Below are positions 1 to 64,000 of a stretch of DNA of 64,000 nt, piece by piece (positions within the stretch are counted from its first letter, which is position 1; each line of letters opens with the position of its first letter). A program made the translations under genes and the position numbers. The stretch covers positions 186,001 to 250,000 of the forward strand of contig NZ_FNOK01000005.1 in NCBI RefSeq assembly GCF_900106995.1, in the 5' to 3' direction. The notes under the pieces are model-generated. The model had not been told where the DNA came from. It ran no database searches and was given only the letters and a program-made list of their open reading frames with translations. Origin of the DNA: Saccharopolyspora shandongensis. GTDB taxonomy: Bacteria > Actinomycetota > Actinomycetes > Mycobacteriales > Pseudonocardiaceae.

Positions 1-681
1 CCGGACCGGATGGCCAACCGGATCCTGGGCATGGGCGACCTGCTCACCCTCATCGAGCAGGCCGAGCAGGCATTCGACCAGGAGCAGGCCGAGCAGGCCG
101 CGCAGAAGCTCGGCACCGGCCAGCTGACGCTGGAGGACTTCCTGGAGCAGATGCAGGCGGTCCGCCGGATGGGCCCGCTGCAGAACCTGCTGGGCATGCT
201 GCCGGGCGCGGGCCAGATGAAGGAGCAGCTGGCCAACTTCGACGAGAAGAGCCTGGACCGCATTCAGGCGATCATCCGCGGTATGACGCCCGCCGAGCGG
301 GCCGACCCGAAGATCATCAACGCGTCCCGCCGCCAGCGCATCGCGCGCGGTTCCGGCGTCGCCATCAGCGAGATCAACGACCTGGTCAACCGGTTCTTCG
401 AAGCCCGCAAGATGATGCAGCAGATGGCGGGCGGCTTCGGCTTCGGCGGTGGCGGGGGCAGCAAGAACCGCAAGGGCAAGAAGGGGAAGAAGGGCAAGAA
501 GGGGCGCGGCCCGACGCAGCCCAAGGGCATGCGCGGCCTGCCCGGTGGTTTCCCCGGCCTGCCGCCGGGCGGCATGGGCATGCCGGGCGCGGGCCCGGAC
601 CTGTCCAAGCTGGAGGGCGGCATGAACGACCTGCCCGCCGGTTTCGACCCGTCGAAGCTGAACTTCGGCAAGAAGAAGTGA
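1..681 (+). CDS. ffh: Signal recognition particle protein Ffh, C-terminal part (5' end outside window)
   Basis: The open frame enters from the left edge, so the N and G (GTPase) domains are missing. What remains is the methionine-rich M domain that binds SRP RNA and signal peptides. It opens with the family-typical stretch RILGMGDLLTLIEQAE and continues with FLEQMQAVRRMGPLQNLLGM. The motif SRRQRIARGSG is the conserved RNA-binding helix. A Lys/Gly/Pro-rich tail of about 80 residues follows, as is common in actinobacterial Ffh. SRP delivers nascent membrane and secreted proteins to FtsY and the Sec translocon. The stop codon overlaps the next gene's GTG start by four bases, which suggests translational coupling. 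Confidence 0.96.
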   Translation, partial: PDRMANRILGMGDLLTLIEQAEQAFDQEQAEQAAQKLGTGQLTLEDFLEQMQAVRRMGPLQNLLGMLPGAGQMKEQLANFDEKSLDRIQAIIRGMTPAERADPKIINASRRQRIARGSGVAISEINDLVNRFFEARKMMQQMAGGFGFGGGGGSKNRKGKKGKKGKKGRGPTQPKGMRGLPGGFPGLPPGGMGMPGAGPDLSKLEGGMNDLPAGFDPSKLNFGKKK

Positions 682-1751
682 CCGCCCTGCACCTGCGCGC
701 CGTCGTACTTCCAGACGGCGCGCAGCGGCAGCTGTGGGTGCAGGACGGCCGGATCAGCCTGGACCCGGTGCCCGGCGCCGAGACGGTGTTCGACGGCGGC
801 TTCGTGCTGCCGGGCCTGGTCGACGCGCACTGCCACGTCGGCATCGGCCCCGAGGGGCCGGTGGAGCTCGACGAGGCGGTGGCGCAGGCGGAGGCCGACC
901 GCGACGCCGGCACGCTGCTCATCCGCGACTGTGGCGCGCCGGTCGACACCCGGTCGCTGCAGGAACGCGAGGACCTGCCCAGGATCATCCGGGCCGGGAA
1001 GCACCTGGCGCGGCCCAAGCGCTACATCCCGTATCTGGCCGATCAGCTGGATCACGAGGAGCAGCTGCCCGCCGCGGTCGCCGAGCAGGTCGCGTACGGC
1101 GACGGGTGGATCAAGCTCGTCGGCGACTGGATCGACCGGTCGGTGGGCGACCTCGCGCCGCTGTGGAGCGACGAGGTGCTGGCCGAGGCGATCGCGACGG
1201 CGCACCGGCTGGGCGCGCGGGTCACCGCGCACGTGTTCGGCGAGGACGCGCTGCCCGGCCTGATCAACGCCGGGATCGACTGCATCGAGCACGGCACCGG
1301 GCTCACCGACGACACGATCGAGCTGATGGCCCGCAACGGCACGGCGCTCGTTCCGACGCTGATCAACATCGAGAACTTCCCGTCGTTCGCGTCGGCCGCG
1401 ACCAAGTACCCGGCCTACGCGGCGCACATGACCGACCTCTACGAGCGGGCCGACCGGACGGTCGCGAAGGCGATCGAGGCGGGCATCCCGGTGTACGCGG
1501 GAACCGACGCCGGCGGCGGCATCGAGCACGGCCTGCTGGCCGACGAGGTGCGCGCGCTGCACCGGGTCGGGATGTCCACCGAGCAGGCGCTCGGCGCGGC
1601 GTCGTGGGCCGCGCGCGAGTGGCTGGGCTGGTCCGGGCTGCAGCACGGTGCCGCGGCCGACTTGGTCTGCTACGACGCGGACCCGCGCAAGGACCTGTCG
1701 GTCCTGGACCACCCGACGCGGATCGTCCTGCGCGGCAACGTCGTCGGCTGA
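678..1751 (+). CDS. Amidohydrolase family protein
   Basis: This 357-residue protein starts at a GTG that overlaps the ffh stop. It has the metal-dependent amidohydrolase layout. A beta-sandwich N-terminus leads into LPGLVDAHCHVG near residue 50, where the HxH metal ligands lie. A later His is in RVTAHVFGED, another in CIEHGTGL, and the conserved Asp is in AGTDAGGG. Imidazolonepropionase- and prolidase-like members look similar, but the substrate cannot be read from sequence. Its position directly behind ffh probably reflects co-transcription rather than a role in secretion. The family call is safe; the reaction is unknown. Confidence 0.85.
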   Translation: MTALHLRAVVLPDGAQRQLWVQDGRISLDPVPGAETVFDGGFVLPGLVDAHCHVGIGPEGPVELDEAVAQAEADRDAGTLLIRDCGAPVDTRSLQEREDLPRIIRAGKHLARPKRYIPYLADQLDHEEQLPAAVAEQVAYGDGWIKLVGDWIDRSVGDLAPLWSDEVLAEAIATAHRLGARVTAHVFGEDALPGLINAGIDCIEHGTGLTDDTIELMARNGTALVPTLINIENFPSFASAATKYPAYAAHMTDLYERADRTVAKAIEAGIPVYAGTDAGGGIEHGLLADEVRALHRVGMSTEQALGAASWAAREWLGWSGLQHGAAADLVCYDADPRKDLSVLDHPTRIVLRGNVVG

Positions 1752-1860
1752 CTCCCGCCGCAGCTACCCGATGTGATCTTCCTCGCGCCAACCGCAGGTC
1801 GTGGAGGCGGTGCCGCTCCTGGTGGATGCTTAGGGTGAGCCCGGCAGAGGGGAGCGCAGC

Positions 1861-2682
1861 GTGGGCGAACAGCCCGAGCAGGAGCCGCGGGAGTTCCCGA
1901 AGAACCTCGGGGAACCGATGCGCCCGGTGGAGGACACCACCGACGCCGAGCTGCACCCCCGCTTCTGGGAGGCGCAGCGAGCCGCGGCGCGCCGCGGCTC
2001 GCTGGCGTGGGGGTTCGCAGCGTTCTTCATCGGCTACGGCGGCTACTACCTGACCGTGCTGATCCTCAACGCCGTCAGGCCGTCCCGGGCCGGCGGGTTC
2101 GATCCGACGACGCCGCCCAACACCGGCCCGCTGCTGTTGCTGGCCTTCGCCCCGAACATCCTGCTCGGCCTGGTGCCCGCGGTGTTCTCGTGGTGGCGCG
2201 GCAGGGGGCTGCGCTCGGATTTCGGCATCCTGCCGAAGCGCCGCGACTTCAAGGTGGGCCTGGCCTGCGGGGGCATCGCGCTGCTCGGCTCCTGGGCGTT
2301 GACGCTCGTGATCATCGCCATCGCCGGCCCGCCCCCGGAAACCGACCTGGCGCGGCTGATGCAGGGCGAGCGGACCGTCTGGCTGTTCCTGTTCGCGCTG
2401 TTCGCCTTCCTCGGCGCGCCGCTGACCGAGGAACTGCTGATGCGCGGCGCGCTCTGGGGCGCTCTGGAGCACTACCGCATCCCGCGGTACGCGATCCTGG
2501 TGCTGACCGCCTTGATCTTCGCCCTGATTCATCAGGAGGTGTGGCGCACGCCGGTGTTGTTCTTCGGCGGCCTCGCGATCGGCGCGGCGCGGATGATCAC
2601 CGGCCGGGTGGCTGCGAGCATGATCGCGCACGCGACGAACAACTTCCTGCCCGCACTGCTGCTGTTCGCCATCGCCCGATGA
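1861..2682 (+). CDS. CPBP family intramembrane metalloprotease (paralog 1)
   Basis: This 273-residue multi-pass membrane protein starts at GTG with a purine-rich GAGGGGAGCG stretch just upstream. It carries the CPBP (CAAX protease/bacteriocin-processing, Abi) signature. The EExxxR motif lies in APLTEELLMRG near residue 188, a conserved His in FALIHQEV near 222, and the HxxxN motif in IAHATNNF near 256. All catalytic positions expected for a glutamate/histidine intramembrane protease are present. The hydrophilic N-terminus of about 45 residues is acidic and probably cytoplasmic. A second copy follows immediately, so this is a tandem duplication. The substrate is unknown; members act in prenyl-protein processing, bacteriocin immunity or anti-sigma cleavage. 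Confidence 0.88.
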   Translation: MGEQPEQEPREFPKNLGEPMRPVEDTTDAELHPRFWEAQRAAARRGSLAWGFAAFFIGYGGYYLTVLILNAVRPSRAGGFDPTTPPNTGPLLLLAFAPNILLGLVPAVFSWWRGRGLRSDFGILPKRRDFKVGLACGGIALLGSWALTLVIIAIAGPPPETDLARLMQGERTVWLFLFALFAFLGAPLTEELLMRGALWGALEHYRIPRYAILVLTALIFALIHQEVWRTPVLFFGGLAIGAARMITGRVAASMIAHATNNFLPALLLFAIAR

Positions 2683-2791
2683 ATATCGCTGCCGTTGGCC
2701 GCACCGCCGGGGGTAACCTGGCGGCTCCGCCGGCGTCCGCACGCCGATACGGCCAGGAAGATGGCCGCCGACCGGCACCACGGAGGCGCCC

Positions 2792-3544
2792 ATGAACACC
2801 CCGAACCAGTCGGATCCCGCCGCGAACGCACCGATCGAGCCCGCCCAGCCCGAGGCTGCACCGACCCGGACCCACCGCTGGGGGCTCGGCGCGTTCTTCT
2901 TCGCGCAGGCGATCTTCGTGCTGGTTTCGGTGACGCTCGCGGCCGCGCTGGGCAGCCCGGACGGCATGGCCCTGGTCCTGATGCTGGTGCTGCCGACTGT
3001 GCTCGCCGGGGCGGTGGCCGTCCTGATCACCGTCGTGCGCGGCAACGGCCCGAGGCTGGACTTCGGCCTCGAATGGCGCTGGTCGGACGTCACCACCGGG
3101 CTGGCCATCGGCGGCATCGGCCTGGTCACGACGACCATCGCCACGATGCTGTGGGCGAAGTGGATGGGGCCGGACGCGCAGTCCACGGTGAGCAGCCTGG
3201 TCGACGGCGTGCAGCTGCCCCCAGCGCTGGCGGTGGTGATCTTCCTGCACATCTGGCTGGTCGCGCCGCTGTGCGAGGAGCTGCTCTACCGCGGGCTGCT
3301 CTGGGGCGCGATGGAACGGCTGCGGTGGAGCCAGCTGAACGTGTTCGTGCTCAGCACGGCCGTCTTCGCCATCGGGCACCTGGAGCCGGAGCGCACCGCG
3401 TTGCTGCTGGTCATAGCGATCCCGATCGGCGTGGCCCGGATGGTCACCGGGAGGCTGACGGCGAGCGTGGTCGCGCACCAGGTGAACAACTTCCTGCCCG
3501 CACTCGGCCTCCTGCTGCTCTCGCTGGGTCTGCTCCCGGCCTAG
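2792..3544 (+). CDS. CPBP family intramembrane metalloprotease (paralog 2)
   Basis: This 250-residue protein starts at ATG. It is clearly related to the preceding gene: both end in a similar AH-xx-NNFLPAL segment and both carry EELL-x-RG-x-LWGA. Motifs are LCEELLYRG near residue 160, AIGHLEP near 195 and VVAHQVNNF near 228, so the active site looks intact. Several transmembrane segments are evident. The two paralogs sit between ffh and rpsP, where many actinobacteria have few extra genes. They could act on different membrane substrates or form a heteromeric pair, but nothing in the sequence decides this. Confidence 0.88.
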   Translation: MNTPNQSDPAANAPIEPAQPEAAPTRTHRWGLGAFFFAQAIFVLVSVTLAAALGSPDGMALVLMLVLPTVLAGAVAVLITVVRGNGPRLDFGLEWRWSDVTTGLAIGGIGLVTTTIATMLWAKWMGPDAQSTVSSLVDGVQLPPALAVVIFLHIWLVAPLCEELLYRGLLWGAMERLRWSQLNVFVLSTAVFAIGHLEPERTALLLVIAIPIGVARMVTGRLTASVVAHQVNNFLPALGLLLLSLGLLPA

Positions 3545-3587
3545 CGCGACGGCCGCCGGACGGGTCCGCGGTCGTGGCGGCGGCGGT

Positions 3588-3601
3588 ATCTGGCACAATG
3601 G
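3588..3601 (+). promoter_or_regulatory. Conserved upstream motif of rpsP, shared with rplS
   Basis: ATCTGGCACAATGG lies about 135 bases before rpsP. The same 14-mer with one change (ATCTGGCACACTGG) lies about 140 bases before rplS. CACAAT/CACACT could be the -10 element of a promoter common to the two ribosomal-protein transcripts. No clear -35 hexamer is visible. Confidence 0.45.
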
Positions 3602-3734
3602 GATGCTGTTCGCCGCGAGGGGTCCCTCTCACCGCTTGTGGCCGCTTTTGACTAAGAGCATTCCACTCCGCTGCCCCACGCGGCTTGGCATGCTCACCGG
3701 AGCACCAACGAGAGTCTGAGGAGCACCAGCACCC

Positions 3735-4175
3735 GTGGCTGTGAAGATCAAGCTCGCGCGGATCGGCAAGATCCGCGAGCCGCACTACCGCATCGTCGTT
3801 GCCGACGCCCGCACCCGCCGCAACGGCCGGGCCATCGAGACGATCGGGCAGTACCACCCGAAGCAGAACCCGAGCGGCATCATCGTCAACTCGGAGCGGG
3901 TGCAGTACTGGCTGGGTGTCGGCGCGCAGCCGACCGAGCCGGTGCAGAACATCCTGGAGATTACCGGCGACTGGCAGAAGTTCAAGGGCCTGCCGGGCGC
4001 CGAGGGCCGGCTGAAGGTCGCCGAGCCGAAGCCGAGCAAGCAGGAGCTGTTCGAGGCCGCGCTGGCCGCCGCCGGCGAGGAGCCCACCACCGAGGCCACC
4101 ACCCCGAAGAAGAAGGGTGCGAAGAAGGCCGAGGACAAGGCTGAAGAGAAGAAGTCCGAGGAAGGTCAGGCGTGA
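3735..4175 (+). CDS. rpsP: 30S ribosomal protein S16
   Basis: This small-subunit protein is needed for assembly of the 16S 5' domain. The start is GTG, preceded by GAGGAG at 3718-3723. The first 80 residues are classic S16: the [11 protein letters not shown] start, [11 protein letters not shown], and [10 protein letters not shown]. Beyond the family core of about 85-100 residues there is a tail of about 50 residues rich in Lys, Glu and Ala ([11 protein letters not shown]), a common actinobacterial extension. The stop overlaps the GTG of the KH-domain gene, so the two are translationally coupled at the head of an rpsP-khpA-rimM-trmD operon. Confidence 0.97.
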
Positions 4176-4411
4176 CGGTCCTCGCGGACGCGCTTGAACA
4201 CCTGGTGCGCGGCATCGTCGACAACCCCGACGATGTCCGCGTCCAGCTGCTCACGACCCGACGCGGTCGCACCCTCGAGGTGCACGTGAACCCGGACGAC
4301 CTGGGCAAGGTCATCGGTCGCGGTGGTCGCACCGCGACCGCGCTGCGGACCGTGATGTCCGGCATCGGCGGCCGCGGCATCCGGGTCGACGTGGTCGACA
4401 CCGATCGCTGA
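4172..4411 (+). CDS. khpA: KH-domain RNA-binding protein KhpA
   Basis: This 79-residue protein consists of a single KH domain. The diagnostic GxxG loop is seen in [19 protein letters not shown] start, overlapping the rpsP stop. KhpA homologues bind RNA broadly, usually with a KhpB partner, and affect cell size and translation. It is almost always encoded between rpsP and rimM, exactly as here. Confidence 0.93.
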
Positions 4412-4419
4412 GCACGAAC

Positions 4420-4959
4420 ATGAGCGAGCCCGAGCTGCAAACCCTGGCCGTTGGCCGCATCGTCCGGCCGCACGGCGTGCGGGGGGAGCTTGTCGTCGAG
4501 GTGCTCACCGACAGTCCGGAGCTGCGTTTCGCTCCTGGCTCGGTGCTCGGGATGCAGCGTCGCGGGGTGGTCCGCGCGCAGAACCTGACGGTGACAGCCG
4601 CCCGGCAGCACGCCGGGCGGCTGCTCGTGCGTGCGGAGGGCGTCGAGGGCCGGGAGGCCGCCGAGGACCTGCGCGGCGTGCTGCTGACCATCAGCTCCGA
4701 CGCCCTCGAACCGACCGACGACCCGGACGAGTTCCACGACCACGAGCTGACCGGCCTGCGGGTCGAGCGGGTCTCCGGCGAAGAGGTGGGCGAGGTGCGG
4801 GACGTCCTGCACACTCCTGCCGGTGAGCTGCTGGCCGTGCGCACCGCGGACGGTCGCGAAGTCCTGGTGCCGTTCGTCGCCGAGATCGTCCCCGAGGTCG
4901 ACCTCGCCGCCGGTCGCCTGGTCGTCGATCCGCCGGAGGGCCTGCTCGAAGCCGAGTGA
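4420..4959 (+). CDS. rimM: Ribosome maturation factor RimM
   Basis: This 179-residue assembly factor binds S19 in the 30S head and aids 16S processing. It opens with the typical [22 protein letters not shown]. The C-terminal PRC-barrel half contains [21 protein letters not shown] and ends in [28 protein letters not shown]. It lies nine bases behind khpA and is followed by trmD after a 73-base gap that may hold a weak hairpin. Confidence 0.96.
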
Positions 4960-4983
4960 CGCCGGACCGGCAACAGCAAGATC

Positions 4984-5015
4984 AAACCGCCCTCGCCGCC
5001 GGAGCGGGGGTTTTT
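4984..5015 (+). terminator. Possible weak terminator or attenuator between rimM and trmD
   Basis: AAACC and CCC (separated by a bulged G) can pair with GGGGG-TTT across a GC-rich loop, followed by TTTTTCC. The stem is short and imperfect, so partial attenuation inside the operon is as likely as termination. Confidence 0.3.
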
Positions 5016-5032
5016 CCTTTTCCGAGGGCCAC

Positions 5033-5833
5033 ATGCGCATCGACGTCATCACGATCTTCCCCGACTACCTGGCGCCGCTGCGGGAAGCGCTGCTCGGCAA
5101 GGCCATCGAGCGCGAGCGGATCGCGGTCGGCGTGCACGACCTGCGGGACTGGACGCACGACGTGCACCGGGCGGTCGATGACAGCCCGTACGGCGGCGGC
5201 CCCGGCATGGTGATGAAGCCGGACGTCTGGGGCGAGGCGCTCGACGGCGTTTGCGGCGCCGCCGACTCCGCCGCCCCGGTTCCCCGGCTGATCGTGCCGA
5301 CCCCGGCCGGGCGGCCGTTCGACCAGCGCACCGCGATCCGCTGGTCCGCCGAGCCGTGGCTGGTGTTCGCCTGCGGCCGCTACGAGGGAATCGACCAGCG
5401 GGTGATCGACGACGCCGCCACCCGGATGCCGGTGGAGGAGGTGTCCATCGGCGACTACGTGCTGGTCGGCGGCGAGGTCGCCGCGCTGGTCATGATCGAG
5501 GCCGTGGCCCGCCTGCTGCCCGGAGTGCTGGGCAACCCGCTGTCGGCCGAGCAGGACTCGTTCTCCGACGGGCTGCTGGAAGGCCCCTGCTACACCCGCC
5601 CCGAGGTGTGGCGCGGGCGCGCGGTGCCGGACGTGCTGCGCTCCGGGAACCACGCCGCGATCGACCGCTGGCGCCGCGATCAGGCGCTGGCCAGGACCTA
5701 CCAGCGGCGCCCGGACCTGCTGGCCGAGCTGCCGGAGGGGACCCTGAACAAAGCCGACCGAGCGCAACTCGATAAACTGCGGGAGTCGGAGCATTCCGAC
5801 GAGTCCCGGGATGCCGGAGACGCGCAGCGCTGA
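5033..5833 (+). CDS. trmD: tRNA (guanine-N1)-methyltransferase TrmD
   Basis: TrmD methylates G37 of tRNAs reading CNN codons and so prevents +1 frameshifting. The ATG at 5033 was chosen because translation there gives the canonical [13 protein letters not shown] start; the frame is open further upstream but has no homologous sequence. The 266-residue length suits the family. SPOUT trefoil-knot motifs are visible: [16 protein letters not shown] near residue 50, [10 protein letters not shown], and [19 protein letters not shown]. The C-terminal domain contains [11 protein letters not shown]. It is the last gene before rplS, which has its own upstream motif. Confidence 0.97.
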
Positions 5834-5872
5834 CCCCGCGTCGGCGGGGGCGGTTCAGACGCCGAAGTGCGG

Positions 5873-5886
5873 ATCTGGCACACTGG
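5873..5886 (+). promoter_or_regulatory. Conserved upstream motif of rplS, shared with rpsP
   Basis: ATCTGGCACACTGG differs by one base from the 14-mer upstream of rpsP. It lies about 140 bases before the L19 start, in the trmD-rplS gap. It is probably a promoter -10 region or a shared control site. Confidence 0.45.
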
Positions 5887-6025
5887 AACGGTTGATGCAG
5901 CCGAATGACGAGTTCGGCGGGCTCACAAGCAAGTTCACCCCGTGGCAGGCGGTGCCCACCAGTAGGTCGGGTCATCGACGTTGGAGAACACGGGTGCCTT
6001 CGACACGGATGAGGACGGACCACCG

Positions 6026-6385
6026 ATGAACACCCTGGACGCGCTGGACGCCCAGTCGTTGCGTTCCGACATTCCGGCCTTCCGGCCTGGCGACACGCTG
6101 AAGGTCCACGTCCGCGTCATCGAGGGTTCGCGCGAGCGGATCCAGGTCTTCCAGGGCGTGGTCATCCGCCGCCACGGCGATGGCGTCCGGGAGACCTTCA
6201 CCGTGCGCAAGATTTCCTTCGGTGTCGGTGTGGAGCGGACGTTCCCGGTGCACACCCCGAACATCGCGCAGATCGAGGTCGCGGCGCGCGGTGACGTTCG
6301 GCGGGCGAAGCTGTACTACCTGCGCGAGCTGCGCGGCAAGAAGGCGAAGATCAAGGAGAAGCGCGAGACCGCGCCGGCTTCCTGA
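6026..6385 (+). CDS. rplS: 50S ribosomal protein L19
   Basis: L19 lies at the 30S-50S interface. The ATG at 6026 gives 119 residues, the family length, starting [13 protein letters not shown]. An in-frame ATG 45 bases upstream would add a non-homologous stretch. Conserved segments are [39 protein letters not shown] and [16 protein letters not shown] strong terminator follows. Confidence 0.97.
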
Positions 6386-6410
6386 TCGACAGCCACTCGG
6401 AATCACGACA

Positions 6411-6440
6411 ACGGCCCAGGTGCTCGCACCTGGGCCGTTT
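6411..6440 (+). terminator. Rho-independent terminator after rplS
   Basis: ACGGCCCAGGTG pairs perfectly with CACCTGGGCCGT around a tight loop, followed by TTTCG. It lies 25 bases behind the L19 stop and closes the ribosomal-protein transcript. Confidence 0.85.
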
Positions 6441-6656
6441 CGCGTGTCCGGACGTGCGCGTTTCGCCCGGTGGTGGCGGGAACCGGGTGTTCCACCTTCG
6501 AGTGATCGCCGGGGGTGCTGCGCCCCGCCGTGGTGCCGACCCGAATGGGATGTACCGGAAAAGAGCACGTCACAGCGGCACCGCGCGGCGGTGGAACGGG
6601 TCACCGGAGCCGGGGGAGCGCGACGGCGCCCACTGCGGTTCCAGTAGCCTGGCCAG

Positions 6657-7571
6657 GTGGCCGACGTCATGCGCAGCGGATCAGCGGAAGACCCCCAGGG
6701 TGCGGAGCACTCCAGCGGTGCCCCGGACGAGCCGGGCGGTACTCCCCGTCGCCGCAAGCCCAAGGACAAGAAGAAGGGCTCGTTCTGGCGCGAGCTGCCG
6801 ATCCTGATCGTCACCGCACTCGTGCTGACGGTGCTCATCCAGGCCTTCCTGGCCAGGGTGTACGTGATCCCGTCGCAGTCGATGGAGCAGACCCTGCACG
6901 GGTGCACCGGCTGCAACAACGACCGGGTGCTGGTGGACAAGATCACCTACCGCTTCAGTGATCCGGAGCCGGGCGACGTGGTGGTGTTCCGCGGCCCGCA
7001 GCCCTGGGTGCAGAACGAGTTCGAGGCGGACGAGCCGTCCAACCCCGTCGCCGGCTTCTTCCAGGGCGCGGCTTCGCTGCTGGGCTTCGGCGCCCCGGAC
7101 GAGAAGGACTTCGTCAAGCGGGTGATCGCCGTCGGCGGTCAGACCGTGGAGTGCTGCGACGCGCAGAACCGGGTGCTGGTCGACGGCAAGCCGCTCAACG
7201 AGCCGTACCTGTACTGGGAGCCCGGCCGTGGGGTCGGCCAGGACGAGTTCAAGGCCGTGACGGTCCCGCCGGGGCACCTGTGGGTGATGGGCGACAACCG
7301 CAACGACTCGGCGGACTCGCGGGTGCAGGGCGGTGGCGGCACCAACGGTGCGGTGCCGGTCGACAACGTGATCGGCAAGGCTCAGCTGATCGTCCTGCCG
7401 CCGACCCGCTGGCAGAGCATCCCGGAGCCGAACCCGCAGACCACCGCGCTGGGCGCGCCTGGCTGGCAGACCGGGGTGCCGTTGGGCGTCGGTTTCGCCG
7501 CGGCGTTCCCGACGCTCTGGCTGGGTCGTAGGCTCGTCGGTGTGGTGAAGCAGCGACGGTCGCCGGAGTGA
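6657..7571 (+). CDS. lepB: Signal peptidase I
   Basis: This membrane-bound Ser/Lys protease removes signal peptides from Sec/Tat substrates. It has 304 residues from GTG. A charged Lys-rich N-terminus precedes one transmembrane helix ([18 protein letters not shown]). The catalytic Ser is in [11 protein letters not shown] and the catalytic Lys in [11 protein letters not shown]; box E is [14 protein letters not shown]. An insertion of roughly 40 residues after [10 protein letters not shown] and a second C-terminal hydrophobic segment ([17 protein letters not shown]) are usual in actinobacterial enzymes. rnhB follows within eight bases. Confidence 0.95.
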
Positions 7572-7578
7572 CGTCGAC

Positions 7579-8331
7579 GTGACGGTGGCGGCGTTCCGGC
7601 CGCCGAGGTCGGTGATCCGGCGCAGCAGCGGTAATTGGGCTCTTCAGAGCGCGCTGGACCGCCGGGGCCTCGGCCCGGTGGCAGGTGTGGACGAGGCCGG
7701 GCGCGGTGCGTGCGCGGGCCCGCTCGTGGTGGCGGCGTGCGCGCTCCGCCCGGGCGACGCGCGGCGGTTCGACGGGCTGACGGACTCGAAGGTGCTTTCG
7801 GAGGCCGACCGGGAGCGCCTGTACGGCCGCATCACCGAGCGGGCCTTGAGCTGGTCGACCATCGTGATCTCGGCCGAGGACGTAGACGCGCTCGGCATCC
7901 ACGTGGCGAACCTGGAGGGCATGCGGCGGGCGGTCGCGCAGCTGAACCCGCACCCCGGCTACGTGCTGACCGACGGCTTCCGGGTGTCGGGGCTCGCGAC
8001 GCCCAGCGTGGCGGTGGTGAAGGGCGACCTGGTCGCGGCCTGCGTGGCCGCGGCGTCGGTGCTGGCGAAGGTGACCCGGGACCGGATGATGACCGCGCAG
8101 CTGCACGCCGAGTTCCCGGACTACGGGTTCGACGTGCACAAGGGGTACAGCACGCCGGTGCACTCGGCCCGGCTGAAGCAGTTCGGCCCCTGCGTCGAGC
8201 ACCGGTGGTCGTACGCGAACGTGGTCGCTGCGGCGCAGCGGCACGGGATGCGCTCGCCGCGAACCGTGACGAGCAAGCCCGGGTTGTTCGATGCTTCCGA
8301 CAGGGATGTGGTGGACAATGAGGCGTTGTAG
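7579..8331 (+). CDS. rnhB: Ribonuclease HII
   Basis: RNase HII cleaves RNA in RNA-DNA hybrids and starts removal of misincorporated ribonucleotides. It has 250 residues from GTG. The type-2 active site is seen in [20 protein letters not shown] (catalytic Asp-Glu and the GRG loop). Further acidic residues lie in LTDSKVLSE and YVLTDGF. The segment [11 protein letters not shown] is the conserved C-terminal substrate-binding region. It is probably co-transcribed with lepB and the DUF2469 gene. Confidence 0.95.
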
Positions 8332-8364
8332 TCCGAACGGCAATGCAGAAGGGCTCGCACAGCG

Positions 8365-8688
8365 ATGAGCGCCGAGGATCTCGAGAAGTACGAGACCGAG
8401 ATGGAGCTGCAGCTCTACAAGGAGTACCGCGACATCGTCGGGCAGTTCACCTATGTCGTGGAGACGGAACGGCGCTTCTACCTGGCCAACGCGGTGGACG
8501 TGCAGGTGCGCAACTCCGACTCGGAGGTCTACTTCGAGGTGGCGATGTCGGACGCGTGGGTGTGGGACATGTACCGCCCGGCGCGGTTCGTCAAGAACGT
8601 GCGGGTGATCACGTTCAAGGACGTCAATGTGGAGGAGCTGGACAAACCGGACTTGCGGCTGCCGGAGAGCGGCCCGTTCGGTTCCTGA
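8365..8688 (+). CDS. DUF2469 family protein
   Basis: This 107-residue acidic protein is highly conserved in actinobacteria next to rnhB and yraN. It starts MSAEDLEKYETEMELQLYKEY. Aromatic residues are many (VYFEVAMSDAWVWDMYRPARF). It has no membrane segment or signal peptide. Its function is not known to me; conservation of sequence and neighbourhood suggests a housekeeping role. It is followed by a strong terminator. Confidence 0.92.
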   Translation: MSAEDLEKYETEMELQLYKEYRDIVGQFTYVVETERRFYLANAVDVQVRNSDSEVYFEVAMSDAWVWDMYRPARFVKNVRVITFKDVNVEELDKPDLRLPESGPFGS

Positions 8689-8702
8689 TCCCGGTCCAGA
8701 GG

Positions 8703-8741
8703 AAGCTCGGGTGGCCCGAAATCCGGCCGCCCGAGCTTTTT
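8703..8741 (+). terminator. Rho-independent terminator after the DUF2469 gene
   Basis: AGCTCGGG and GGCC, separated by one base, pair with GGCC and CCCGAGCT. TTTTT follows, making a textbook terminator for the lepB-rnhB-DUF2469 unit. Confidence 0.88.
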
Positions 8742-8853
8742 CATGCGCGCATGCCGACCGGTCGTGGCGACGCCGCGGTTTTGCAGAATGCGCAGTGCGC
8801 AAAGCATTTTTGATTCGGAAGTGGGTCGTCCCCACTCGTCGGGGTGAGCCGAG

Positions 8854-8881
8854 TTGTCCACAGGGGATTGATTAGTCCACA
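8854..8881 (+). promoter_or_regulatory. Pair of DnaA-box-like sequences in the 8689-9029 gap
   Basis: TTGTCCACA (8854-8862) equals the consensus DnaA box known for Streptomyces. TAGTCCACA (8873-8881) differs at one position. Their starts are 19 bases apart. Apart from the terminator at 8703, the rest of this 341-base gap is an AT-richer stretch leading to yraN with no further recognisable element. Confidence 0.45.
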
Positions 8882-9029
8882 GATTCCGGAATATCACTGG
8901 ATATCGGCTTTGCTTCCGGGCAAGTTGGATTCATCGACGTGCCCGGAACCGTTGGCGCAATTGGCGAAAATCGCTCGCATGCGTCCGGGATGCCGGCACG
9001 GAACCGAATCCCGAACCGAGGAGGAAGCC

Positions 9030-9431
9030 GTGCGCCGGAAGAAGGTTGTAGGCCAGCTGTCGGATGACGACACCAGAGGCCGCAGACACGCGTTGGGAAT
9101 CGAGGGGGAGCGGCTGGCGGCCGTGCTCCTGGAACGTCGTGGTCTGACCGTGCTGGACCGGAATTGGCAGTGCCCGCAAGGAGAACTCGACATCGTCGCC
9201 ACCGACGGCGACACGGTGGTGTGCTGCGAGGTCAAGGCCCGCTCCGGCGTCGACTACGGCGGACCGGAGTACGCGCTCGTCCCGGAGAAGATCAACCGGA
9301 TCCGGAGCGTGGCCCGGTCTTGGCTGGCCGAGCGCCGATTGGTGGGTTGCCGGGTGCGGTTCGACGTCGTGTCGGTGCTGTGGCCGCCGGGCAAGCGCCC
9401 CCGCATCAAGCATCTCGAGGGGGTGTTCTAG
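9030..9431 (+). CDS. UPF0102 (YraN) family nuclease-like protein
   Basis: The GTG at 9030 is chosen because GAGGAGGA lies just before it, and because family homology begins a few residues later at [13 protein letters not shown]. The 133-residue length fits. The protein has the restriction-endonuclease-like core: [21 protein letters not shown] contains the E..D..ExK pattern of this fold. YraN proteins are widespread next to dprA/yifB, and a DNA-related role is presumed but unproven. The yifB start codon follows the stop directly. Confidence 0.88.
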
Positions 9432-10952
9432 ATGGTGCTGCGGAAGACGTGGGCGGTCGCGCTCTTCGGAGTGGACGGCGCGCTCGTCGAGATCGAAGCC
9501 GACGTGCGGAAGGGAGGACTGCCATCGCTGCAGCTCCTCGGGCTGCCCGACACCGCCCTGCAGGAATCGAAGAACCGGGTGCGCGCGGCGATCCAGAACT
9601 GCAAGGAGGACTGGCCGGCGAGCTGCGTGACGCTGGCGTTGTCCCCGGCCGCGATGCCCAAGACCGGCACGTCGTACGACTTGGCGCTGGCCTGCGCGGT
9701 GCTGGCCGGGGCGGAACTGGTCCCACCGCACCGGCTGGCGGGCACGGTGCTGTTCGGCGAGCTCGCCCTGGACGGGCGGATTCGGCCGGTCCGAGGGCTG
9801 CTGCCGGCGTTGCTGACCGCTAGGCGGGAGGGCATGCGCCGGGCGGTGGTGCCGGCCGACGGGATGGCCGAGGCGCACCTCGTGGAAGGCATCGACGTGC
9901 TCGGCGCCGAACACCTGCGGGACGTCGTGGCCTGGCTGCGCGACCTCGGCGAGCTCGACCGCCGACCGCCACCGGACGCCGAGCCACCGGTCGAGCACGA
10001 AGCGCCGGACCTGTCCGACGTGCTCGGCCAGCCCGAGGCGAGGTGGGCACTGGAGGTCGCCGCGGCGGGCGGTCACCACCTGCTGATGGTCGGGCCGCCG
10101 GGCACCGGCAAGACGATGCTGGCCAAGCGCCTGAGCGGACTGCTGCCGAGCCTGACCGTGCCGGAGGCGCTTGAGGTCACCGCGATCCGCTCGATCGCCG
10201 GTGACCTGCCCGAGTCGGCGACGCTGATCCGGACGCCGCCGTTCGTCGCGCCGCACCCCTCGCTGTCGATCCCGGCCCTCATCGGCGGCGGTACCGGGTT
10301 GGCGAGGCCGGGCGCGGTCAGCAGAGCACATCGCGGGGTGCTGCTGCTGGACGAGGCATGCGAATTGGGTGCGAAGCGGTTGGAGGCGTTGCGCACGGCG
10401 CTGGAGGAAGGCGAGATCCGGCTGGCCCGGCGAGACGGCACGCTGCGCTACCCGGCGCGGTTCCAGCTGGTCCTGGCGACGAACCCGTGCCCGTGCGCGC
10501 CGGCTCGGGATCTCGACTGCCAGTGCCCGCCGCAGGTGCGGCGGCGCTACCTCGGCAAGCTGTCCGGGCCGTTGCTGGACCGGGTCGACCTGCGGGTCCG
10601 GATGCGCCCGATCACCGCGATGACCGTCCAGGCCGGTGCCGAGCCGGAGGGCAGCGCGGTGGTGCGCAAGCGGGTGGAGAACGCGCGAGCGGCGGCCCGG
10701 CAGCGGTGGTCCGCGCACGGGTGGCAGACCAACACGGAGGTGCCGGGGCCGGTGCTGCGGCGCGAATTCGCGCTGCCCGCGGCGGCAACGGCGTTGCTGG
10801 ACCGCGGGCTGGAAGTCGGCGCGATCACCGCGCGCGGTGCAGATCGGTGCTTGCGCGTCGCCTGGACGCTGGCCGATCTGGACGGGCGGGATCAACCGGA
10901 TGCGGAGCACGTGGCTGCGGCCCTGGAGTTCCGGGACAGGAGGGCGGCGTGA
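9432..10952 (+). CDS. YifB/ComM family Mg-chelatase-like AAA+ ATPase
   Basis: This 506-residue protein has an N-terminal Lon-like domain (FGVDGALVEIEADVRKGGLPSL) and a central AAA+ module. Walker A is GPPGTGKTM near residue 220 and Walker B is GVLLLDEACEL, where most relatives have LDELPEF. A zinc-like Cys cluster (NPCPCAPARDLDCQC) lies at the usual place. The C-terminal Mg-chelatase domain follows. ComM is a hexameric helicase promoting branch migration in natural transformation in some bacteria. Adjacency to dprA supports a role in handling incoming or recombining DNA. Confidence 0.93.
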   Translation: MVLRKTWAVALFGVDGALVEIEADVRKGGLPSLQLLGLPDTALQESKNRVRAAIQNCKEDWPASCVTLALSPAAMPKTGTSYDLALACAVLAGAELVPPHRLAGTVLFGELALDGRIRPVRGLLPALLTARREGMRRAVVPADGMAEAHLVEGIDVLGAEHLRDVVAWLRDLGELDRRPPPDAEPPVEHEAPDLSDVLGQPEARWALEVAAAGGHHLLMVGPPGTGKTMLAKRLSGLLPSLTVPEALEVTAIRSIAGDLPESATLIRTPPFVAPHPSLSIPALIGGGTGLARPGAVSRAHRGVLLLDEACELGAKRLEALRTALEEGEIRLARRDGTLRYPARFQLVLATNPCPCAPARDLDCQCPPQVRRRYLGKLSGPLLDRVDLRVRMRPITAMTVQAGAEPEGSAVVRKRVENARAAARQRWSAHGWQTNTEVPGPVLRREFALPAAATALLDRGLEVGAITARGADRCLRVAWTLADLDGRDQPDAEHVAAALEFRDRRAA

Positions 10953-12112
10953 TGGCTCGATGGGCTTCGATGGGGGAGCGGGCGAAGCGGGAACTGCTGG
11001 TAGCCAGGGCCTTCCTGGTCGCCGTCGCCGAACCACCCGCTCCGGCGCTGGCCAGGTTCGTCACGGAACACGGCCCTTGCCGCGCCGTCGGCCTGATCCA
11101 GCGGGAGACGGCGCCGGCGGATGTCACGGCGGAGGTCGAGGCACGGCGATGGCACGTTTCGGGCGAACAGCTGCTGGTGGCGGCCGAGGCCGCCGGTGTC
11201 CGGCTGGTCGTACCGGAGGATCCGGAGTGGCCGCGCGAGGCGTTCGACGGCCTGTTCGGGGCGAGATCGGTCGACCTGCCGGGGATCGCCGAGCCGATCG
11301 CGCTGTGGGTCCGCGGCAAGGCGGTGCTGGCCGAGGCGGCGGAGCAAGCGGTGGCCATCGTCGGTGCCAGAGCCGCTACCGGCTATGGCGAGCACGTAGC
11401 GGCGGAGTTCGGCCACGGGCTGGCGACGGCGGGGTTCACGGTCGCATCGGGGGCGGCGTACGGCATCGACGGCGCAGCGCACCGGGGCGCGCTCGCCGCG
11501 GGCGGCCTGACGGTGGCGTTCCTCGCCTGCGGCGTCGACGTCGACTACCCGGCGGGGCACGGCAGGCTGCTGCGCGCCATCGCCGACCAGGGCGCCGTCG
11601 TGAGCGAGTATCCGCTCGGTACGCCGCCGCGGAAGCACCGCTTCCTGGTGCGCAACAGGCTGATCGCGTCGTTCGGCAGCGCGACGGTGGTGGTCGAGGC
11701 GGGCGCGCGCAGCGGCGCCGCCAACACCGCGCACACCGCGGATGCCCTGGGAAGGCCGGTGTTGGCCGTGCCCGGGCCGGTGACCTCCAAGAATTCCGTT
11801 GGCTGCCACGGAATGGTGCGGTCCGGTCAGGCCGTGCTGGTCACCCGAACGCAGGAGGTCCTAGAAGCGCTGAGCCCGCTCGGCGCGCAACTGGAGGTGG
11901 AAATCCCTGCCCAGCCGCGCCGAACCGACGCGCTGCATCCGGACGCGCGGCGCCTGCACGATGCGCTGACCGGCATCGATTGCGCCAGCGCGGACGAGCT
12001 GGCGCGAGATTCTGGGCTGCCGCTGGGCAAAGTACGGGCGCTGCTGCCGGAACTGGAGCTGGCCGGGTTCGTGGCGCGGTCCGAGCGGGGGTGGTCGATG
12101 ACGGGGTCATGA
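10952..12112 (+). CDS. dprA: DNA-processing protein DprA
   Basis: The ATG overlaps the yifB stop by one base; the frame is open further upstream, but only this start gives sequence homologous to DprA. The Rossmann-like DprA core has VAIVGARAATGYGEHVA, the GAAYGIDGAAHRGAL loop and LACGVDVDYPAGH. Further on are the VSEYPLGTPPRKHRFLVRNRLIA segment (split here for reading) and a C-terminal winged helix (DELARDSGLPLGKVRALLPELELAGFV, likewise). DprA loads RecA on single-stranded DNA. It is widespread outside naturally competent species. Confidence 0.94.
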   Translation: MARWASMGERAKRELLVARAFLVAVAEPPAPALARFVTEHGPCRAVGLIQRETAPADVTAEVEARRWHVSGEQLLVAAEAAGVRLVVPEDPEWPREAFDGLFGARSVDLPGIAEPIALWVRGKAVLAEAAEQAVAIVGARAATGYGEHVAAEFGHGLATAGFTVASGAAYGIDGAAHRGALAAGGLTVAFLACGVDVDYPAGHGRLLRAIADQGAVVSEYPLGTPPRKHRFLVRNRLIASFGSATVVVEAGARSGAANTAHTADALGRPVLAVPGPVTSKNSVGCHGMVRSGQAVLVTRTQEVLEALSPLGAQLEVEIPAQPRRTDALHPDARRLHDALTGIDCASADELARDSGLPLGKVRALLPELELAGFVARSERGWSMTGS

Positions 12113-12224
12113 CGTGGACGCAGATGAGCCCCCGTCGCGCAAGACGATTCGCGTATCGGTCAAGTGATCATGATTCGGCGTGGCGATGCTTGACCGACGC
12201 GGGTGGAACGGCCAGCTTCGATAC

Positions 12225-13199
12225 ATGGCCCGCACACGTTCCGCCGAACCGCGAAGACCGGATCTTCGCGCGGCTCGGGCAAAACTGCCCGAGCGACTCG
12301 GAACCGCGGTCGACGCGTTCGAACGACACCTCGCCGCAGAACGCGGGTTATCCGCGCACACCGTTCGCGGATACATCGGCGACATCGTCTCGTTGCTGGG
12401 GCACCTCGCCGGTTCGGCCGACGATGCAACCCTTGCTGCGCTGGACATTTCCGTCCTGCGGGAATGGCTTTCGGCGCAACACGCGCACGGCGTGAGCCGG
12501 GCGACGCTCGCCCGGCGGACCGCGTCGGCCCGCACGTTCACCGGGTGGGCGTTCCGCGCCGAGCTGCTGCCCGTCGATCCGGGCCCGCGGCTCTCGGTTC
12601 CGTCGAAGCAGCGGAAACTGCCCGCCGTGCTGCGCGTTGACCAGGCAGGTTCGGCGATGCAGGCTTCGGCGGTGGGCGCGGAGCAGGGGGATCCGGTGGC
12701 CTTGCGGGACCACGCTGTGCTCGAACTGCTGTATGCCACCGGAATCCGCGTCGCCGAGCTCTGCGGGCTGGATGTCGACGACGTCGATCGCGAGCGCCGG
12801 CTGGTCCGCGTGATCGGTAAAGGAGACAAAGAACGCGCTGTGCCGTTCGGTGTACCGGCGGATCAGGCGCTAGGACGCTGGCTTTCCGCTGGTCGGCCGA
12901 TATTGGCTCGGGAATCGTCGGGCGCCGCGTTGTTCCTGGGTGTCCGAGGTGGACGGCTCGACCCGCGTGCGGTGCGCCGCACCGTTCACGACGCGGTCGG
13001 CGTGGTTTCCGGTGCCCCGGACGTCGGACCGCATGGGCTGCGCCACTCGGCTGCGACCCATTTGTTGGAGGGCGGTGCGGACCTCCGTAGCGTTCAGGAG
13101 TTGCTTGGTCACGCTACGCTCGCAACGACCCAGCTTTACACCCACGTGACCGTTGAACGGCTGAAGGCGATCCATGACCGAACCCACCCCCGTTCCTGA
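12225..13199 (+). CDS. xerC: Tyrosine recombinase, XerC type
   Basis: From the ATG at 12225 the protein has 324 residues; an in-frame GTG at 12180 is possible. The N-terminal SAM-like core-binding domain includes [20 protein letters not shown]. The catalytic set is complete: Arg in [12 protein letters not shown], Lys in [10 protein letters not shown], HxxR in [12 protein letters not shown], His in LLGHATL, and the nucleophile Tyr in TTQLYTHV near residue 303. Xer recombinases resolve chromosome dimers at dif. The gene overlaps the sigma factor gene by 26 bases. Confidence 0.9.
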
Positions 13200-14133
13200 C
13201 CACACCGGGGGCGGCGCCGACACGGTGGCCGCGAGATCGACCTCGGTACCGGTAACTGCCCGTGACCAAGGCGGTGGAACCAACGGCCACGTCGGCGACC
13301 GCCTCGCGCGCCGGCTGTCCGTGGCGACCGCCGAGCCTGCCAGGCCGGCCGCGGGCAGGGATCAGCGCAGCGGAGACGAGGTCGAGGCCGGGATAGTCGC
13401 GCTGTGGCAGGCGTTCGGGCAGCGGCGTGACCAGGAACTGCGCGACCGGCTGGTGCTGCACTACGCGCCGCTGGTCAAGTACGTGGCGGGTCGTGTCGGC
13501 ACCGGGCTGCCGTCGCACGTCGAGGTCTCCGACCTGATCCAGTCCGGGATCTTCGGGCTGGTCGACGCGATCGAGAAGTTCGAACCGGAACGCGGCCTGA
13601 AGTTCGAGACGTACGCCATGCAGCGCATCCGCGGTGCCATCCTCGACGACCTGCGGGCCCAGGACTGGGTGCCGAGGTCGGTGCGCAGCCGCGCCCGCGA
13701 CGTGGAGCGGGCGCTGGAGCGCCTGGAGGCGAAGCTGCAGCGCACTGCGACCGATGCGGAACTGGCCAGCGAGCTCGAACTGTCGCTCGACGAGCTGCGC
13801 GAGCTGTTCGCGCAGCTGCAGATGACCAGCGTGATCGCGCTCGACGACCTGATCGGCGCGGGGACGGCGCAGGCGTCGCTGGCCGAAACGCTGCCCGACG
13901 ACCGGGCCGAAGACCCGGTCGCGGCCCTGGTGGACCAGGACAGCCGGCGCCAGCTGGCCGAGGCGGTGGAACGGCTCAGCGATCGGGACCGCGTGGTGGT
14001 GACCCTCTACTACTTCGAGAACCTGACGCTGGCCGAGATCGGGAAGGTGCTCGGCGTCACCGAATCGCGGGTCTGCCAGCTGCACACCCGCGCGGTCCTG
14101 CGCCTGCGCACCAAGCTCACCGAACAGGCCTGA
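13174..14133 (+). CDS. whiG: WhiG/FliA-type RNA polymerase sigma factor
   Basis: This 319-residue sigma-70 family protein is of the FliA/WhiG class. Region 2 is seen in [20 protein letters not shown] and [20 protein letters not shown], followed by [15 protein letters not shown] of region 3. Region 4 helix-turn-helix is [21 protein letters not shown]. WhiG in Streptomyces starts sporulation in aerial hyphae. The first 70 residues are low-complexity and unlike the family, so the true start may be further downstream; the ATG used here lies inside xerC. Control is likely by an anti-sigma or by c-di-GMP as in Streptomyces, which is inference. Confidence 0.9.
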
Positions 14134-14193
14134 CCGGCGACTCGGCGGGAACCGACGCATCGGTCCCCGCCGAAGAACGCCACGGCGCCGGTG

Positions 14194-14763
14194 TCACTGC
14201 CACGGCTTGAGCCGGACGTGGCCGAACCCGAGCAGGCGCAGCGGGTCGAGGTAGTTCAGGCGTTGCCGGGCACCCCAGTGCAGGCAGGCCCGCGGCGGCT
14301 CGGCGGCGCACTCCGGATGGCCCGGCTCCAGGTGACCGATCGGTTGCCCACGGGTGACCTGGTCGCCGACCGAGACACCCGGGGCGACCGGCTCGTAGGT
14401 GGTGCGCAGGCCGCCGGTGTGCTCGATGGAGATCAGGTTCCGGTCCACCATCCAGCCCGCGTAGACGACCACGCCGTCCCCGGCCGCCAGCACCGGTTGG
14501 CCGGCCTCTCCCGCGAGATCGACGCCCCGGTGACCCGGGCCGAAGGCGTGCGCCGGAGCCTCGAAGGGGCGAACGACGGCTGGAGGCGGGGCCAGCGGCC
14601 AGCCGAACAACGCGTCCGCCGAAGGCGAGGCGCGCAGTGGTGTGCTGGTCATCGGCAGTGCCGGCTCCGCGGCAGGCAGCCCGCGGGGCGGTTCGAGTTC
14701 TGCGGTCAGGCCGAGGGATGCGGCGGCGCCGCAGCAGACGAGGGTGGAGATCAACAAGCGCAT
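14194..14763 (-). CDS. Secreted M23-family (LytM-like) peptidase
   Basis: The 189-residue protein starts at ATG with a short signal peptide ([21 protein letters not shown]). The M23 domain has the first zinc motif in [14 protein letters not shown] and the beta-sheet segment [14 protein letters not shown]. The second motif reads ACLHWGARQ, so the first His of the usual HxH is Cys. I recall the same CLHWG in related actinobacterial proteins, so it may be a subfamily trait. Such proteins cut peptidoglycan cross-links or activate other hydrolases. It is transcribed opposite to all its neighbours. The rest of the open frame upstream is not homologous. Confidence 0.85.
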
Positions 14764-14814
14764 GGTCCAACGGTGGCCGCCGGCGGTCCAGGTGAACAGG
14801 GGGAAACCCAGATC

Positions 14815-14842
14815 TGTGGACAAACCAGGCCGCTGTGGACAA
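14815..14842 (+). promoter_or_regulatory. Pair of exact DnaA-box sequences upstream of rpsB
   Basis: TGTGGACAA occurs at 14815-14823 and at 14834-14842; each is the complement of TTGTCCACA. The start-to-start distance is 19 bases, the same as in the pair at 8854-8881. They lie between the divergent M23 and rpsB genes. The remaining 405-base gap (14764-15168) shows a TACACT possible -10 at 14879 and a GCGCGC-CAACC-GGCGCGC hairpin near 15125 in the rpsB leader, and nothing else I can name. Confidence 0.5.
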
Positions 14843-15168
14843 CTCGCAGTCCACGATCGGGTCAGCCGGGGCGTCCAGTACACTGTCAACGCGGTTTCGT
14901 GTCCGCACGGACCGACTTCGCGTGCCCGCACGCCATGCCTGCGCAAGTGGCCCGACCTCACGGTCGGCCGCCGAGCGGAACAGTACCGAGTTCGAGATCT
15001 CGGTCGCTGTTGCTCCTCGCAGGGTGCCGGTGCTCCCGCGGTCCCGAGCTCGTCGAGCGAGGGTGGGGGCGACCGGGCGGGTACCAGGGCGACGGACCAC
15101 CCGGTCCGCCGCGGCAACCGAATAGCGCGCCAACCGGCGCGCCCGACTCAAGAGGTGCGAACCAGGCC

Positions 15169-15999
15169 ATGGCCGTCGTCACCATGAAGCAGCTGCTCGA
15201 TAGCGGCGTGCACTTCGGGCATCAGACCCGGCGCTGGAACCCGAAGATGAAGCGCTACATCTTCACCGAGCGCAACGGCATCTACATCATCGACCTGCAG
15301 CAGACGCTGACCTACATCGACGGGGCGTTCGACTTCGTCAAGCAGACGGTCGCGCACGGCGGGACGATCCTGTTCGTCGGCACCAAGAAGCAGGCGCAGG
15401 AAGCGATCGCCGAGCAGGCTCTGCGGGTCGGCATGCCGTTCGTGAACCAGCGCTGGCTGGGTGGCATGCTCACCAACTTCCAGACCGTCCACAAGCGTCT
15501 GCAGCGTCTCAAGGAACTCGAGACCATGGAGCAGACCGGGGGCTTCGAGGGCCGCACCAAGAAGGAAATCTTGATGCTGACCCGCGAGAAGGACAAGCTC
15601 GAGAAGACCCTCGGCGGTATCCGCGACATGAGCAAGGTGCCCAGCGCCGTGTGGATCGTGGACACCAAGAAGGAGCACATCGCCGTCGGCGAGGCCCGGA
15701 AGCTGGGCATCCCGGTCGTCGCGATCCTGGACACCAACTGCGACCCGGACGAGGTCGACTACCCGATCCCGGGTAACGACGACGCGATCCGCTCGGCCGC
15801 TCTGCTGACCCGCGTGGTCGCCGACGGTGTCGCCCAGGGCCTGATGGCCCGCAGCGGCCGCACCAACGGTGCCCCGGAGGGCGAGGAGAAGCCGGCCGGT
15901 GGCGAGCCGCTGGCCGAGTGGGAGAAGGAGCTGCTGGCCGGCTCCGGCCAGGCCGCCGAAGCCACCCCTGAGGGCGGCGAGCAGGCCGCGCAGTCCTGA
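15169..15999 (+). CDS. rpsB: 30S ribosomal protein S2
   Basis: The ATG at 15169 gives the canonical [20 protein letters not shown] start; 276 residues. Conserved segments include [36 protein letters not shown] and [13 protein letters not shown]. The last 40 residues are a variable acidic tail typical of actinobacteria. S2 recruits S1 and completes the 30S platform. It is followed by tsf, the universal partner. Confidence 0.98.
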
Positions 16000-16188
16000 G
16001 TCCGCTTGCCGCGCGCCGGTCATGAGATCGGCGCGCGGCGCGGTCCGGCTACCCGTCAGACGACCTGGCGGGTGCCACCCGGGCCGGGTTCGCATCCCTG
16101 CTGAGCTGGTTGAACGCCACGGGACGCGGCCCGGCCGATGTCTGCAAGACCTTCGAAGCTGCGTACTAAGAGGGACGGATAACGCACG

Positions 16189-17004
16189 ATGGCGAACTTC
16201 AGTGCGGCCGACGTCAAGCGTCTTCGCGAGCTGACCGGCGCCGGCATGATGGACTGCAAGAAGGCTCTTGAGCAGGCCGACGGCGACTTCGACAAGGCCG
16301 TCGAGAGCCTGCGCATCAAGGGCGCCAAGGACGTCGGCAAGCGCGCCGAGCGCGCCACCGCCGAGGGCCTGGTCGCCGCCGACGGCGGTGTGCTGATCGA
16401 GCTGAACAGCGAGACCGACTTCGTCGCCAAGAACGACGAGTTCATCGAGCTGGCCAACAAGATCGTCGCCGCGGTCAAGGCCGCCGGTGCCGGTGACCTG
16501 GAAGCCGCCCTGGCGGCCCCGCTGGACGGCAAGACCGTCTCCGAGGTCATCCAGGAGCTGTCGGCCAAGATCGGCGAGAAGATCGAGCTGCGCCGCGTCG
16601 CCAAGTTCGACGGCGAGGTGGCCACCTACCTGCACCGCCGCTCCGCAGACCTGCCCCCGGCGGTCGGCGTGCTGGTCGAGTTCACCGGTGGCAACGCGGA
16701 CGCCGCGCGCGGCGCCGCGATGCAGGTCGCCGCGCTCAAGCCGAAGTACCTGAGCCGCGACGACGTCCCGGCGGACATCGTCGCCAACGAGCGGCGCATC
16801 GCCGAGGAGACCGCGAAGGCCGAGGGCAAGCCGGAGCAGGCGCTGCCGAAGATCGTCGAGGGTCGCCTGAACGGGTTCTTCAAGGAGAACGCGCTGCTGG
16901 ACCAGTCGTCCGTGCAGGAGAGCAAGAAGACCGTCAAGGCCCTGCTCGACGAGGCCGGCGTCACCGTCACCGGTTTCGTCCGGTTCGAGGTCGGCCAGGC
17001 CTGA
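16189..17004 (+). CDS. tsf: Elongation factor Ts
   Basis: EF-Ts exchanges GDP for GTP on EF-Tu. It has 271 residues with an ATG start. The N-terminal UBA-like domain is [20 protein letters not shown]. The EF-Tu-contacting signature [13 protein letters not shown] is present. The C-terminal dimerisation region carries [15 protein letters not shown]. The 189-base gap from rpsB has no terminator that I can see, so the genes are likely co-transcribed. A strong terminator follows. Confidence 0.98.
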
Positions 17005-17115
17005 CCGGTCGCTGTTCGGCGGCACGTCGGGCGGCACCCCGATCAGGTGGTGCGCCGCCGGTTCACCGGGTGCGGTGAAATCGGTGGCGGCCCGGCGGCC
17101 GCGACTCACGGCATC

Positions 17116-17150
17116 AGCGCCCCGCCTTCGTTCGCAAGGCGGGGCGCTTT
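17116..17150 (+). terminator. Rho-independent terminator after tsf
   Basis: AGCGCCCCGCCTT pairs perfectly with AAGGCGGGGCGCT around a 7-base loop and is followed by TT. It separates rpsB-tsf from pyrH. Confidence 0.85.
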
Positions 17151-17245
17151 CGCAAGATCACGGCGCCGGAACCCGGTGCCGTTGTCGGCGAGCGGAGCGA
17201 TCCGCGCAAATTTAGAGCGAAACCGAACTTCGCGGGAGGAATCCA

Positions 17246-17992
17246 GTGACCGACGGCCCAGCGCACCGCGGCTACAGCCGGGTGCTGCTCAAATTGGGCG
17301 GCGAGATGTTCGGCGGAGGCAGCGTCGGGATCGACCCGAACGTGGTCGGCGCGGTGGCCCGGCAGATCGCCGAGATCGTCGCCGACGGCGTCGAGGTGGC
17401 CATCGTGATCGGCGGCGGCAACTTCTTCCGCGGTGCCGAACTGCAGCAGCGCGGCATGGAACGCGCGCGCGGTGACTACATGGCGATGCTGGGCACCGTG
17501 ATGAACTGCCTGGCACTGCAGGACTTCCTGGAGCGCGAGCACGGCATCGACACCCGGGTGATGACCGCGATCACCATGGGGCAGGTCGCCGAGCCCTACA
17601 TCCCGCGGCGCGCGATGCGGCACATGGAGAAGGGCCGCGTGGTCATCTTCGGCGCCGGCACCGGCATGCCGTACTTCTCCACCGACACCACCGCGGCGCA
17701 GCGGGCGCTGGAGATCGGCTGCGAGGTCGTGCTGATGGCCAAGGCGGTCGACGGCGTCTACACCGCCGACCCGAAGACCACCCCGGACGCGCAGCTGTTC
17801 GACCGCATCACGCACCGCGAGGTGCTGGAGCGCGGGCTGAAGGTCGCCGACGCGACCGCCTTCAGCCTGTGCATGGACAACCACATGCCGATCCTGGTGT
17901 TCAACCTGCTGGAAGAAGGCAACATCGCCCGCGCTGTCGGCGGTGAGAAGATCGGCACGCTGGTCAGCACCCCGGCCGAGCAGCAGGCCTGA
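17246..17992 (+). CDS. pyrH: Uridylate kinase
   Basis: This enzyme phosphorylates UMP to UDP in pyrimidine synthesis. GTG start with GGGAGGA six bases upstream; 248 residues. Amino-acid-kinase fold motifs are [46 protein letters not shown] and [14 protein letters not shown]. It belongs to the conserved rpsB-tsf-pyrH-frr-cdsA string. Confidence 0.97.
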
Positions 17993-18155
17993 GCGACGCG
18001 CATCCGAGGTCGTGCCGGGTGACCACCCGAGCGACCCGGCCCGTTGCCCCACCAGGGGTGCTGGAATCCTGATCTGGGGTGGCCCGCTCTGGGGCGGCGC
18101 TGCGCAGCAGGCGACACTAAGAATGTCCACCGGTCGGCAGACTTAAGGAGCAGCC

Positions 18156-18713
18156 GTGATCGACGAAGCTCTTCTCGAAGGCGAGGAGAAGATGCAAAAG
18201 GCGGTGGAGGTGGCCAAGGACGATCTGGCCACCGTCCGCACCGGCCGTGCGAACCCCGCGATGTTCTCCGGCATCGTCGTCGACTACTACGGTTCGCCGA
18301 CGCCGTTGAACCAGCTCGCCAGCGTCTCCGTGCCGGAGGCGCGGCTGGTGGTCATCAAGCCTTACGACGCCAGCCAGCTGGCGGCGATGGAGAAGGCCAT
18401 CCGCGACTCCGACCTCGGCGTGAACCCGTCCAACGACGGCCAGCTCATCCGGATCGCAGTTCCGCAGATGACGGAGGAGCGCCGCAAGGAGATGGTGAAG
18501 CTCGCCAAGCACAAGGGCGAGGAAGGCAAGATCACCATCCGTGGCATCCGCCGCAAGGTCAAGGAAGAGATCGACCGGATCGTCAAGGACGGCGAGGCCG
18601 GCGAGGACGAGGGCAACCGCGCCGAGAAGGAGCTGGACAACCTCACGCACCGCTTCACCGGCCAGATCGACGAGCTGGTCAAGCACAAGGAAGCAGAACT
18701 TCTCGAGGTCTGA
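18156..18713 (+). CDS. frr: Ribosome recycling factor
   Basis: RRF splits post-termination ribosomes with EF-G. It has 185 residues, GTG start, and AAGGAG upstream. Characteristic segments are [51 protein letters not shown] and the long-helix region [11 protein letters not shown]. cdsA begins at the next base after the stop, so coupling is likely. Confidence 0.97.
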
Positions 18714-19595
18714 GTGGTGACGGCCGGCCAATGCGAAGGTGAGTCCGGAATGTCCGCAGACAGCCCGGACCCGCCTTCGCGTCCTTCCCGGGCCGGACGC
18801 GATCTCCGTGCCGCCATCGGCGTCGGGGTAGTGCTCGGTGCCGCGATCATCCTTTCGCTGCTGATGGTGCGGTTCGTATTCATCGGCATCGTCGCCGCCG
18901 CGGTGGCGGTGTCCACCGTCGAGCTGGCGAACGCGCTCAAGCGCGGTGCCGACATCCGCATCTCGCTGATCCCCGTCCTGGTGGGCGGTCAGGCGATGTT
19001 GTGGCTGTCCTGGCCGTTCGGCCTGCGCGGGACGCTGGTGGCGTTCGTCATCACCGTGCTGGCATGCCTGGCGTGGCGGTTCCGGCACGGCGTCGACGGC
19101 TACGTGCGGGACGTGACCGCATCGGTGTTCACCGCGGCCTACGTGCCGTTGTTCGCCGCGTTCGCGGCGATGCTGGTGCGGCCGGAGGACGGTGCCTTCC
19201 GGGCGCTGTGCTTCATGATCGGCGTCGTCGCCTCGGACACCGGCGGCTACGCGTTCGGCGTGCTGTTCGGCAAGCACCCGATGGCGCCGAGCATCAGCCC
19301 GAAGAAGTCCTGGGAGGGCTTCGGCGGGTCGATGCTGGTCGGCGTGGTGGCCGGGGTCCTCTCGGTGACCCTGATGCTCGACGGCCAGTGGTGGCAGGGC
19401 GCGCTGTTCGGCGCGGCGCTGGTGTGCACCGCGACGCTGGGCGACCTGATGGAGTCGCTGATCAAGCGCGACCTCGGCATCAAGGACATGGGCAATCTGC
19501 TGCCCGGACACGGCGGCCTGATGGACCGGATGGATTCCCTGCTGCCGTCGGCCGCGGCCGCCTGGATGATGCTCTTCTGGCTCATCCCGGGCTGA
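18714..19595 (+). CDS. cdsA: Phosphatidate cytidylyltransferase
   Basis: This integral-membrane enzyme makes CDP-diacylglycerol from phosphatidate and CTP. It has 293 residues from the GTG directly behind frr; an in-frame ATG at 18750 is an alternative. Multiple transmembrane helices are evident. The signature region includes VASDTGGYAFGVLFGKHPMA, SPKKSWEGFGGS and the CDS motif in GDLMESLIKRDLGIKDMG plus LPGHGGLMDRMDS. It ends the conserved cluster; a dispersed repeat follows. Confidence 0.96.
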   Translation: MVTAGQCEGESGMSADSPDPPSRPSRAGRDLRAAIGVGVVLGAAIILSLLMVRFVFIGIVAAAVAVSTVELANALKRGADIRISLIPVLVGGQAMLWLSWPFGLRGTLVAFVITVLACLAWRFRHGVDGYVRDVTASVFTAAYVPLFAAFAAMLVRPEDGAFRALCFMIGVVASDTGGYAFGVLFGKHPMAPSISPKKSWEGFGGSMLVGVVAGVLSVTLMLDGQWWQGALFGAALVCTATLGDLMESLIKRDLGIKDMGNLLPGHGGLMDRMDSLLPSAAAAWMMLFWLIPG

Positions 19596-19634
19596 GGAAC
19601 CCGCTGCCCGGCTCGGGGGTGCGCGATTTCCATC

Positions 19635-19749
19635 GAGGTTTTTCCAACCTCGTTTTGCGTGGCGGTGCGGGTGGCGGAACTTCAGAGGCTTCCTGGTCTG
19701 TGGGTGCCCCTCCTGATGTATGTCCGATACACGGCGGAGGGGCCGTCCT
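19635..19749 (+). repeat. Dispersed intergenic repeat, copy 1 (truncated at its 3' side)
   Basis: These 115 bases match copy 2 at 40843-40956 with only three differences (one T indel and two substitutions). The copy starts with the small hairpin GAGGTT-TTTCC-AACCTC. The main hairpin is CCCCTCC (19707-19713) with GGAGGGG (19736-19742), enclosing an inner GTAT/ATAC stem. Similarity stops after CCGTCCT, 20 bases before the methyltransferase start. The second hairpin seen in copies 2 and 3 is absent here. Confidence 0.9.
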
Positions 19750-19769
19750 GCGTCGGAGAGAGGACAGCG

Positions 19770-20501
19770 ATGCGAACCTGGCGGAAGCCGGCGCGGCCGC
19801 AGGTGACGCCGAGCCCGAACATCTGGCACTGGCCCGAGCTCTTCGAACTGGAGAACCACGCGCAGGATTCCACCGGCGCGTTGTGGCAGGAGCTGCGAGA
19901 GCGCTGCGACTGGGCCGGGCTGGACGTCGTCGACATCGGCTGCGGCGACGGCTTCCACCTGCCGCTGTTCGCTGCCGCGGCCAGGACGGTCATCGGCATC
20001 GAGCCGCACCCGCCGCTGGCCGAGCGGGCCCGTGCCCGGATGGCGGGCACCCCGGGCGTGGACGTCCGCATCGCGCCCGCCCAGCAGTTGCCGCTCGCCG
20101 ACGCCAGCGTCGACCTGGTGCACGCCCGCACGGCGTACTTCTTCGGTCCCGGCTGCGAACCGGGCCTGGCCGAGGCGGAGCGGGTGCTCCGCCCGGGCGG
20201 GATGATCGCGATCGTCGACCTGGACGCGTCGAGCTCGCCGTACGGGGACTGGATGCGGGCGGACGCGCCGCAGGTCGATCCGGCTGCGATCGAGTCGTTC
20301 TTCCAGCGCCACGGCTTCGACAGCGCCTCCGTGGACACGCTGTGGCGCTTCGACGACCGGGAAACCCTCGAGAAGGTGCTGGGCATCGAGTTCTCCGCGA
20401 AGGTCGCCGCCCGTGCGGCCCGTGAGGTGGCCGACCGCACGGTTCCGGTCGGCTATCGCGTCCGGACCCGCCGCAAGCCGGCCGGCCTGCTGCGCGCCTG
20501 A
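19770..20501 (+). CDS. Class I SAM-dependent methyltransferase
   Basis: The ATG at 19770 is chosen for GGAGAGAGG just upstream; 243 residues. Motif I is VVDIGCGDGFHLPLF and the acidic residue that binds the ribose is in VIGIEPHPPL. Post-I motifs are APAQQLPLADASVDLVHAR and RVLRPGGMIAIVDLD. It belongs to the Methyltransf_11 type used on many small molecules; the substrate cannot be told. The ribosome-binding site lies about 10 bases beyond the end of repeat copy 1, so the repeat occupies its promoter region. Confidence 0.88.
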   Translation: MRTWRKPARPQVTPSPNIWHWPELFELENHAQDSTGALWQELRERCDWAGLDVVDIGCGDGFHLPLFAAAARTVIGIEPHPPLAERARARMAGTPGVDVRIAPAQQLPLADASVDLVHARTAYFFGPGCEPGLAEAERVLRPGGMIAIVDLDASSSPYGDWMRADAPQVDPAAIESFFQRHGFDSASVDTLWRFDDRETLEKVLGIEFSAKVAARAAREVADRTVPVGYRVRTRRKPAGLLRA

Positions 20502-20528
20502 GCGATGTAATGGTTGAAGTGGACTAGT

Positions 20529-20542
20529 CCCTGACGTCAGGG
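20529..20542. promoter_or_regulatory. Perfect 14-base palindrome, MerR-like operator candidate
   Basis: CCCTGACGTCAGGG is a perfect dyad ending eight bases before the ATG of the small CxCG gene. Dyads with a CTGACGTCAG core are, as I recall, typical for actinobacterial MerR-family regulators. No MerR gene is in this window. Confidence 0.45.
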
Positions 20543-20550
20543 TGAGACCC

Positions 20551-20727
20551 ATGCCTGCTACCAGCACGAACGGGGTCTGTCCCGGAGACCGCGAGCGGTG
20601 GGCGGTGCTGTCCCGGCACCGGACGTCACAGGGCGAGGTCACCTACCGGATGTGCTTCTGCGGCCGGATCGGCGTTTTCCTCGACGGCCGAGAGGTGCGC
20701 CCGCCGACGAGATCTCCGGCGAGGTGA
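20551..20727 (+). CDS. Small CxCG-motif protein
   Basis: This 58-residue protein starts at ATG (an in-frame GTG nine bases upstream is possible). Its core is RWAVLSRHRTSQGEVTYRMC followed by FCG. Small actinobacterial proteins with this 'LSRH.TS.G..TY..C.CG' pattern exist, but I know no function. The two close Cys residues could help bind a metal as a dimer. The CGNR gene begins four bases after its stop, so the two form one unit. Confidence 0.6.
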   Translation: MPATSTNGVCPGDRERWAVLSRHRTSQGEVTYRMCFCGRIGVFLDGREVRPPTRSPAR

Positions 20728-20730
20728 CCG

Positions 20731-21261
20731 ATGCGCTTCAACGACTACGGTGGCGAAGCGGCCTGCCTGGCGGCCGATCTCGTCAACGCGGTCGGTCCGC
20801 TTACCGCCGAAGCGCTGGAACCGGTCCTGTCCGCGCGCGGTGTCGCGGGCGGTGCGCTGGACTCCGAGCAGGTCCGCGACTTGGCGCTCTGGCGCGGTCG
20901 GCTCGGCCGCTGCTTCGATCCGCAGGACCTGGAGCAGCGGTGCGGCGAGATCAACCAGTTGCTTGCCGAGACCGCGAGCCAGCCGTACATCTCGCTGCAC
21001 GACGGGCACCCGCACCTGCACTACAGCGCGCCGGGGGCGGACCGCGCGGCCCACATCCGTGCGGTCACGGCCGCCGGGCTCGCCTACGTGGTCTGCTTCG
21101 CAGGGGCGGATCGCCTCGGCCGGTGTGCGCGCGAGGTCTGCGACCAGGCCTTCGTCGACACTTCCCGGAACGGCCGGCGGGCCTACTGCTCCCTGCGCTG
21201 CGCGAACAACGACGCGGTGGCCCGCCACCGGGCCAGAGTCGCGGGCCGGGACGGCATCTGA
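20731..21261 (+). CDS. CGNR zinc-finger / ABATE-domain putative transcriptional regulator
   Basis: This 176-residue protein has an N-terminal helical domain beginning RFNDYGGEAACLAADLVNAV, matching the ABATE (stress-induced) type. A C-terminal zinc finger follows: RCAREVCDQAFVDTSRNGRR and YCSLRCANNDAVARHRAR. The finger holds Cys-x4-Cys and Cys-x3-Cys, with the usual CGNR variant written CANN here. GAGGTGACCG precedes the ATG. Such proteins are presumed DNA-binding; the targets are unknown. Confidence 0.85.
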   Translation: MRFNDYGGEAACLAADLVNAVGPLTAEALEPVLSARGVAGGALDSEQVRDLALWRGRLGRCFDPQDLEQRCGEINQLLAETASQPYISLHDGHPHLHYSAPGADRAAHIRAVTAAGLAYVVCFAGADRLGRCAREVCDQAFVDTSRNGRRAYCSLRCANNDAVARHRARVAGRDGI

Positions 21262-21269
21262 GCCGGAGC

Positions 21270-21922
21270 TCAGCTCCGCTCGGGCAGGTGAGCAGCGGTG
21301 ATCTCGGATTCGACGGCCCAGCCGAGGGTGCGGTAGAGGGCCAGGCCCTCCACGGTGGCCACGAGCACCGACCGGGTGGCCCCGCTTTACGCAGCCACGA
21401 CGCCCAGCGATCGCATCACCCCGAGTCCGCGCCGACGGTGCTCGGCGTGCGTAGCTCGATGACTGCCGCCTCCCCGGCGATGGCGACGCGCCCGCTAGCC
21501 GCCACCGTTCCGTCCTCGGCGAGCACCGCCACGTCGTGGACGTCGCCGTCAGAGGTGATCGCGGCCGACTACCCCGGCTCGATCGCTCCGGCATCGTCGC
21601 TGCTCAGCGCCGCGCTCATCAGGTACTCCGGTGCCTCGACCCGCCAGGCCGCGCTCAGCGCCGACACCACCTCGGCCCGATCGCCGCAGACCTTCAGCCA
21701 GGTGCCGGGCGCGGTCAGCGTCGCGGCTCGGCGACCGGTCGAGGCAGGGCCGTTGAGCACGAACCGAACGCGGTGTCCCGGCGCGCCGACGTCGATCCGG
21801 TATCCGTCGTGCTCGGCGACCGGGCTCGGTGTCGCGCGGCAAAGCGCCCAACCGCGCTCCCAGTCCTGAACAAGCCCGTGCTTCGATCTCACGCCGCTGA
21901 TCGTGTCAGCGCGGGCGGACAT
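21270..21922 (-). pseudogene. Decayed GNAT-family acetyltransferase gene
   Basis: Read on the minus strand, 21922 down to 21572 encodes LVQDWERGWALCRATPSP...SLSA-like GNAT N-terminal sequence ending at EPG then TAG. The same frame continues through DVAVLAEDGTVAASGRVAIAG and IELRTPSTVGAD before TGA. The acetyl-CoA-binding RGLGVMRSL resumes in another frame, followed by TAA. Then comes the family C-terminus (SVLVATVEGLALYRTLGW) up to a stop at 21270. Two in-frame stops plus one frameshift make this a non-functional remnant, probably of an acetyltransferase related to antibiotic or amine modification. Confidence 0.75.
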
Positions 21923-21932
21923 TTCCGGTGGC

Positions 21933-23102
21933 TCAGGGTGCCGTGATGCGCAGGTACAGCGTCGCGAGCGCGGCGACCGCGGCCGCCGCCGTGAAGATCG
22001 GGGCCGGGCCGAAGGCCAGCAGCGCGCCGCCGAGGAGGGTGCCCGCGCCGATGCCGAGGTAGATCGCCGACGCGTTCAGCGACACCACGATCGCCGCCTC
22101 TTGCGGCGCCGCGTCGATGAGCCGGGTTTGCTGCGGCGGCGTTTGGGTCCAGGTGCTCGCGCCCCAGGCGAACACCAGGATGGCGACCGCGACCTGCGGC
22201 GTGGTGCCGGTCCAGGCGAACCACGCCAGCAGTGCCAGCGCGAGCGTCATGCTCAGGTAACCGCAGGTCAGGACCCGGATCGGGCCCCAGTTGTCGGTCG
22301 CGTAGCCGGACAGGAGATTGCCCAGCACCGCCCCGAGCCCGTACAGGAACAGCATCAGCATGGTCGAGTTCTCCGGGACCCCGACGGCGTTCAGCGCGGG
22401 AACGCTGTAGGCGTAGACGGTGTAGCTGGCTCCCATGCCGAGCACCGTCAGCGGCAGGACCGCCATGACGCTGCGGCGGCGCAGCAGCGCGAGCCGGTCG
22501 CGCAGCGGGATGCGGGCGCTCCCCGCCAGGGCGGGCATGATCAGGTAGACGCCGACGCCGACGAGCAGGCACAGCGCGGCGACCAGACCCAGCGCGGCGC
22601 GCCAGCCGAACCACTCGCCGGCCAGATCGCCGAGCGGAACGCCCAGCGCCGTGGCCACGGTGAGGCCGCCGACGACCACGGCCAGCGCCCGGCCGCGGAA
22701 CTCAACAGGCACCAGCGCCGCGCTGACCGCGCCCGCGCTGGGCGTGTACGCGGCGGCACCGGCCGCCGCGAGCACCCGGCTGACGATCAGCACCGCCAGG
22801 TTCGGGGCGAGCGCGGAGCCGATGTTGGCGATCCCGAGCAGGACGAGGGCGGCCACCAGCAGGGCCCGGCGCGGGATCCGGGCGGTCGCGGTCGCCAGGA
22901 CCGGGGCGAGGACGGCGTAGGCCACCGCGAACGTGGTCACCGATTGCCCGGCTGCGGCCGTGGTCACCTCCAGCGAGTCCGCCATGGCCGGGAGGAATCC
23001 GGCGACGATGAAGGCGTCGGTGCCGACCGCGAAGGTTCCCAGCGCCAGCACCAGGGTGGCCGTCAGGCCTCGGCTCCGCGTCGGATTCGGGATATTTGAC
23101 AT
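21933..23102 (-). CDS. MFS transporter (drug-exporter type)
   Basis: The ATG at 23102 gives 389 residues with about 12 transmembrane helices. Features include LGTFAVGTDAFIVAGFLPAM at the first helix, SRVLAAAGAAAYTPSAGAV around helix 4-5, and FRGRALAVVVGGLTVATALG. These resemble the DHA1 (AraJ/Cmx) exporters. The start codon lies inside ACCTGGATGTC, a half-site of the operator of the Rrf2 gene upstream, so the Rrf2 regulator probably controls it. The frame is open far upstream but holds no MFS sequence there. Confidence 0.88.
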   Translation of the reverse strand: MSNIPNPTRSRGLTATLVLALGTFAVGTDAFIVAGFLPAMADSLEVTTAAAGQSVTTFAVAYAVLAPVLATATARIPRRALLVAALVLLGIANIGSALAPNLAVLIVSRVLAAAGAAAYTPSAGAVSAALVPVEFRGRALAVVVGGLTVATALGVPLGDLAGEWFGWRAALGLVAALCLLVGVGVYLIMPALAGSARIPLRDRLALLRRRSVMAVLPLTVLGMGASYTVYAYSVPALNAVGVPENSTMLMLFLYGLGAVLGNLLSGYATDNWGPIRVLTCGYLSMTLALALLAWFAWTGTTPQVAVAILVFAWGASTWTQTPPQQTRLIDAAPQEAAIVVSLNASAIYLGIGAGTLLGGALLAFGPAPIFTAAAAVAALATLYLRITAP

Positions 23103-23152
23103 CCAGGTTCTCCAGCTGAAGAGGCCCTGCTGAGCAGGCGGTTCGGAAGAAG

Positions 23153-23623
23153 TCAGTCCGTGGCGTGCCAGCGCCGTACTCGGTCGGCGGCGCGGGGCGG
23201 GGCGGTGTCCATCAGGTCGGCGATGGTCTGCGAGGCCAGTTCGCGGCGCCAGGCCAGCTCGGCCCGGCGCATGGCGGCGTCGATGCCGCAGCGCTTGCGG
23301 AACTCGCCGGCCGGGGTGCCCGTCCCGGCTCCGCGCTGCCGGATCTCGGCGCAGCGGAACGCGTCCTCGGGGCCTTCGATGGCGGCGACGACGTCCATCA
23401 GCGTGATCTTCGCCGGCGGCCTGGCCAGCCGGAAACCGCCGCGCGCCCCCGGTGTGGAGGTGAGGATCTCGGCCCGGACCAGCGCTTGCAGGCGCTTGTT
23501 CAGGTATGCCGGGGGCAGGTCGAACTGGGCGGCGAGCCGGGCCGCCGGCACGGGTTCGTCGCCCAGCCACGCCAGCGTGAGGCAGCAGTGCAGGCCCCAC
23601 TCGACCCCTTCGCCCATCCGCAT
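23153..23623 (-). CDS. Rrf2-family transcriptional regulator
   Basis: This 156-residue protein has an N-terminal winged helix: EWGLHCCLTLAWLGDE and AARLAAQFDLPPAYLNKRLQ, followed by TPGARGGFRLARPPAKITLM, the Rrf2 wing. Only two Cys residues follow (FRCAEI and RKRCG) rather than the three spaced as in IscR/NsrR, so an Fe-S cluster is doubtful. The start codon is embedded in a perfect inverted repeat, which suggests a leaderless, autoregulated transcript. The MFS exporter lies directly downstream. Confidence 0.87.
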   Translation of the reverse strand: MRMGEGVEWGLHCCLTLAWLGDEPVPAARLAAQFDLPPAYLNKRLQALVRAEILTSTPGARGGFRLARPPAKITLMDVVAAIEGPEDAFRCAEIRQRGAGTGTPAGEFRKRCGIDAAMRRAELAWRRELASQTIADLMDTAPPRAADRVRRWHATD

Positions 23624-23648
23624 ACCTGGATGCTAGACATCCAGGTAT
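23622..23648. promoter_or_regulatory. Operator-like inverted repeat at the Rrf2 gene start
   Basis: ATACCTGGATG and CATCCAGGTAT form a perfect 11-base inverted repeat with a CTAGA spacer. It overlaps the Rrf2 start codon. The 11-mer ACCTGGATGTC recurs on the minus strand at the MFS start codon (about 23096-23106). Both facts point to autorepression and co-regulation of the exporter. Confidence 0.7.
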
Positions 23649-23716
23649 GCCGATGCGCGGCTGGGCTCGCCTGGGTGGGAGGCGCGGTTCCTGCCAGGGC
23701 ATTCAGGCGCCGCGGA

Positions 23717-24481
23717 TCATTCCCCGGTGCGCTGGGCGGTGTCGATGATGAAGAACGTGGCTCCGACGACGTCCCGGATCAGGGAGAGCCGGCCGTACGG
23801 GGAATCCGACGGTTCGCGCAGCACCTCGCCGCCCAGCTGGACCGCCTTCGCCGTCGCGTCGTCGGCGTTGCTGTCCGGGTTGACCTGGAAGTACAGCTGC
23901 CAGTGCGCGGGCACGTCCTCGGGCAGCGCCGAGCTGGTCTCGAACCGGCCCACCGTGGGCAGGTCGTCGACGTACCAGACGGTGTAGTCGAAGCCGTCGC
24001 CCGGCTCGCCGATCTGCTCCTGCCGGTAGCCCAGCAGTTCGGCGTAGAACGGATCGGCGGACGAGCCGTCGCGGGTGTGCAGTTCCGCCCAGCAGAGCAT
24101 GCCCGCGTGGTCGCGGCCGAAGGTGCCGTTGGGCGGCGCCTCCCACAGGCCGATCGCCGCGCCGGAGGGATCCTCGGCGACCAGGAACGTCTCGTCGGCG
24201 GGCGTTTCCGTCGGTGGGACCAGCACTTTGCCGCCGAGCGCACGGATCCGTTCCACCGCGCGGCGGGCCGAGCCGCACTCCAGGTACAGCGTCCAGGCCG
24301 TCGGCGCGTCCGTCTCCGGCAGCAGCAGCCCGGCGACCGGTTTGTGCTCCTTCGTCGCGATGTTGTAGTCCGGGCGCTGGATCCAGTGCCAGCCGAACAG
24401 GCCGGCGTAGAAGTCCCGCGCGTTGGCGACGTCGTGGGTGGCCAAGTCCACCCAAGCTGGGGCGCCCACTGCGATGGCCAT
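23717..24481 (-). CDS. Two-domain VOC (glyoxalase/bleomycin-resistance fold) protein
   Basis: The ATG at 24481 has GGAGGAG just before it; 254 residues. It holds two repeated VOC domains. The first begins VGAPAWVDLATHDVANARDF and contains LFGWHW. The second begins GMLCWAELHTRDGSSADPFY and contains LLGYRQEQI. Typical 'PSGAAIGLWE' ends the first repeat. Such proteins are annotated as hydroxylase or glyoxalase-like and can bind antibiotics or metals, but the substrate is unknown. It is separated from the divergent gene by a 276-base region with inverted repeats. Confidence 0.83.
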   Translation of the reverse strand: MAIAVGAPAWVDLATHDVANARDFYAGLFGWHWIQRPDYNIATKEHKPVAGLLLPETDAPTAWTLYLECGSARRAVERIRALGGKVLVPPTETPADETFLVAEDPSGAAIGLWEAPPNGTFGRDHAGMLCWAELHTRDGSSADPFYAELLGYRQEQIGEPGDGFDYTVWYVDDLPTVGRFETSSALPEDVPAHWQLYFQVNPDSNADDATAKAVQLGGEVLREPSDSPYGRLSLIRDVVGATFFIIDTAQRTGE

Positions 24482-24574
24482 CGCTCCTCCTCCGAAACGC
24501 ACTCCGACACGAGGTGAATCAAGGGGGTATCCCCAGGGTGACCGAGGTTTCGATCCGGAAAACACGCGTGGCGG

Positions 24575-24655
24575 ATCAAGGGCGTACGGCCGCGTGGGGG
24601 CGTTACTGTTCGGTGCCTTTTCCGCAATGGGAACGCCCCCGAATGACGCCTTGAT
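24575..24655. repeat. Nested inverted repeats between the VOC gene and a membrane-protein gene
   Basis: An outer pair ATCAAGGGCGT (24575-24585) and ACGCCTTGAT (24646-24655) pairs with one bulged G. It encloses GGGGGCGTT (24596-24604) and AACGCCCCC (24632-24640), which pair perfectly. It could fold as a long hairpin in the divergent promoter region of the two genes. Confidence 0.5.
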
Positions 24656-24757
24656 ACTGGACGGCCCGCGTGATCGACTGTTAGCGGTCACTCAGTGTGC
24701 GTATCTGCATGCCGAGCAACCCGATCGAAGCACGCACCAGGGGTTACAGGAGCAGCC

Positions 24758-25243
24758 ATGGCCAACCGCGCGGCGAAGCCGGTGACCGCGGGCTTGAGTC
24801 GGCTTGCTCAGCTGGACCGCCACGAGCGGGCCCGCATCATCCGGCAGCTGTGCCACCAGTACCCGGCGTTCCGGTCGATGCTGAGGCAGGTCACGATCGC
24901 CCGCGGGATCGCCTTCGTCTCCGGGCTGCTGCTCGCCCTCGCGGTGATGTTCCTGGCCCAGGGAGCATCGGTGTGGTGGGTATCCGGTCTCGTGTTCACC
25001 GGCCTCGCCGGGTTCTGCTACGTCGCCGTGACGCTCACCGACAGCCGGTTCGACCTGCTGCTCGCGGTGCTGGGCGCGCACCGCACCGACGAGTTGCACG
25101 GGCGGCTGGTGACCGAGCAGGTCTACGGCGACGACCCGCCGTCGGATCCGCTGGAGTGGCCGGCGTCGCGCGTGGTCGCGTCCCGCACGGTCGCCTCCCG
25201 GCTCACCGACGCGGCGGGTTCACCGGTGCACGCTGATCGATAG
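24758..25243 (+). CDS. Small two-helix membrane protein of unknown function
   Basis: The ATG at 24758 follows ACAGGAG; 161 residues. A basic N-terminus with LAQLDRHERARIIRQLCHQY leads into two adjacent transmembrane helices (IAFVSGLLLALAVMFLA and VSGLVFTGLAGFCYVAVTL). The C-terminal third is hydrophilic. I do not recognise the family. It overlaps the convergent DtxR-type gene by 24 bases at the 3' ends. Confidence 0.7.
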   Translation: MANRAAKPVTAGLSRLAQLDRHERARIIRQLCHQYPAFRSMLRQVTIARGIAFVSGLLLALAVMFLAQGASVWWVSGLVFTGLAGFCYVAVTLTDSRFDLLLAVLGAHRTDELHGRLVTEQVYGDDPPSDPLEWPASRVVASRTVASRLTDAAGSPVHADR

Positions 25244-25906
25244 CGCGGCCGCGATCTCGTCGCCCACGAAGTGGGTTTCGTCCGCCGGCGGCTCGCCGAC
25301 GCGCACCACCAGCGGCCCGCCGAAGGGCTTGCGCTCCACGACCTCGATCCGCGAGCCCAGCGTCATGCCGTGATCGGTCAGGTAGCGCAGCAGTTCCGAA
25401 TCCGTGTCCCAGACCCGCGCGATGGTGCCGATCGTGCCCGGCTCGACCTGGTCCAGCAGCAGCGTCGCGGGCTTCTCGACGGTGCCCTCCGCGGTCGGGA
25501 TCGGGTCGCCGTGCGGGTCGTGGGTGGGGTTGCCGAGCTTGGCGGCGATGTGCGCGACCAGCTCGTCGGACACCGCGTGCTCCAGCGCGTCGGCCTCCCG
25601 GTGCACCTCGTCCCAGCTGTAGTCGAGCTCCTCGACCAGGAACAGCTCGATCAGCCGGTGCCTGCGCAGCACGTCGAAGGCCAGCCGGCGGCCCTCCGGG
25701 GTCAGCTCGACGCTGCGGTACCGGACGTGCGTGACCAGGCCGAGCTGCGCCAGCTTGTTGATCATTCCGGAGACCGATGACGGGCTCAGGCCCAGCCGCT
25801 GGGTCAAGGTGGCGTTCGTGACGGGCACACCCCGTTCGCATAGCCCGTAGATCGCCCGGAGGTAGTCCTCGACGGACGACGAGGGGCGCTCGGCCATACT
25901 CGTCAT
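25220..25906 (-). CDS. DtxR/MntR-family metal-dependent repressor
   Basis: 228 residues from the ATG at 25906. The N-terminal winged helix is [20 protein letters not shown] and [20 protein letters not shown]. The dimerisation and metal domain keeps His and Glu ([14 protein letters not shown]) and the [16 protein letters not shown] segment. The DtxR ligand Cys102 is Asp here (ADALEH against ACRWEH), as in manganese-type members. A C-terminal SH3-like FeoA domain is present. I therefore expect manganese- or iron-responsive repression; the regulon is not visible in this window. Confidence 0.85.
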
Positions 25907-26042
25907 ACTTGCACGATACGGGCGCAACCCGGTCGGTGGACGCACCCACCACCCGCGTGGACGCTGTGCGGCGGCCGGAGCCGCGCCTCGTCCGGTGGTC
26001 GCCGTCAAGGTCGTTCCGGGGCATGGGACACTGGTCGGCGCT

Positions 26043-27155
26043 ATGTCTGCGACTTCCCTTCCGCTCGTCTTCGACGCCCCGCGCCGTGGCATGCCGCCGC
26101 GGCACCTCGCCGATCTCTCCGCCGACGAACGGCGCGCCGCGGTGACCGAGCTGGGGGAGAAACCGTTCCGCGCCAAGCAGCTCGCGCACCACTACTTCGG
26201 CCGGCTCAACGCCGACGTGGAGTCGATGACCGACATCCCGGCGGCCAGCCGCGCGAAGCTCGCCGAACACCTGCTGCCGCCGCTGCTCAGCCCGGTCCGC
26301 CACCTGAACACCGACGACGGCACCACCCGCAAGACGCTCTGGCGCGCGCACGACGGCACGCTGCTGGAAAGCGTGCTGATGCGCTACCCGGACCGCGCCA
26401 CGGTGTGCATCTCCAGCCAGGCGGGCTGCGGGATGGCCTGCCCGTTCTGCGCCACCGGCCAGGGCGGGCTGCAGCGCAACCTGTCGACCGCGGAGATCGT
26501 CGACCAGGTGCGCTCGGCCGCGGCCGCGATGCGCGACGGCGAGGTCATGGGCGGGCCCGGCCGGCTGTCGAACGTCGTGTTCATGGGCATGGGCGAGCCG
26601 CTGGCCAACTACCGGCGCGTGATCAACGCGGTGCACCGGATCTGCGACCCGGCCCCGGACGGGCTGGGCCTCTCGCAGCGGTCGGTCACCGTGTCGACGG
26701 TCGGCCTGGTGCCCGCGATCAAGAAGATGACCGCGGAGAACCTGCACGTCACGCTGGCGGTGTCGCTGCACACCCCGGACGACGAGCTGCGCGACACGCT
26801 GGTGCCGGTGAACAACCGCTGGAAGGTCGCCGAGGTGCTGGAGGCGGCTCGCGGCTACGCCGACCACACCGGGCGCCGGGTGTCGATCGAGTACGCGCTG
26901 ATCCGCGACATCAACGACCAGCCGTGGCGCGCGGACCTGCTCGGCAAGCTGCTGCACCGGCACCTCGGGCAGTTCGCGCACGTCAACCTGATCCCGCTGA
27001 ACCCGACGCCGGGCAGCAAGTGGGACGCGAGCCCGAAGCCGGTGGAGCGGGAGTTCGTCCGCCGGGTCCGCGAAGCGGGCGTGTCCTGCACGGTCCGGGA
27101 CACCCGGGGCCAGGAGATCGCGGCGGCCTGCGGCCAACTCGCGGCCGAGGAATGA
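26043..27155 (+). CDS. rlmN: Dual-specificity 23S rRNA/tRNA (adenine-C2)-methyltransferase RlmN
   Basis: This radical-SAM enzyme methylates A2503 of 23S rRNA and A37 of some tRNAs. 370 residues from the ATG at 26043. The cluster motif CxxxCxxC is in [17 protein letters not shown]. Other RlmN marks are [43 protein letters not shown] and [12 protein letters not shown]. The second methyl-carrying Cys is in [11 protein letters not shown] near the C-terminus. In related genomes this gene lies close to dxr; here about 15 kb of accessory DNA separates them. Confidence 0.96.
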
Positions 27156-27275
27156 GCGGCTGATCCGGGGCTGCCGACCGCTCCGTATTGCGGGTCGAAA
27201 TCCGTCGGATCCGGATGGGTCGAACGGGAGTGGTCGGCGAAGTACTAGGCGGAGGCCGTCGGCGGCAGCGTCGGC

Positions 27276-27398
27276 GTGACTGCGGTGCTGCTCGAGGACT
27301 GCGAAATTCCCACGCTCCTCCGCGTCAAGAAGTACGTCGACCTGCGGCATGACTACAGCGCCGGCCTCGAACAGATCCTGGATGCGTTCGTGTCCTGA
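27276..27398 (+). pseudogene. C-terminal remnant of a TIR-domain protein
   Basis: This 40-codon open stretch encodes VTAVLLEDCEIPTLLRVKKY followed by VDLRHDYSAGLEQILDAF. It matches the end of bacterial TIR (TIR_2) domains, where 'VIPVLLEDCEIP.LLR.K.YADFR.DY..GL..LL' is typical. A TAG stop lies 33 bases upstream in the same frame, and nothing like the rest of a TIR domain precedes it. The 27156-27510 gap therefore holds a gene remnant rather than a working gene. The GTG shown is only the first possible start. Confidence 0.5.
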
Positions 27399-27510
27399 CC
27401 GGTGTTGGTCTGCCGGTGTGGTTTTCGTGAACGCAATGAACAGAATGGTGACGCCCGGGCCCTCGTGGTCCCATGATCCTCGCACCCGGACTCGATCGAG
27501 GTGGGAGGCA

Positions 27511-28485
27511 ATGGTGCCTGGCAGTGCGAAGCGAGGTCTCGTCCGCGGATCTGCCCGATCGGTCCTGAGTGGACGGTTTTCGGCGGTGTTCGCCGCGGTG
27601 GGTCTGGCCGCGGTGCTCGGCGGCGCGCCGGCGCAGGCCGAAGCCCGTTTCGATCGCTCGCCGTCCGCCGGCTGCGGCGAGTCCGCGGTTCCCGGGACGT
27701 CCGAGACCCGCACGATCGTTTCGGGCGGTATCACCCGCAGCTACCTGCTGCACGTGCCGGCGAACTACCGGCAGGAAAAGCCGACCCCGGTGGTGCTGTC
27801 CTTCCACGGCCACTCGCGGACCTCGGAGTACCAGGAAGAGCTGTCCGGCTTCTCCGCCACCGACGCCATCGCGGTGTACCCGCAGGGCCTCGTCGGCACG
27901 GACGGCGAAACCGCCTGGCAGGGCGCGCCGTACTCCGCGGCGGCCGACGACGTGTTGTTCACCGGTGACCTGCTCGACCGGCTGGAGCGGGACTTCTGCG
28001 TCGATCGCGCGCGAATCTACGCCGCCGGGAAGTCCAACGGCGGCGGCTTCACCGGCGTGCTGGCCTGCCGGATGAGCGATCGCATCGCCGCCTTCGCGCC
28101 GGTGTCCGGCGCGTTCTACCCGCAGGGCGGCGAGTGCGAGCCGGAGCGCGCGGCGCCGATCCTGGACTTCCACGGCACCGCCGACCAGACGATCCCGTAC
28201 CAGGGGAACCCGGAGAAGGGCCTGCCGCCGATCCCGGAATGGCTGGCGGGCTGGGCCGACCGCAACGACTGCGACGACACCCCGATCGTCCGCGACGAGG
28301 GCAACGGGGTGCAGGTCGCCAAGTGGGTCGGCTGCGACCGGAACAGCAGCGTCGTGCACTACCGGATCGAGGGCCTCGGGCACGACTGGCCGAGCACGCG
28401 GCCCAACCCTGACTCCGACCAGCCGTCGGTCGTCGACGCGACGCCGATCATCATGCGGTTCTTCGCCGAGCACCGGCTCCGCTGA
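27511..28485 (+). CDS. Secreted esterase of the PHB-depolymerase/feruloyl-esterase family
   Basis: The ATG at 27511 follows GGGAGG; 324 residues. A twin-basic N-terminus and a hydrophobic core ending GGAPAQAEA form a signal peptide. The alpha/beta-hydrolase core has the oxyanion region PVVLSFHGHSRTSEYQ and the nucleophile elbow YAAGKSNGGGF (Gly-Lys-Ser-Asn-Gly). The catalytic Asp is in ILDFHGTADQTIPY and His in EGLGHDWP. It resembles LpqC-type esterases. The substrate is an extracellular ester (polyhydroxyalkanoate or feruloyl-like), not decided by sequence. Confidence 0.85.
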   Translation: MVPGSAKRGLVRGSARSVLSGRFSAVFAAVGLAAVLGGAPAQAEARFDRSPSAGCGESAVPGTSETRTIVSGGITRSYLLHVPANYRQEKPTPVVLSFHGHSRTSEYQEELSGFSATDAIAVYPQGLVGTDGETAWQGAPYSAAADDVLFTGDLLDRLERDFCVDRARIYAAGKSNGGGFTGVLACRMSDRIAAFAPVSGAFYPQGGECEPERAAPILDFHGTADQTIPYQGNPEKGLPPIPEWLAGWADRNDCDDTPIVRDEGNGVQVAKWVGCDRNSSVVHYRIEGLGHDWPSTRPNPDSDQPSVVDATPIIMRFFAEHRLR

Positions 28486-28521
28486 GAAGACCCGGGCCGG
28501 AGCGGAAGCTTCGACCCGTGC

Positions 28522-28569
28522 CCGGCCGGTGCGCGCCGTCCAGCCCCCCGAACGGCGCGCACCGGCCGG
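28522..28569. terminator. Bidirectional terminator between the esterase and the toxin gene
   Basis: An 18-base perfect inverted repeat (28522-28539 with 28552-28569, arms beginning CCGGCCGGTGCGCGCC) encloses a 12-base C-rich loop. It lies between two convergent genes. There is no U tract, but the stem is extremely stable. Confidence 0.7.
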
Positions 28570-28586
28570 TCCAAGATTCCGCGGTG

Positions 28587-28967
28587 TCAGCGCAGGAGCC
28601 GGATCGGAACGCGAACATCGATGTCCCGCCAAGCCTTGTCCGCTGTCATGACGGGCGCGTCCAAGCGGAGCGCCACCGCCAGGCAGGCCCGATCTCCCAG
28701 CGACAGCCCGAAGGACCGGGTGTGCGGCCACAATTCACCCGAGCACAGGGCATCCTCGGCGGTGAAGGGCTCCACCAGCACCCCGATCGTGCGGAGGCGA
28801 TCGCAGGTGCGCCGGGCGTCCGCGCCGTGCTGGGTGAGCTTCTGCGCGAGTTCCGACCAGTTCACCGCTGACATCGTCGCGTCGCCGAGCACGGGATCCA
28901 CGGTTTCGGCGCCGGTTTCATCACGGAGCCACGCGAGGATCGCGGAGGTGTCCAGCACCGTGGTCAC
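28587..28967 (-). CDS. PIN-domain toxin, VapC type
   Basis: The 126-residue protein has the PIN nuclease layout. The first Asp is in TVLDTSAILAWL, a Glu in AVNWSELAQKL, an Asp in LSLGDRACLAVAL, and the last acidic residue in VMTADKAW. VapC toxins cut tRNAs or rRNA. The gene overlaps the upstream AbrB-type antitoxin gene by four bases, as is usual in toxin-antitoxin operons. Confidence 0.88.
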   Translation of the reverse strand: MTTVLDTSAILAWLRDETGAETVDPVLGDATMSAVNWSELAQKLTQHGADARRTCDRLRTIGVLVEPFTAEDALCSGELWPHTRSFGLSLGDRACLAVALRLDAPVMTADKAWRDIDVRVPIRLLR

Positions 28968-29320
28968 GGGCGGCCTCCGCTGGACTCGTCCTCCTCCGCG
29001 GCCGCCGATGCCCGGCGGTCGCCGATCAGCTCGTCGACCACCGATCCGTCACCGCGCCAGACCGTTGCGACGTCGCGGCGGATGCGGGCGGCGAGCTGCG
29101 CACGCGTTTCTATGACGACTCGGCCGTCTTCCTCGTAGATCGCGAGCGGTGTGCCGGGCTCGATGCCGGCAGCCCTCCTGATCGGTGCGGGAATGGTCAC
29201 CCGGCCTTGTCCGTTGGCCGTGATCTCGGTTCTCGCCCCACGCTCATCAGCCAGTGCCACGCCTCCAGCATGAATGACTGGTAGGTGCGCGGCAAGACTG
29301 AAGTACTCGCCCTGTGACAC
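28964..29320 (-). CDS. AbrB/SpoVT-type antitoxin, VapB partner
   Basis: The DNA-binding swapped-hairpin domain reads TEITANGQGRVTIPAPIRRA and AGIEPGTPLAIYEEDGRVVIE. The C-terminal acidic tail probably wraps the toxin. The N-terminal 35 residues before the AbrB domain are not conserved, so the real start may be the GTG at 29260 or nearby. The antitoxin should neutralise the PIN toxin and repress the operon. Confidence 0.82.
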   Translation of the reverse strand: MSQGEYFSLAAHLPVIHAGGVALADERGARTEITANGQGRVTIPAPIRRAAGIEPGTPLAIYEEDGRVVIETRAQLAARIRRDVATVWRGDGSVVDELIGDRRASAAAEEDESSGGRP

Positions 29321-29421
29321 GAATCCAGGTTATCGGTCACTTCGATCAGCGGGCGTCACACGCGTGAGTGGATGTTCGGGCCGCGGTCGCGAGCGTCGGC
29401 GGACGACCGCGGCCCGCGGCG

Positions 29422-30765
29422 TCAGCTGGTGTGTTCGCGGATGACGTCTTCCAGGACCGTCAGGCCTTCTTCGAGGAGCGCCTCGTCGATGACCAGCGGC
29501 GGGAGGAGGCGGATCACGTTGCCGTAGGTGCCGCAGGTGAGGATCACGACGCCCTGGGCGTGGCAGGCCTTGGCGATCCGCGAGGTCACCTCGGGGTCCG
29601 GTTCCGCGGTGCCCGGCTTGACGAACTCGATGCCGATCATGGCGCCCCGGCCCCGCACGTCGAGGATCGCGTCGGTGGTCTCGGCGAGCGTGCGCAGGCG
29701 GGGGAACACCAGGTCACCGATGTCGCGTGCCGCGGTGGCCAGGTCGCGTTCGCGCATCGCGCGGATCGCGCCGAGCGCGGCCGCGCACGCCACCGGGTTG
29801 CCGCCGTAGGTGCCGCCCAGGCTGCTCGGCGGCATCGCGTCCATCAGCTCCGCGCGTCCCGTGACCGCGGCCAGCGGCAGTCCGCCCGCCATGCCCTTCG
29901 CCGTGGTGATCAGGTCGGGCACCACCTTCTCGTGGTCGCAGGCGAACCAGGCGCCGGTCCGGCAGAAGCCGGTCTGGATCTCGTCGGCGATGAACAGCAC
30001 GCCGTTGTCGGTGCACCACCGCGAGATCGCGGGCAGGAATCCCGCCGCGGGCTCGATGAATCCGCCCTCGCCCTGGATCGGCTCGATCAGCACCGCCGCC
30101 ACCGAGTCGGCGCCGAGCTGCTTCTCGATGCGGTCGATCGCCTCCCGCGCCACCTGCTCGCCGGTGCGCGGATCGCGCGCCGGGTAGGACATCGGCACCC
30201 GGTAGATCTCCGGCGCGAACGGGCCGAACCCGTGCTTGTACGGCACCGACTTCGCGGTCAGCGCCATGGTCAGGTTGGTGCGGCCGTGGTAGGCGTGGTC
30301 GAACACCACGATCGCCTGCCGCCCGGTGGCCCGGCGCGCGATCTTGACGGCGTTCTCCACCGCTTCCGCGCCCGAGTTGAACAGCGCGCTGCGCTTGTCG
30401 TGATCGCCCGGGGTGAGCGCGGCGAGTTCCTCGCAGACCTGCAGGTAGTTCTCGTACGGCGTCACCATGAAGCAGGTGTGCGTGAACTCGCCGACCTGGC
30501 GGCGCACGGGCTCGACGACCTCCGGCGCCGCGTTGCCGACGTTCGTGACCGCGATGCCCGAGCCCAGGTCGATCAGCGAGTTGCCGTCGACGTCGTGCAG
30601 CACGCCGCCGGCCGCCTCGGCGATGAAGACCGGCAGCACGCTGGACACGCCGGTCGACACCGTCGCCGCGCGCCGCCGCTGGAGTTCGCGGGAGTTCGGG
30701 CCGGGGATCTCGGTGCGCAGCACGCGCGCCTGAGGCAGTGCCGCCTGGGCCGGGGAAACCGTCAC
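29422..30765 (-). CDS. gabT: 4-aminobutyrate aminotransferase
   Basis: This PLP enzyme converts GABA and 2-oxoglutarate to succinate semialdehyde and glutamate. 447 residues from a GTG with AGGAGGT upstream. Class-III aminotransferase marks are NSGAEAVENAVKIAR, VFDHAYHGRTN, EPIQGEGGFIEP and FIADEIQTGF. The PLP lysine is in TTAKGMAGGLPLAAV near residue 289. It is divergent from a PucR regulator and is the GABA-consuming step of the polyamine cluster. Expression is likely controlled from the shared 151-base region. Confidence 0.94.
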   Translation of the reverse strand: MTVSPAQAALPQARVLRTEIPGPNSRELQRRRAATVSTGVSSVLPVFIAEAAGGVLHDVDGNSLIDLGSGIAVTNVGNAAPEVVEPVRRQVGEFTHTCFMVTPYENYLQVCEELAALTPGDHDKRSALFNSGAEAVENAVKIARRATGRQAIVVFDHAYHGRTNLTMALTAKSVPYKHGFGPFAPEIYRVPMSYPARDPRTGEQVAREAIDRIEKQLGADSVAAVLIEPIQGEGGFIEPAAGFLPAISRWCTDNGVLFIADEIQTGFCRTGAWFACDHEKVVPDLITTAKGMAGGLPLAAVTGRAELMDAMPPSSLGGTYGGNPVACAAALGAIRAMRERDLATAARDIGDLVFPRLRTLAETTDAILDVRGRGAMIGIEFVKPGTAEPDPEVTSRIAKACHAQGVVILTCGTYGNVIRLLPPLVIDEALLEEGLTVLEDVIREHTS

Positions 30766-30807
30766 GGTGGTGACCTCCTAGGTACTGCTTCGTCTCGAAA
30801 CGGGGCT

Positions 30808-30831
30808 CTGGTCGTGTTGTCCTGCGACCAG
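30808..30831. promoter_or_regulatory. Inverted repeat in the gabT/PucR divergent promoter
   Basis: CTGGTCG and CGACCAG form a perfect 7-base inverted repeat with a 10-base spacer. It lies midway between the divergent gabT and pucR-type genes, a good place for a PucR operator. There is no second copy to compare. Confidence 0.35.
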
Positions 30832-30916
30832 GTTCGCCCCGCCGCCCGCAACCGAACAGTGGACGATCTGGTTAACTCGGGTTTCAGGATTCGACACACT
30901 GTCAGGAGGTTCTCCG

Positions 30917-32377
30917 GTGCCGTTGACGGTGCGCGACCTGGTCGCCGACGCCGCGCTGGGGCTCGTCGCGCGGGCCGGTCAACGCTCCCTCGACCGCCCG
31001 ATCGCGTGGGTGCACACCAGCGAACTGGCCGATCCGGCGCCGTTCCTGGAGGGCGGCGAGCTGCTGCTGACCACCGGCCTCGCGCTGCGCGCCGAGGACT
31101 GCGCGGGGCTGGTCGAGCGGCTGACCGCCGTCGGCGTCGCGGGCCTGGGGTTCGGCGTCGGGCTGAGCCACCGGCAGATCCCGGCCGAGCTCGTGGCGGC
31201 GGCGGAACGAGCCGGGCTGCCGCTGCTCGAAGTGCCCCGGCCGACGCCGTTCATCGCGATCAGCAAGGCGGTCTCGCGCGCAGTCGCGGCGGACGAGTAC
31301 GCGAGCCTGCGGCGCACCAGCCGCGCCCAGCACGAACTCGCGCAGGCGGCCGGCACCACCAACGGCGTGGCCGCGCTGGTCCGAAAGCTCGCGCTGCTGC
31401 TGGATTCGTGGGTGCTGCTGCTCGACGCGGGCGGCCGGCTCCTGCACAGCGCGCCGGCGACGGCCGGTTCGCGGCTGCCGGACCTGGAGCCGGAGGTGGC
31501 GAAGGTGCGGGCGAAGCGGGGCCTGGCCGCGGCCGGGTTCTCGCTCGGCGACCAGGAGGTGAGCATGCAGGCGCTCGGCGGCCGGGCGCGCGGGTTCCTG
31601 GTGGTGGGTCGCGGCGAGCCGTTCGCCACCACCGACCACCACGTGATCAACTCGGCCGCCTCGCTGCTGACCCTGGCGCTGGAGCAGGTCGAGGCGCTCG
31701 CGTCCGCCCGGCGCCGGCTGCGCGCGGACTTCCTGGCGTTGATGCTGCGCGGCGAACAGGTGCAGGACGTCCTCGCCGACCTGCACGCCGAGTTGCCGCC
31801 CGAGCCGTTCCGGGTGGTGGTGCTGGCCGGTGCCCGAGACCGCGATGAGCTGCTGTCCCGGCTGTCGGCGGACCAGCCGAGCGCCCCGGCCTACCTGGCC
31901 GAACACGGCGACGTGGTGGTCGGCCTCGTCGGCGACGGCGCGCTCGACTGGCTGACCGGGCAGCCCGGCGTCGCCATCGGGGTGTCCGAGCCGTGCGAGC
32001 TGGCCGGGCTCGCCGAGGGGCTGCGGCAAGCTCAGCAGGCGGCGCGGGCGGCGAAGCGCAGCGACACGGTTGTGCACTTCGCCGACCTCGCCGGATACGG
32101 CCTGCTGAACCTGGTTCCCGGCGTCGACGCGCAGGCGTTCGCCGAGGCCGTTCTCGCGCCGCTGCGTGGGCAGAGCGTGCTCTTGGAGTCGCTGCAGACG
32201 TGGTTGGCGCACCATGGGCAGTGGGATCCGGCGGCGAACCGGCTGGGCGTGCACCGGCACACCCTGCGCAACCGGGTGCGCAAGGTGGAGGAGTTGCTCG
32301 GGCGCAGCCTCGACCAGCCCGGCGTGCGCGCGGAGCTGTGGCTGGCGCTGCAGGTCCTGGACCGGCCCGGCGAGTGA
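30917..32377 (+). CDS. PucR-family transcriptional regulator (1)
   Basis: 486 residues from GTG, with CAGGAGG before it. The N-terminal PucR domain begins LTVRDLVADAALGLVARAG and contains WVHTSELADPAPFLEGGELL. A GAF-like middle follows. The C-terminal helix-turn-helix (HTH_30) reads RLGVHRHTLRNRVRKVEELL. PucR proteins activate nitrogen-compound catabolism (purines, GABA, polyamines). Divergent from gabT and followed at 13 bases by a second PucR gene, it is the likely local activator. Confidence 0.9.
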   Translation: MPLTVRDLVADAALGLVARAGQRSLDRPIAWVHTSELADPAPFLEGGELLLTTGLALRAEDCAGLVERLTAVGVAGLGFGVGLSHRQIPAELVAAAERAGLPLLEVPRPTPFIAISKAVSRAVAADEYASLRRTSRAQHELAQAAGTTNGVAALVRKLALLLDSWVLLLDAGGRLLHSAPATAGSRLPDLEPEVAKVRAKRGLAAAGFSLGDQEVSMQALGGRARGFLVVGRGEPFATTDHHVINSAASLLTLALEQVEALASARRRLRADFLALMLRGEQVQDVLADLHAELPPEPFRVVVLAGARDRDELLSRLSADQPSAPAYLAEHGDVVVGLVGDGALDWLTGQPGVAIGVSEPCELAGLAEGLRQAQQAARAAKRSDTVVHFADLAGYGLLNLVPGVDAQAFAEAVLAPLRGQSVLLESLQTWLAHHGQWDPAANRLGVHRHTLRNRVRKVEELLGRSLDQPGVRAELWLALQVLDRPGE

Positions 32378-32390
32378 CGGAGGTGGCGCG

Positions 32391-33800
32391 GTGCTCGTCG
32401 AAGATCTGCTGAACCGGCCGGAACTGGCCCTGCAGGTGCGGGTGCGCGGCCGGGTGGACCGGCCGATCCGCTGGGTGCACACCATTGAGATCAAGGCCCC
32501 CGGCCGATTCCTGCGCGGCGGCGAGGTGGTGCTCACCGCCGGGGTGTGGCGCACCGCCGGAACCACGCCGGAGGCATTCATCGCCGACCTGGTCGCCGCC
32601 GACGTCGCGGCGGTCGGATACGGCCTGGTGCCACCGGAAACCCAGGTCCCGGAGGCGTTCGTCGACGCGGCGCGCGAGCACGGCCTGACCTGCTTCGTGG
32701 TGCCCGTCGAGGTCGCGTTCCTGCAGATCGTCGAGGCCTTCGTGAACACCAAGCGGGCCGAGTGGGAGCGCCCGCTGCGCCGCCACCTGGCGCAGCACGA
32801 CGCGATCGTCGCGGCGCTGCGCCTGCGGCGCGGCGTCGAGACGGTGCTGGACACGCTGGCCAAGCAGCTCGGCGAAGCCGTGGCGGTGCGGGTCGCCGGA
32901 GGCGTGGTGGCGGGCACCGCGCCGCAGCCGAACCACCCATTGCCGCTGGTGGGCGAGGGCCTCGCCGAGGCCGAGCTGCTGCTGCCGGGGCCGCTGGCGG
33001 ACCTCGACGTGGAGCAGCACGCGGCGGTGGTGCAGGCGATGCCGTTCATCGCGCTGGAGATCGAACGCACTCGTGCGGTGCGGGCGACGGAACTGCGCTA
33101 CGCGTGGGAACTCTTCGAATGGGTCCACAGTGGAACGGTCGGGATCGACACCGTGCGCACCCGGCTGCACGCGCTCGGCCTGCAGCCGGACGGGCCGCTC
33201 GCCGCCGTCGTGGTGCGCACGTCGAGCCCCGGCGCGGATTCCGCGCGGCTGGGCGATTTGCTGGGCACGGACGGGGTCGCGGCGCAGCGCGGCGGCGAGG
33301 TCGTCGCGTTCGCCCAGGTCCGCGACACCGTGGCGGAGCTCGCGCGGCGCATCACCGATGGGCTGGCCAGCGGTGTCGTCCACGTCGGCGTCGGCAAGCC
33401 GGGCACCGCGTCGGAGCTGCGCGTGAGCCTGCTGCAGGCCTCGCACGCCGCCGAGGCGGTGTCGTCGCGGGCGGAGCGCGGCTGGATGACGCACGAGCAG
33501 CTGTGCAGCCCGGCGCTGCTGCTCTCCGCGCAGGACCCGGAGCTGCTGGCCGCCACTTCCCGGGCGCTGCTCGGGCCGGTGCTCGACCACGACGAGCGGC
33601 GGGGCAGCGACCTGGTGCCGTCGCTGGCGGTGTTCCTCGATGCGGGCGGCCGCTGGCAGGAGGCGGCGCAGCGCCTCCACGTGCACATCAACACCCTGCG
33701 GCACCGGATGAACCGGGTCGAGGAGCTCACCGGCCGGAGCCTCTCCAGCACGGCGGACCGCGTCGACCTCTTCCTCGCGCTCCGCGCTCTCCAGGCCTGA
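32391..33800 (+). CDS. PucR-family transcriptional regulator (2)
   Basis: 469 residues from the GTG at 32391 with GGAGG upstream. It has the same architecture as the gene before it: LVEDLLNRPELALQVRVRGR and WVHTIEIKAPGRFLRGGEVV at the N-terminus, and the HTH_30 segment RLHVHINTLRHRMNRVEELT at the C-terminus. The two are diverged paralogs. Two PucR proteins in one locus could answer different ligands or form heteromers. A short palindrome follows its stop. Confidence 0.9.
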   Translation: MLVEDLLNRPELALQVRVRGRVDRPIRWVHTIEIKAPGRFLRGGEVVLTAGVWRTAGTTPEAFIADLVAADVAAVGYGLVPPETQVPEAFVDAAREHGLTCFVVPVEVAFLQIVEAFVNTKRAEWERPLRRHLAQHDAIVAALRLRRGVETVLDTLAKQLGEAVAVRVAGGVVAGTAPQPNHPLPLVGEGLAEAELLLPGPLADLDVEQHAAVVQAMPFIALEIERTRAVRATELRYAWELFEWVHSGTVGIDTVRTRLHALGLQPDGPLAAVVVRTSSPGADSARLGDLLGTDGVAAQRGGEVVAFAQVRDTVAELARRITDGLASGVVHVGVGKPGTASELRVSLLQASHAAEAVSSRAERGWMTHEQLCSPALLLSAQDPELLAATSRALLGPVLDHDERRGSDLVPSLAVFLDAGGRWQEAAQRLHVHINTLRHRMNRVEELTGRSLSSTADRVDLFLALRALQA

Positions 33801-33820
33801 TCCCGGTTTTCGAGGGGCGC

Positions 33821-33838
33821 CGGTTTCGCGCGAAACCG
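33821..33838. repeat. Short palindrome of the GTTTC-N4-GAAAC family
   Basis: CGGTTTCGCGCGAAACCG is a perfect 18-base palindrome 21 bases behind the second PucR gene. Similar palindromes occur at 44612, 47130, 51066 and 52808. Confidence 0.6.
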
Positions 33839-34164
33839 CCACGCATGCCGCCGGGGGAGCCGCGGCATCGGGTTCGTGTGGAAAGGCCCGCAGCTGACGA
33901 TCTTCGGGGTGGCGTTGTGCGAACGTCCAACGGTCGTTGTGGACTTCGGACGATCGGTGACTACCTCCGGCCGGTGACCTGGCCCACTCTTGGTCGGTGC
34001 CGCGCGGCTCAACGCTCCCGCCATCCGCCAAGGAGGTCAACGGATGACCCCAGAACCGTCACCGGCCGCGCGTCGGCATCGAGACGCACGGCGTCGACAC
34101 CATCCCCGAGGGGGATCGCACCGGGCGGCCGCGCGATGTCGCCGGCATCCTGCTCGGCTCCAAC

Positions 34165-35496
34165 ATGTGCCTCGGCGTGGTCATCTTCGGCTGGTTGCCC
34201 GCCTCGTTCGGGCTGTCGTTCTGGCCCGCCGTCACCTCGATGATCGCCGGGACGCTGCTCGGCACGCTGCTGGTCGCGCCGCTGGCCCTGGTGTCGCTGA
34301 AGACCGGTACGAACCTGTCCACCAGCAGCGGCGGCACGTTCGGCGTGCGGGGCCGGCTGATCGGCTCGGTGATCGGCCTGCTGCTCTCGCTCGGCTACGC
34401 CGCGCTGACGGTGTGGACCGGCGGGGCCGCGGTGGTGGGCCCGCTGCACCGGCTGTTCGGGCTGCCCAACGACGGGATCAGCCACAGCGTCACGTACGCG
34501 GCGCTGGCGGTGCTCTCGGTGCTCGTGGCGATCTTCGGCTACCAGCTGATGACCCGGATGAGCAAGTGGGTCGCGGTCGGCACCGTGGTGCTGATGGCCG
34601 TCGGCCTGTTCGCCTACGGCGGCCAGTTCCGGACCGAGCCGGTCACCGACGCCGGTTATCTGCTCGGGGATTTCTGGACGACGTGGGCGCTGTCCACAGT
34701 GGCCGCCGGGCTGAGCGGGCCGATGGCGTTCATCACGCTGCTCGGCGACTACAGCCGCTACGTCTCGCCGAAGCGCTACTCGTCCCGGAAGGTGTTCGCC
34801 GCGACCTGCGCCGGCATGCTCCTCGGGCTGCTGATCCCGCAGCTGTTCGGCACCTTCACCGCGTTCGCGGCCCGCGCCGCGGACGACTACGTCGGGCCGC
34901 TGGTGGCCGCCGCGCCGCTGTGGTTCCTGCTGCCGCTGCTGCTCAACGGCGTGTTCGGCACGATCGGCAACGCCGGGGTGCTGATCTACAGCATGGGGCT
35001 CGACCTGGACGCGATCGTGCCGCCGCTGTCCCGCGTCAAGGCCACCGTCCTCACCTCGGTGCTGTCGACGGTGCTGGTGTTCCTCGGCTACTTCGTCTGG
35101 GACGCCCAGGACGCGGTCACCGCGTTCGTGCTGCTGCTGACCGCGATCGGCACGCCGTGGGCGGTGATCACGCTGATCGGCTTCGCGCGCTGCCGCGGCG
35201 TCTACGACCCCGACGCGCTGCAGGTCTACAACCGCCGGGCGCGCGGCGGCATCTACTGGTACAGCGGCGGCTGGAACCTGCGGGCGGCGGCCGCGTGGCT
35301 GACCGGCTCGGCGGTCGGCCTGCTGTCCGTGGACACCGCGCTGTACAAGGGGCCGCTGCTGGAGCTCACCGGCGGCATCGACCTGAGCTTCCTGCTGGCC
35401 GCCGCGACCACGGCCGCCACCTACCTGCTGCTGAGCATCGGCAGTCCGCAGCCGATGCCGCGGCAACTCGACGTTCGAGTCGCAGCGAGCGTCTGA
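34165..35496 (+). CDS. NCS1-family (cytosine/purine-type) permease, 5' end frameshifted
   Basis: 443 residues with about 12 helices; segments GGTFGVRGRLIGSVIGLLLS, TLLGDYSRYVSPKRYSSRK and FGTIGNAGVLIYSMGLDLD fit NCS1 symporters. The expected N-terminus (RVGIETHGVDTIPEGDRTGR then PRDVAGILLGSN) is encoded just upstream in this frame, from 34069. That stretch has no start codon. The well-placed ATG at 34044 with AAGGAGG is in a different frame, so a one-base insertion or two-base loss separates them. The gene is therefore broken, the sequence has an error, or the ATG at 34165 is used and the product is shortened. It probably imported the cluster's amine or guanidino substrate. Confidence 0.8.
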   Translation: MCLGVVIFGWLPASFGLSFWPAVTSMIAGTLLGTLLVAPLALVSLKTGTNLSTSSGGTFGVRGRLIGSVIGLLLSLGYAALTVWTGGAAVVGPLHRLFGLPNDGISHSVTYAALAVLSVLVAIFGYQLMTRMSKWVAVGTVVLMAVGLFAYGGQFRTEPVTDAGYLLGDFWTTWALSTVAAGLSGPMAFITLLGDYSRYVSPKRYSSRKVFAATCAGMLLGLLIPQLFGTFTAFAARAADDYVGPLVAAAPLWFLLPLLLNGVFGTIGNAGVLIYSMGLDLDAIVPPLSRVKATVLTSVLSTVLVFLGYFVWDAQDAVTAFVLLLTAIGTPWAVITLIGFARCRGVYDPDALQVYNRRARGGIYWYSGGWNLRAAAAWLTGSAVGLLSVDTALYKGPLLELTGGIDLSFLLAAATTAATYLLLSIGSPQPMPRQLDVRVAASV

Positions 35497-35526
35497 ATCC
35501 CGTTACGAGTCAAGGAAGTGCGAGCA

Positions 35527-36819
35527 ATGGATCGTTACGACGTCGTCGTCATCGGCGCGGGTTTCGCCGGCCTGACCGCGGCCCGCGAGCTGCGGGAAGC
35601 GGGCAAGGACGTGCTGGTCCTGGAGGCCCGCGACCGCATCGGCGGCTCCACCTGGTACCAGCCGGAGGGTTTCGACGGCTTCGGGCTGGAGATGGGCGGC
35701 ACCTGGATCGTCCCGCAGCAGACGCACGTGTGGGCCGAGGTGCAGCGCTACGACGTCCCGATCAAGGACAGCGAGCTGCCCGGCCGGATGACCTGGTCCG
35801 ACCACGGCAAGGTGCCGGACACCCTGCTGCCCGTGCCGCCGCAGGAGTACGAGCAGCTGGAACACGCGGTGCGGGCGCTGATCGAGGCCGCCTCCCGGTT
35901 CGACCCGCTGCGCCCGCTGTCCGAACAGGACGTCGCCGACCTCGACGTGCCGATCCGCGAGTGGGCCGAGAACGTCGGGCTGACCGGCAACGCCAAGGAA
36001 CTGATGATGTCCTGGTTCTGCGGCTGCGCGAACGCCAGCGAGGACACCGGTTCGGCGCTGGACATCCTCCGCTGGTGCTCCTCGATGGACAACTCGCTGT
36101 GGGGCATGGTGCAGGCCAGCGTGCTGGGCTTCACCTTCGTCAACGGCACCGCCTCGCTGGCGCGCGCGATCCAGTCCGACGGCGGCGCCGAGCTGCGGCT
36201 GTCCAGCCCGGTGCGCGAGGTCGAGGCCGACGACGGCGGCGTGACGGTCACCTACGACGGCGGCGTGGCGCGCGCCGACCGGGTGCTGATGACCACGCCG
36301 GTCGGGATCTGGCAGGACATCGAGTTCAGCCCGGCGCTGCCCGCCGACAAGCTCGCCATCTCGCGGGAGAACCACGCCGGGCAGGGCCAGAAGGTCTGGG
36401 CGCTGGCCCGCAACGTCCCCGAGGACATCAGCGGTTTCGGCTGGGGCACCAGCTTCGACTACGTCGGCGCGATGGAGAGCACCGAGCGCGGCGTGGTGCT
36501 GGTGTGCTTCGCCCCGGAGCACGACCGCGTCGACGCGAGCGACCTCGCCGACGTGCAGCGCGCGGTCCGCGAGTTCGCGCCGGACGCCGAGGTCGTCGAC
36601 GCCCGCTCGCACGACTGGGTGCACGACGAGTTCTCCAAGGGAACCTGGGCGACGTTCGCCGCCGGGCAGTTCGCGAAGTACGAGCTGTGCGTGGGGCGTC
36701 CGGAGGGCCGGGTGAACTTCGGCGGCTCGCACACCGCCCGCCGCTGGCGCGCGTTCATCGACGGCGCGATCGAGTCCGGCAAGCGCTCCGCGGCGGAGAT
36801 CCTGGCGGCCGAGAAGTGA
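35527..36819 (+). CDS. Flavin-containing amine oxidase (putrescine-oxidase-like)
   Basis: 430 residues from the ATG at 35527. The FAD Rossmann motif is DVVVIGAGFAGLTAARELRE, followed by the GG doublet in ARDRIGGSTWY. Amine-oxidase marks are GLEMGGTWIVPQQTHVW and, near the C-terminus, NFGGSHTARRWRAFIDGAIE. It oxidises a primary amine to an aldehyde with release of ammonia and peroxide. Its neighbours (ureohydrolase, two aldehyde dehydrogenases, gabT) suggest putrescine or agmatine as substrate. The exact amine is inferred. Confidence 0.87.
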   Translation: MDRYDVVVIGAGFAGLTAARELREAGKDVLVLEARDRIGGSTWYQPEGFDGFGLEMGGTWIVPQQTHVWAEVQRYDVPIKDSELPGRMTWSDHGKVPDTLLPVPPQEYEQLEHAVRALIEAASRFDPLRPLSEQDVADLDVPIREWAENVGLTGNAKELMMSWFCGCANASEDTGSALDILRWCSSMDNSLWGMVQASVLGFTFVNGTASLARAIQSDGGAELRLSSPVREVEADDGGVTVTYDGGVARADRVLMTTPVGIWQDIEFSPALPADKLAISRENHAGQGQKVWALARNVPEDISGFGWGTSFDYVGAMESTERGVVLVCFAPEHDRVDASDLADVQRAVREFAPDAEVVDARSHDWVHDEFSKGTWATFAAGQFAKYELCVGRPEGRVNFGGSHTARRWRAFIDGAIESGKRSAAEILAAEK

Positions 36820-36873
36820 GTGCGTGAACGGGCTCCGGCCCGCTTGCGCGCCCACGAAAAAGTGGAGGAATGC

Positions 36874-37815
36874 ATGAACAACCCGATCGGTCCGGTGGAC
36901 GCCACCAAGGTGCCGCGCTACGGCGGCGACACCACCTTCGCCCGGCTGCCCCGGCTGACCGACGTGCCCGACGCCGACGTGCTGATCTGGGGCGTGCCGT
37001 TCGACACCGGCGTCAGCTACCGGCCCGGCGCGCGCTTCGGCCCCAACCACGTCCGGCAGAGCTCGCGGCTGCTGCGGCCGTACAACCCGGCCAACGGTGT
37101 CGAACCGTTCGCGGCGCGGCAGGTGGCCGACGCCGGGGACATCGGCGTGAACCCGTTCGACATCGGGGAAGCCATCGGCACCATCGAGGCCGGTGCGCGG
37201 GAGCTGTCCGGGACGCGGCGCACCCTGCTCACCATCGGCGGCGACCACACCATCGCGCTGCCGCTGCTGCGCGTGCAGCACGAGCGGCACGGGCCGATCG
37301 CGGTGCTGCACTTCGACGCGCACCTCGACACCTGGGACACCTACTTCGGCGCGCCTTACACGCACGGCACCCCGTTCCGGCGCGCCGCCGACGAGGGCCT
37401 GATCGACTTCGAGCACTCGATGCACGTGGGCCTGCGCGGCCCGCTGTACTCGAAGCTCGACCTCGACGAGAGCGAGCGGATGGGCTTCGCGGCGGTGCAC
37501 AGCCGCGAGTTCGCCCGGACGCCGCTGGACACCATCATCGACCGGATCCGCACCCGGCTCGGCTCGCGGCCGGTGTACCTGTCCATCGACATCGATGTGC
37601 TGGACCCGGCCTTCGCGCCGGGCACCGGAACCCCCGAAGCCGGCGGGCTGTCCAGCCGCGAGCTGCTCGAAGTGGTGCGCGGCCTGGCCGACCTGAACGT
37701 CGTCGGCGCGGACGTGGTGGAGGTCGCCCCGGCCTACGACCACGCCGAGATCACCGGCATCGCCGCCGCTCACGTGCTGTACGACCTGCTGTGCATCCTG
37801 CCGGGAGGACGCTGA
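36874..37815 (+). CDS. Agmatinase / guanidinobutyrase-type ureohydrolase
   Basis: 313 residues from the ATG at 36874, with GGAGG upstream. The binuclear manganese site is complete: His in [11 protein letters not shown], Asp-His-Asp in [11 protein letters not shown], and two Asp in [14 protein letters not shown]. It removes urea from a guanidino compound. If the oxidase acts first on agmatine, the substrate would be 4-guanidinobutyrate; if not, agmatine itself. The stop overlaps the next gene's ATG by one base, so they are coupled. Confidence 0.9.
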
Positions 37816-39239
37816 TGCGCCAGATCCGCAACATCATCGACGGCCGGCCGGTCGACGCGGCCGACGGCCGCACCACCGACCTGGTCGATCCCTGCAACGG
37901 CAAGGTGTTCGGCACCGCGCCGCTCTCGTCCGCCGCGGACGTCGAAGCGGCGTACGCCGCGGCGCAGCGGGCCTTCGAGCACTGGCGGACCACCACGCCC
38001 GCCGACCGGCAGCGGCTGCTCCTGCGGCTGGCCGACGAAATGGAGCGGCGCACCGAGGACTTCGTCGCGGCGGAGGTGGAGAACACCGGCAAACCGGTTG
38101 CCGCCACGCGCACCGAAGAAGTGGGCGCCGCCATCGACCAGATCCGGTTCTTCGCCGGGGCGGCCCGGGTCCTGGAGGGCACCGCGGCGGCGGAGTACAC
38201 CCCGGGCCACACCTCCTACGTGCGGCGCGAACCGGTCGGCGTGATCGGCCAGGTCGCGCCGTGGAACTACCCGCTGCTGATGGCGGTGTGGAAGATCGCG
38301 CCGGCGATCGCCGCGGGAAACACCGTCGTGCTCAAGCCTTCCGACACGACGCCGGTGACCGTCGCGCTGCTCGGCGGGGTGGCCGCCGGGATCCTGCCGC
38401 CGGGCGTGCTCAACGTCGTGTGCGGCGACCGGGAAACCGGCCGCGCCGTGGTGGCGAACCCGGCGTCGGCGATGGTGTCGATCACCGGGTCCACCCGGGC
38501 GGGCCGGGAGGTGGCGGCAGCGGCGGCCGAGGACGTCAAGCGCGTCCACCTGGAGCTGGGCGGCAAGGCCCCGGCCCTGGTGTTCGCCGACGCCGACCTC
38601 GCCGCGGCCGCCGCGGGCATCGCCGCCGCCGGCACGTTCAACGCCGGGCAGGACTGCACCGCGGCGACCCGGGTCCTGGTGGCCGAGGCGGTCGCCGAGG
38701 AGTTCACGAGGCTGCTGGTGGCGGAGGTCGCGGCGCTGCGCTGCGGTCCACCGTCCGATGTGGACGCGGCCGTCGGCCCGCTGAACAACGCCGCGCAGCT
38801 GGCGCGGGTGCAGGACATCATCGGCCGGCTGCCCGCCCACGCGCAGGTGCTCACCGGCGGGCAGCGGGTCGGTGACGAGGGGTGCTTCTTCGCGCCGACC
38901 GTGCTCGGCGGCGTCCGGCAGGACGACGAGGTCGTGCAGGAGGAGATCTTCGGGCCGGTGCTCACGGTGCAGACCTTCCGCGACGATGCGGAAGCGCTGA
39001 GCATGGCCAACGGCGTCAACTACGCGCTCGCGTCGAGCGTGTGGACGCGCGACCACGGGCGGGCGCAGCGGCTCGTGGCGAGCCTGGACTTCGGCTGCGT
39101 GTGGGTGAACACCCACATGGTGCTGGTCGCGGAGATGCCGCACGGCGGCTTCAAGCACTCGGGCTACGGCAAAGACCTCTCCCGCTACGGCTTCGAGGAC
39201 TACACCCGCATCAAGCACGTCATGCACAACCACGCCTGA
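37815..39239 (+). CDS. Aminobutyraldehyde dehydrogenase (aldehyde dehydrogenase family)
   Basis: 474 residues. ALDH motifs: VAPWNYPLLMAVWKIAPAIA, ITGSTRAGREVAAAA, LELGGKAPALVFADADL with the general-base Glu, and the catalytic Cys in NAGQDCTAATRVLV. Sequence style (AAEYTPGHTSYVRREPVGVI, CVWVNTHMVLVAEMPHGG) matches gamma-aminobutyraldehyde dehydrogenases. It should oxidise 4-aminobutanal or 4-guanidinobutanal, made by the amine oxidase, to the acid. A hairpin terminator lies behind it. Confidence 0.88.
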   Translation: MRQIRNIIDGRPVDAADGRTTDLVDPCNGKVFGTAPLSSAADVEAAYAAAQRAFEHWRTTTPADRQRLLLRLADEMERRTEDFVAAEVENTGKPVAATRTEEVGAAIDQIRFFAGAARVLEGTAAAEYTPGHTSYVRREPVGVIGQVAPWNYPLLMAVWKIAPAIAAGNTVVLKPSDTTPVTVALLGGVAAGILPPGVLNVVCGDRETGRAVVANPASAMVSITGSTRAGREVAAAAAEDVKRVHLELGGKAPALVFADADLAAAAAGIAAAGTFNAGQDCTAATRVLVAEAVAEEFTRLLVAEVAALRCGPPSDVDAAVGPLNNAAQLARVQDIIGRLPAHAQVLTGGQRVGDEGCFFAPTVLGGVRQDDEVVQEEIFGPVLTVQTFRDDAEALSMANGVNYALASSVWTRDHGRAQRLVASLDFGCVWVNTHMVLVAEMPHGGFKHSGYGKDLSRYGFEDYTRIKHVMHNHA

Positions 39240-39243
39240 CCAC

Positions 39244-39277
39244 CCGAACCGGCACCACCCCCGACGTGCCGGTTCGG
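39244..39277 (+). terminator. Hairpin after the aminobutyraldehyde dehydrogenase gene
   Basis: CCGAACCGGCAC pairs perfectly with GTGCCGGTTCGG around a 10-base loop. There is no T run. It marks a likely transcript end before the second aldehyde dehydrogenase. Confidence 0.55.
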
Positions 39278-39374
39278 CCAGGCCGAGGGGCGGCGGGTGG
39301 CCAGATTGGCACTCCTGGCCCCGACGGCGGGCTCGTAGCGTCACGGCGAGGACGAAAACGACAGGAGGCAGCCG

Positions 39375-40808
39375 ATGGCATCGGTCACCGGGAACTGGAT
39401 CGCAGGCGAGCTGGTCACCAGCGATGAGACCTTCGAGGTGCGGCACCCCTACGACGGCTCGGTGGTCGCCACCGCGAGCTACGCCACCGACGCCGATGTG
39501 GAGCGCGCCGTCGCGGCCGCGCACGCGGTCCGCCGCGAGTTCGCGACGCTGCCCGCGCACGCCCGCGCGGCGGCGCTGGACCACGTGAGCCGCCGCCTCA
39601 CCGAGCGGGCCGAGGAGATCGCGCAGCTGATCACCGCCGAGAACGGCAAGCCGATCACCTGGGCGCGCGCCGAGGTCGCCCGCGCCGCCTCCACCTTCCG
39701 CTGGGGCGCGGAGGAGGCCCGCCGCTTCTCCGGCGAGCTGCAGCGGCTGGACACCGACGCGGGCGCGACGGGCCGGATGGCCCTGATCCGCCGGGTCCCG
39801 CGCGGGCCGGTGCTGGGCATCTCGCCGTTCAACTTCCCGCTCAACCTGGTGGCGCACAAGGTCGCCCCGGCGATCGCCGCCGGGACCCCGATCGTGCTCA
39901 AGCCCGCGCCGAAGACCCCGCTGTCCGCGCTGCTGCTCGGCGAGATCCTGGCCGAGACGGAGCTGCCCGCCGGGGCCTGGTCGGTGGTGACGACCACCAA
40001 CGAGAAGGCGGCCGAGCTCGTCGCGGACCCGCGGCTGCCGGTGGTGTCGTTCACCGGCTCCGGGCCGGTCGGCTGGGGCATCCGCGACTCGGCGCCGCGC
40101 AAGCACGTCACCCTCGAACTCGGCGGCAACGCCGCGGTGATCGTCGACTCGGAATGGTCGGACCTCGACTACGCCGCCGACCGGATCGCCACCTTCGCGA
40201 TGTACCAGGGCGGCCAGTCGTGCATCTCGGTGCAGCGCGTCTACGTGCACCGCGACAGCTACGACGACCTGACGGCCCGCGTGGTCAAGGCGGTCGAAGC
40301 GCAGGGCACCGGGGACCCGAAGGACCCGGCGACCAAGGTCGGGCCGCTGATCGACGTGGCGGCCGCGGAGCGGGTGGAGCAGTGGGTCGGCGAAGCCGTC
40401 GCGGCGGGCGCCCGGGTGCTCACCGGCGGCACCCGCGAGGGCGCGACGTACGCGCCGACGGTGCTGGCCGACGCGCCGGAGGACGCGAAGGTCTCGTGCG
40501 AGGAGATCTTCGGCCCGGTGCTGGTCATCTCGCCGGTCGACTCGGTGGACGAGGCGTTCGAGAAGGTCAACGCCTCCCGCTACGGCCTGCAGGCCGGCGT
40601 GTTCACCCGCGACCTGCAGCTGGCCTTCCGCGCCTCGTCCGAGCTGGAGGTGGGCGGCGTGGTCATCGGCGACGTGCCGAGCTTCCGCGCCGACCAGATG
40701 CCCTACGGCGGGGTGAAGGAGTCCGGCGTCGGCCGCGAAGGCGTCCGAGCGGCGATGACGGACCTCACCGAAGAGCACGTCACGGTCCTCACTGGCATCA
40801 ACCCGTGA
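39375..40808 (+). CDS. Aldehyde dehydrogenase (succinate-semialdehyde/glyceraldehyde-type)
   Basis: 477 residues from ATG, with ACAGGAGG before it. Motifs: ISPFNFPLNLVAHKVAPAIA, SFTGSGPVGWGIRDSA, TLELGGNAAVIV and the catalytic Cys in YQGGQSCISVQRVYV. Its sequence style is that of the non-phosphorylating GAPDH-like/SSADH branch. In this context it most plausibly oxidises succinate semialdehyde from GabT to succinate, which is inference. A dispersed repeat begins 34 bases behind the stop. Confidence 0.87.
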   Translation: MASVTGNWIAGELVTSDETFEVRHPYDGSVVATASYATDADVERAVAAAHAVRREFATLPAHARAAALDHVSRRLTERAEEIAQLITAENGKPITWARAEVARAASTFRWGAEEARRFSGELQRLDTDAGATGRMALIRRVPRGPVLGISPFNFPLNLVAHKVAPAIAAGTPIVLKPAPKTPLSALLLGEILAETELPAGAWSVVTTTNEKAAELVADPRLPVVSFTGSGPVGWGIRDSAPRKHVTLELGGNAAVIVDSEWSDLDYAADRIATFAMYQGGQSCISVQRVYVHRDSYDDLTARVVKAVEAQGTGDPKDPATKVGPLIDVAAAERVEQWVGEAVAAGARVLTGGTREGATYAPTVLADAPEDAKVSCEEIFGPVLVISPVDSVDEAFEKVNASRYGLQAGVFTRDLQLAFRASSELEVGGVVIGDVPSFRADQMPYGGVKESGVGREGVRAAMTDLTEEHVTVLTGINP

Positions 40809-40830
40809 ACCGGCGGCCGTGAGCGGTGGC

Positions 40831-41119
40831 CGCAGTTTCAATGAGGTTTTCCAACCTCGATTTGCGTGGCGGTGCGGGTGGCGGAACCTCAGAGGCTTCC
40901 TGGTCTGTGGGTGCCCCTCCTGATGTATGTCCGATACACGGCGGAGGGGCCGTCCTCGCCGAGGGAACCCCGAAGGGGTGGGCACCGTGAACCCGCGGCG
41001 GTGCAAGTGTCGTAGGTGGGCTATGCGCCTGCGGCGCATACGGCACCCCATCGACGTGCACCTTTGCGACCCGCGGCTGCGGGCTCACCAGGATGAAAAA
41101 GGTTCAATTGAAACTGCGG
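40831..41119 (+). repeat. Dispersed intergenic repeat, copy 2, inside a split palindrome
   Basis: The 260-base body (40843-41102) begins with sequence nearly identical to copy 1. Its main hairpin is CCCCTCC (40914-40920) with GGAGGGG (40943-40949). A second hairpin is ATGCGCC-TGC-GGCGCAT (41023-41039). The body is flanked by CCGCAGTTTCAAT (40830-40842) and its exact complement ATTGAAACTGCGG (41107-41119). TTCAAT is present on both sides (40837-40842 and 41103-41108). Together this looks like an insertion with a 6-base duplication in a palindrome of the GTTTCAATTGAAAC family. The 40809-41212 gap holds this and a terminator. Confidence 0.85.
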
Positions 41120-41163
41120 TCGACCACCCACGGCCGTCCGGAAGGCCCACGGTCGAACGCACG

Positions 41164-41195
41164 AAAAACGCCGCCCCGGTGACCGGGGCGGCGTT
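41164..41195 (-). terminator. Terminator of the DUF2631 gene
   Basis: AACGCCGCCCCGG pairs with CCGGGGCGGCGTT around a 3-base loop. On the minus strand it runs into TTTTTCG, right behind the DUF2631 stop. Confidence 0.85.
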
Positions 41196-41212
41196 CTTCG
41201 TTGCTTCGGTGC

Positions 41213-41497
41213 TCAGCGGCGCCAGGCGGTCCGCTTCCGGCGCAGGTCGATCAGCAGGCCGATGACCAGGACCGCCGCGATCACGACCAGGAAGCCGTCT
41301 TCGATCTTGAAGTGCCCGCCACCGCTGAGGATGCCGCCGTGGTTGCCGATCAGCATGGCCAGGCACGCGATGACCGAGAACCAGCCCATGAACTGGGTGC
41401 CCTTCGGGAAACCGCCGTGCCAGCCCCACTCGACCGACGGTTCCTCGGCCGGGTCGATGGCCTGGCTGGGCTTCTTCTCCAGCTCGGTGCTCGCCAC
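41213..41497 (-). CDS. DUF2631 small membrane protein
   Basis: The GTG at 41497 is preferred because AGGAGGGG lies five bases upstream; 94 residues. An acidic N-terminus (TELEKKPSQAIDPAEEPSVE) and WGWHGGFPKGTQFMGWFSV lead into two transmembrane segments (FSVIACLAMLIGN and FLVVIAAVLVIGLLID), ending RRKRTAWRR. The family occurs in actinobacteria near dxr. Its function is unknown to me. Confidence 0.82.
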   Translation of the reverse strand: MASTELEKKPSQAIDPAEEPSVEWGWHGGFPKGTQFMGWFSVIACLAMLIGNHGGILSGGGHFKIEDGFLVVIAAVLVIGLLIDLRRKRTAWRR

Positions 41498-41636
41498 GTT
41501 CCCCTCCTGTGCCACGCCGGCCGCGCGGGCCGGAAGACAGTGCTCGGTGCGCGGATCGCCGACCGGCGATCCACATTGCCCTCATCCTCGCACACGCCCT
41601 CCGCGACCGAACGCGCGCCCACCCGGCACGAGCAGC

Positions 41637-41675
41637 GAAAAGGGGTGCCGCGGAAAGAGATTTCCGCAACACCCC
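41637..41675 (-). terminator. Terminator of the transglycosylase-associated gene
   Basis: GGGGTG-GCGGAAA pairs with TTTCCGC-CACCCC, with two unpaired bases in each arm and a GAGA loop. On the minus strand it is followed by TTTTCG. Confidence 0.75.
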
Positions 41676-41692
41676 GAAAATGCGTCCAGGTG

Positions 41693-41962
41693 CTACCGCT
41701 GCACCGCCTTGCGGCCGACGATCACCCGGTAGACGCCCAGCACGATGACCGAGCCGGCGATCGCCAGCAGCCAGGTGCTCAGCGACCAGAACCGGTCGAT
41801 GCCGACGCCGAACACCCAGTTGCCGATCAGCCCGCCGATGAACGCGCCGACCACGCCCAACAGCATCGTGACCAGGATTCCGCCCGGGTCCTTGCCCGGC
41901 ATGATCGCCTTCGCGATGGCGCCCACGATCAGGCCGAGAACGATCCATCCGATGATGCCCAT
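41693..41962 (-). CDS. GlsB/YeaQ/YmgE family (transglycosylase-associated) membrane protein
   Basis: The ATG at 41962 follows GTGAGGAGA; 89 residues with three hydrophobic helices. It has the family's Gly-rich pattern: GWIVLGLIVGAIAKAIMPGK, DPGGILVTMLLGVVGAFIGG and LLAIAGSVIVLGVYRVI. These small proteins are induced by stress in several bacteria; no enzymatic role is shown. The gene is divergent from dxr. Confidence 0.88.
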   Translation of the reverse strand: MGIIGWIVLGLIVGAIAKAIMPGKDPGGILVTMLLGVVGAFIGGLIGNWVFGVGIDRFWSLSTWLLAIAGSVIVLGVYRVIVGRKAVQR

Positions 41963-42084
41963 GGCTGTTCTCCTCACGTCCTGCGCCGCACCCGCCTGGG
42001 CCGACCACCTGATCGTGGGCCCCGAAAGTGATTTGCGCACCGCGAGCGACGGGGGCCCACCTTCTTCGGGGACAATGGGCGACG

Positions 42085-43326
42085 ATGCACGCCGACACCC
42101 CGAATCAGAGCGCACCCAGCGAACCGGGTCCCCGCACCGTCCTGGTGCTCGGCTCGACCGGTTCCATCGGAACCCAGGCCCTGGACGTGATCCGGCACAA
42201 CCCCGACCGGTTCCGGGTCGCCGGGCTGGCCGCGGGCGGCAGCGACCCGCAGGCCCTGGCGGCGCAGGCGCTGGAGTTCGACGTCCCGGTCGTCGCGGTC
42301 GCCAAGGGCACCGCAGTCGAGGACGTCCAGCTCGCCCTCTACGCCGAGGCTCAGCAGCGCGGCTACGCGGCCGGCGAGTTCCGGCTGCCAAGGCTGCTAG
42401 CCGGCCCGGACGCCGTCACCGACCTCATCGAATCCGCCCCGGCCGACGTGGTGCTCAACGGCGTCGACGGCTCGCGCGGCCTCAAGCCGACGCTGGCCGC
42501 GCTGGCCACCGGCGCGACGCTGGCCCTGGCCAACAAGGAGTCGCTGATCGCCGGCGGCCCGCTGGTGCTCGACCGGGCCGCGCCCGGCCAGATCGTGCCG
42601 GTGGACTCCGAGCATTCGGCGCTGGCGCAGTGCCTGTTCGGCGGGCGCGCCGACGAGGTGGAGCGGCTGGTGCTGACGGCCTCCGGCGGGCCGTTCCGCG
42701 GCCGCAAGCGCGACGAGCTCGTCGACGTCACCGTGGAGCAGGCGCTGGCCCACCCGACCTGGTCGATGGGCAGCGTCGTCACGATCAACTCCGCCACGCT
42801 GGTGAACAAGGGCCTGGAGCTGATCGAGGCGCACCTGCTGTTCGGCATCGGCTTCGACCGCATCGACGTCGTCGTGCACCCGCAGTCGATCGTGCACTCG
42901 ATGGTCACCTTCGTCGACGGTTCCACGATCGCGCAGGCCAGCCCGCCGAACATGCGGATCCCGATCGCGCTGAGCCTGGACTGGCCGCGCCGGGTGCCCA
43001 AGGCCGCCCCGGCGCTGACCTTCGAGAAGGCCCAGGAGTGGACCTTCGAGCCGGTCGACGACGAGGCGTTCCCGGCCGTCGAGCTGGCCCGCGCGGCGGG
43101 CTCCGGCGGCGGCTGCCTGCCCGCGATCTACAACGCGGCGAACGAGGAGGCGCTGGCGGCGTTCGTCGAGGGCCGCCTCGGGTTCACCGCGATCGTGCAA
43201 ACTGTGGGTGACGTGCTCGCCGGCGCCGACCAGTGGCGCAGCGATCCGGCGGGCTTGGACGAGGTCTTCGCGGCCGAGGACTGGGCACGGACTCGGGCTC
43301 GCGAGCTCGTCGGGAAGGCGGAGTAG
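42085..43326 (+). CDS. dxr: 1-deoxy-D-xylulose 5-phosphate reductoisomerase
   Basis: This is the second step of the MEP isoprenoid pathway, an NADPH- and metal-dependent rearrangement to MEP. 413 residues from the ATG at 42085. NADPH loop: [18 protein letters not shown]. Other marks: [17 protein letters not shown], the metal and substrate region [42 protein letters not shown] and the C-terminal [14 protein letters not shown]. The next gene starts at the following base, as in mycobacteria. Confidence 0.97.
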
Positions 43327-44610
43327 ATGCTGGTCGTCGTTGGCATCCTGATCTTCTTCCTGGGGCTGTTGTTCTCCATCGCGTGGCACGAGCTGGGGCA
43401 CCTGGCGGCCGCGAAGATGTTCGGGATCAAGGTCACCCAGTACATGGTCGGCTTCGGCCGCACCATCTGGTCCCGCAAGAAGGGCGACACCGAGTACGGC
43501 CTGAAGCTCATCCCGTTCGGCGGCTACATCCGGATGATCGGCATGTTCCCGCCGAAGAAGGACGAGAAGTACGGCCGCACCACGTCGACCGCGCCGTGGC
43601 GGGCGATGATCGAGGACGCCCGCCAGATGTCCGCCGAGGAGATCACCCCGGAGGACGCGCACAAGCAGTTCTACCAGCGCAGCCCGTGGAAGCGGGTCGT
43701 GGTGATGATGGCCGGGCCGTTCATGAACCTCATCCTGGCGGTCGGCATCTTCACAGCGATCCTGATGGGCCACGGCATCGCGACCCCGACGACCACGGTC
43801 GCCAACATCAGCGCGTGCGTGCTGCCCGCCACCGCGCCGAACACCGAGGTCTGCCCGGCCGACGCCCCGAAGTCGCCGGCCGCGGCGGCGGGGTTCCAGG
43901 TCGGCGACCGGATCGTGGAGTTCAACGGCAAGCCCTACGCCTCGTGGGACGAGCTGCAGCTGGCGATCCGCGCGTCCAGCGGTTCGGTGCCGGTGGTCGT
44001 CGACCGCGGCGGCCAGCGGGTTCCGCTCCAGGCTGACCTGATGCAGACCGACCGGCCGAAGCTGAACTCGACCAGCGAGTACGAGAAGGTCGGCTTCCTG
44101 GGCCTGACCCCGACATCGGTGCTGGTGAAGCAGGACATCGGCGGCGTGGCGAGCACCATCGGCGGTTTCGTGAGCCTCACCGCGCAGAAGGTCGTCGAGC
44201 TGCCGCAGCGGGTCCCCGACCTGGTCGCCGCGATCTTCGGCGGCGAACGGCACCAGGACTCGCCGGTGGGCATCGTCGGCGCGAGCCGGCTCGGCGGCGA
44301 GGTGCTGGCCTCGGACGACTTCGGCGTGGACGCCCGGATCATCATGATGTTCAACCTGCTCGCGGGCGTGAACCTGTCGCTGTTCGTGTTCAACATGCTG
44401 CCGATCCTGCCGCTGGACGGTGGCCACGCCGTGGGTGCGATCTGGGAGGGCATCCGCCGCAAGTTCGCCAAGCTGGTGCGCCGGCCCGACCCGGGTCCGT
44501 TCGACACGGCGCGGCTGATGCCGCTGGCGTACGGGGTGAGCCTGATCTTCATCGCGTACTCGCTGCTGGTCCTGGTCGCCGACGTGGTGAACCCGGTGAA
44601 GCTGTTCTGA
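43327..44610 (+). CDS. Site-2 intramembrane zinc protease (RseP/Rip1 type)
   Basis: 427 residues. The zinc motif HELGH is in [19 protein letters not shown] within the first helix, and the second metal site is in [21 protein letters not shown] domain lies between ([20 protein letters not shown]). Rip1 in Mycobacterium cuts several anti-sigma factors. The arrangement dxr-rip1-ispG is the same as in mycobacteria. ATG start directly behind the dxr stop, so translation is probably coupled. A palindrome starts one base behind the stop codon. Confidence 0.94.
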
Positions 44611-44611
44611 G

Positions 44612-44629
44612 CGATTTCGCGCGAAATCG
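44612..44629. repeat. Short palindrome of the GTTTC-N4-GAAAC family
   Basis: CGATTTCGCGCGAAATCG, a perfect 18-base palindrome one base after the protease stop. The remaining 44630-44915 stretch before ispG shows only a GAGGTGGAGAGG ribosome-binding region near its end and no other recognisable element. Confidence 0.6.
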
Positions 44630-44915
44630 GCAGCGGCGAGGTGGGGTTTCACCCGCGCGGCCGAGCGGCTGCGGGGAAGCGGAACCCGCGTCGGCGTGGT
44701 CGAACGGACTTCGGCGTGCGTCGCGCCCGATATCCGGATCGAGTGGTGACGGGTATGCGACGCTCGCTCGAACGAGACGTGAACCGGCGCTGATGATCAC
44801 CGAACGTGATTCGGTCGACCATGGCGACATCCAGCCGGATGAAGTGCCGCCGGTATCGTGGAACGCGGGCGGCGCAAGTCGTCCGAAGAACTCCAGAAGA
44901 GGTGGAGAGGAATCG

Positions 44916-46070
44916 ATGACCGTCGATCTGGGCATGCCCGCGGCCCCGGCTCCGGTGCTCGCGGAACGGCGCAAGACCCGGCAGTTGCAGGTCGGGCCGG
45001 TCGGAGTGGGCAGTGAATCGCCCATCTCCGTGCAGAGCATGACCACGACCGTCACCGCGGACGTCAACGCCACGCTGCAGCAGATCGCCGAGCTGACCGC
45101 CGCGGGCTGCGACATCGTCCGGGTGGCCTGCCCCAGCGCGGACGATGCGGAGGCGCTGCCCGCCATCGCGAAGAAGTCGCAGATCCCGGTCATCGCCGAC
45201 ATCCACTTCCAGCCGAAGTACGTGTTCGCGGCGATCGAGGCCGGTTGCGCCGCGGTGCGCGTCAACCCGGGCAACATCAAGAAGTTCGACGACAAGGTCA
45301 AGGAGATCGCGCAGGCCGCCAGGGACCACGGCACGCCGATCCGGATCGGCGTCAACGCCGGTTCGCTGGACCCGCGGCTGATGCAGAAGTACGGCAAGGC
45401 GACCCCGGAGGCGCTGGCCGAGTCGGCGCTGTGGGAGGCGAGCCTGTTCGCCGAGCACGACTTCCACGACCTGAAGATCTCGGTGAAGCACAACGACCCG
45501 GTCGTGATGGTGCGCGCCTACGAGATCCTCGCCGAGCAGTGCGATTACCCGCTGCACCTCGGCGTCACCGAGGCGGGCCCGGCGTTCCAGGGCACGATCA
45601 AGTCCGCGGTCGCCTTCGGCGCGCTGCTGCGGCAGGGCATCGGCGACACCATCCGGGTGTCGCTGTCGGCGCCGCCGGTCGAGGAGATCAAGGTCGGCAC
45701 CCAGATCCTGCAGTCGCTGAACCTGCGGCCGCGGAAGCTGGAGATCGTGTCCTGCCCGTCGTGCGGCCGGGCGCAGGTCGACGTGTACAAGCTGGCCGAG
45801 GAGGTCACCGCCGGGCTCGAGGGCATGGAGGTGCCGCTGCGGGTCGCCGTGATGGGCTGCGTGGTCAACGGGCCGGGCGAGGCCCGGGAGGCCGACCTCG
45901 GGGTGGCCTCGGGCAACGGCAAGGGCCAGATCTTCGTCAAGGGTGAGGTGATCAAGACGGTGCCGGAGCACCAGATCGTCGAGACCCTGATCGAGGAGGC
46001 CATGCGCATCGCCGAGGACATGGAGCCCGCCGACGACGCGGCCGGCACGCCGGTCGTCACCGTCAGCTGA
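44916..46070 (+). CDS. ispG: 4-hydroxy-3-methylbut-2-enyl diphosphate synthase (flavodoxin/ferredoxin)
   Basis: This [4Fe-4S] enzyme of the MEP pathway makes HMBPP from MEcPP. The ATG at 44916 follows GGAGAGG; 384 residues. Marks: [55 protein letters not shown] and [19 protein letters not shown]. The cluster ligands are in [11 protein letters not shown] and [14 protein letters not shown]. It is separated from rip1 by a 305-base gap and followed by a strong terminator. Confidence 0.97.
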
Positions 46071-46082
46071 TCTTGCACACGG

Positions 46083-46121
46083 CCGGCCGTCCCCGGTTCG
46101 GGGGCGGCCGGTTTCGCTTTT
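46083..46121 (+). terminator. Rho-independent terminator after ispG
   Basis: CCGGCCG and CCCC pair with GGGG and CGGCCGG, interrupted by a single T/G position, around a GGTTC loop. It runs into TTTCGCTTTT. Confidence 0.82.
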
Positions 46122-46266
46122 CCGGCCGTTCACGTGCCGCGCCCGCGGTGAATCCGCCGCGATCCACCGACCGGGCTACTCCGAACGGGTGAGTGCCGGT
46201 TCGGGGCAGTGTGGTGTATACCGGCCGGTGGGGCTCACCGCCCTGGGTTTCTGGCAGTCTTGGCAG

Positions 46267-47103
46267 GTGCTGAAGCTCGCCGGTGCCCGGCTGTTGGAGG
46301 AACGCGACGCGGTGCTGGTCCGTTCCGTGCTGGATTCCGCCCCCGTCGCGGCCTGCATGGTGGCCGCGCGCGTCGAGGAGGCCGGCATCCACCCGTTGCG
46401 CCTCGGCGGTGAGCTCTGGGGGTACGGCGGCAAGCTCACCGGGATGTGCTTCTCGGGCGCGAACCTGATCCCGCTGCGCGGCGGACCGGCCGCGATGCGC
46501 GCCTTCGCCGACCGCGCGCTGCGCCGGCGCCGCGTCTGCTCGTCGCTGGTCGGCCCGGCCGAGCAGGTGCTCGCACTCTGGAGCGAGGTCACGGCGCAGT
46601 GGGGCCCGGCGCGCGAGGTGCGCGCCGATCAGCCGCTCATGGCGCTGTCCGAGCCGCCGCGGGTGGCCCCGGACCCGCTGGTGCGCCCGGTCCGGCCGGA
46701 CGAGCTGGACCGCTACCTACCCGCGGCGATCGCGATGTTCACCGAGGAAGTCGGGGTCGACCCGTCCAGCGACGGCGGCGCGGCGAGCTACCGGGCGCGG
46801 GTCGCCGACCTGATCGCCGGCGGCCGGGCGTTCGCCCGCTTCGAGGGCGGCGAAGTGGTGTTCAAGGCCGAGATCGGCGCGCTGTCCCGCACGGTCGGGC
46901 AGATCCAGGGCGTTTGGGTGCACCCGGACCGGCGCAGCACCGGGCTGGGCACGGCGGGCACGGCGGCGGTCGCAGACCGGCTGGTGCGCGGCCTGGGCCG
47001 GACGGCGAGCCTGTACGTCAACGGCTACAACACGGCGGCCCGGGTGGCGTACCAGAAGGTCGGTTTCCGGCAGGTCGGCTCCTTCGGCACGGTCCTCCTC
47101 TGA
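46267..47103 (+). CDS. GNAT acetyltransferase with N-terminal DUF4081
   Basis: From the GTG at 46267 (VLKLAGARLLEERDAVLV) the protein has 278 residues; upstream in-frame GTGs at 46228 and 46189 are possible. The N-terminal DUF4081 half includes APVAACMVAARVEEAGIHPL. The C-terminal GNAT half has the acetyl-CoA loop DRRSTGLGTAGTAAVADRLV and SLYVNGYNTAARVAYQKVGF. The same gene follows ispG in mycobacteria, as I recall. Substrate unknown. Confidence 0.85.
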   Translation: MLKLAGARLLEERDAVLVRSVLDSAPVAACMVAARVEEAGIHPLRLGGELWGYGGKLTGMCFSGANLIPLRGGPAAMRAFADRALRRRRVCSSLVGPAEQVLALWSEVTAQWGPAREVRADQPLMALSEPPRVAPDPLVRPVRPDELDRYLPAAIAMFTEEVGVDPSSDGGAASYRARVADLIAGGRAFARFEGGEVVFKAEIGALSRTVGQIQGVWVHPDRRSTGLGTAGTAAVADRLVRGLGRTASLYVNGYNTAARVAYQKVGFRQVGSFGTVLL

Positions 47104-47128
47104 GCGTCCACAGTGGATGATGATCGGC

Positions 47129-47188
47129 GGTTTCAATTGAAACTGCAGGCCACTCGCGGGTGCCGGACCCCGGTTTCAACCGAAACCG
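47129..47188. repeat. Two short palindromes of the GTTTC-N4-GAAAC family
   Basis: GGTTTCAATTGAAACT with core GTTTCAATTGAAAC at 47130-47143, and CGGTTTCAACCGAAACCG at 47171-47188 (centre imperfect). Both lie in the 175-base gap before the penicillin-binding protein gene. The first has the same core as the palindromes near 41107 and 52808. Confidence 0.6.
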
Positions 47189-47278
47189 TGGTCTCCCCGT
47201 GCGGCGAGCGTTGACCGAACGGGCAACGGGCCGAAAAGGGGTGTGGACGTTTCGGGTCATTTCGGCATACTCGCGGAC

Positions 47279-49066
47279 ATGGTTTCCTCGCGGATCTTGG
47301 CCGGCGCGGCGGCACTCCTGCTGCTGCCGCTGGCCGCTTGCAGCACCGGACCGTCTGAAGAGGACGTCGCCGCATCCTTCGTGAACGCGGTGGCGGCAGG
47401 TGACGCGGCCGGTGCGGCGAATCAGACCGACGCCCCCGACCAGGCCCGGCAGGCGCTCGAAGCGACCCGGCGGAACCTGGCGCCCACGGCCGCGCACGCG
47501 ACGGTTCGCGAGGTCACCGAGGACGCGCAGGGAACGCCGACCGCCCGGTTCGACATGTCCTGGGACTTCGGCGCGGGCAAGGTCTGGAACTACTCGAACG
47601 AGCTCAAGCTCGTCGAGCAGGAACAGGGCTGGAAGGTCCGCTGGGCACCGACGGTGCTCCACCCGCAACTGGCGCCCGGGCAGACCCTCGCCTACCGCGA
47701 GCAGCGGCCGGACCCGGCGCCGGTGCTGGACCGCGACGGCAAGCAGCTCATGGGGCCGGAGCAACTGGTCACGGTGAGCCTGAGCGCGCAGGAGGCCGGG
47801 GACGTGCCCGGCGTCGCGGCCTCGCTGGCGAACGCGCTGAAGACCATCGAACCCGAGATCACCCAGCAGTCCATCCTGGACGGCGTGGCGAAGACGCCGC
47901 AGGGCCAGCCCTACGCGGTGGTCACGCTCCGGCAGGCCGACTACGAGCAGGTCAAGTCCCGGATCTACGACCTCCCGGGCGTGCGCTTCCCGGCCCAGAC
48001 GCGGCTGGTCACCACCGAGCGCGGGTACGGCACGCAGGTGCTCGCGGGCGTGGCGCGCGTCGTCGATCAGCAGGTCCAGGCGAACGCCGGGTGGCGCGTC
48101 GTGACGCTCGACGCGGCCGGTCAGGAGGCCGCGGAGCTGCACGGCGTCGCCGAGCGGCCGGTCGCGCCGACCAACGTGACCCTCGGCGACCGCGCGCAGC
48201 GGGCCGCCGAGCAGGCGGTGGACCCGATTCCGCAGGCCGCGATGCTGGTGGCCATGCAGCCGTCCACCGGCGAGGTGCTCGCCGTGGCGCAGAACGCGCC
48301 CGCCGACGCGCAGGGCCCGGTGGCGCTGTCCGGCCAGTACCCGCCGGGTTCGACGTTCAAGACGGTGACCGCGACCGCCGCGCTGGGATCCGGGAAGGTC
48401 GGCATCGACACCCCGGTGGAATGCCCGGGGGAGAAGGTGTTCGACGGTCGGCCGCTGCCGAACGACAAGAAGTTCGACCTCGGCGTGGTGCCGCTGCGCA
48501 CGGCCTTCGCGCGCTCCTGCAACACGTCGTTCGCGCAGCTCGCGGTCGACATGCCCGGGGAGGCCCTGACCGACGCGGCGCACCAGCTCGGCCTCGGCGT
48601 GGACTTCGACATGGCCGGCGCGACCACCATCACCGGCAAGGTGCCGCCGGCCGGCAGCACGGTGCAGCGCGCGGAGAACGGCATCGGGCAGGGCACGGTG
48701 CTGGCCAGCCCGTTCGGCATGGCGCTGGTGACCTCGTCGATCGCCGAGGGGCGGATGCCGGTGCCGACGCTGGTCCGGGGCGCGCAGACCAAGGCGGACG
48801 CCACCCCGCAGCCGCCCGCGCCGCAGTCCCTCGACCAGCTCCGCGAGATGATGCGCGAGGTGGTCACCGGCGGGACGGCGACCGCGCTGAACGGCTCCGG
48901 CGACGTCCGGGGCAAGACCGGGACCGCGCAGTTCGGCGACGGCACCCACTCGCACGGCTGGTTCGTCGGCTACCGCGGCGACCTGGCCTTCGCGGTGCTG
49001 GTGACGGACGCGGGCTCGTCGGGGCCGGCCGTCGAGGCGGCGAAGCGCTTCCTGTCGGGCGTCTGA
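47279..49066 (+). CDS. Lipoprotein penicillin-binding protein with NTF2-like N-terminal domain
   Basis: 595 residues from the ATG at 47279. A lipobox (LLLPLAACSTG) anchors it to the membrane. The N-terminal MecA_N/NTF2-like domain holds EEDVAASFVNAVAAGDAAGA. The class-B transpeptidase domain has SxxK in PPGSTFKTVTA, SxN in FARSCNTSFAQLA and KTG in VRGKTGTAQFGDG. It cross-links peptidoglycan and may be little sensitive to beta-lactams, as relatives with MecA_N are. The position after the GNAT gene matches mycobacterial synteny (Rv2864c-like). Confidence 0.92.
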   Translation: MVSSRILAGAAALLLLPLAACSTGPSEEDVAASFVNAVAAGDAAGAANQTDAPDQARQALEATRRNLAPTAAHATVREVTEDAQGTPTARFDMSWDFGAGKVWNYSNELKLVEQEQGWKVRWAPTVLHPQLAPGQTLAYREQRPDPAPVLDRDGKQLMGPEQLVTVSLSAQEAGDVPGVAASLANALKTIEPEITQQSILDGVAKTPQGQPYAVVTLRQADYEQVKSRIYDLPGVRFPAQTRLVTTERGYGTQVLAGVARVVDQQVQANAGWRVVTLDAAGQEAAELHGVAERPVAPTNVTLGDRAQRAAEQAVDPIPQAAMLVAMQPSTGEVLAVAQNAPADAQGPVALSGQYPPGSTFKTVTATAALGSGKVGIDTPVECPGEKVFDGRPLPNDKKFDLGVVPLRTAFARSCNTSFAQLAVDMPGEALTDAAHQLGLGVDFDMAGATTITGKVPPAGSTVQRAENGIGQGTVLASPFGMALVTSSIAEGRMPVPTLVRGAQTKADATPQPPAPQSLDQLREMMREVVTGGTATALNGSGDVRGKTGTAQFGDGTHSHGWFVGYRGDLAFAVLVTDAGSSGPAVEAAKRFLSGV

Positions 49067-49122
49067 TCGCTTCACGTGATCGGGTGATCACCTAGGGTCA
49101 GTGCGGTGCTACGTTGTAGCGC

Positions 49123-49395
49123 ATGGAGCGGATCGGCGTCCGTGAGCTGCGGCAGTACGCCAGTCGATACCTGAAGCGGGTCACCGCCGGGGAATCGATC
49201 CTGGTGACCGATCGGGGTCGCACCGTCGCGGTGCTCAGTCCGCCCACGCGTGTCCAGGCCCTGTACGACGAACTCGTCGCCGCCGGGGAGCTCGTGCCCG
49301 GCGAAGGCGGTGAGCTCCCCGAACCGTTGCCGGCAGCACCGACCCCGAACGTCTCCGACCGGCTGCTGCGCAGGCGTGAACAGGAGCGGTTTTGA
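49123..49395 (+). CDS. Phd/YefM-type antitoxin
   Basis: 90 residues from ATG. The N-terminal DNA-binding part reads RIGVRELRQYASRYLKRVTA, GESILVTDRGRTVAVL, the standard Phd fold. The C-terminal part is variable and probably binds the toxin. The stop overlaps the toxin's TTG start by three bases. It should repress its own operon with the toxin as co-repressor. Confidence 0.9.
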   Translation: MERIGVRELRQYASRYLKRVTAGESILVTDRGRTVAVLSPPTRVQALYDELVAAGELVPGEGGELPEPLPAAPTPNVSDRLLRRREQERF

Positions 49396-49787
49396 TCTAC
49401 TTCGATTCCTCCGCGCTGGTCAAGCTGATCGCCCCCGAGCCGGAGAGCAAGGCGCTGAGCCAGTGGGTCCGCGAGCGCTGGGAGCACCCCCGCGTCACCA
49501 GCGCGTTGTCGAAGGTGGACGTGCTGCGCACGTTCCGCGAGGTCGGTCCGGCCGCCGAAGACCTGGCGTCGATCATCGTGTCCAAGATCGACCAGCTGCC
49601 GGTGAAGCAGGACGTGCTGGACGTGGCCACCGAGCTGCGCTGCAACGTCGGCCCGGTGGACGCCATCCATCTGGCCTCCGCCTACAAGATCAAGGACGCC
49701 CTGCACGCCTACGTCTCCTACGACCCGGGGCTGCTGGCGGCGGCCGCCGAGGCAGGTATGACCACCGCCTCCCCGGGCGCGAGCTGA
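49392..49787 (+). CDS. PIN-domain toxin, VapC type
   Basis: 131 residues from a rare TTG start that overlaps the antitoxin stop. PIN acidic residues: Asp in IYFDSSALVKLI, Glu/Asp around KVDVLRTFREV, Asp in VGPVDAIHLASAY, Asp in YVSYDPGLL. The position expected for the second conserved acid (usually E in 'SEL/VE') reads VDVLR, so the pattern is slightly altered. It likely acts as an RNase on tRNA or rRNA. Confidence 0.87.
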   Translation: MIYFDSSALVKLIAPEPESKALSQWVRERWEHPRVTSALSKVDVLRTFREVGPAAEDLASIIVSKIDQLPVKQDVLDVATELRCNVGPVDAIHLASAYKIKDALHAYVSYDPGLLAAAAEAGMTTASPGAS

Positions 49788-49805
49788 CGCCGGTCCGCCG
49801 CGATC

Positions 49806-49837
49806 TCCGGTGAAATCGGAACGCCGATTTCACCGGA
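49806..49837. terminator. Stable inverted repeat behind the PIN toxin gene
   Basis: TCCGGTGAAATCGG pairs perfectly with CCGATTTCACCGGA around an AACG loop. There is no T tract on either side. Likely a terminator. Its GAAATC/GATTTC arms resemble the short palindrome family. Confidence 0.6.
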
Positions 49838-49916
49838 AATCGCGGCCCGGCGGGGCATGGTGCACTCGTGGCCGCCACCCGGAGTTCGGGCGGGCATCGC
49901 GGTTACAGTGGGGGGC

Positions 49917-50774
49917 ATGCCGGTTCGAGCTCCGTTGAAGCCAGGCGTGCAGACGCCGCGTCGCCCAGTCCCAGCGCACATCGAGCGCCCCGAGTACGTT
50001 GACAAGCCGGCTCCCAAGCGCAGCACCGACCCGTACGTGCAGCCGCCCGAGGTCATCGAGGCGATGCGGGTGGCGGGCAAGCTCGCCGCGCAGGCGCTGG
50101 TCGAGGCGGGCAAGGCGGTGCAGCCGGGCGCGACCACCGACGAGGTCGACGCGGTGGTGCACGAGTTCTTCTGCGACCACGGCGTGTACCCGTCGACGCT
50201 GGGCTACCGGGGCTTCCCGAAGTCCTCCTGCACGTCGCTGAACGAGGTGATCTGCCACGGGATCCCGGACTCGACGGTGATCGAGGACGGCGACATCGTC
50301 AACGTCGACGTCACCGGCTTCATCGGCGGCGTCCACGGCGACACCAACGCGACGTTCCTGGCCGGCGAGGTCTCGGAGGAGGTGCGCTTGCTGGTGGAGC
50401 GCACCCACGAGGCGCTGATGCGCGGCATCAAGGCGGCCAAGCCGGGGCGGCAGCTCAACGTGATCGGCCGGGTCATCGAGTCCTACGCCAAGCGGTTCGG
50501 CTACGGCGTGGTCCGCGACTTCACCGGGCACGGCATCGGCCGCGCGTTCCACAGTGGACTGGTGATCCTGCACTACGACGAGCCGTCGGTGCAGACCGTC
50601 CTGGAGCCGGGCATGACCTTCACCATCGAGCCGATGATCACCCTCGGCACCCACGAGTACGACATGTGGAGCGATGGCTGGACGGTGACGACGAAGGACA
50701 AGAGCTGGACGGCCCAGTTCGAGCACACCATCCTGATCACCCAAGACGGCAACGAAATCCTGACCCTGCCCTGA
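49917..50774 (+). CDS. map: Methionine aminopeptidase (type I, with N-terminal PxxP extension)
   Basis: 285 residues from the ATG at 49917. The N-terminal extension ([20 protein letters not shown]) is typical of the mycobacterial second MetAP (type Ic). Metal ligands: Asp in [11 protein letters not shown] and [10 protein letters not shown], His in [12 protein letters not shown], Glu in [10 protein letters not shown] and Glu in [10 protein letters not shown]. It removes initiator methionine. It lies in the same dxr...map neighbourhood as in Mycobacterium. Confidence 0.95.
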
Positions 50775-50776
50775 TT

Positions 50777-50956
50777 TGGGGTTCCAGGCTCGTTCTGCGT
50801 AGCGGTGCGAGTAGCGGAACCTCAGACGCCTTCTCGCTGTGGGATCCCCGACTTACGTATGACCAATACGCGGCGTCGGGGCTGTCCTCGCGAGAAGGCT
50901 TCTGAGAACCCGCGGCGGTGCGGGTTGCGAGGGTGGGCTAAGCGGCTGCGCCGCTT
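50777..50956 (+). repeat. Dispersed intergenic repeat, copy 3 (diverged, most complete fold)
   Basis: It aligns to copies 1 and 2 along its length (TGCGTAGCGGTGCGAGTAGC against TGCGTGGCGGTGCGGGTGGC). The main hairpin CCCCGAC (50846-50852) with GTCGGGG (50875-50881) encloses GTAT/ATAC. A further outer stem pairs 50822-50837 with 50890-50905 (GCCTTCTCGC with GCGAGAAGGC plus TCAGA with TCTGA). The second hairpin is AAGCGGC-TGC-GCCGCTT (50940-50956). Stem changes relative to copy 2 are compensated. Confidence 0.85.
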
Positions 50957-51065
50957 GCGGCGGCTATGAGTCGTGAGATTCGAGCGTCGCGGCGGCGGTT
51001 GTGCGTTCGCGATGCGCACCTTCGGCTGTCCGCATCGGCTTTTGGTTTGGTCTGGTTTGGTCGGC

Positions 51066-51081
51066 GATTTCGCGCGAAATC
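51066..51081. repeat. Short palindrome of the GTTTC-N4-GAAAC family
   Basis: GATTTCGCGCGAAATC, identical in sequence to the core of the one at 44612. It is in the 525-base gap between map and cobQ. Beyond repeat copy 3, this palindrome and a TGGTTTGGTC tandem duplication near 51050, the gap holds no recognisable gene or riboswitch. Confidence 0.55.
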
Positions 51082-51299
51082 CCAGGCTGCCCTGTCTGCG
51101 TCAGGTGCCAGGCATCGACGCCGATGTGTCTTGGGCGGTGCCTGTGTTTGTGAAGGTGGGTGGTCGTGAGCAGTTTTGGTTGTCATAGCGACTAAAAGCA
51201 CTCACGGGCACTCATCTGGGGAGACGTTCGGTCCGCTGGTTTTCGCCGGTGTTCGGTGGTGCCTTTGGGCGAGCTCGGGTGATGGGGTAGGAACTTCGT

Positions 51300-52820
51300 G
51301 TGAATGCGGTGCTGATCGCCGGGACCACTTCCGATGCCGGGAAGAGCGTGGTCACCGCCGGGATCTGTCGCTGGCTGGCTCGCGGCGGTGCTCGGGTCGC
51401 GCCCTTCAAAGCGCAGAACATGTCCAACAACTCCGTGGTCACGCCCGATGGCGGCGAGATCGGGCGGGCTCAGGCCGTGCAGGCCGCCGCCTGCGGCGTC
51501 GAGCCCTCGGTGCGGTTCAACCCCGTGCTGCTCAAGCCTGGCAGTGACCGCAGTTCGCAGGTCGTGGTGCTGGGGCGGGTCGCCGGCGAGGTGACCGCGA
51601 TGTCCTACCGCGCCCGCAAGGCCGCCCTGCTGGACACCGTCGTGTCCACGCTGGAGGGGCTGCGCGCCGAGTACGACTACGTCGTGTGCGAGGGCGCCGG
51701 ATCACCGGCCGAGATCAACCTGCGGGCCAACGACATCGCCAACATGGGGCTCGCACAGGCCGCCGGGCTGCCGGTGCTGGTGGTCGGCGACATCGACCGC
51801 GGCGGCGTGTTCGCGCAGCTCTTCGGCACCCTCGCGCTGCTGGACGCGGCGGATCAGGCGCTGGTCGCCGGATTCCTGATCAACAAGTTCCGCGGCGACC
51901 CGGCGTTGCTGGAACCGGGCCTGGACCAGTTGCGCGCGCTGACCGGCCGCCCGGTGCACGGCGTGCTGCCGTGGGCCGAGGAGCTGTGGCTCGACGCCGA
52001 GGACTCACTGTCCTATGTGGCCGATGGTGTGATCGGTCGGCCGGCGCCGCCGAAGGGCGCGCAGTGGTTGCGGGTCGCGGTGCCGAGGTTGCCGCGGATC
52101 TCCAACGCCACCGACGTGGAGGCGCTGGCGGCGGAACCCGGTGTCGCGGTCCGGTTCGTCACCGAGCCGTCGCGGCTGGCCGACGCGGATCTGGTCGTGC
52201 TGCCCGGCTCGAAGTCGACGGTCGCGGACCTGGACTGGCTGCGGCGCAGCGGCCTGGCCGAGGCGATCCGCGCGCACGCCCGAGCCGGGCTGCCGGTTGC
52301 CGGCATCTGCGGCGGTTTCCAGATGCTGACGCGGCGCATCGTCGACGAGGTCGAATCCGGCAGTGGCGCGGTCGACGGGCTGGGGCTGCTCGACCTGGAG
52401 ATCGAGTTCGCGCCGCGCAAGACGCTGGCGCGGCCGCACGGCCAGGCCTTCGGCGAGCCCGTCCACGGTTACGAGATCCACCACGGCGTCGCGGTGCGCC
52501 GCGGCGAGCTCGCGCCGCTGGTGAGCTTGCCCGACGGGCAGGTCGAGGGCGGTGTGGTCGAGTCCGTGCTCGGCACCCACTGGCACGGACTGTTCGAGAA
52601 CGACGCCTTTCGCCGGGCCTTCCTGAGCTGGGCCGCCCGGCACGCCGGACGGGACGGCTTCGAACCGGCCGATGGCACGGTCTTCGCCGAGGTCCGGGCC
52701 GGGCAGCTCGACCTGCTCGGCGACCTGGTGGAGAAGCACCTGGACACCGACGCCCTGCGCCGACTGCTCGACGACGGCGCACCCGCCGGGCTCCCGGTGG
52801 TGCACCACAGTTTCAATTGA
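51300..52820 (+). CDS. cobQ: Cobyric acid synthase
   Basis: This enzyme amidates four side chains of adenosyl-cobyrinate diamide in B12 synthesis. 506 residues from GTG. N-terminal P-loop-like ATP site: [29 protein letters not shown] is family-typical. The glutamine amidotransferase domain has the Cys nucleophile in [14 protein letters not shown] and His in GTHWHGLF. The last codons and stop are formed by a short palindrome, so the C-terminal HSFN may be a recent replacement. No other cobalamin genes are in the window. Confidence 0.95.
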
Positions 52821-52825
52821 AACTG
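52808..52825. repeat. Short palindrome overlapping the cobQ stop codon
   Basis: CAGTTTCAATTGAAACTG is a perfect 18-base palindrome. It supplies the final Ser-Phe-Asn codons and the TGA stop (52818-52820) of cobQ. Its core GTTTCAATTGAAAC equals that at 47130. Confidence 0.65.
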
Positions 52826-52859
52826 GGTCATCGGTTGTGATCCGGGTAACGTCGTAGCC

Positions 52860-53102
52860 ATGGCCGAGTTTTCCGTTGATGAAGCCCGCGAGCGGCTGGT
52901 GGAGCTGCTCGACCGCGCCGAATCGGGGGAGGCGATCGTGATCACCCGGTTCGGCGCGCCGTCGGTGTGGCTGCGGCCCGCGAGCGGCGGATCGACCGGC
53001 GGTGGTTTCGCCGCCGGGGTGATCGCGGCGTCGTGGGTGGCCCCGGCCGCCGGTGACGCGTTCGACGTCGGAACCGACTACTGGCCGGACTCCTCTGCCT
53101 GA
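52860..53102 (+). CDS. Orphan Phd/YefM-type antitoxin
   Basis: 80 residues from ATG. It has EFSVDEARERLVELLDRAES and GEAIVITRFGAPSVWLRP, the Phd fold. No toxin gene follows: the next gene is convergent and overlaps its 3' end by 25 bases. It may be a relic of a lost pair or an independent regulator. Confidence 0.72.
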   Translation: MAEFSVDEARERLVELLDRAESGEAIVITRFGAPSVWLRPASGGSTGGGFAAGVIAASWVAPAAGDAFDVGTDYWPDSSA

Positions 53103-53782
53103 CCCGGATCGGAACCCACCTGGCTGAGCAGTTCGTCGAGGAAGCCGCCTGCCTCTTCGGCCGCCCGGCGCGGATCGCCGTCGCGCACCGCTGCCAACAG
53201 CTCGGTGTGCGAGACGTGCTGCTCCGGTGGGATCTCGGGATTGAAGGTGGTCGCCACGCTGGAGGCCACCGTCTCGCGGATCCCTTCGTAGAGCGAGATC
53301 AGCACCGGGTTGTGCGAGGCTGCCACTAATAGCCGGTGGAACTCGGCGTCGGTGACGATGACGTCCGCGCTGTCCAGGCGCTGCACCGCCGCGTCCCGGC
53401 TGTCCAGGCAGGCCGTGAGCTCGCGCAGGTCCTCGTCGGTGCGCGACCCGGCGGCCAGCCGGGCGCCCTCCACCTCCAGTGCGCGCCGGACCTCCAGTAC
53501 CTGGCGCAGCTCGGGCCCGCACAGCTTGCGCACCGCCCCGGAGATCTCGTTGGTAGCGCGCACGAACGTGCCGTCGCCCTGCCGCACTTCCAGCAGCCCG
53601 GCGTGCGAGAGCGCGCGCACCGCCTCGCGGACGGTGTTGCGGCCGACGCCGAGGGCGTTCACGAGCTCGGTCTCGGGCGGGATCTTCTCGCCCAGCGGCC
53701 ATTCCCCGGACGCCACGAGCTCGCGCATCTGGGCGATGACCTGATCGACCAGTCCGGTCCGCTTGGCAGTGACCAAAGGCAC
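53078..53782 (-). CDS. FadR-subfamily GntR transcriptional regulator
   Basis: The GTG at 53782 is preferred because AAAGGA sits eight bases upstream; an ATG at 53806 is possible. 234 residues. N-terminal winged helix: IPPETELVNALGVGRNTVRE and AVRALSHAGLLEVRQGDGTF. The C-terminal FCD ligand domain contains DAEFHRLLVAASHNPVL and HVSHTELLAAVRDGDPRRAA, with the His residues that bind metal in this family. It is divergent from the CynX-like transporter, which it probably controls. Confidence 0.88.
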   Translation of the reverse strand: MPLVTAKRTGLVDQVIAQMRELVASGEWPLGEKIPPETELVNALGVGRNTVREAVRALSHAGLLEVRQGDGTFVRATNEISGAVRKLCGPELRQVLEVRRALEVEGARLAAGSRTDEDLRELTACLDSRDAAVQRLDSADVIVTDAEFHRLLVAASHNPVLISLYEGIRETVASSVATTFNPEIPPEQHVSHTELLAAVRDGDPRRAAEEAGGFLDELLSQVGSDPGQAEESGQ

Positions 53783-53799
53783 TGACAGGTCCTTTCGTC

Positions 53800-53816
53800 C
53801 AAACATCCTACGTTTG
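53800..53816. promoter_or_regulatory. Inverted repeat in the regulator/transporter divergent promoter
   Basis: CAAAC-ATCCTAC-GTTTG, perfect 5-base arms, within the 49 bases separating the two divergent starts. GTCAAAC on the minus strand fits the GTnnnAC core of FadR-type sites. A plausible shared operator. Confidence 0.4.
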
Positions 53817-53831
53817 ACATACTAGGCCGTG

Positions 53832-55139
53832 ATGTCTACGAAGTCACGACCCCAGCATGTCCCCGACCAAGTGGCTGACCAGAATGCCACGCGACTCGCC
53901 GCCGAACGTCATCCGGATGCCTTCTCCGCCGAGAACCAGGGCGCCGCGGAGACGGTCTTCCCGAATCGGCACGTCGCCGTCGCCGGTGGGGGACTGCTGC
54001 TCGCCGGCGTGGCGCTCGCGGCGGCGAACATGCGCCCGGCGGTCACGAGCCTGGCGTCGGTGCTCGGTGAGGTCCGCGACTCGCTCGGCGCCTCCACGAC
54101 CTGGGCGAGCGTGGTGACTTCGGTGCCGACGCTGTGCTTTGGGATCGCCGGCATCGGCGCTCCGCTGCTGGCGAGGCGGATGGGCATCAACAAGGTCATC
54201 GGCGCGTCGCTGGCGGTGCTGACGCTCGCGATGCTGCTGCGCGTCGTCGACGGCCCGTGGACGGTGCTGGGCGGGACCGTGCTGGTCTGCGCCGCGATCG
54301 CGATGTGCAACGTGCTGATCCCGGTCGTGGTCAAGGAGTCCTTCCCGACCCGCGTCGGGATGGCCACCGCGCTGTACACCACCGCGATGGCGGCGGGCGG
54401 CTCGACCGGCTCGGCGCTCACGCCGTACCTGAACTCCACCACCGGCAGCTGGCGCCTGTCGCTGGCGACCTGGGCGGTCGTGGCGCTGGCCGCGGTGTGC
54501 GTGTGGGTGCCGGCGACGGCTCGCCGTTCCTCGACGCGGCAGGTGTCGGGCACGTCGTCGACGAGCCCGCGGCGTTCGCTGATGCGCAGCCCGCTGGCGT
54601 GGGTGATCACGGTCTACTTCGCCCTGCAGTCGCTGGTCGCCTACGTCGTGATGGGCTGGATGCCCGAGGTGTTCAAGGGCGCCGGGATCGACGGCACGAC
54701 CGCGGGCATGCTGCTCGGGTTGCTGCTGCTGGTCGGCGTGCCGATCAACATGATCCTGCCGCCGCTGGTGACCCGGACCCGCAGCCAGTCCTGGTGGGCC
54801 GTCGGGCTCGCGGTGCTGACCCTCACCGGACTGCTCGGGCTGCTGCTGTCGCCGCAGGCGCTGCCGGTGGTGTGGGCGCTCGCGATCGGCATCGGGATGA
54901 GCGCGTTCCCGCTGGCGCTGGTGCTGATCTCGCTGCGGACCGCCAACGCCGCCGACACCGGGTCGCTGTCCGCGATGTCGCAGAGCGTCGGCTACCTGAT
55001 CGCGTCCTTCGGGCCGTTCCTGTTCGGCGTGCTGCACGACGTGACCGGCACCTGGTCGGCGTCGCTGCTGGCGATCGTGGTGATCGTCGCGATCCAGGCG
55101 GTGTTCGGCGTCATCGCGGGTCGTCCCCGCACCATCTGA
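53832..55139 (+). CDS. MFS transporter, CynX/NimT-like
   Basis: 435 residues from the ATG at 53832 (a GTG one codon upstream is also possible). A hydrophilic N-terminus of about 50 residues precedes 12 helices. Marks: AANMRPAVTSLASVLGEVRD at helix 1, FGIAGIGAPLLARRMG, NVLIPVVVKESFPTRVGMAT, and AFPLALVLISLRTANAADTG. CynX-like carriers move cyanate, nitroimidazoles or small organic anions. The divergent FadR-type gene suggests substrate induction. Confidence 0.87.
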   Translation: MSTKSRPQHVPDQVADQNATRLAAERHPDAFSAENQGAAETVFPNRHVAVAGGGLLLAGVALAAANMRPAVTSLASVLGEVRDSLGASTTWASVVTSVPTLCFGIAGIGAPLLARRMGINKVIGASLAVLTLAMLLRVVDGPWTVLGGTVLVCAAIAMCNVLIPVVVKESFPTRVGMATALYTTAMAAGGSTGSALTPYLNSTTGSWRLSLATWAVVALAAVCVWVPATARRSSTRQVSGTSSTSPRRSLMRSPLAWVITVYFALQSLVAYVVMGWMPEVFKGAGIDGTTAGMLLGLLLLVGVPINMILPPLVTRTRSQSWWAVGLAVLTLTGLLGLLLSPQALPVVWALAIGIGMSAFPLALVLISLRTANAADTGSLSAMSQSVGYLIASFGPFLFGVLHDVTGTWSASLLAIVVIVAIQAVFGVIAGRPRTI

Positions 55140-55152
55140 CACCCCGGGATTC

Positions 55153-55197
55153 CGCGAAGGGCGCCTTCGGCCGATCAGGTCGAAGGCGCCCTTCGCG
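55153..55197. terminator. Bidirectional terminator between the transporter and gdhA
   Basis: CGCGAAGGGCGCCTTCG pairs perfectly (17 bases) with its complement at 55181-55197 around an 11-base loop, between two convergent genes. Nothing else is recognised in the 271-base gap. Confidence 0.75.
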
Positions 55198-55410
55198 TCT
55201 GGTGGACTGCGCCGATGGCGTGAACGGCGCCGAATCGGATCTGCGGGCAGGGCGGCCCTGACACCATCGATCGTCAGTGGGTGGTGTCGCGGGAACGCGG
55301 CGCCGCCGGGAGACCCGGCTCGCTGCCGTTGTTCCCCGGCCTTCGGCAACGGGTCGCGCGGCTGGCCGGTACATCGCCCCTCGGCGCGCCGGTCAGCCGC
55401 ACCCGTTCGG

Positions 55411-56850
<1,440 letters not shown>

Positions 56851-56896
56851 TTAAACTGGAACTACTCAAGATGACGCCCGACACATTCGGGCGCAA

Positions 56897-58297
56897 TCAT
56901 CCCTTCAGCGGCAGGTTGAGCAGGGCGTTCTCGACGAGCTCCGGCATGCCGGGGTGGATCCAGTACTGGCCGCGGGCCATCGTCCGGGCGTCCAGGCCGA
57001 ACTGCATCGCCTGGATCAGCGGCTGCAGCAGCGTCGGCGCCTGCGGGCCGATGATGTGCGCGCCGAGCAGCTGTCCGGTGTCCGGATCCGCCAGGAGCTT
57101 GGCGAAACCGGTCTTGTCCTCCATCGCCCAGCCGTAGGCGATGCCCGCGTAGTCCTGGATCGAGGTCACGTAGCCGACGCCGCGCTGCTGCGCCTCCTGC
57201 TCGGTGAGGCCGACCGAGGCGATCTGCGGCGCGGAGAACACCGCGTGCGGCACGAACCGGTGGTCGGACTCGATCGGCTCGTCCGGGTGCAGCAGGTTGT
57301 GCTGGACGACGCGCATCTCGTGGTTGGCGACGTGCTTGAGCTCGTACTCCGAGCTGATGTCGCCCATCGCCCACACGCCGTCCACCGAGGTCAGCTGGGT
57401 CGCGTCGGCCTTGATCTTGCCGTCGGCGGTGAGTTCCAGACCGCCCGCGGCGGCGTCCAGCAGGTCGGAGTTGGGCACCCGCCCGATCGCGATGAGCAGC
57501 GCCTCGGCCTCCACCACCTCGGCGCCCTCCGGGCCCTCCAGGTGCAGCCGGACGAGATCGCCGTCGCGCTCGACCGAGATCTCCTTGCGGTTCAGCCGCA
57601 GGTCCCAGCGCGCGGCCGCGAGTTCGGTGAACCGCTCGGAGATGTCGGTGTCCTCGCCGCGCAGCACCCGGCCGGAGCGGCCGATCATGGTCACGTCGAC
57701 GCCCAGCGCGCTGAACACGTGCGCGAACTCCGCGCCCACGAAGCCGGTGCCCATGACGATCATCCGGGCGGGCAGCTCGTCGAGCCGCATCACCGTGTCG
57801 CTGGTGTAGTAGCCGACCTGGTCCAGGCCGGGGATGTCCGGGATCGCCGGGCGGCCGCCGGCGGCCACCACGAAGCGGTCCGCGGTGATCGTCTCCGGGC
57901 CGGTGGCGGTCTCCACGGTCAGCTGCTTGACCCCGGTGAACCGGGCGACGCCCTCGTAGAGGGTGACGTTCGGGCTGCCCTCGGCGCGGTACCGGCGGCC
58001 GCCGGTGGAGATCTCGTCGATCCGCCCGAAGATCCGGTCCCGGATGTCGCGCCAGCGCACGTCGCGCAGTTCGAGGTCGACGCCGAGCTTCGCGCCGTTC
58101 GCCGGGGCCTCGGCCACGTCGGCGGTGTGCACGAACATCTTCGTCGGGATGCAGCCGACGTTCAGGCAGGTGCCGCCGTAGGCGTCGTTGGGGCCGATGC
58201 CCTTCTCGACCACGGCGACGTCCCAGTCGGCGAACCGGTCGTCGAGGATCGAGTTTCCGGAGCCGGAACCGATGATGACTAGATCGAAATGCCGCAC
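56897..58297 (-). CDS. mtr: Mycothione reductase
   Basis: This flavoprotein reduces mycothiol disulfide with NADPH. 466 residues from the GTG at 58297. FAD motif: DLVIIGSGSGNSILD. Redox-active disulfide: YGGTCLNVGCIPTKMFV. NADPH motif: MIVMGTGFVGAEFAHV. C-terminal HxxxxE: IHPGMPELVENAL. The overall sequence (GPNDAYGGTC, QIASVGLTEQEAQQRG) is that of Mtr rather than lipoamide dehydrogenase. It shows that the host makes mycothiol. Confidence 0.94.
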   Translation of the reverse strand: MRHFDLVIIGSGSGNSILDDRFADWDVAVVEKGIGPNDAYGGTCLNVGCIPTKMFVHTADVAEAPANGAKLGVDLELRDVRWRDIRDRIFGRIDEISTGGRRYRAEGSPNVTLYEGVARFTGVKQLTVETATGPETITADRFVVAAGGRPAIPDIPGLDQVGYYTSDTVMRLDELPARMIVMGTGFVGAEFAHVFSALGVDVTMIGRSGRVLRGEDTDISERFTELAAARWDLRLNRKEISVERDGDLVRLHLEGPEGAEVVEAEALLIAIGRVPNSDLLDAAAGGLELTADGKIKADATQLTSVDGVWAMGDISSEYELKHVANHEMRVVQHNLLHPDEPIESDHRFVPHAVFSAPQIASVGLTEQEAQQRGVGYVTSIQDYAGIAYGWAMEDKTGFAKLLADPDTGQLLGAHIIGPQAPTLLQPLIQAMQFGLDARTMARGQYWIHPGMPELVENALLNLPLKG

Positions 58298-58311
58298 TGG
58301 TCCATCCTGCC

Positions 58312-59337
58312 TCAAATCGAGCGCGCCAGGTCCGGCGCGCCGTGGCTTCTTCGGGCGTCGATCATCTCCAACCCGGCGACCAGCCCGGTGATTCCGCGGT
58401 GATCTCGGGTTCTGGTCACACCCCAGGCGTGCGCGGCGCACCACAACACGCCGACCACGGCACCAGGTTCCCCGAACGTTCCCTCGGTCACGCCCTGCAG
58501 CACGGCCAGCCCGCCGATGCCGGCGGCCCACCGCAGCAGCGCGGCAGCCGGCGGAGGGCGGCCGTTGGGCGCCCTGGCGCGCAGCATCACCGCGTGCTGG
58601 CCGAGCGAGGTGCCGTGCCCGACCAACATCGTGCCCAGCAGCAACGCCGCCGGGGCGAACCACAGCGCGACCGCCTCCCACCACTGCGTCGGGGCGGTGC
58701 CGGTGAGCCGCAGCGCGATGTCCGCTGCCCGGGCGCAGGCCACGCCGAGCAGCCACAGCACCAGGACGTCGCAGCACATGCCCAGCAGCCGCCGGGCGGC
58801 GGTGACCGGGCGCGGCTGCTTCGCCGGGCGCCCGCTGGCGCCGGTCGGCAGCCGCTGCCGCAGCGGCGCGAGCAGGCCGCCGAGCAGCGCGCCCGCGGTG
58901 TTGGCGATGACGTCGTCCACGTCGAAAACCCGGTACGGGCAGGGGAAGACGAACCAGAACCCGGTCAGCTGGGTCAGCTCGACCAGCACCGATGTCGCCG
59001 CCCCGGTCAGCACCGCGGCCGACCGGCCGCCCCGCACGAGAGCGCCCAGCGGGACGAAGAGCGCGACGTTGCACGCGAACTGGGCCAGCATCGCGGGGCT
59101 GGCCAGTCCGGCGAGCGGTCGCCACTGAGGCGCGAAGCAGGCCGCGCCGGACGGGAACGGCAGGAACACGTAGGAGAGCAACCCGAAGGCGTAGAGCAGG
59201 ACGGCGAAGCGCTGCAGCGCGATGCCCATGCGTAGCTCGCCGTGCCGCCGGTGCTCACCGGCGACGAACGGCGCGAACAGCAGCGCGGCCACCCCGGTGG
59301 CGGCCAGCGCGGCGAACGAACCCGGCAGCACGCTCAT
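58312..59337 (-). CDS. VanZ-like / RDD-domain membrane protein fusion
   Basis: The ATG at 59337 has AGGAGG five bases upstream; 341 residues. The N-terminal half is VanZ-like with four to five helices (NVALFVPLGALVRGGRSAAV, VELTQLTGFWF, RVFDVDDVIANTAGALLGG). The C-terminal half has an RDD-type domain (ARRLLGMCCDVLVLWLLGVA and MLVGHGTSLGQHAVMLRAR). VanZ gives low teicoplanin resistance in enterococci; here the role is unknown. It ends 14 bases before the mycothione reductase start, so they may share a transcript. Confidence 0.85.
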   Translation of the reverse strand: MSVLPGSFAALAATGVAALLFAPFVAGEHRRHGELRMGIALQRFAVLLYAFGLLSYVFLPFPSGAACFAPQWRPLAGLASPAMLAQFACNVALFVPLGALVRGGRSAAVLTGAATSVLVELTQLTGFWFVFPCPYRVFDVDDVIANTAGALLGGLLAPLRQRLPTGASGRPAKQPRPVTAARRLLGMCCDVLVLWLLGVACARAADIALRLTGTAPTQWWEAVALWFAPAALLLGTMLVGHGTSLGQHAVMLRARAPNGRPPPAAALLRWAAGIGGLAVLQGVTEGTFGEPGAVVGVLWCAAHAWGVTRTRDHRGITGLVAGLEMIDARRSHGAPDLARSI

Positions 59338-59428
59338 CTCGGCCTCCTGACTCCCGAAAACCTCCCGCATATAAAGAGGAGCGAGGTGCCGATTCAGATA
59401 CATCTCGATCGGGCGATCCGGGCACGCG

Positions 59429-59463
59429 AAAGGGCCGCGCCTCCCGGGAGAGGCACGGCCCTT
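59429..59463 (-). terminator. Terminator of the PEBP gene
   Basis: AAGGGCCG and GCCTC pair with GAGGC and CGGCCCTT, with one mismatch, around a CCGGGA loop. On the minus strand TTTCG follows. It lies just behind the PEBP stop. Confidence 0.72.
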
Positions 59464-59506
59464 CACGAAGTCGGTCCGGCGGCTGTGCGGCCGCCTCGAA
59501 CGCGCG

Positions 59507-60052
59507 TCAGTGCTGGTAGGTCGGGGTGAGGACGGCCCGCGCGACGGTGTGGAAGGCCAGGTTGAAGCTGACCACCGCCGGGCTCGCCTTCTCGTCAACG
59601 CCGAGCTTCTCGGTGTCGACCGCGTGCACCACGAAGTAGTAGCGGTGCGGGCGGTCGCCGGGCGGCGGGGCGGCGCCGGCGAACGCGTGCTCGCCGAGGT
59701 CGTTGGCGATGTGGAAGGCCCCGGCCGGGACGCCGTGGCCGTTGCGGTTGCCCGCGTCGGCGGCCAGCTCGGTCACGTCGGCGGGCACGTCCACCAGGGT
59801 CCAGTGCCAGAAGCCGCCGGGAATGGGCGCGTCGGGGTCGAAGCAGGTCACCACGAAGCTCTTGGTGGTCTCCGGGAAACCGGTCCAGCGCAGCTGGGGC
59901 GAGCGGTTCTCGCCGTCGGCGCCCATGCCGTCGTAGGCGTGGGCCTGCGCCATCGGCTGGCCGTCGGTCACGTCGTCGGAGGTGACGGTGAACGCCGGAA
60001 CCGCGGGCAGCAGCGAGTACGGGTCCGGATCGATCGGGCGCTCCAAGCTCAT
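59507..60052 (-). CDS. YbhB/YbcL-family (PEBP-like) protein
   Basis: The ATG at 60052 follows AAAGGGAGG; 181 residues. PEBP marks: [20 protein letters not shown] with the conserved [23 protein letters not shown], and [18 protein letters not shown]. It folds as a phosphatidylethanolamine-binding-like beta domain. The physiological role in bacteria is unclear. Confidence 0.92.
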
Positions 60053-60137
60053 TCGAGCATCCTCCCTTTCCTGGGGGTGTGCGTGATCACCGGATTCCCA
60101 GCCTAGTTGGCCGCCGTCGCGCGAGCCGGAACCAGTG

Positions 60138-60156
60138 CGTTGCAAGATATGCAACG
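60138..60156. promoter_or_regulatory. IclR-type operator candidate upstream of kdgK
   Basis: CGTTGCA-AGATA-TGCAACG is a perfect 7-base inverted repeat with a 5-base spacer, 72 bases before the kinase GTG. TTGCA-N5-TGCAA is the usual IclR-family dyad (KdgR-like regulators included). No IclR gene is in the window. Confidence 0.6.
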
Positions 60157-60228
60157 GGGATGTGTATTTCGCAGCGCCGAGCGGCTAAGCTGTCCGGCGA
60201 CGAGTGCCGCGGACCCGAGGAGGCGAAG

Positions 60229-61218
60229 GTGGCGGAGTCCGGCAGCGACCCCGAGGTGCTGTGCCTGGGGGAGACGATGTCGCTGGTCGCCCCGGCCGTC
60301 CCGGTTTCCCTGGAGCAGGCGCGGACGTTCACGCTCTCGGCCGGCGGCGCCGAGTCCAACGTGGCCATCCACCTGGCAGCGCTGGGCCACCGCGTCGGCT
60401 GGGCGAGCCGGGTCGGCGACGATCCCCTCGGCCGCCGGATGCTTGCGGTCATCGCCGCCGCCGGGGTGGACACCGGCCTGGTGGAGGTGCGCCCGGACGC
60501 GCCGACCGGCGTCTACTTCAAGGATCCGGGCCCCGGTGGCACCAAGGTCTACTACTACCGGGCGGGCTCGGCAGCGTCCACAATGGACGAGAACTTCCTG
60601 GCCGACGAGCGGCTCGACGCGCCCCGGCTGCTGCACATCAGCGGCATCACCCCGGCGCTGTCCGACGGCTGCGACCGGCTCGTCCGGCGGCTGCTGACCC
60701 GCGAGCGCCGCGCCCGGATCACCTTCGACGTCAACTACCGCCCGGCGCTGTGGCCGGTCGAGCAGGCCGGTCCGCGGCTGCGCGAGCTCGCCCAGCTGGC
60801 CGACGTGGTGTTTGTCGGCCTGGACGAGGCGGCCACCCTCTGGGGCGTGGAAACAGCCGAGGACGTGCGGAAACTCCTGGACGAGCCGGACGTCGTCGTG
60901 GTCAAGGACGGCGCCGACGCCGCCTACGCGCTGAGCACCGAGACGGTGGTCGTGCCCGCCCCGACGGTCGAGGTCGTCGAGCCGGTGGGCGCCGGTGACG
61001 CGTTCGCCGCCGGCTACCTCTCCGGCGTGCTGCGCGGCGAGGACGGCATCCGCTGCCTGCGGCTCGGGCACATCCTGGCCGCGCACAGCCTGCTCAGCAC
61101 CGAGGACCACATGCCGCTGCCGGATCGCGGCGCGGTGGCGGAATGGCTGGGCTGCGACGAGGAGCAGTGGCGCAACCTCAGTTTCGGCGGCGGTGTTGCA
61201 TCCAAAGAGGGGGAGTGA
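60229..61218 (+). CDS. kdgK: PfkB-family sugar kinase, probable 2-keto-3-deoxygluconate kinase
   Basis: 329 residues from the GTG at 60229 with AGGAGG upstream. PfkB marks: LSAGGAESNVAIHLAALGHR, DDPLGRRMLAVIAAAGVDTG, ITFDVNYRPALWP and the C-terminal catalytic Asp in VEPVGAGDAFAAGYLSG. The adjoining KDPG aldolase makes 2-keto-3-deoxygluconate the natural substrate: phosphorylation gives KDPG. An IclR-type dyad lies upstream. Confidence 0.87.
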   Translation: MAESGSDPEVLCLGETMSLVAPAVPVSLEQARTFTLSAGGAESNVAIHLAALGHRVGWASRVGDDPLGRRMLAVIAAAGVDTGLVEVRPDAPTGVYFKDPGPGGTKVYYYRAGSAASTMDENFLADERLDAPRLLHISGITPALSDGCDRLVRRLLTRERRARITFDVNYRPALWPVEQAGPRLRELAQLADVVFVGLDEAATLWGVETAEDVRKLLDEPDVVVVKDGADAAYALSTETVVVPAPTVEVVEPVGAGDAFAAGYLSGVLRGEDGIRCLRLGHILAAHSLLSTEDHMPLPDRGAVAEWLGCDEEQWRNLSFGGGVASKEGE

Positions 61219-61220
61219 TC

Positions 61221-61817
61221 GTGGGTTTCTTCGACGAGCTCTTCACCGGCCCGGTGATGGCGATCCTGCGCGGGATGGACCCGCAGCGGACCGTCGAGCT
61301 GGCCGAACGGGCCTGGGGCCTGGGCATCGAGGCGGTCGAGGTGCCGATCGAGACCTCCCGCGCCGAGCCGTCGCTGCGCGCGGCGGTGGAGGCCGGGACG
61401 CGGCGAGGCCGGCTGGTGGGCGCCGGGACCGTGGTGAGCACGGAGCAGGCGCACACCGCCAAGGAGCTGGGCGCGGCGTTCACCGTGGCGCCGGGACTGG
61501 ACCCCGGTGTGGTGCGGCTGAGCGCGGAGCTCGGCGTGCCGCACCTGCCCGGCGTGGCCACGCCCAGCGAGATCCAGCACGCCCAGCGGCTCGGGTTGTC
61601 GTGGGTCAAGGCGTTCCCGGCGGCCGAGCTGGGCACCGGGTGGTTCAAGGCGATGCACGGCCCGTTCCCCGGGTTGCGGCTGGTGGCCACCGGCGGGATG
61701 AACGCGCGCAACGCGCCGGAATTCCTCGCCGCCGGGGCCGCCGTGGTGGCGGTCGGCTCGGCGCTGGAGGATGCCGAGCAGCTGCCCGCGTTGGCGAAGT
61801 TGCTCGAGAGCTCGTGA
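61221..61817 (+). CDS. eda: KDPG/KHG aldolase
   Basis: 198 residues from the GTG at 61221 (GGGAG five bases upstream; GTG at 61215 overlapping the kinase stop is an alternative). Marks: AILRGMDPQRTVELAERAWG, VEVPIETSRAE, VGAGTVVSTEQAH, LPGVATPSEI, and the Schiff-base lysine in LSWVKAFPAAELG. It splits KDPG to pyruvate and glyceraldehyde-3-phosphate. It is coupled to kdgK. Confidence 0.92.
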   Translation: MGFFDELFTGPVMAILRGMDPQRTVELAERAWGLGIEAVEVPIETSRAEPSLRAAVEAGTRRGRLVGAGTVVSTEQAHTAKELGAAFTVAPGLDPGVVRLSAELGVPHLPGVATPSEIQHAQRLGLSWVKAFPAAELGTGWFKAMHGPFPGLRLVATGGMNARNAPEFLAAGAAVVAVGSALEDAEQLPALAKLLESS

Positions 61818-61821
61818 GCGA

Positions 61822-61845
61822 TCGTTCCGGTTCTCGCCGGAACGA
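61822..61845 (+). terminator. Hairpin between eda and the dehydrogenase gene
   Basis: TCGTTCCGG pairs perfectly with CCGGAACGA around TTCTCG, five bases behind eda. No T run follows, so it may only attenuate read-through. Confidence 0.4.
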
Positions 61846-61878
61846 CCCGATCCGCACCCGAGCCGGGATGGAGACGTC

Positions 61879-62790
61879 GTGAAGGTCCACATTGGTCCGA
61901 TCGCCCCGCCGGATTTGACGGCGGCCGTCGTAGCGGCGGGCGCCGAGATCGGCCCGGCGGCGGAGGCGTCCGCGCTGGTCTGGTACGGCAGCGGCCCCGA
62001 GCGGTTCGCCGAGTTGGACCACCCCGGCCTGGAATGGGTGCAGCTCCCGTCGGCCGGCATCGAGACCTGGATGACCTCCGGCGCGCTGCGCGACGGGATC
62101 ACCTTCACCTCCGCGGTGGGCACCTACGCCGAGACCGTCGCCGAGCACACGCTCGGGCTGATGCTGGCCGGGGCGCGGCAGCTGCACGCGGTGGCGCGCG
62201 CGGACCAGTGGGCGCGACCGGCCGGCATCCGCAGCCTCATCGGGGCCACGGTCGGCATCATCGGTGCGGGCGGCATCGGCCGGGCGCTGATGGAGCTGCT
62301 GCGGCCCTTCGGCGTCCGGGTGCTGGCGGTGAACCGCTCCGGGAAGCCGGTGGACGGGGCGGCCTGGACTTGCCCGGCCGACGACGCGTCCGGGGTGCGG
62401 CGGCTGCTGGCCGAGTCGGACTTCGTCGTGGTGGCCGCGCCCGCGACGGCCGAGACGGCGAAGCTGATCGACGCCGACGCGCTGTCCCGGATGAAGTCCG
62501 ACGCGTGGCTGGTCAACGTCGCGCGCGGATCGCTGGTCGACACCGACGCGCTGGTCGCGGCGCTGGACGCGGAGAGCATCGGCGGCGCGGCGCTGGACGT
62601 GACCGACCCGGAACCGCTGCCCGCCGGGCATCCGCTGTTCCAGCACCCGCGCGCGCTCATCTCGCCGCACTCGGCCAACCCGAAGTCCTTGCTTATCCCG
62701 GCCCTGGCCCGGCGGGTGGAGGACAACGTCCGCCGGCGCCTCGCCGGCGAGCCGCTGCTCGGCGTCATCGACCTCACCGCGGGCTACTGA
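61879..62790 (+). CDS. D-isomer-specific 2-hydroxyacid dehydrogenase
   Basis: 303 residues from the GTG at 61879. The NAD loop is VGIIGAGGIGRALMELLRPF. Catalytic Arg is in LVNVARGSLVDTDAL, the Glu/Asp region in LDVTDPEPLPAGHPLF, and His in ALISPHSANP. Relatives reduce glyoxylate, hydroxypyruvate or 2-keto sugar acids. Following kdgK and eda, it may handle a keto-sugar acid; the substrate is inferred. Confidence 0.88.
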   Translation: MKVHIGPIAPPDLTAAVVAAGAEIGPAAEASALVWYGSGPERFAELDHPGLEWVQLPSAGIETWMTSGALRDGITFTSAVGTYAETVAEHTLGLMLAGARQLHAVARADQWARPAGIRSLIGATVGIIGAGGIGRALMELLRPFGVRVLAVNRSGKPVDGAAWTCPADDASGVRRLLAESDFVVVAAPATAETAKLIDADALSRMKSDAWLVNVARGSLVDTDALVAALDAESIGGAALDVTDPEPLPAGHPLFQHPRALISPHSANPKSLLIPALARRVEDNVRRRLAGEPLLGVIDLTAGY

Positions 62791-63290
62791 ACTTCTCCGA
62801 TTTCGCCTGGAATCGGGAGTTTCGCATTCCGGCGGCCGGTGCTCCCGCGTTTCCGGCTCGGCCGGCAATCGGGAACTTCTCCTCGCGCGCGGATGGTCGC
62901 TCCGGAACGCCCGGCTACCCGGCGGCTTTCGATTCGGCGGCCACAGTGGATTGATCCTGCGGTTGATCGGGTATTCGGATGCGTCGATGCTCTTCGCGCG
63001 ATTTGCCCGGATCTGGAAATGCGGGTCGGGAACTGCATTTCGCGGAAGTGTGGAACTACTCGCTTCCCGGTACGGTCATCGCTTGCGTACCAGATGTCCT
63101 TTTAGGACAGTCCGGTTAAACCGTTCGGGTGGTAAATGGGCTGATTTTCCACCCGAACGGATTGCCTTGCTTAACTCAGGTGTATCCAAAAACGGGTTCT
63201 GATCCTCTTTCTCATGGACACTCTTGGTCGAGCCGGAGGTGGCAGGTCGAACGACGGCGTGCCGATGGCTCCGGGGGAGGAGGCAACGTG
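62791..63290. other. 500-base intergenic region, AT-richer than its surroundings
   Basis: No open frame here looks coding. It holds CCACAGTGG at 62941, a small dyad TGTCCT-TTT-AGGACA at 63095-63109, and the long inverted repeat listed separately at 63121. Base composition is visibly less GC-rich from about 62950 to 63220, which suits a promoter region for the secreted protease. Confidence 0.5.
63121..63160. terminator. Long inverted repeat upstream of the protease gene
   Basis: CCGTTCGGGTGG (63121-63132) pairs perfectly with CCACCCGAACGG (63149-63160) around a 16-base loop. It could be a terminator of an upstream transcript or a regulatory dyad. Confidence 0.45.
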
Positions 63291-64000
63291 ATGGCAGACA
63301 TCAGGCGCCGGATGTGGTCGGTGGCCGGGCTGCTGGCGGCGGCGACGTTGTCGTCGGGCTTGCTGACGACGGCGGCGAACGCGTCGGACCGCGATGCATT
63401 GACGGCGAAGGTTCCGCCGATCGTCGGCGGCCAGCCCGCCAAGATCGCCGATCACCCGTGGGTGGTGTACCTGACGGACACCCAGGGCAACCAGTTCTGC
63501 GGCGGCACGCTCGCGAAGGCGAACAAGATCGTGACCGCGGCGCATTGCGTCTCCGGTGAGAAACCGGAGTTGGTCCAGGTCGTGGCCGGGCGGGAGGACA
63601 AGCAGACCAGCGAGGGCAAGGTCGCCAAGGTCACCGGCATCTGGGTGCACCCGAACTTCCAGAACGCCAACAGCGGCGCCGACGTCGCCGTGCTGACCCT
63701 GGACCAGGAGCTCCAGCAGCAGCCGCTCGCCGTGGCCGAAAAGGGGGACACCTCGCTCTACGAAACGGGCAAGACGTCCACAGTGCTCGGCTGGGGCGCC
63801 ACCGCCGAAGGCGGCCAGGCATCGCAGACCCTGCAGAAGGCGGAGGTGCCACTGGTCAGCGACCAGGAATGCCAGAAGGCGTACCCGCAGTACAAGTCCG
63901 ACGCGATGGTGTGCGCCGGACTCCCGCAGGGCGGCGTGGACAGCTGCCAAGGCGACTCCGGCGGACCACTGGTGGTCGAGAACAAGCTGATCGGAATCGT
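63291..64000 (+). CDS. Secreted trypsin-like serine protease (S1 family), 3' end outside window
   Basis: The ATG at 63291 lies behind GGGGGAGGAGG (a GTG one codon upstream is possible). A signal peptide (RRRMWSVAGLLAAATLSSG to AANAS) is followed by a short propeptide and the mature start IVGGQPAKIADHPWVV. The catalytic triad is complete: His in IVTAAHCVSG, Asp in SGADVAVLTL and Ser in DSCQGDSGGPLVV. The Asp six residues before the Ser predicts Arg/Lys specificity. The frame runs off the window end at the last beta strands. Confidence 0.93.
   Translation, partial: MADIRRRMWSVAGLLAAATLSSGLLTTAANASDRDALTAKVPPIVGGQPAKIADHPWVVYLTDTQGNQFCGGTLAKANKIVTAAHCVSGEKPELVQVVAGREDKQTSEGKVAKVTGIWVHPNFQNANSGADVAVLTLDQELQQQPLAVAEKGDTSLYETGKTSTVLGWGATAEGGQASQTLQKAEVPLVSDQECQKAYPQYKSDAMVCAGLPQGGVDSCQGDSGGPLVVENKLIGI

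Follow-up and report, generated by a model that had tools for sequence, protein, structure and literature searches.

Does a fold whose arms change together mark a sequence kept for its shape, or the unit that moves? The question is raised by three related intergenic copies of a repeat in the stretch of DNA analysed here (the window, 64,000 nucleotides, C67:186001-250000 of the 10.15-Mb genome G000), for which a preliminary description held that covariation means either selection on the fold, in RNA or single-stranded DNA, or a mobile unit. Direct reading of the sequence reproduced the three copies and both of the stems described. The main stem, P2, reads CCCCTCC/GGAGGGG in copy 1 (19707-19713/19736-19742) and copy 2 (40914-40920/40943-40949) and CCCCGAC/GTCGGGG in copy 3 (50846-50852/50875-50881, + strand), so that at two of the seven positions both partners differ (T-A becomes G-C, C-G becomes A-T). 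The second hairpin likewise carries two double changes between copy 2 (ATGCGCC-TGC-GGCGCAT, 41023-41039) and copy 3 (AAGCGGC-TGC-GCCGCTT, 50940-50956, + strand, the 3′ hairpin P5), and the inner GTAT/ATAC stem is present, in copy 3 as hairpin P3 (CGTAT...ATACG, 50856-50870, + strand). To these stems, which stand, copy 3 adds an outer stem that the earlier list lacked, P1, of 16 bp with one mismatch, formed by CTCAGACGCCTTCTCG (50821-50836, + strand) and CGAGAAGGCTTCTGAG (50891-50906, + strand). All four helices were placed in copy 3 by direct reading and the covariation count.

The extents of the copies needed some revision. Copy 3, a short form on the + strand (50777-50960), starts 2 nt past the stop codon (TGA, 50772-50774) of ORF 49857-50774. 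This ORF encodes an M24 metallopeptidase, by recognition probably a methionine aminopeptidase, whose 98% identity to its Saccharopolyspora elongata counterpart places the host in Saccharopolyspora. The ends of copy 3 are decayed, with no intact terminal repeat or duplication visible. The predicted RNA fold of copy 3 is stable on either strand (z = -5.2 on + and -5.4 on -), and 0/200 shuffles folded as well on either one. Copy 2 is the longer variant (40843-41105, + strand), with degenerate inverted repeats GAGGTTTTCC... and ...GATGAAAAAGGTTC whose limits were set by direct reading and by comparison with other long-form copies, and it is flanked by AAT on both sides (40840-40842, inside the palindrome CCGCAGTTTCAATTGAAACTGCGG, and 41106-41108; both + strand, read directly). 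Copy 1, a long form read directly on the + strand (19635-19750), ends early, being truncated past the main hairpin, and its orthologous site in genome G004 (C55:151393-151599), behind the same gene, is occupied by a complete long-form copy that runs the other way. At about 49801-49821 (+ strand) the window has a site without the element; at the orthologous palindromic place in S. elongata/G004 there is a copy of the long form (L050, about 3904-4167), the junction being inexact.

The family is not limited to these three copies. With copy 3 as query, its own genome yielded 354 first-look candidates, and the 40 that were scored were all matches (best after self, E 2.6e-64). Profile searching of 793,623 tiled bases of G000 detected 28 copies, which would make about 358 in a whole genome were the tiles representative; with blastn (E 1e-3) the same tiles gave 31 merged places, short pieces counted. 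Across three genomes (1,593,623 bases) the profile found 68 copies, the 28 of G000 included, and 52 of the 68 cover at least 120 model positions. Matches to copy 3 at E <= 1e-5 were present in 21 of 22 Saccharopolyspora genomes, the window's own among them, with few copies in some (none in G016, 2 in G009, 7 each in G013 and G021). A covariance model of the core, built from 42 copies, was then used at family and order level under stricter filters that lose weak matches: it matched 41 of 150 host-family genomes sampled, in 13 of 46 genera, and in an order-level sample 12 of 200 genomes, of which 11 belong to the host family and one, a marginal match, lies outside it. None of the Rfam 15 families reached its gathering score in the window, and a relaxed Rfam search of four loci returned weak microRNA matches in L001 and L003 only; a group II intron or other known RNA, considered in both searches, was rejected. 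These results showed that the repeat is a real, large element, of roughly 350 estimated copies in G000, spread through the host family and with real covariation.

The covariation was measured on a defined set. From 2.35 Mb, 122 copies were collected, 100 of which were long enough and aligned; the formal set of 42 of these 100, chosen for length and diversity among near-full copies, was reached by a length and gap filter (65 copies), removal of close duplicates (44), location (43) and the dropping of one copy with an inserted arm. The helices comprise P1 (16 bp), P2 (7 bp), P3 (5 bp), P5 (7 bp) and a tentative P4. Over the 42 copies 88.9% of the cells were paired, as against 34-43% with partners slid, and cells changed on both sides numbered 149 compared with 47.8 in shuffles. 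The covariation score was 0.242 against 0.084 in shuffles, none of 500 shuffles reaching it, and at most 0.053 in slides; the tool cautions that sets of related sequences may score above their shuffles even where there is no structure. P5 was 100% paired with two covarying pairs. Four stems thus lie far beyond the shuffled and slid controls. The fourth hairpin P4 (AACCCGC...GCGGGTT) was left unsupported, its left side being kept, its inside mostly unpaired and 71.8% of its cells paired.

Placement was determined with a codon-usage gene caller made for the analysis. In the 68-copy set, 57 copies follow a gene in sense orientation (29 between tandem and 28 between convergent genes), 7 are antisense to both neighbours and 4 lie between divergent genes; in none of the 68 does the overlap with a called gene exceed 25 nt. 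Sense copies follow the stop codon at a median of 14 nt, 40 of the 57 within 25 nt. Further hand-picked stretches, after three edge cases were dropped and with some rows being parts of nested copies, gave 47/58 sense in G018 and 20/26 in G001 (67/84 in total). A palindromic target predicts no such orientation bias, which would come from selection at gene ends or from biased insertion.

Orientation also follows replication. In G001 it flips at dnaA, and 76 of 99 chromosome sites are co-oriented with replication among the matches listed (100 of 149), one listed site on another contig having been dropped; the corresponding count in G018 is 63/90 among the matches listed (100 of 160), with the terminus assumed opposite dnaA and tandem pairs merged. 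Where genomes of other genera had a DnaA-like frame at the start of the contig, again with the terminus assumed opposite, 12/12, 15/18, 7/7 and 2/4 sites were co-oriented among the top-scoring rows listed. G098 (10/18) and G137 (7/11), counted under the same assumption and among the top-scoring rows listed, were set aside as having no DnaA-like frame at the start. Part of this bias is explained by gene direction, since 70% of the called genes in the G001 tile and 56% in the G018 tile point with the fork. Convergent pairs are informative because gene sense leaves the choice open there, and near-full copies within them were co-oriented in 7/7 cases in the G018 tile, 3/4 in the G001 tile and 14/20 loci in G018 windows. 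The observed co-orientation beyond gene direction is suggestive.

Intact ends of the short form were found in G018, as inverted repeats TGCCTGTCTTTGAAC...GTTCAAAGACAGGCA. A scan of the fetched stretches for end pairs gave 39, overlapping ones counted apart, 38 of them in G018, where 23 core-bearing units have both ends (158-280 bp, 14 of them at 227-230 bp). The pentamer CTNAG lies one base outside the left end in 20 of the 23 and outside the right end in 19, and is identical on both sides in 16; the duplication can be read as 5 bp (CTNAG) or 3 bp (TNA), an ambiguity that a passage of PMC4482050 states for the IS5-related eukaryotic group. In 8 of the 23 units an open frame of 100 codons or more ends with the TGA at the target (7 CTGAG, 1 CTGAT), 5 are nested in another copy at GCGGAAC-CTCAG and 10 are at other sites. 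A called gene ends exactly at the target in 6/23 units, and in others the nearest called stop lies 7-73 nt or over 900 nt away. The stop-codon target thus accounts directly for no more than 6-8 of the 23 units.

A candidate partner for these ends was seen three times in G018, namely a 958-bp IS with a 319-codon open stretch and the same ends and target as the element. Its product of 277 aa is an IS5-family transposase (NCBIfam NF033580, transpos_IS5_3, E 6.9e-59; Pfam DUF4096, E 1.2e-27, and DDE_Tnp_1, E 1.5e-23), 62% identical to the IS5 transposase of a Streptomyces coelicolor plasmid. IS and MITE have the ends alone in common, and TGCCTGTCTTTGA is found in both element copies and IS, in G018 only. 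The three IS copies are 99.6-100% alike and all sit at the same GCGGAAC-CTCAG place inside other copies; the five nested units and the three IS copies have CTCAG or CTGAG on both sides, and an uninterrupted copy has the pentamer once. The element itself holds no transposase frame, since among units bounded by both ends the longest open stretch is 70-76 codons at lengths of 212-230 bp and up to 112 codons at 275-337 bp.

Outside G018 the short-form ends are mostly decayed (copies in G000, G004, G019 and G001), so copy 3 was assigned by its core and by its relatives. For the short form, comparison of filled with empty sites in G000 and G004 did not give clean junctions: at C43:220346 there is TCCTTC with additional bases, and the copy at G004:C55:41815-41969, compared with G000 C67:96730-96771, shows an imperfect repeat of 11-16 bp around a stop codon. 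The latter copy sits between two genes that are nearly adjacent in G000 and that, from reading, look like leuC and leuD. Three candidate empty sites (G4C88:87673, C43:251231 and G4C4:13500) proved to be deletions or replacements rather than insertions, and two sites called present by length (C67:106017 and C67:277363) have no homologous element in the alignment. In the 793.6 kb scanned of the window's own genome, no autonomous IS with either end set was found.

The long form, shown in G000 and G004, ends in GAGG(G)TTTTTC...GAAAAACCCTC. At three filled and empty junctions between these genomes (C43:211.7 kb, C67:68.2 kb and C67:165.5 kb) we read a 3-bp duplication of AAT or ATT; the overlaps computed by script at the first two, 6 and 5 bp, include bases common to the element ends. 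At two of the three junctions the empty site is a palindrome located behind a gene, for example CGCAGTTTCAATTGAAACTGCG, and copy 2 by itself shows the same pattern, with its AAT repeats lying within a palindrome. TTTCAAT...ATTGAAA, considered as the element's own ends, turned out to be the target palindrome, which is intact at empty sites. No autonomous IS with the long-form GAGG(G)TTTTTC ends was found in the stretches scanned. The target is consistent with the ANT given for IS5 in PMC4482050, as far as its text was available, and suggests assignment of the long form to the IS5 type.

Other palindromes were seen around these places. REP-like palindromes of the CCGCAATTTCAATGGAAATC and CGCAGTTTCAATTGAAACTGCG types lie behind genes as long-form targets in G000 (C43 about 211.7 kb and C67 about 68.2 kb) and in the G004 counterparts, and at G004:C55, about 89.7 kb, several AATTTTAGGCAAAATT palindromes are clustered where G000 has a long-form copy. 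Another 3′-end hairpin, with arms GTGTCGCT...AGCAGCAC or a close variant, occurs at G000 C67:110773-110862 and C67:282570-282729 and at G004:C88, about 45.9 kb; at the sites of this hairpin the relative carries the element studied here.

Taken together, the repeat is very probably a non-autonomous mobile element (MITE), in which a hairpin-rich conserved core is set on IS5-type transposon ends. Judged from the ends in common, the IS5 transposase of the 958-bp IS presumably mobilises the short form in trans. The short form, as seen in G018, inserts into CTNAG, with duplication of CTNAG or the inner TNA, and for a quarter to a third of the units there this target contains the stop codon of a gene, as C-TGA-G or, once, C-TGA-T; insertion regenerates the stop, so that the gene stays intact. 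The element's outer stem starts with CTCAG, and copies and IS therefore insert into other copies, building mosaics. The long form carries the same core between GAGG(G)TTTTTC ends, with 3-bp AAT/ATT duplications. Copies exchange hairpin modules, so that matched arms arrive together, and template-switch copying of hairpin arms may add to the paired changes.

Whether the paired changes also reflect selection was examined through the stem defects. Over all cells of the 100 copies there were 110 G.T, 315 A.C and 212 other mismatches, but 141 of the A.C defects lie in the unsupported P4 and 60 at one mostly-C.A position of P1; leaving out P4 (with its 2 G.T) and that position gives 108 G.T against 114 A.C. 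When the count is limited to distinct stems carrying no more than two defects, P4 and the C.A position again left out, there are 27 G.T, 24 A.C and 27 others. Pairing in a sense RNA should clearly favour G.U. The strand signature of RNA pairing, in which G.U is tolerated and A.C is not, was absent from these counts, which points to DNA-level processes or to both strands; a tRNA control of this wobble test comprised three usable tRNAs, too few to rely on.

In orthologous copies of G000 and G004, whose flanking matches are 94-98% identical, entire modules have been replaced. At C67:74656 this concerns the left arm, at C67:80001 the right, at C67:115392 both arms and at C43:243267 the middle. At C67:226833 a long and a short form stand behind the same gene. 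Copies without the middle hairpin were also found (G000 C43:101230-101278 and C43:135865-135918, and C43:262627 compared with G004:C88, about 34.6 kb), and loss or gain of the middle hairpin is bounded by direct repeats, GGCGGTGCGGGT or of the GGTGGTC type. The preliminary description had counted copies with uncompensated stem changes as evidence against its claim, and some exist: four G018 chimeras join a CCCCTCC arm to a GTCGGGG arm, so that P2 is mispaired, and these chimeras have multiplied.

It is nearly an even chance that the paired changes are mutational in origin rather than selected, template switching copying arm onto arm and gene conversion moving whole hairpins. One-sided intermediates are few (26 cells changed on one side against 149 on both, in the 42 copies), which favours this origin, as do the module swaps at orthologous sites and the near-equality of G.T and A.C defects. 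The mechanism has also been argued for RNA stems in PMC8794818, which in the portion available holds that template switching creates and maintains hairpins and offers the nearest precedent for covariation without selection. A mutational origin gives no account, however, of joining motifs that are near-constant across genera: in ten loci, L256-L265, two of them from the genus (L256 and L257) and eight from other genera, GTCCTCG was found in 10/10 and GAACCCGCGG in 9/10. Because copies swap hairpins among themselves, the matched base changes are by themselves no proof of a working RNA. Of the preliminary description, the covarying stems and the mobile unit stood; that covariation means selection on the fold did not, given the defect counts, the module swaps and the mispaired chimeras, and such selection is possible rather than established.

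A reading that joins mobility to function is conceivable, though less likely than not. The core would be a functional folded RNA or single-stranded DNA, kept across Pseudonocardiaceae for its shape; two or more different IS5-type end sets would have taken it up and carried it to the 3′ ends of genes. There it would serve the host as an orientation-dependent 3′-end signal, read with transcription and replication, and the CTCAG at its stem base would offer a safe landing pad that draws transposons off genes.

That the core is simply a structured RNA, putatively transcribed with the preceding gene as an mRNA 3′-end terminator, stabiliser or processing signal and covarying and sense-oriented through selection, seems unlikely. 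Covariation beyond the controls and the sense placement close behind stop codons, in the 68-copy set and in the further stretches, agree with such an RNA, as does the occurrence of the core in 13 of the 46 genera sampled, with P2 as CTTTTTC/GAAAAAG in a locus of another genus (L258). The S. soli orthologue of copy 3 has two compensated pairs in the outer stem relative to S. elongata, but its inner hairpin P3 is broken. Against an RNA also stand the similar G.T and A.C defects (108 vs 114 and 27 vs 24), the unsupported P4, and stem columns without clear excess variability over unpaired ones (0.60 vs 0.45 bits, p 0.18).

Spread as a REP/BIME by a Y1 (RAYT/TnpA-REP) transposase acting on the lagging-strand template is highly improbable. 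Hairpins, mosaic build, a place close behind stop codons and an orientation bias along replication would suit it, but the ends and duplications are of IS5 type and PF01797 was present in 9 of 22 genus genomes and not found in the copy-rich G001, G002, G003, G008, G012 and G018, so that Y1/RAYT as a necessary mobiliser was ruled out. A SINE-like or group II-like RNA element spread by reverse transcription, for which an A-rich 3′ tail (CAAAGACAAA-like in many copies), insertion behind genes and orientation bias might speak, can practically be dismissed, since the tails proved to be the 3′ inverted repeat (in G018 that of the 5′ end), RVT_1 was present in 7/22 genus genomes and not found in several copy-rich ones (G001 and G018), and no Rfam match was obtained in the window.

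The element as a MITE on IS5-type ends can be set beside known systems. It resembles IS5-family MITEs in its inverted repeats common with an IS5-family IS, its CTNAG target and duplication, its lack of a transposase frame and its hundreds of copies; it differs from them in having a large covarying core in many genera of one bacterial family, one core with two different end sets, a GC-rich sequence and a strong sense orientation behind genes, MITEs being typically AT-rich and in AT-rich intergenic regions according to a section of PMC10969869. Like REP/BIME sequences, for example those of Escherichia coli, it consists of palindromic modules in mosaics that are targets of IS insertion (for REP/BIME palindromes, PMC1525189, in the text available), but it is not tied to a Y1/RAYT enzyme, its unit is far longer and it moves as an inverted-repeat element with target duplication. 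The nearest functional precedent is the E. coli REPs near stop codons in PMC12306157, whose available part counts 446 of 4,072 within 15 nt of the stop codon, cites an earlier study that proposed 260 of 496, and discusses them as candidates for translational control. With PHIS/IS5 transposons the element has in common the ANT triplet (AAT/ATT in the long form) and TNA within CTNAG (short form), the latter given for the IS5-related group in the same available text of PMC4482050; that CTNAG group is eukaryotic, unlike the present element. The searched portions of the open-licence PMC literature, including PMC3733652, PMC6006769, PMC12306157, PMC4482050, PMC10969869, PMC8794818 and PMC1525189, contain no description of the element. 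The preliminary description knew no named family of this layout, and this holds as far as the Rfam search of the window goes, but the kind is already known, an IS5-type MITE in a BIME-like mosaic; the structure-rich core and the orientation are what is unusual.

The findings bear on how covariation is read. Textbook compensatory changes may arise in mobile DNA through module exchange and, it is suggested, perhaps template switching, and for covariation inside repeat families the strand signature is worth testing before an RNA is claimed. They also provide a simple route to placement at gene 3′ ends, in that the transposon target C-TGA-G can hold a stop codon that is restored on insertion. Collectively, in these antibiotic-producing actinomycetes an element of about 350 copies reshapes the 3′ ends of genes between close relatives.
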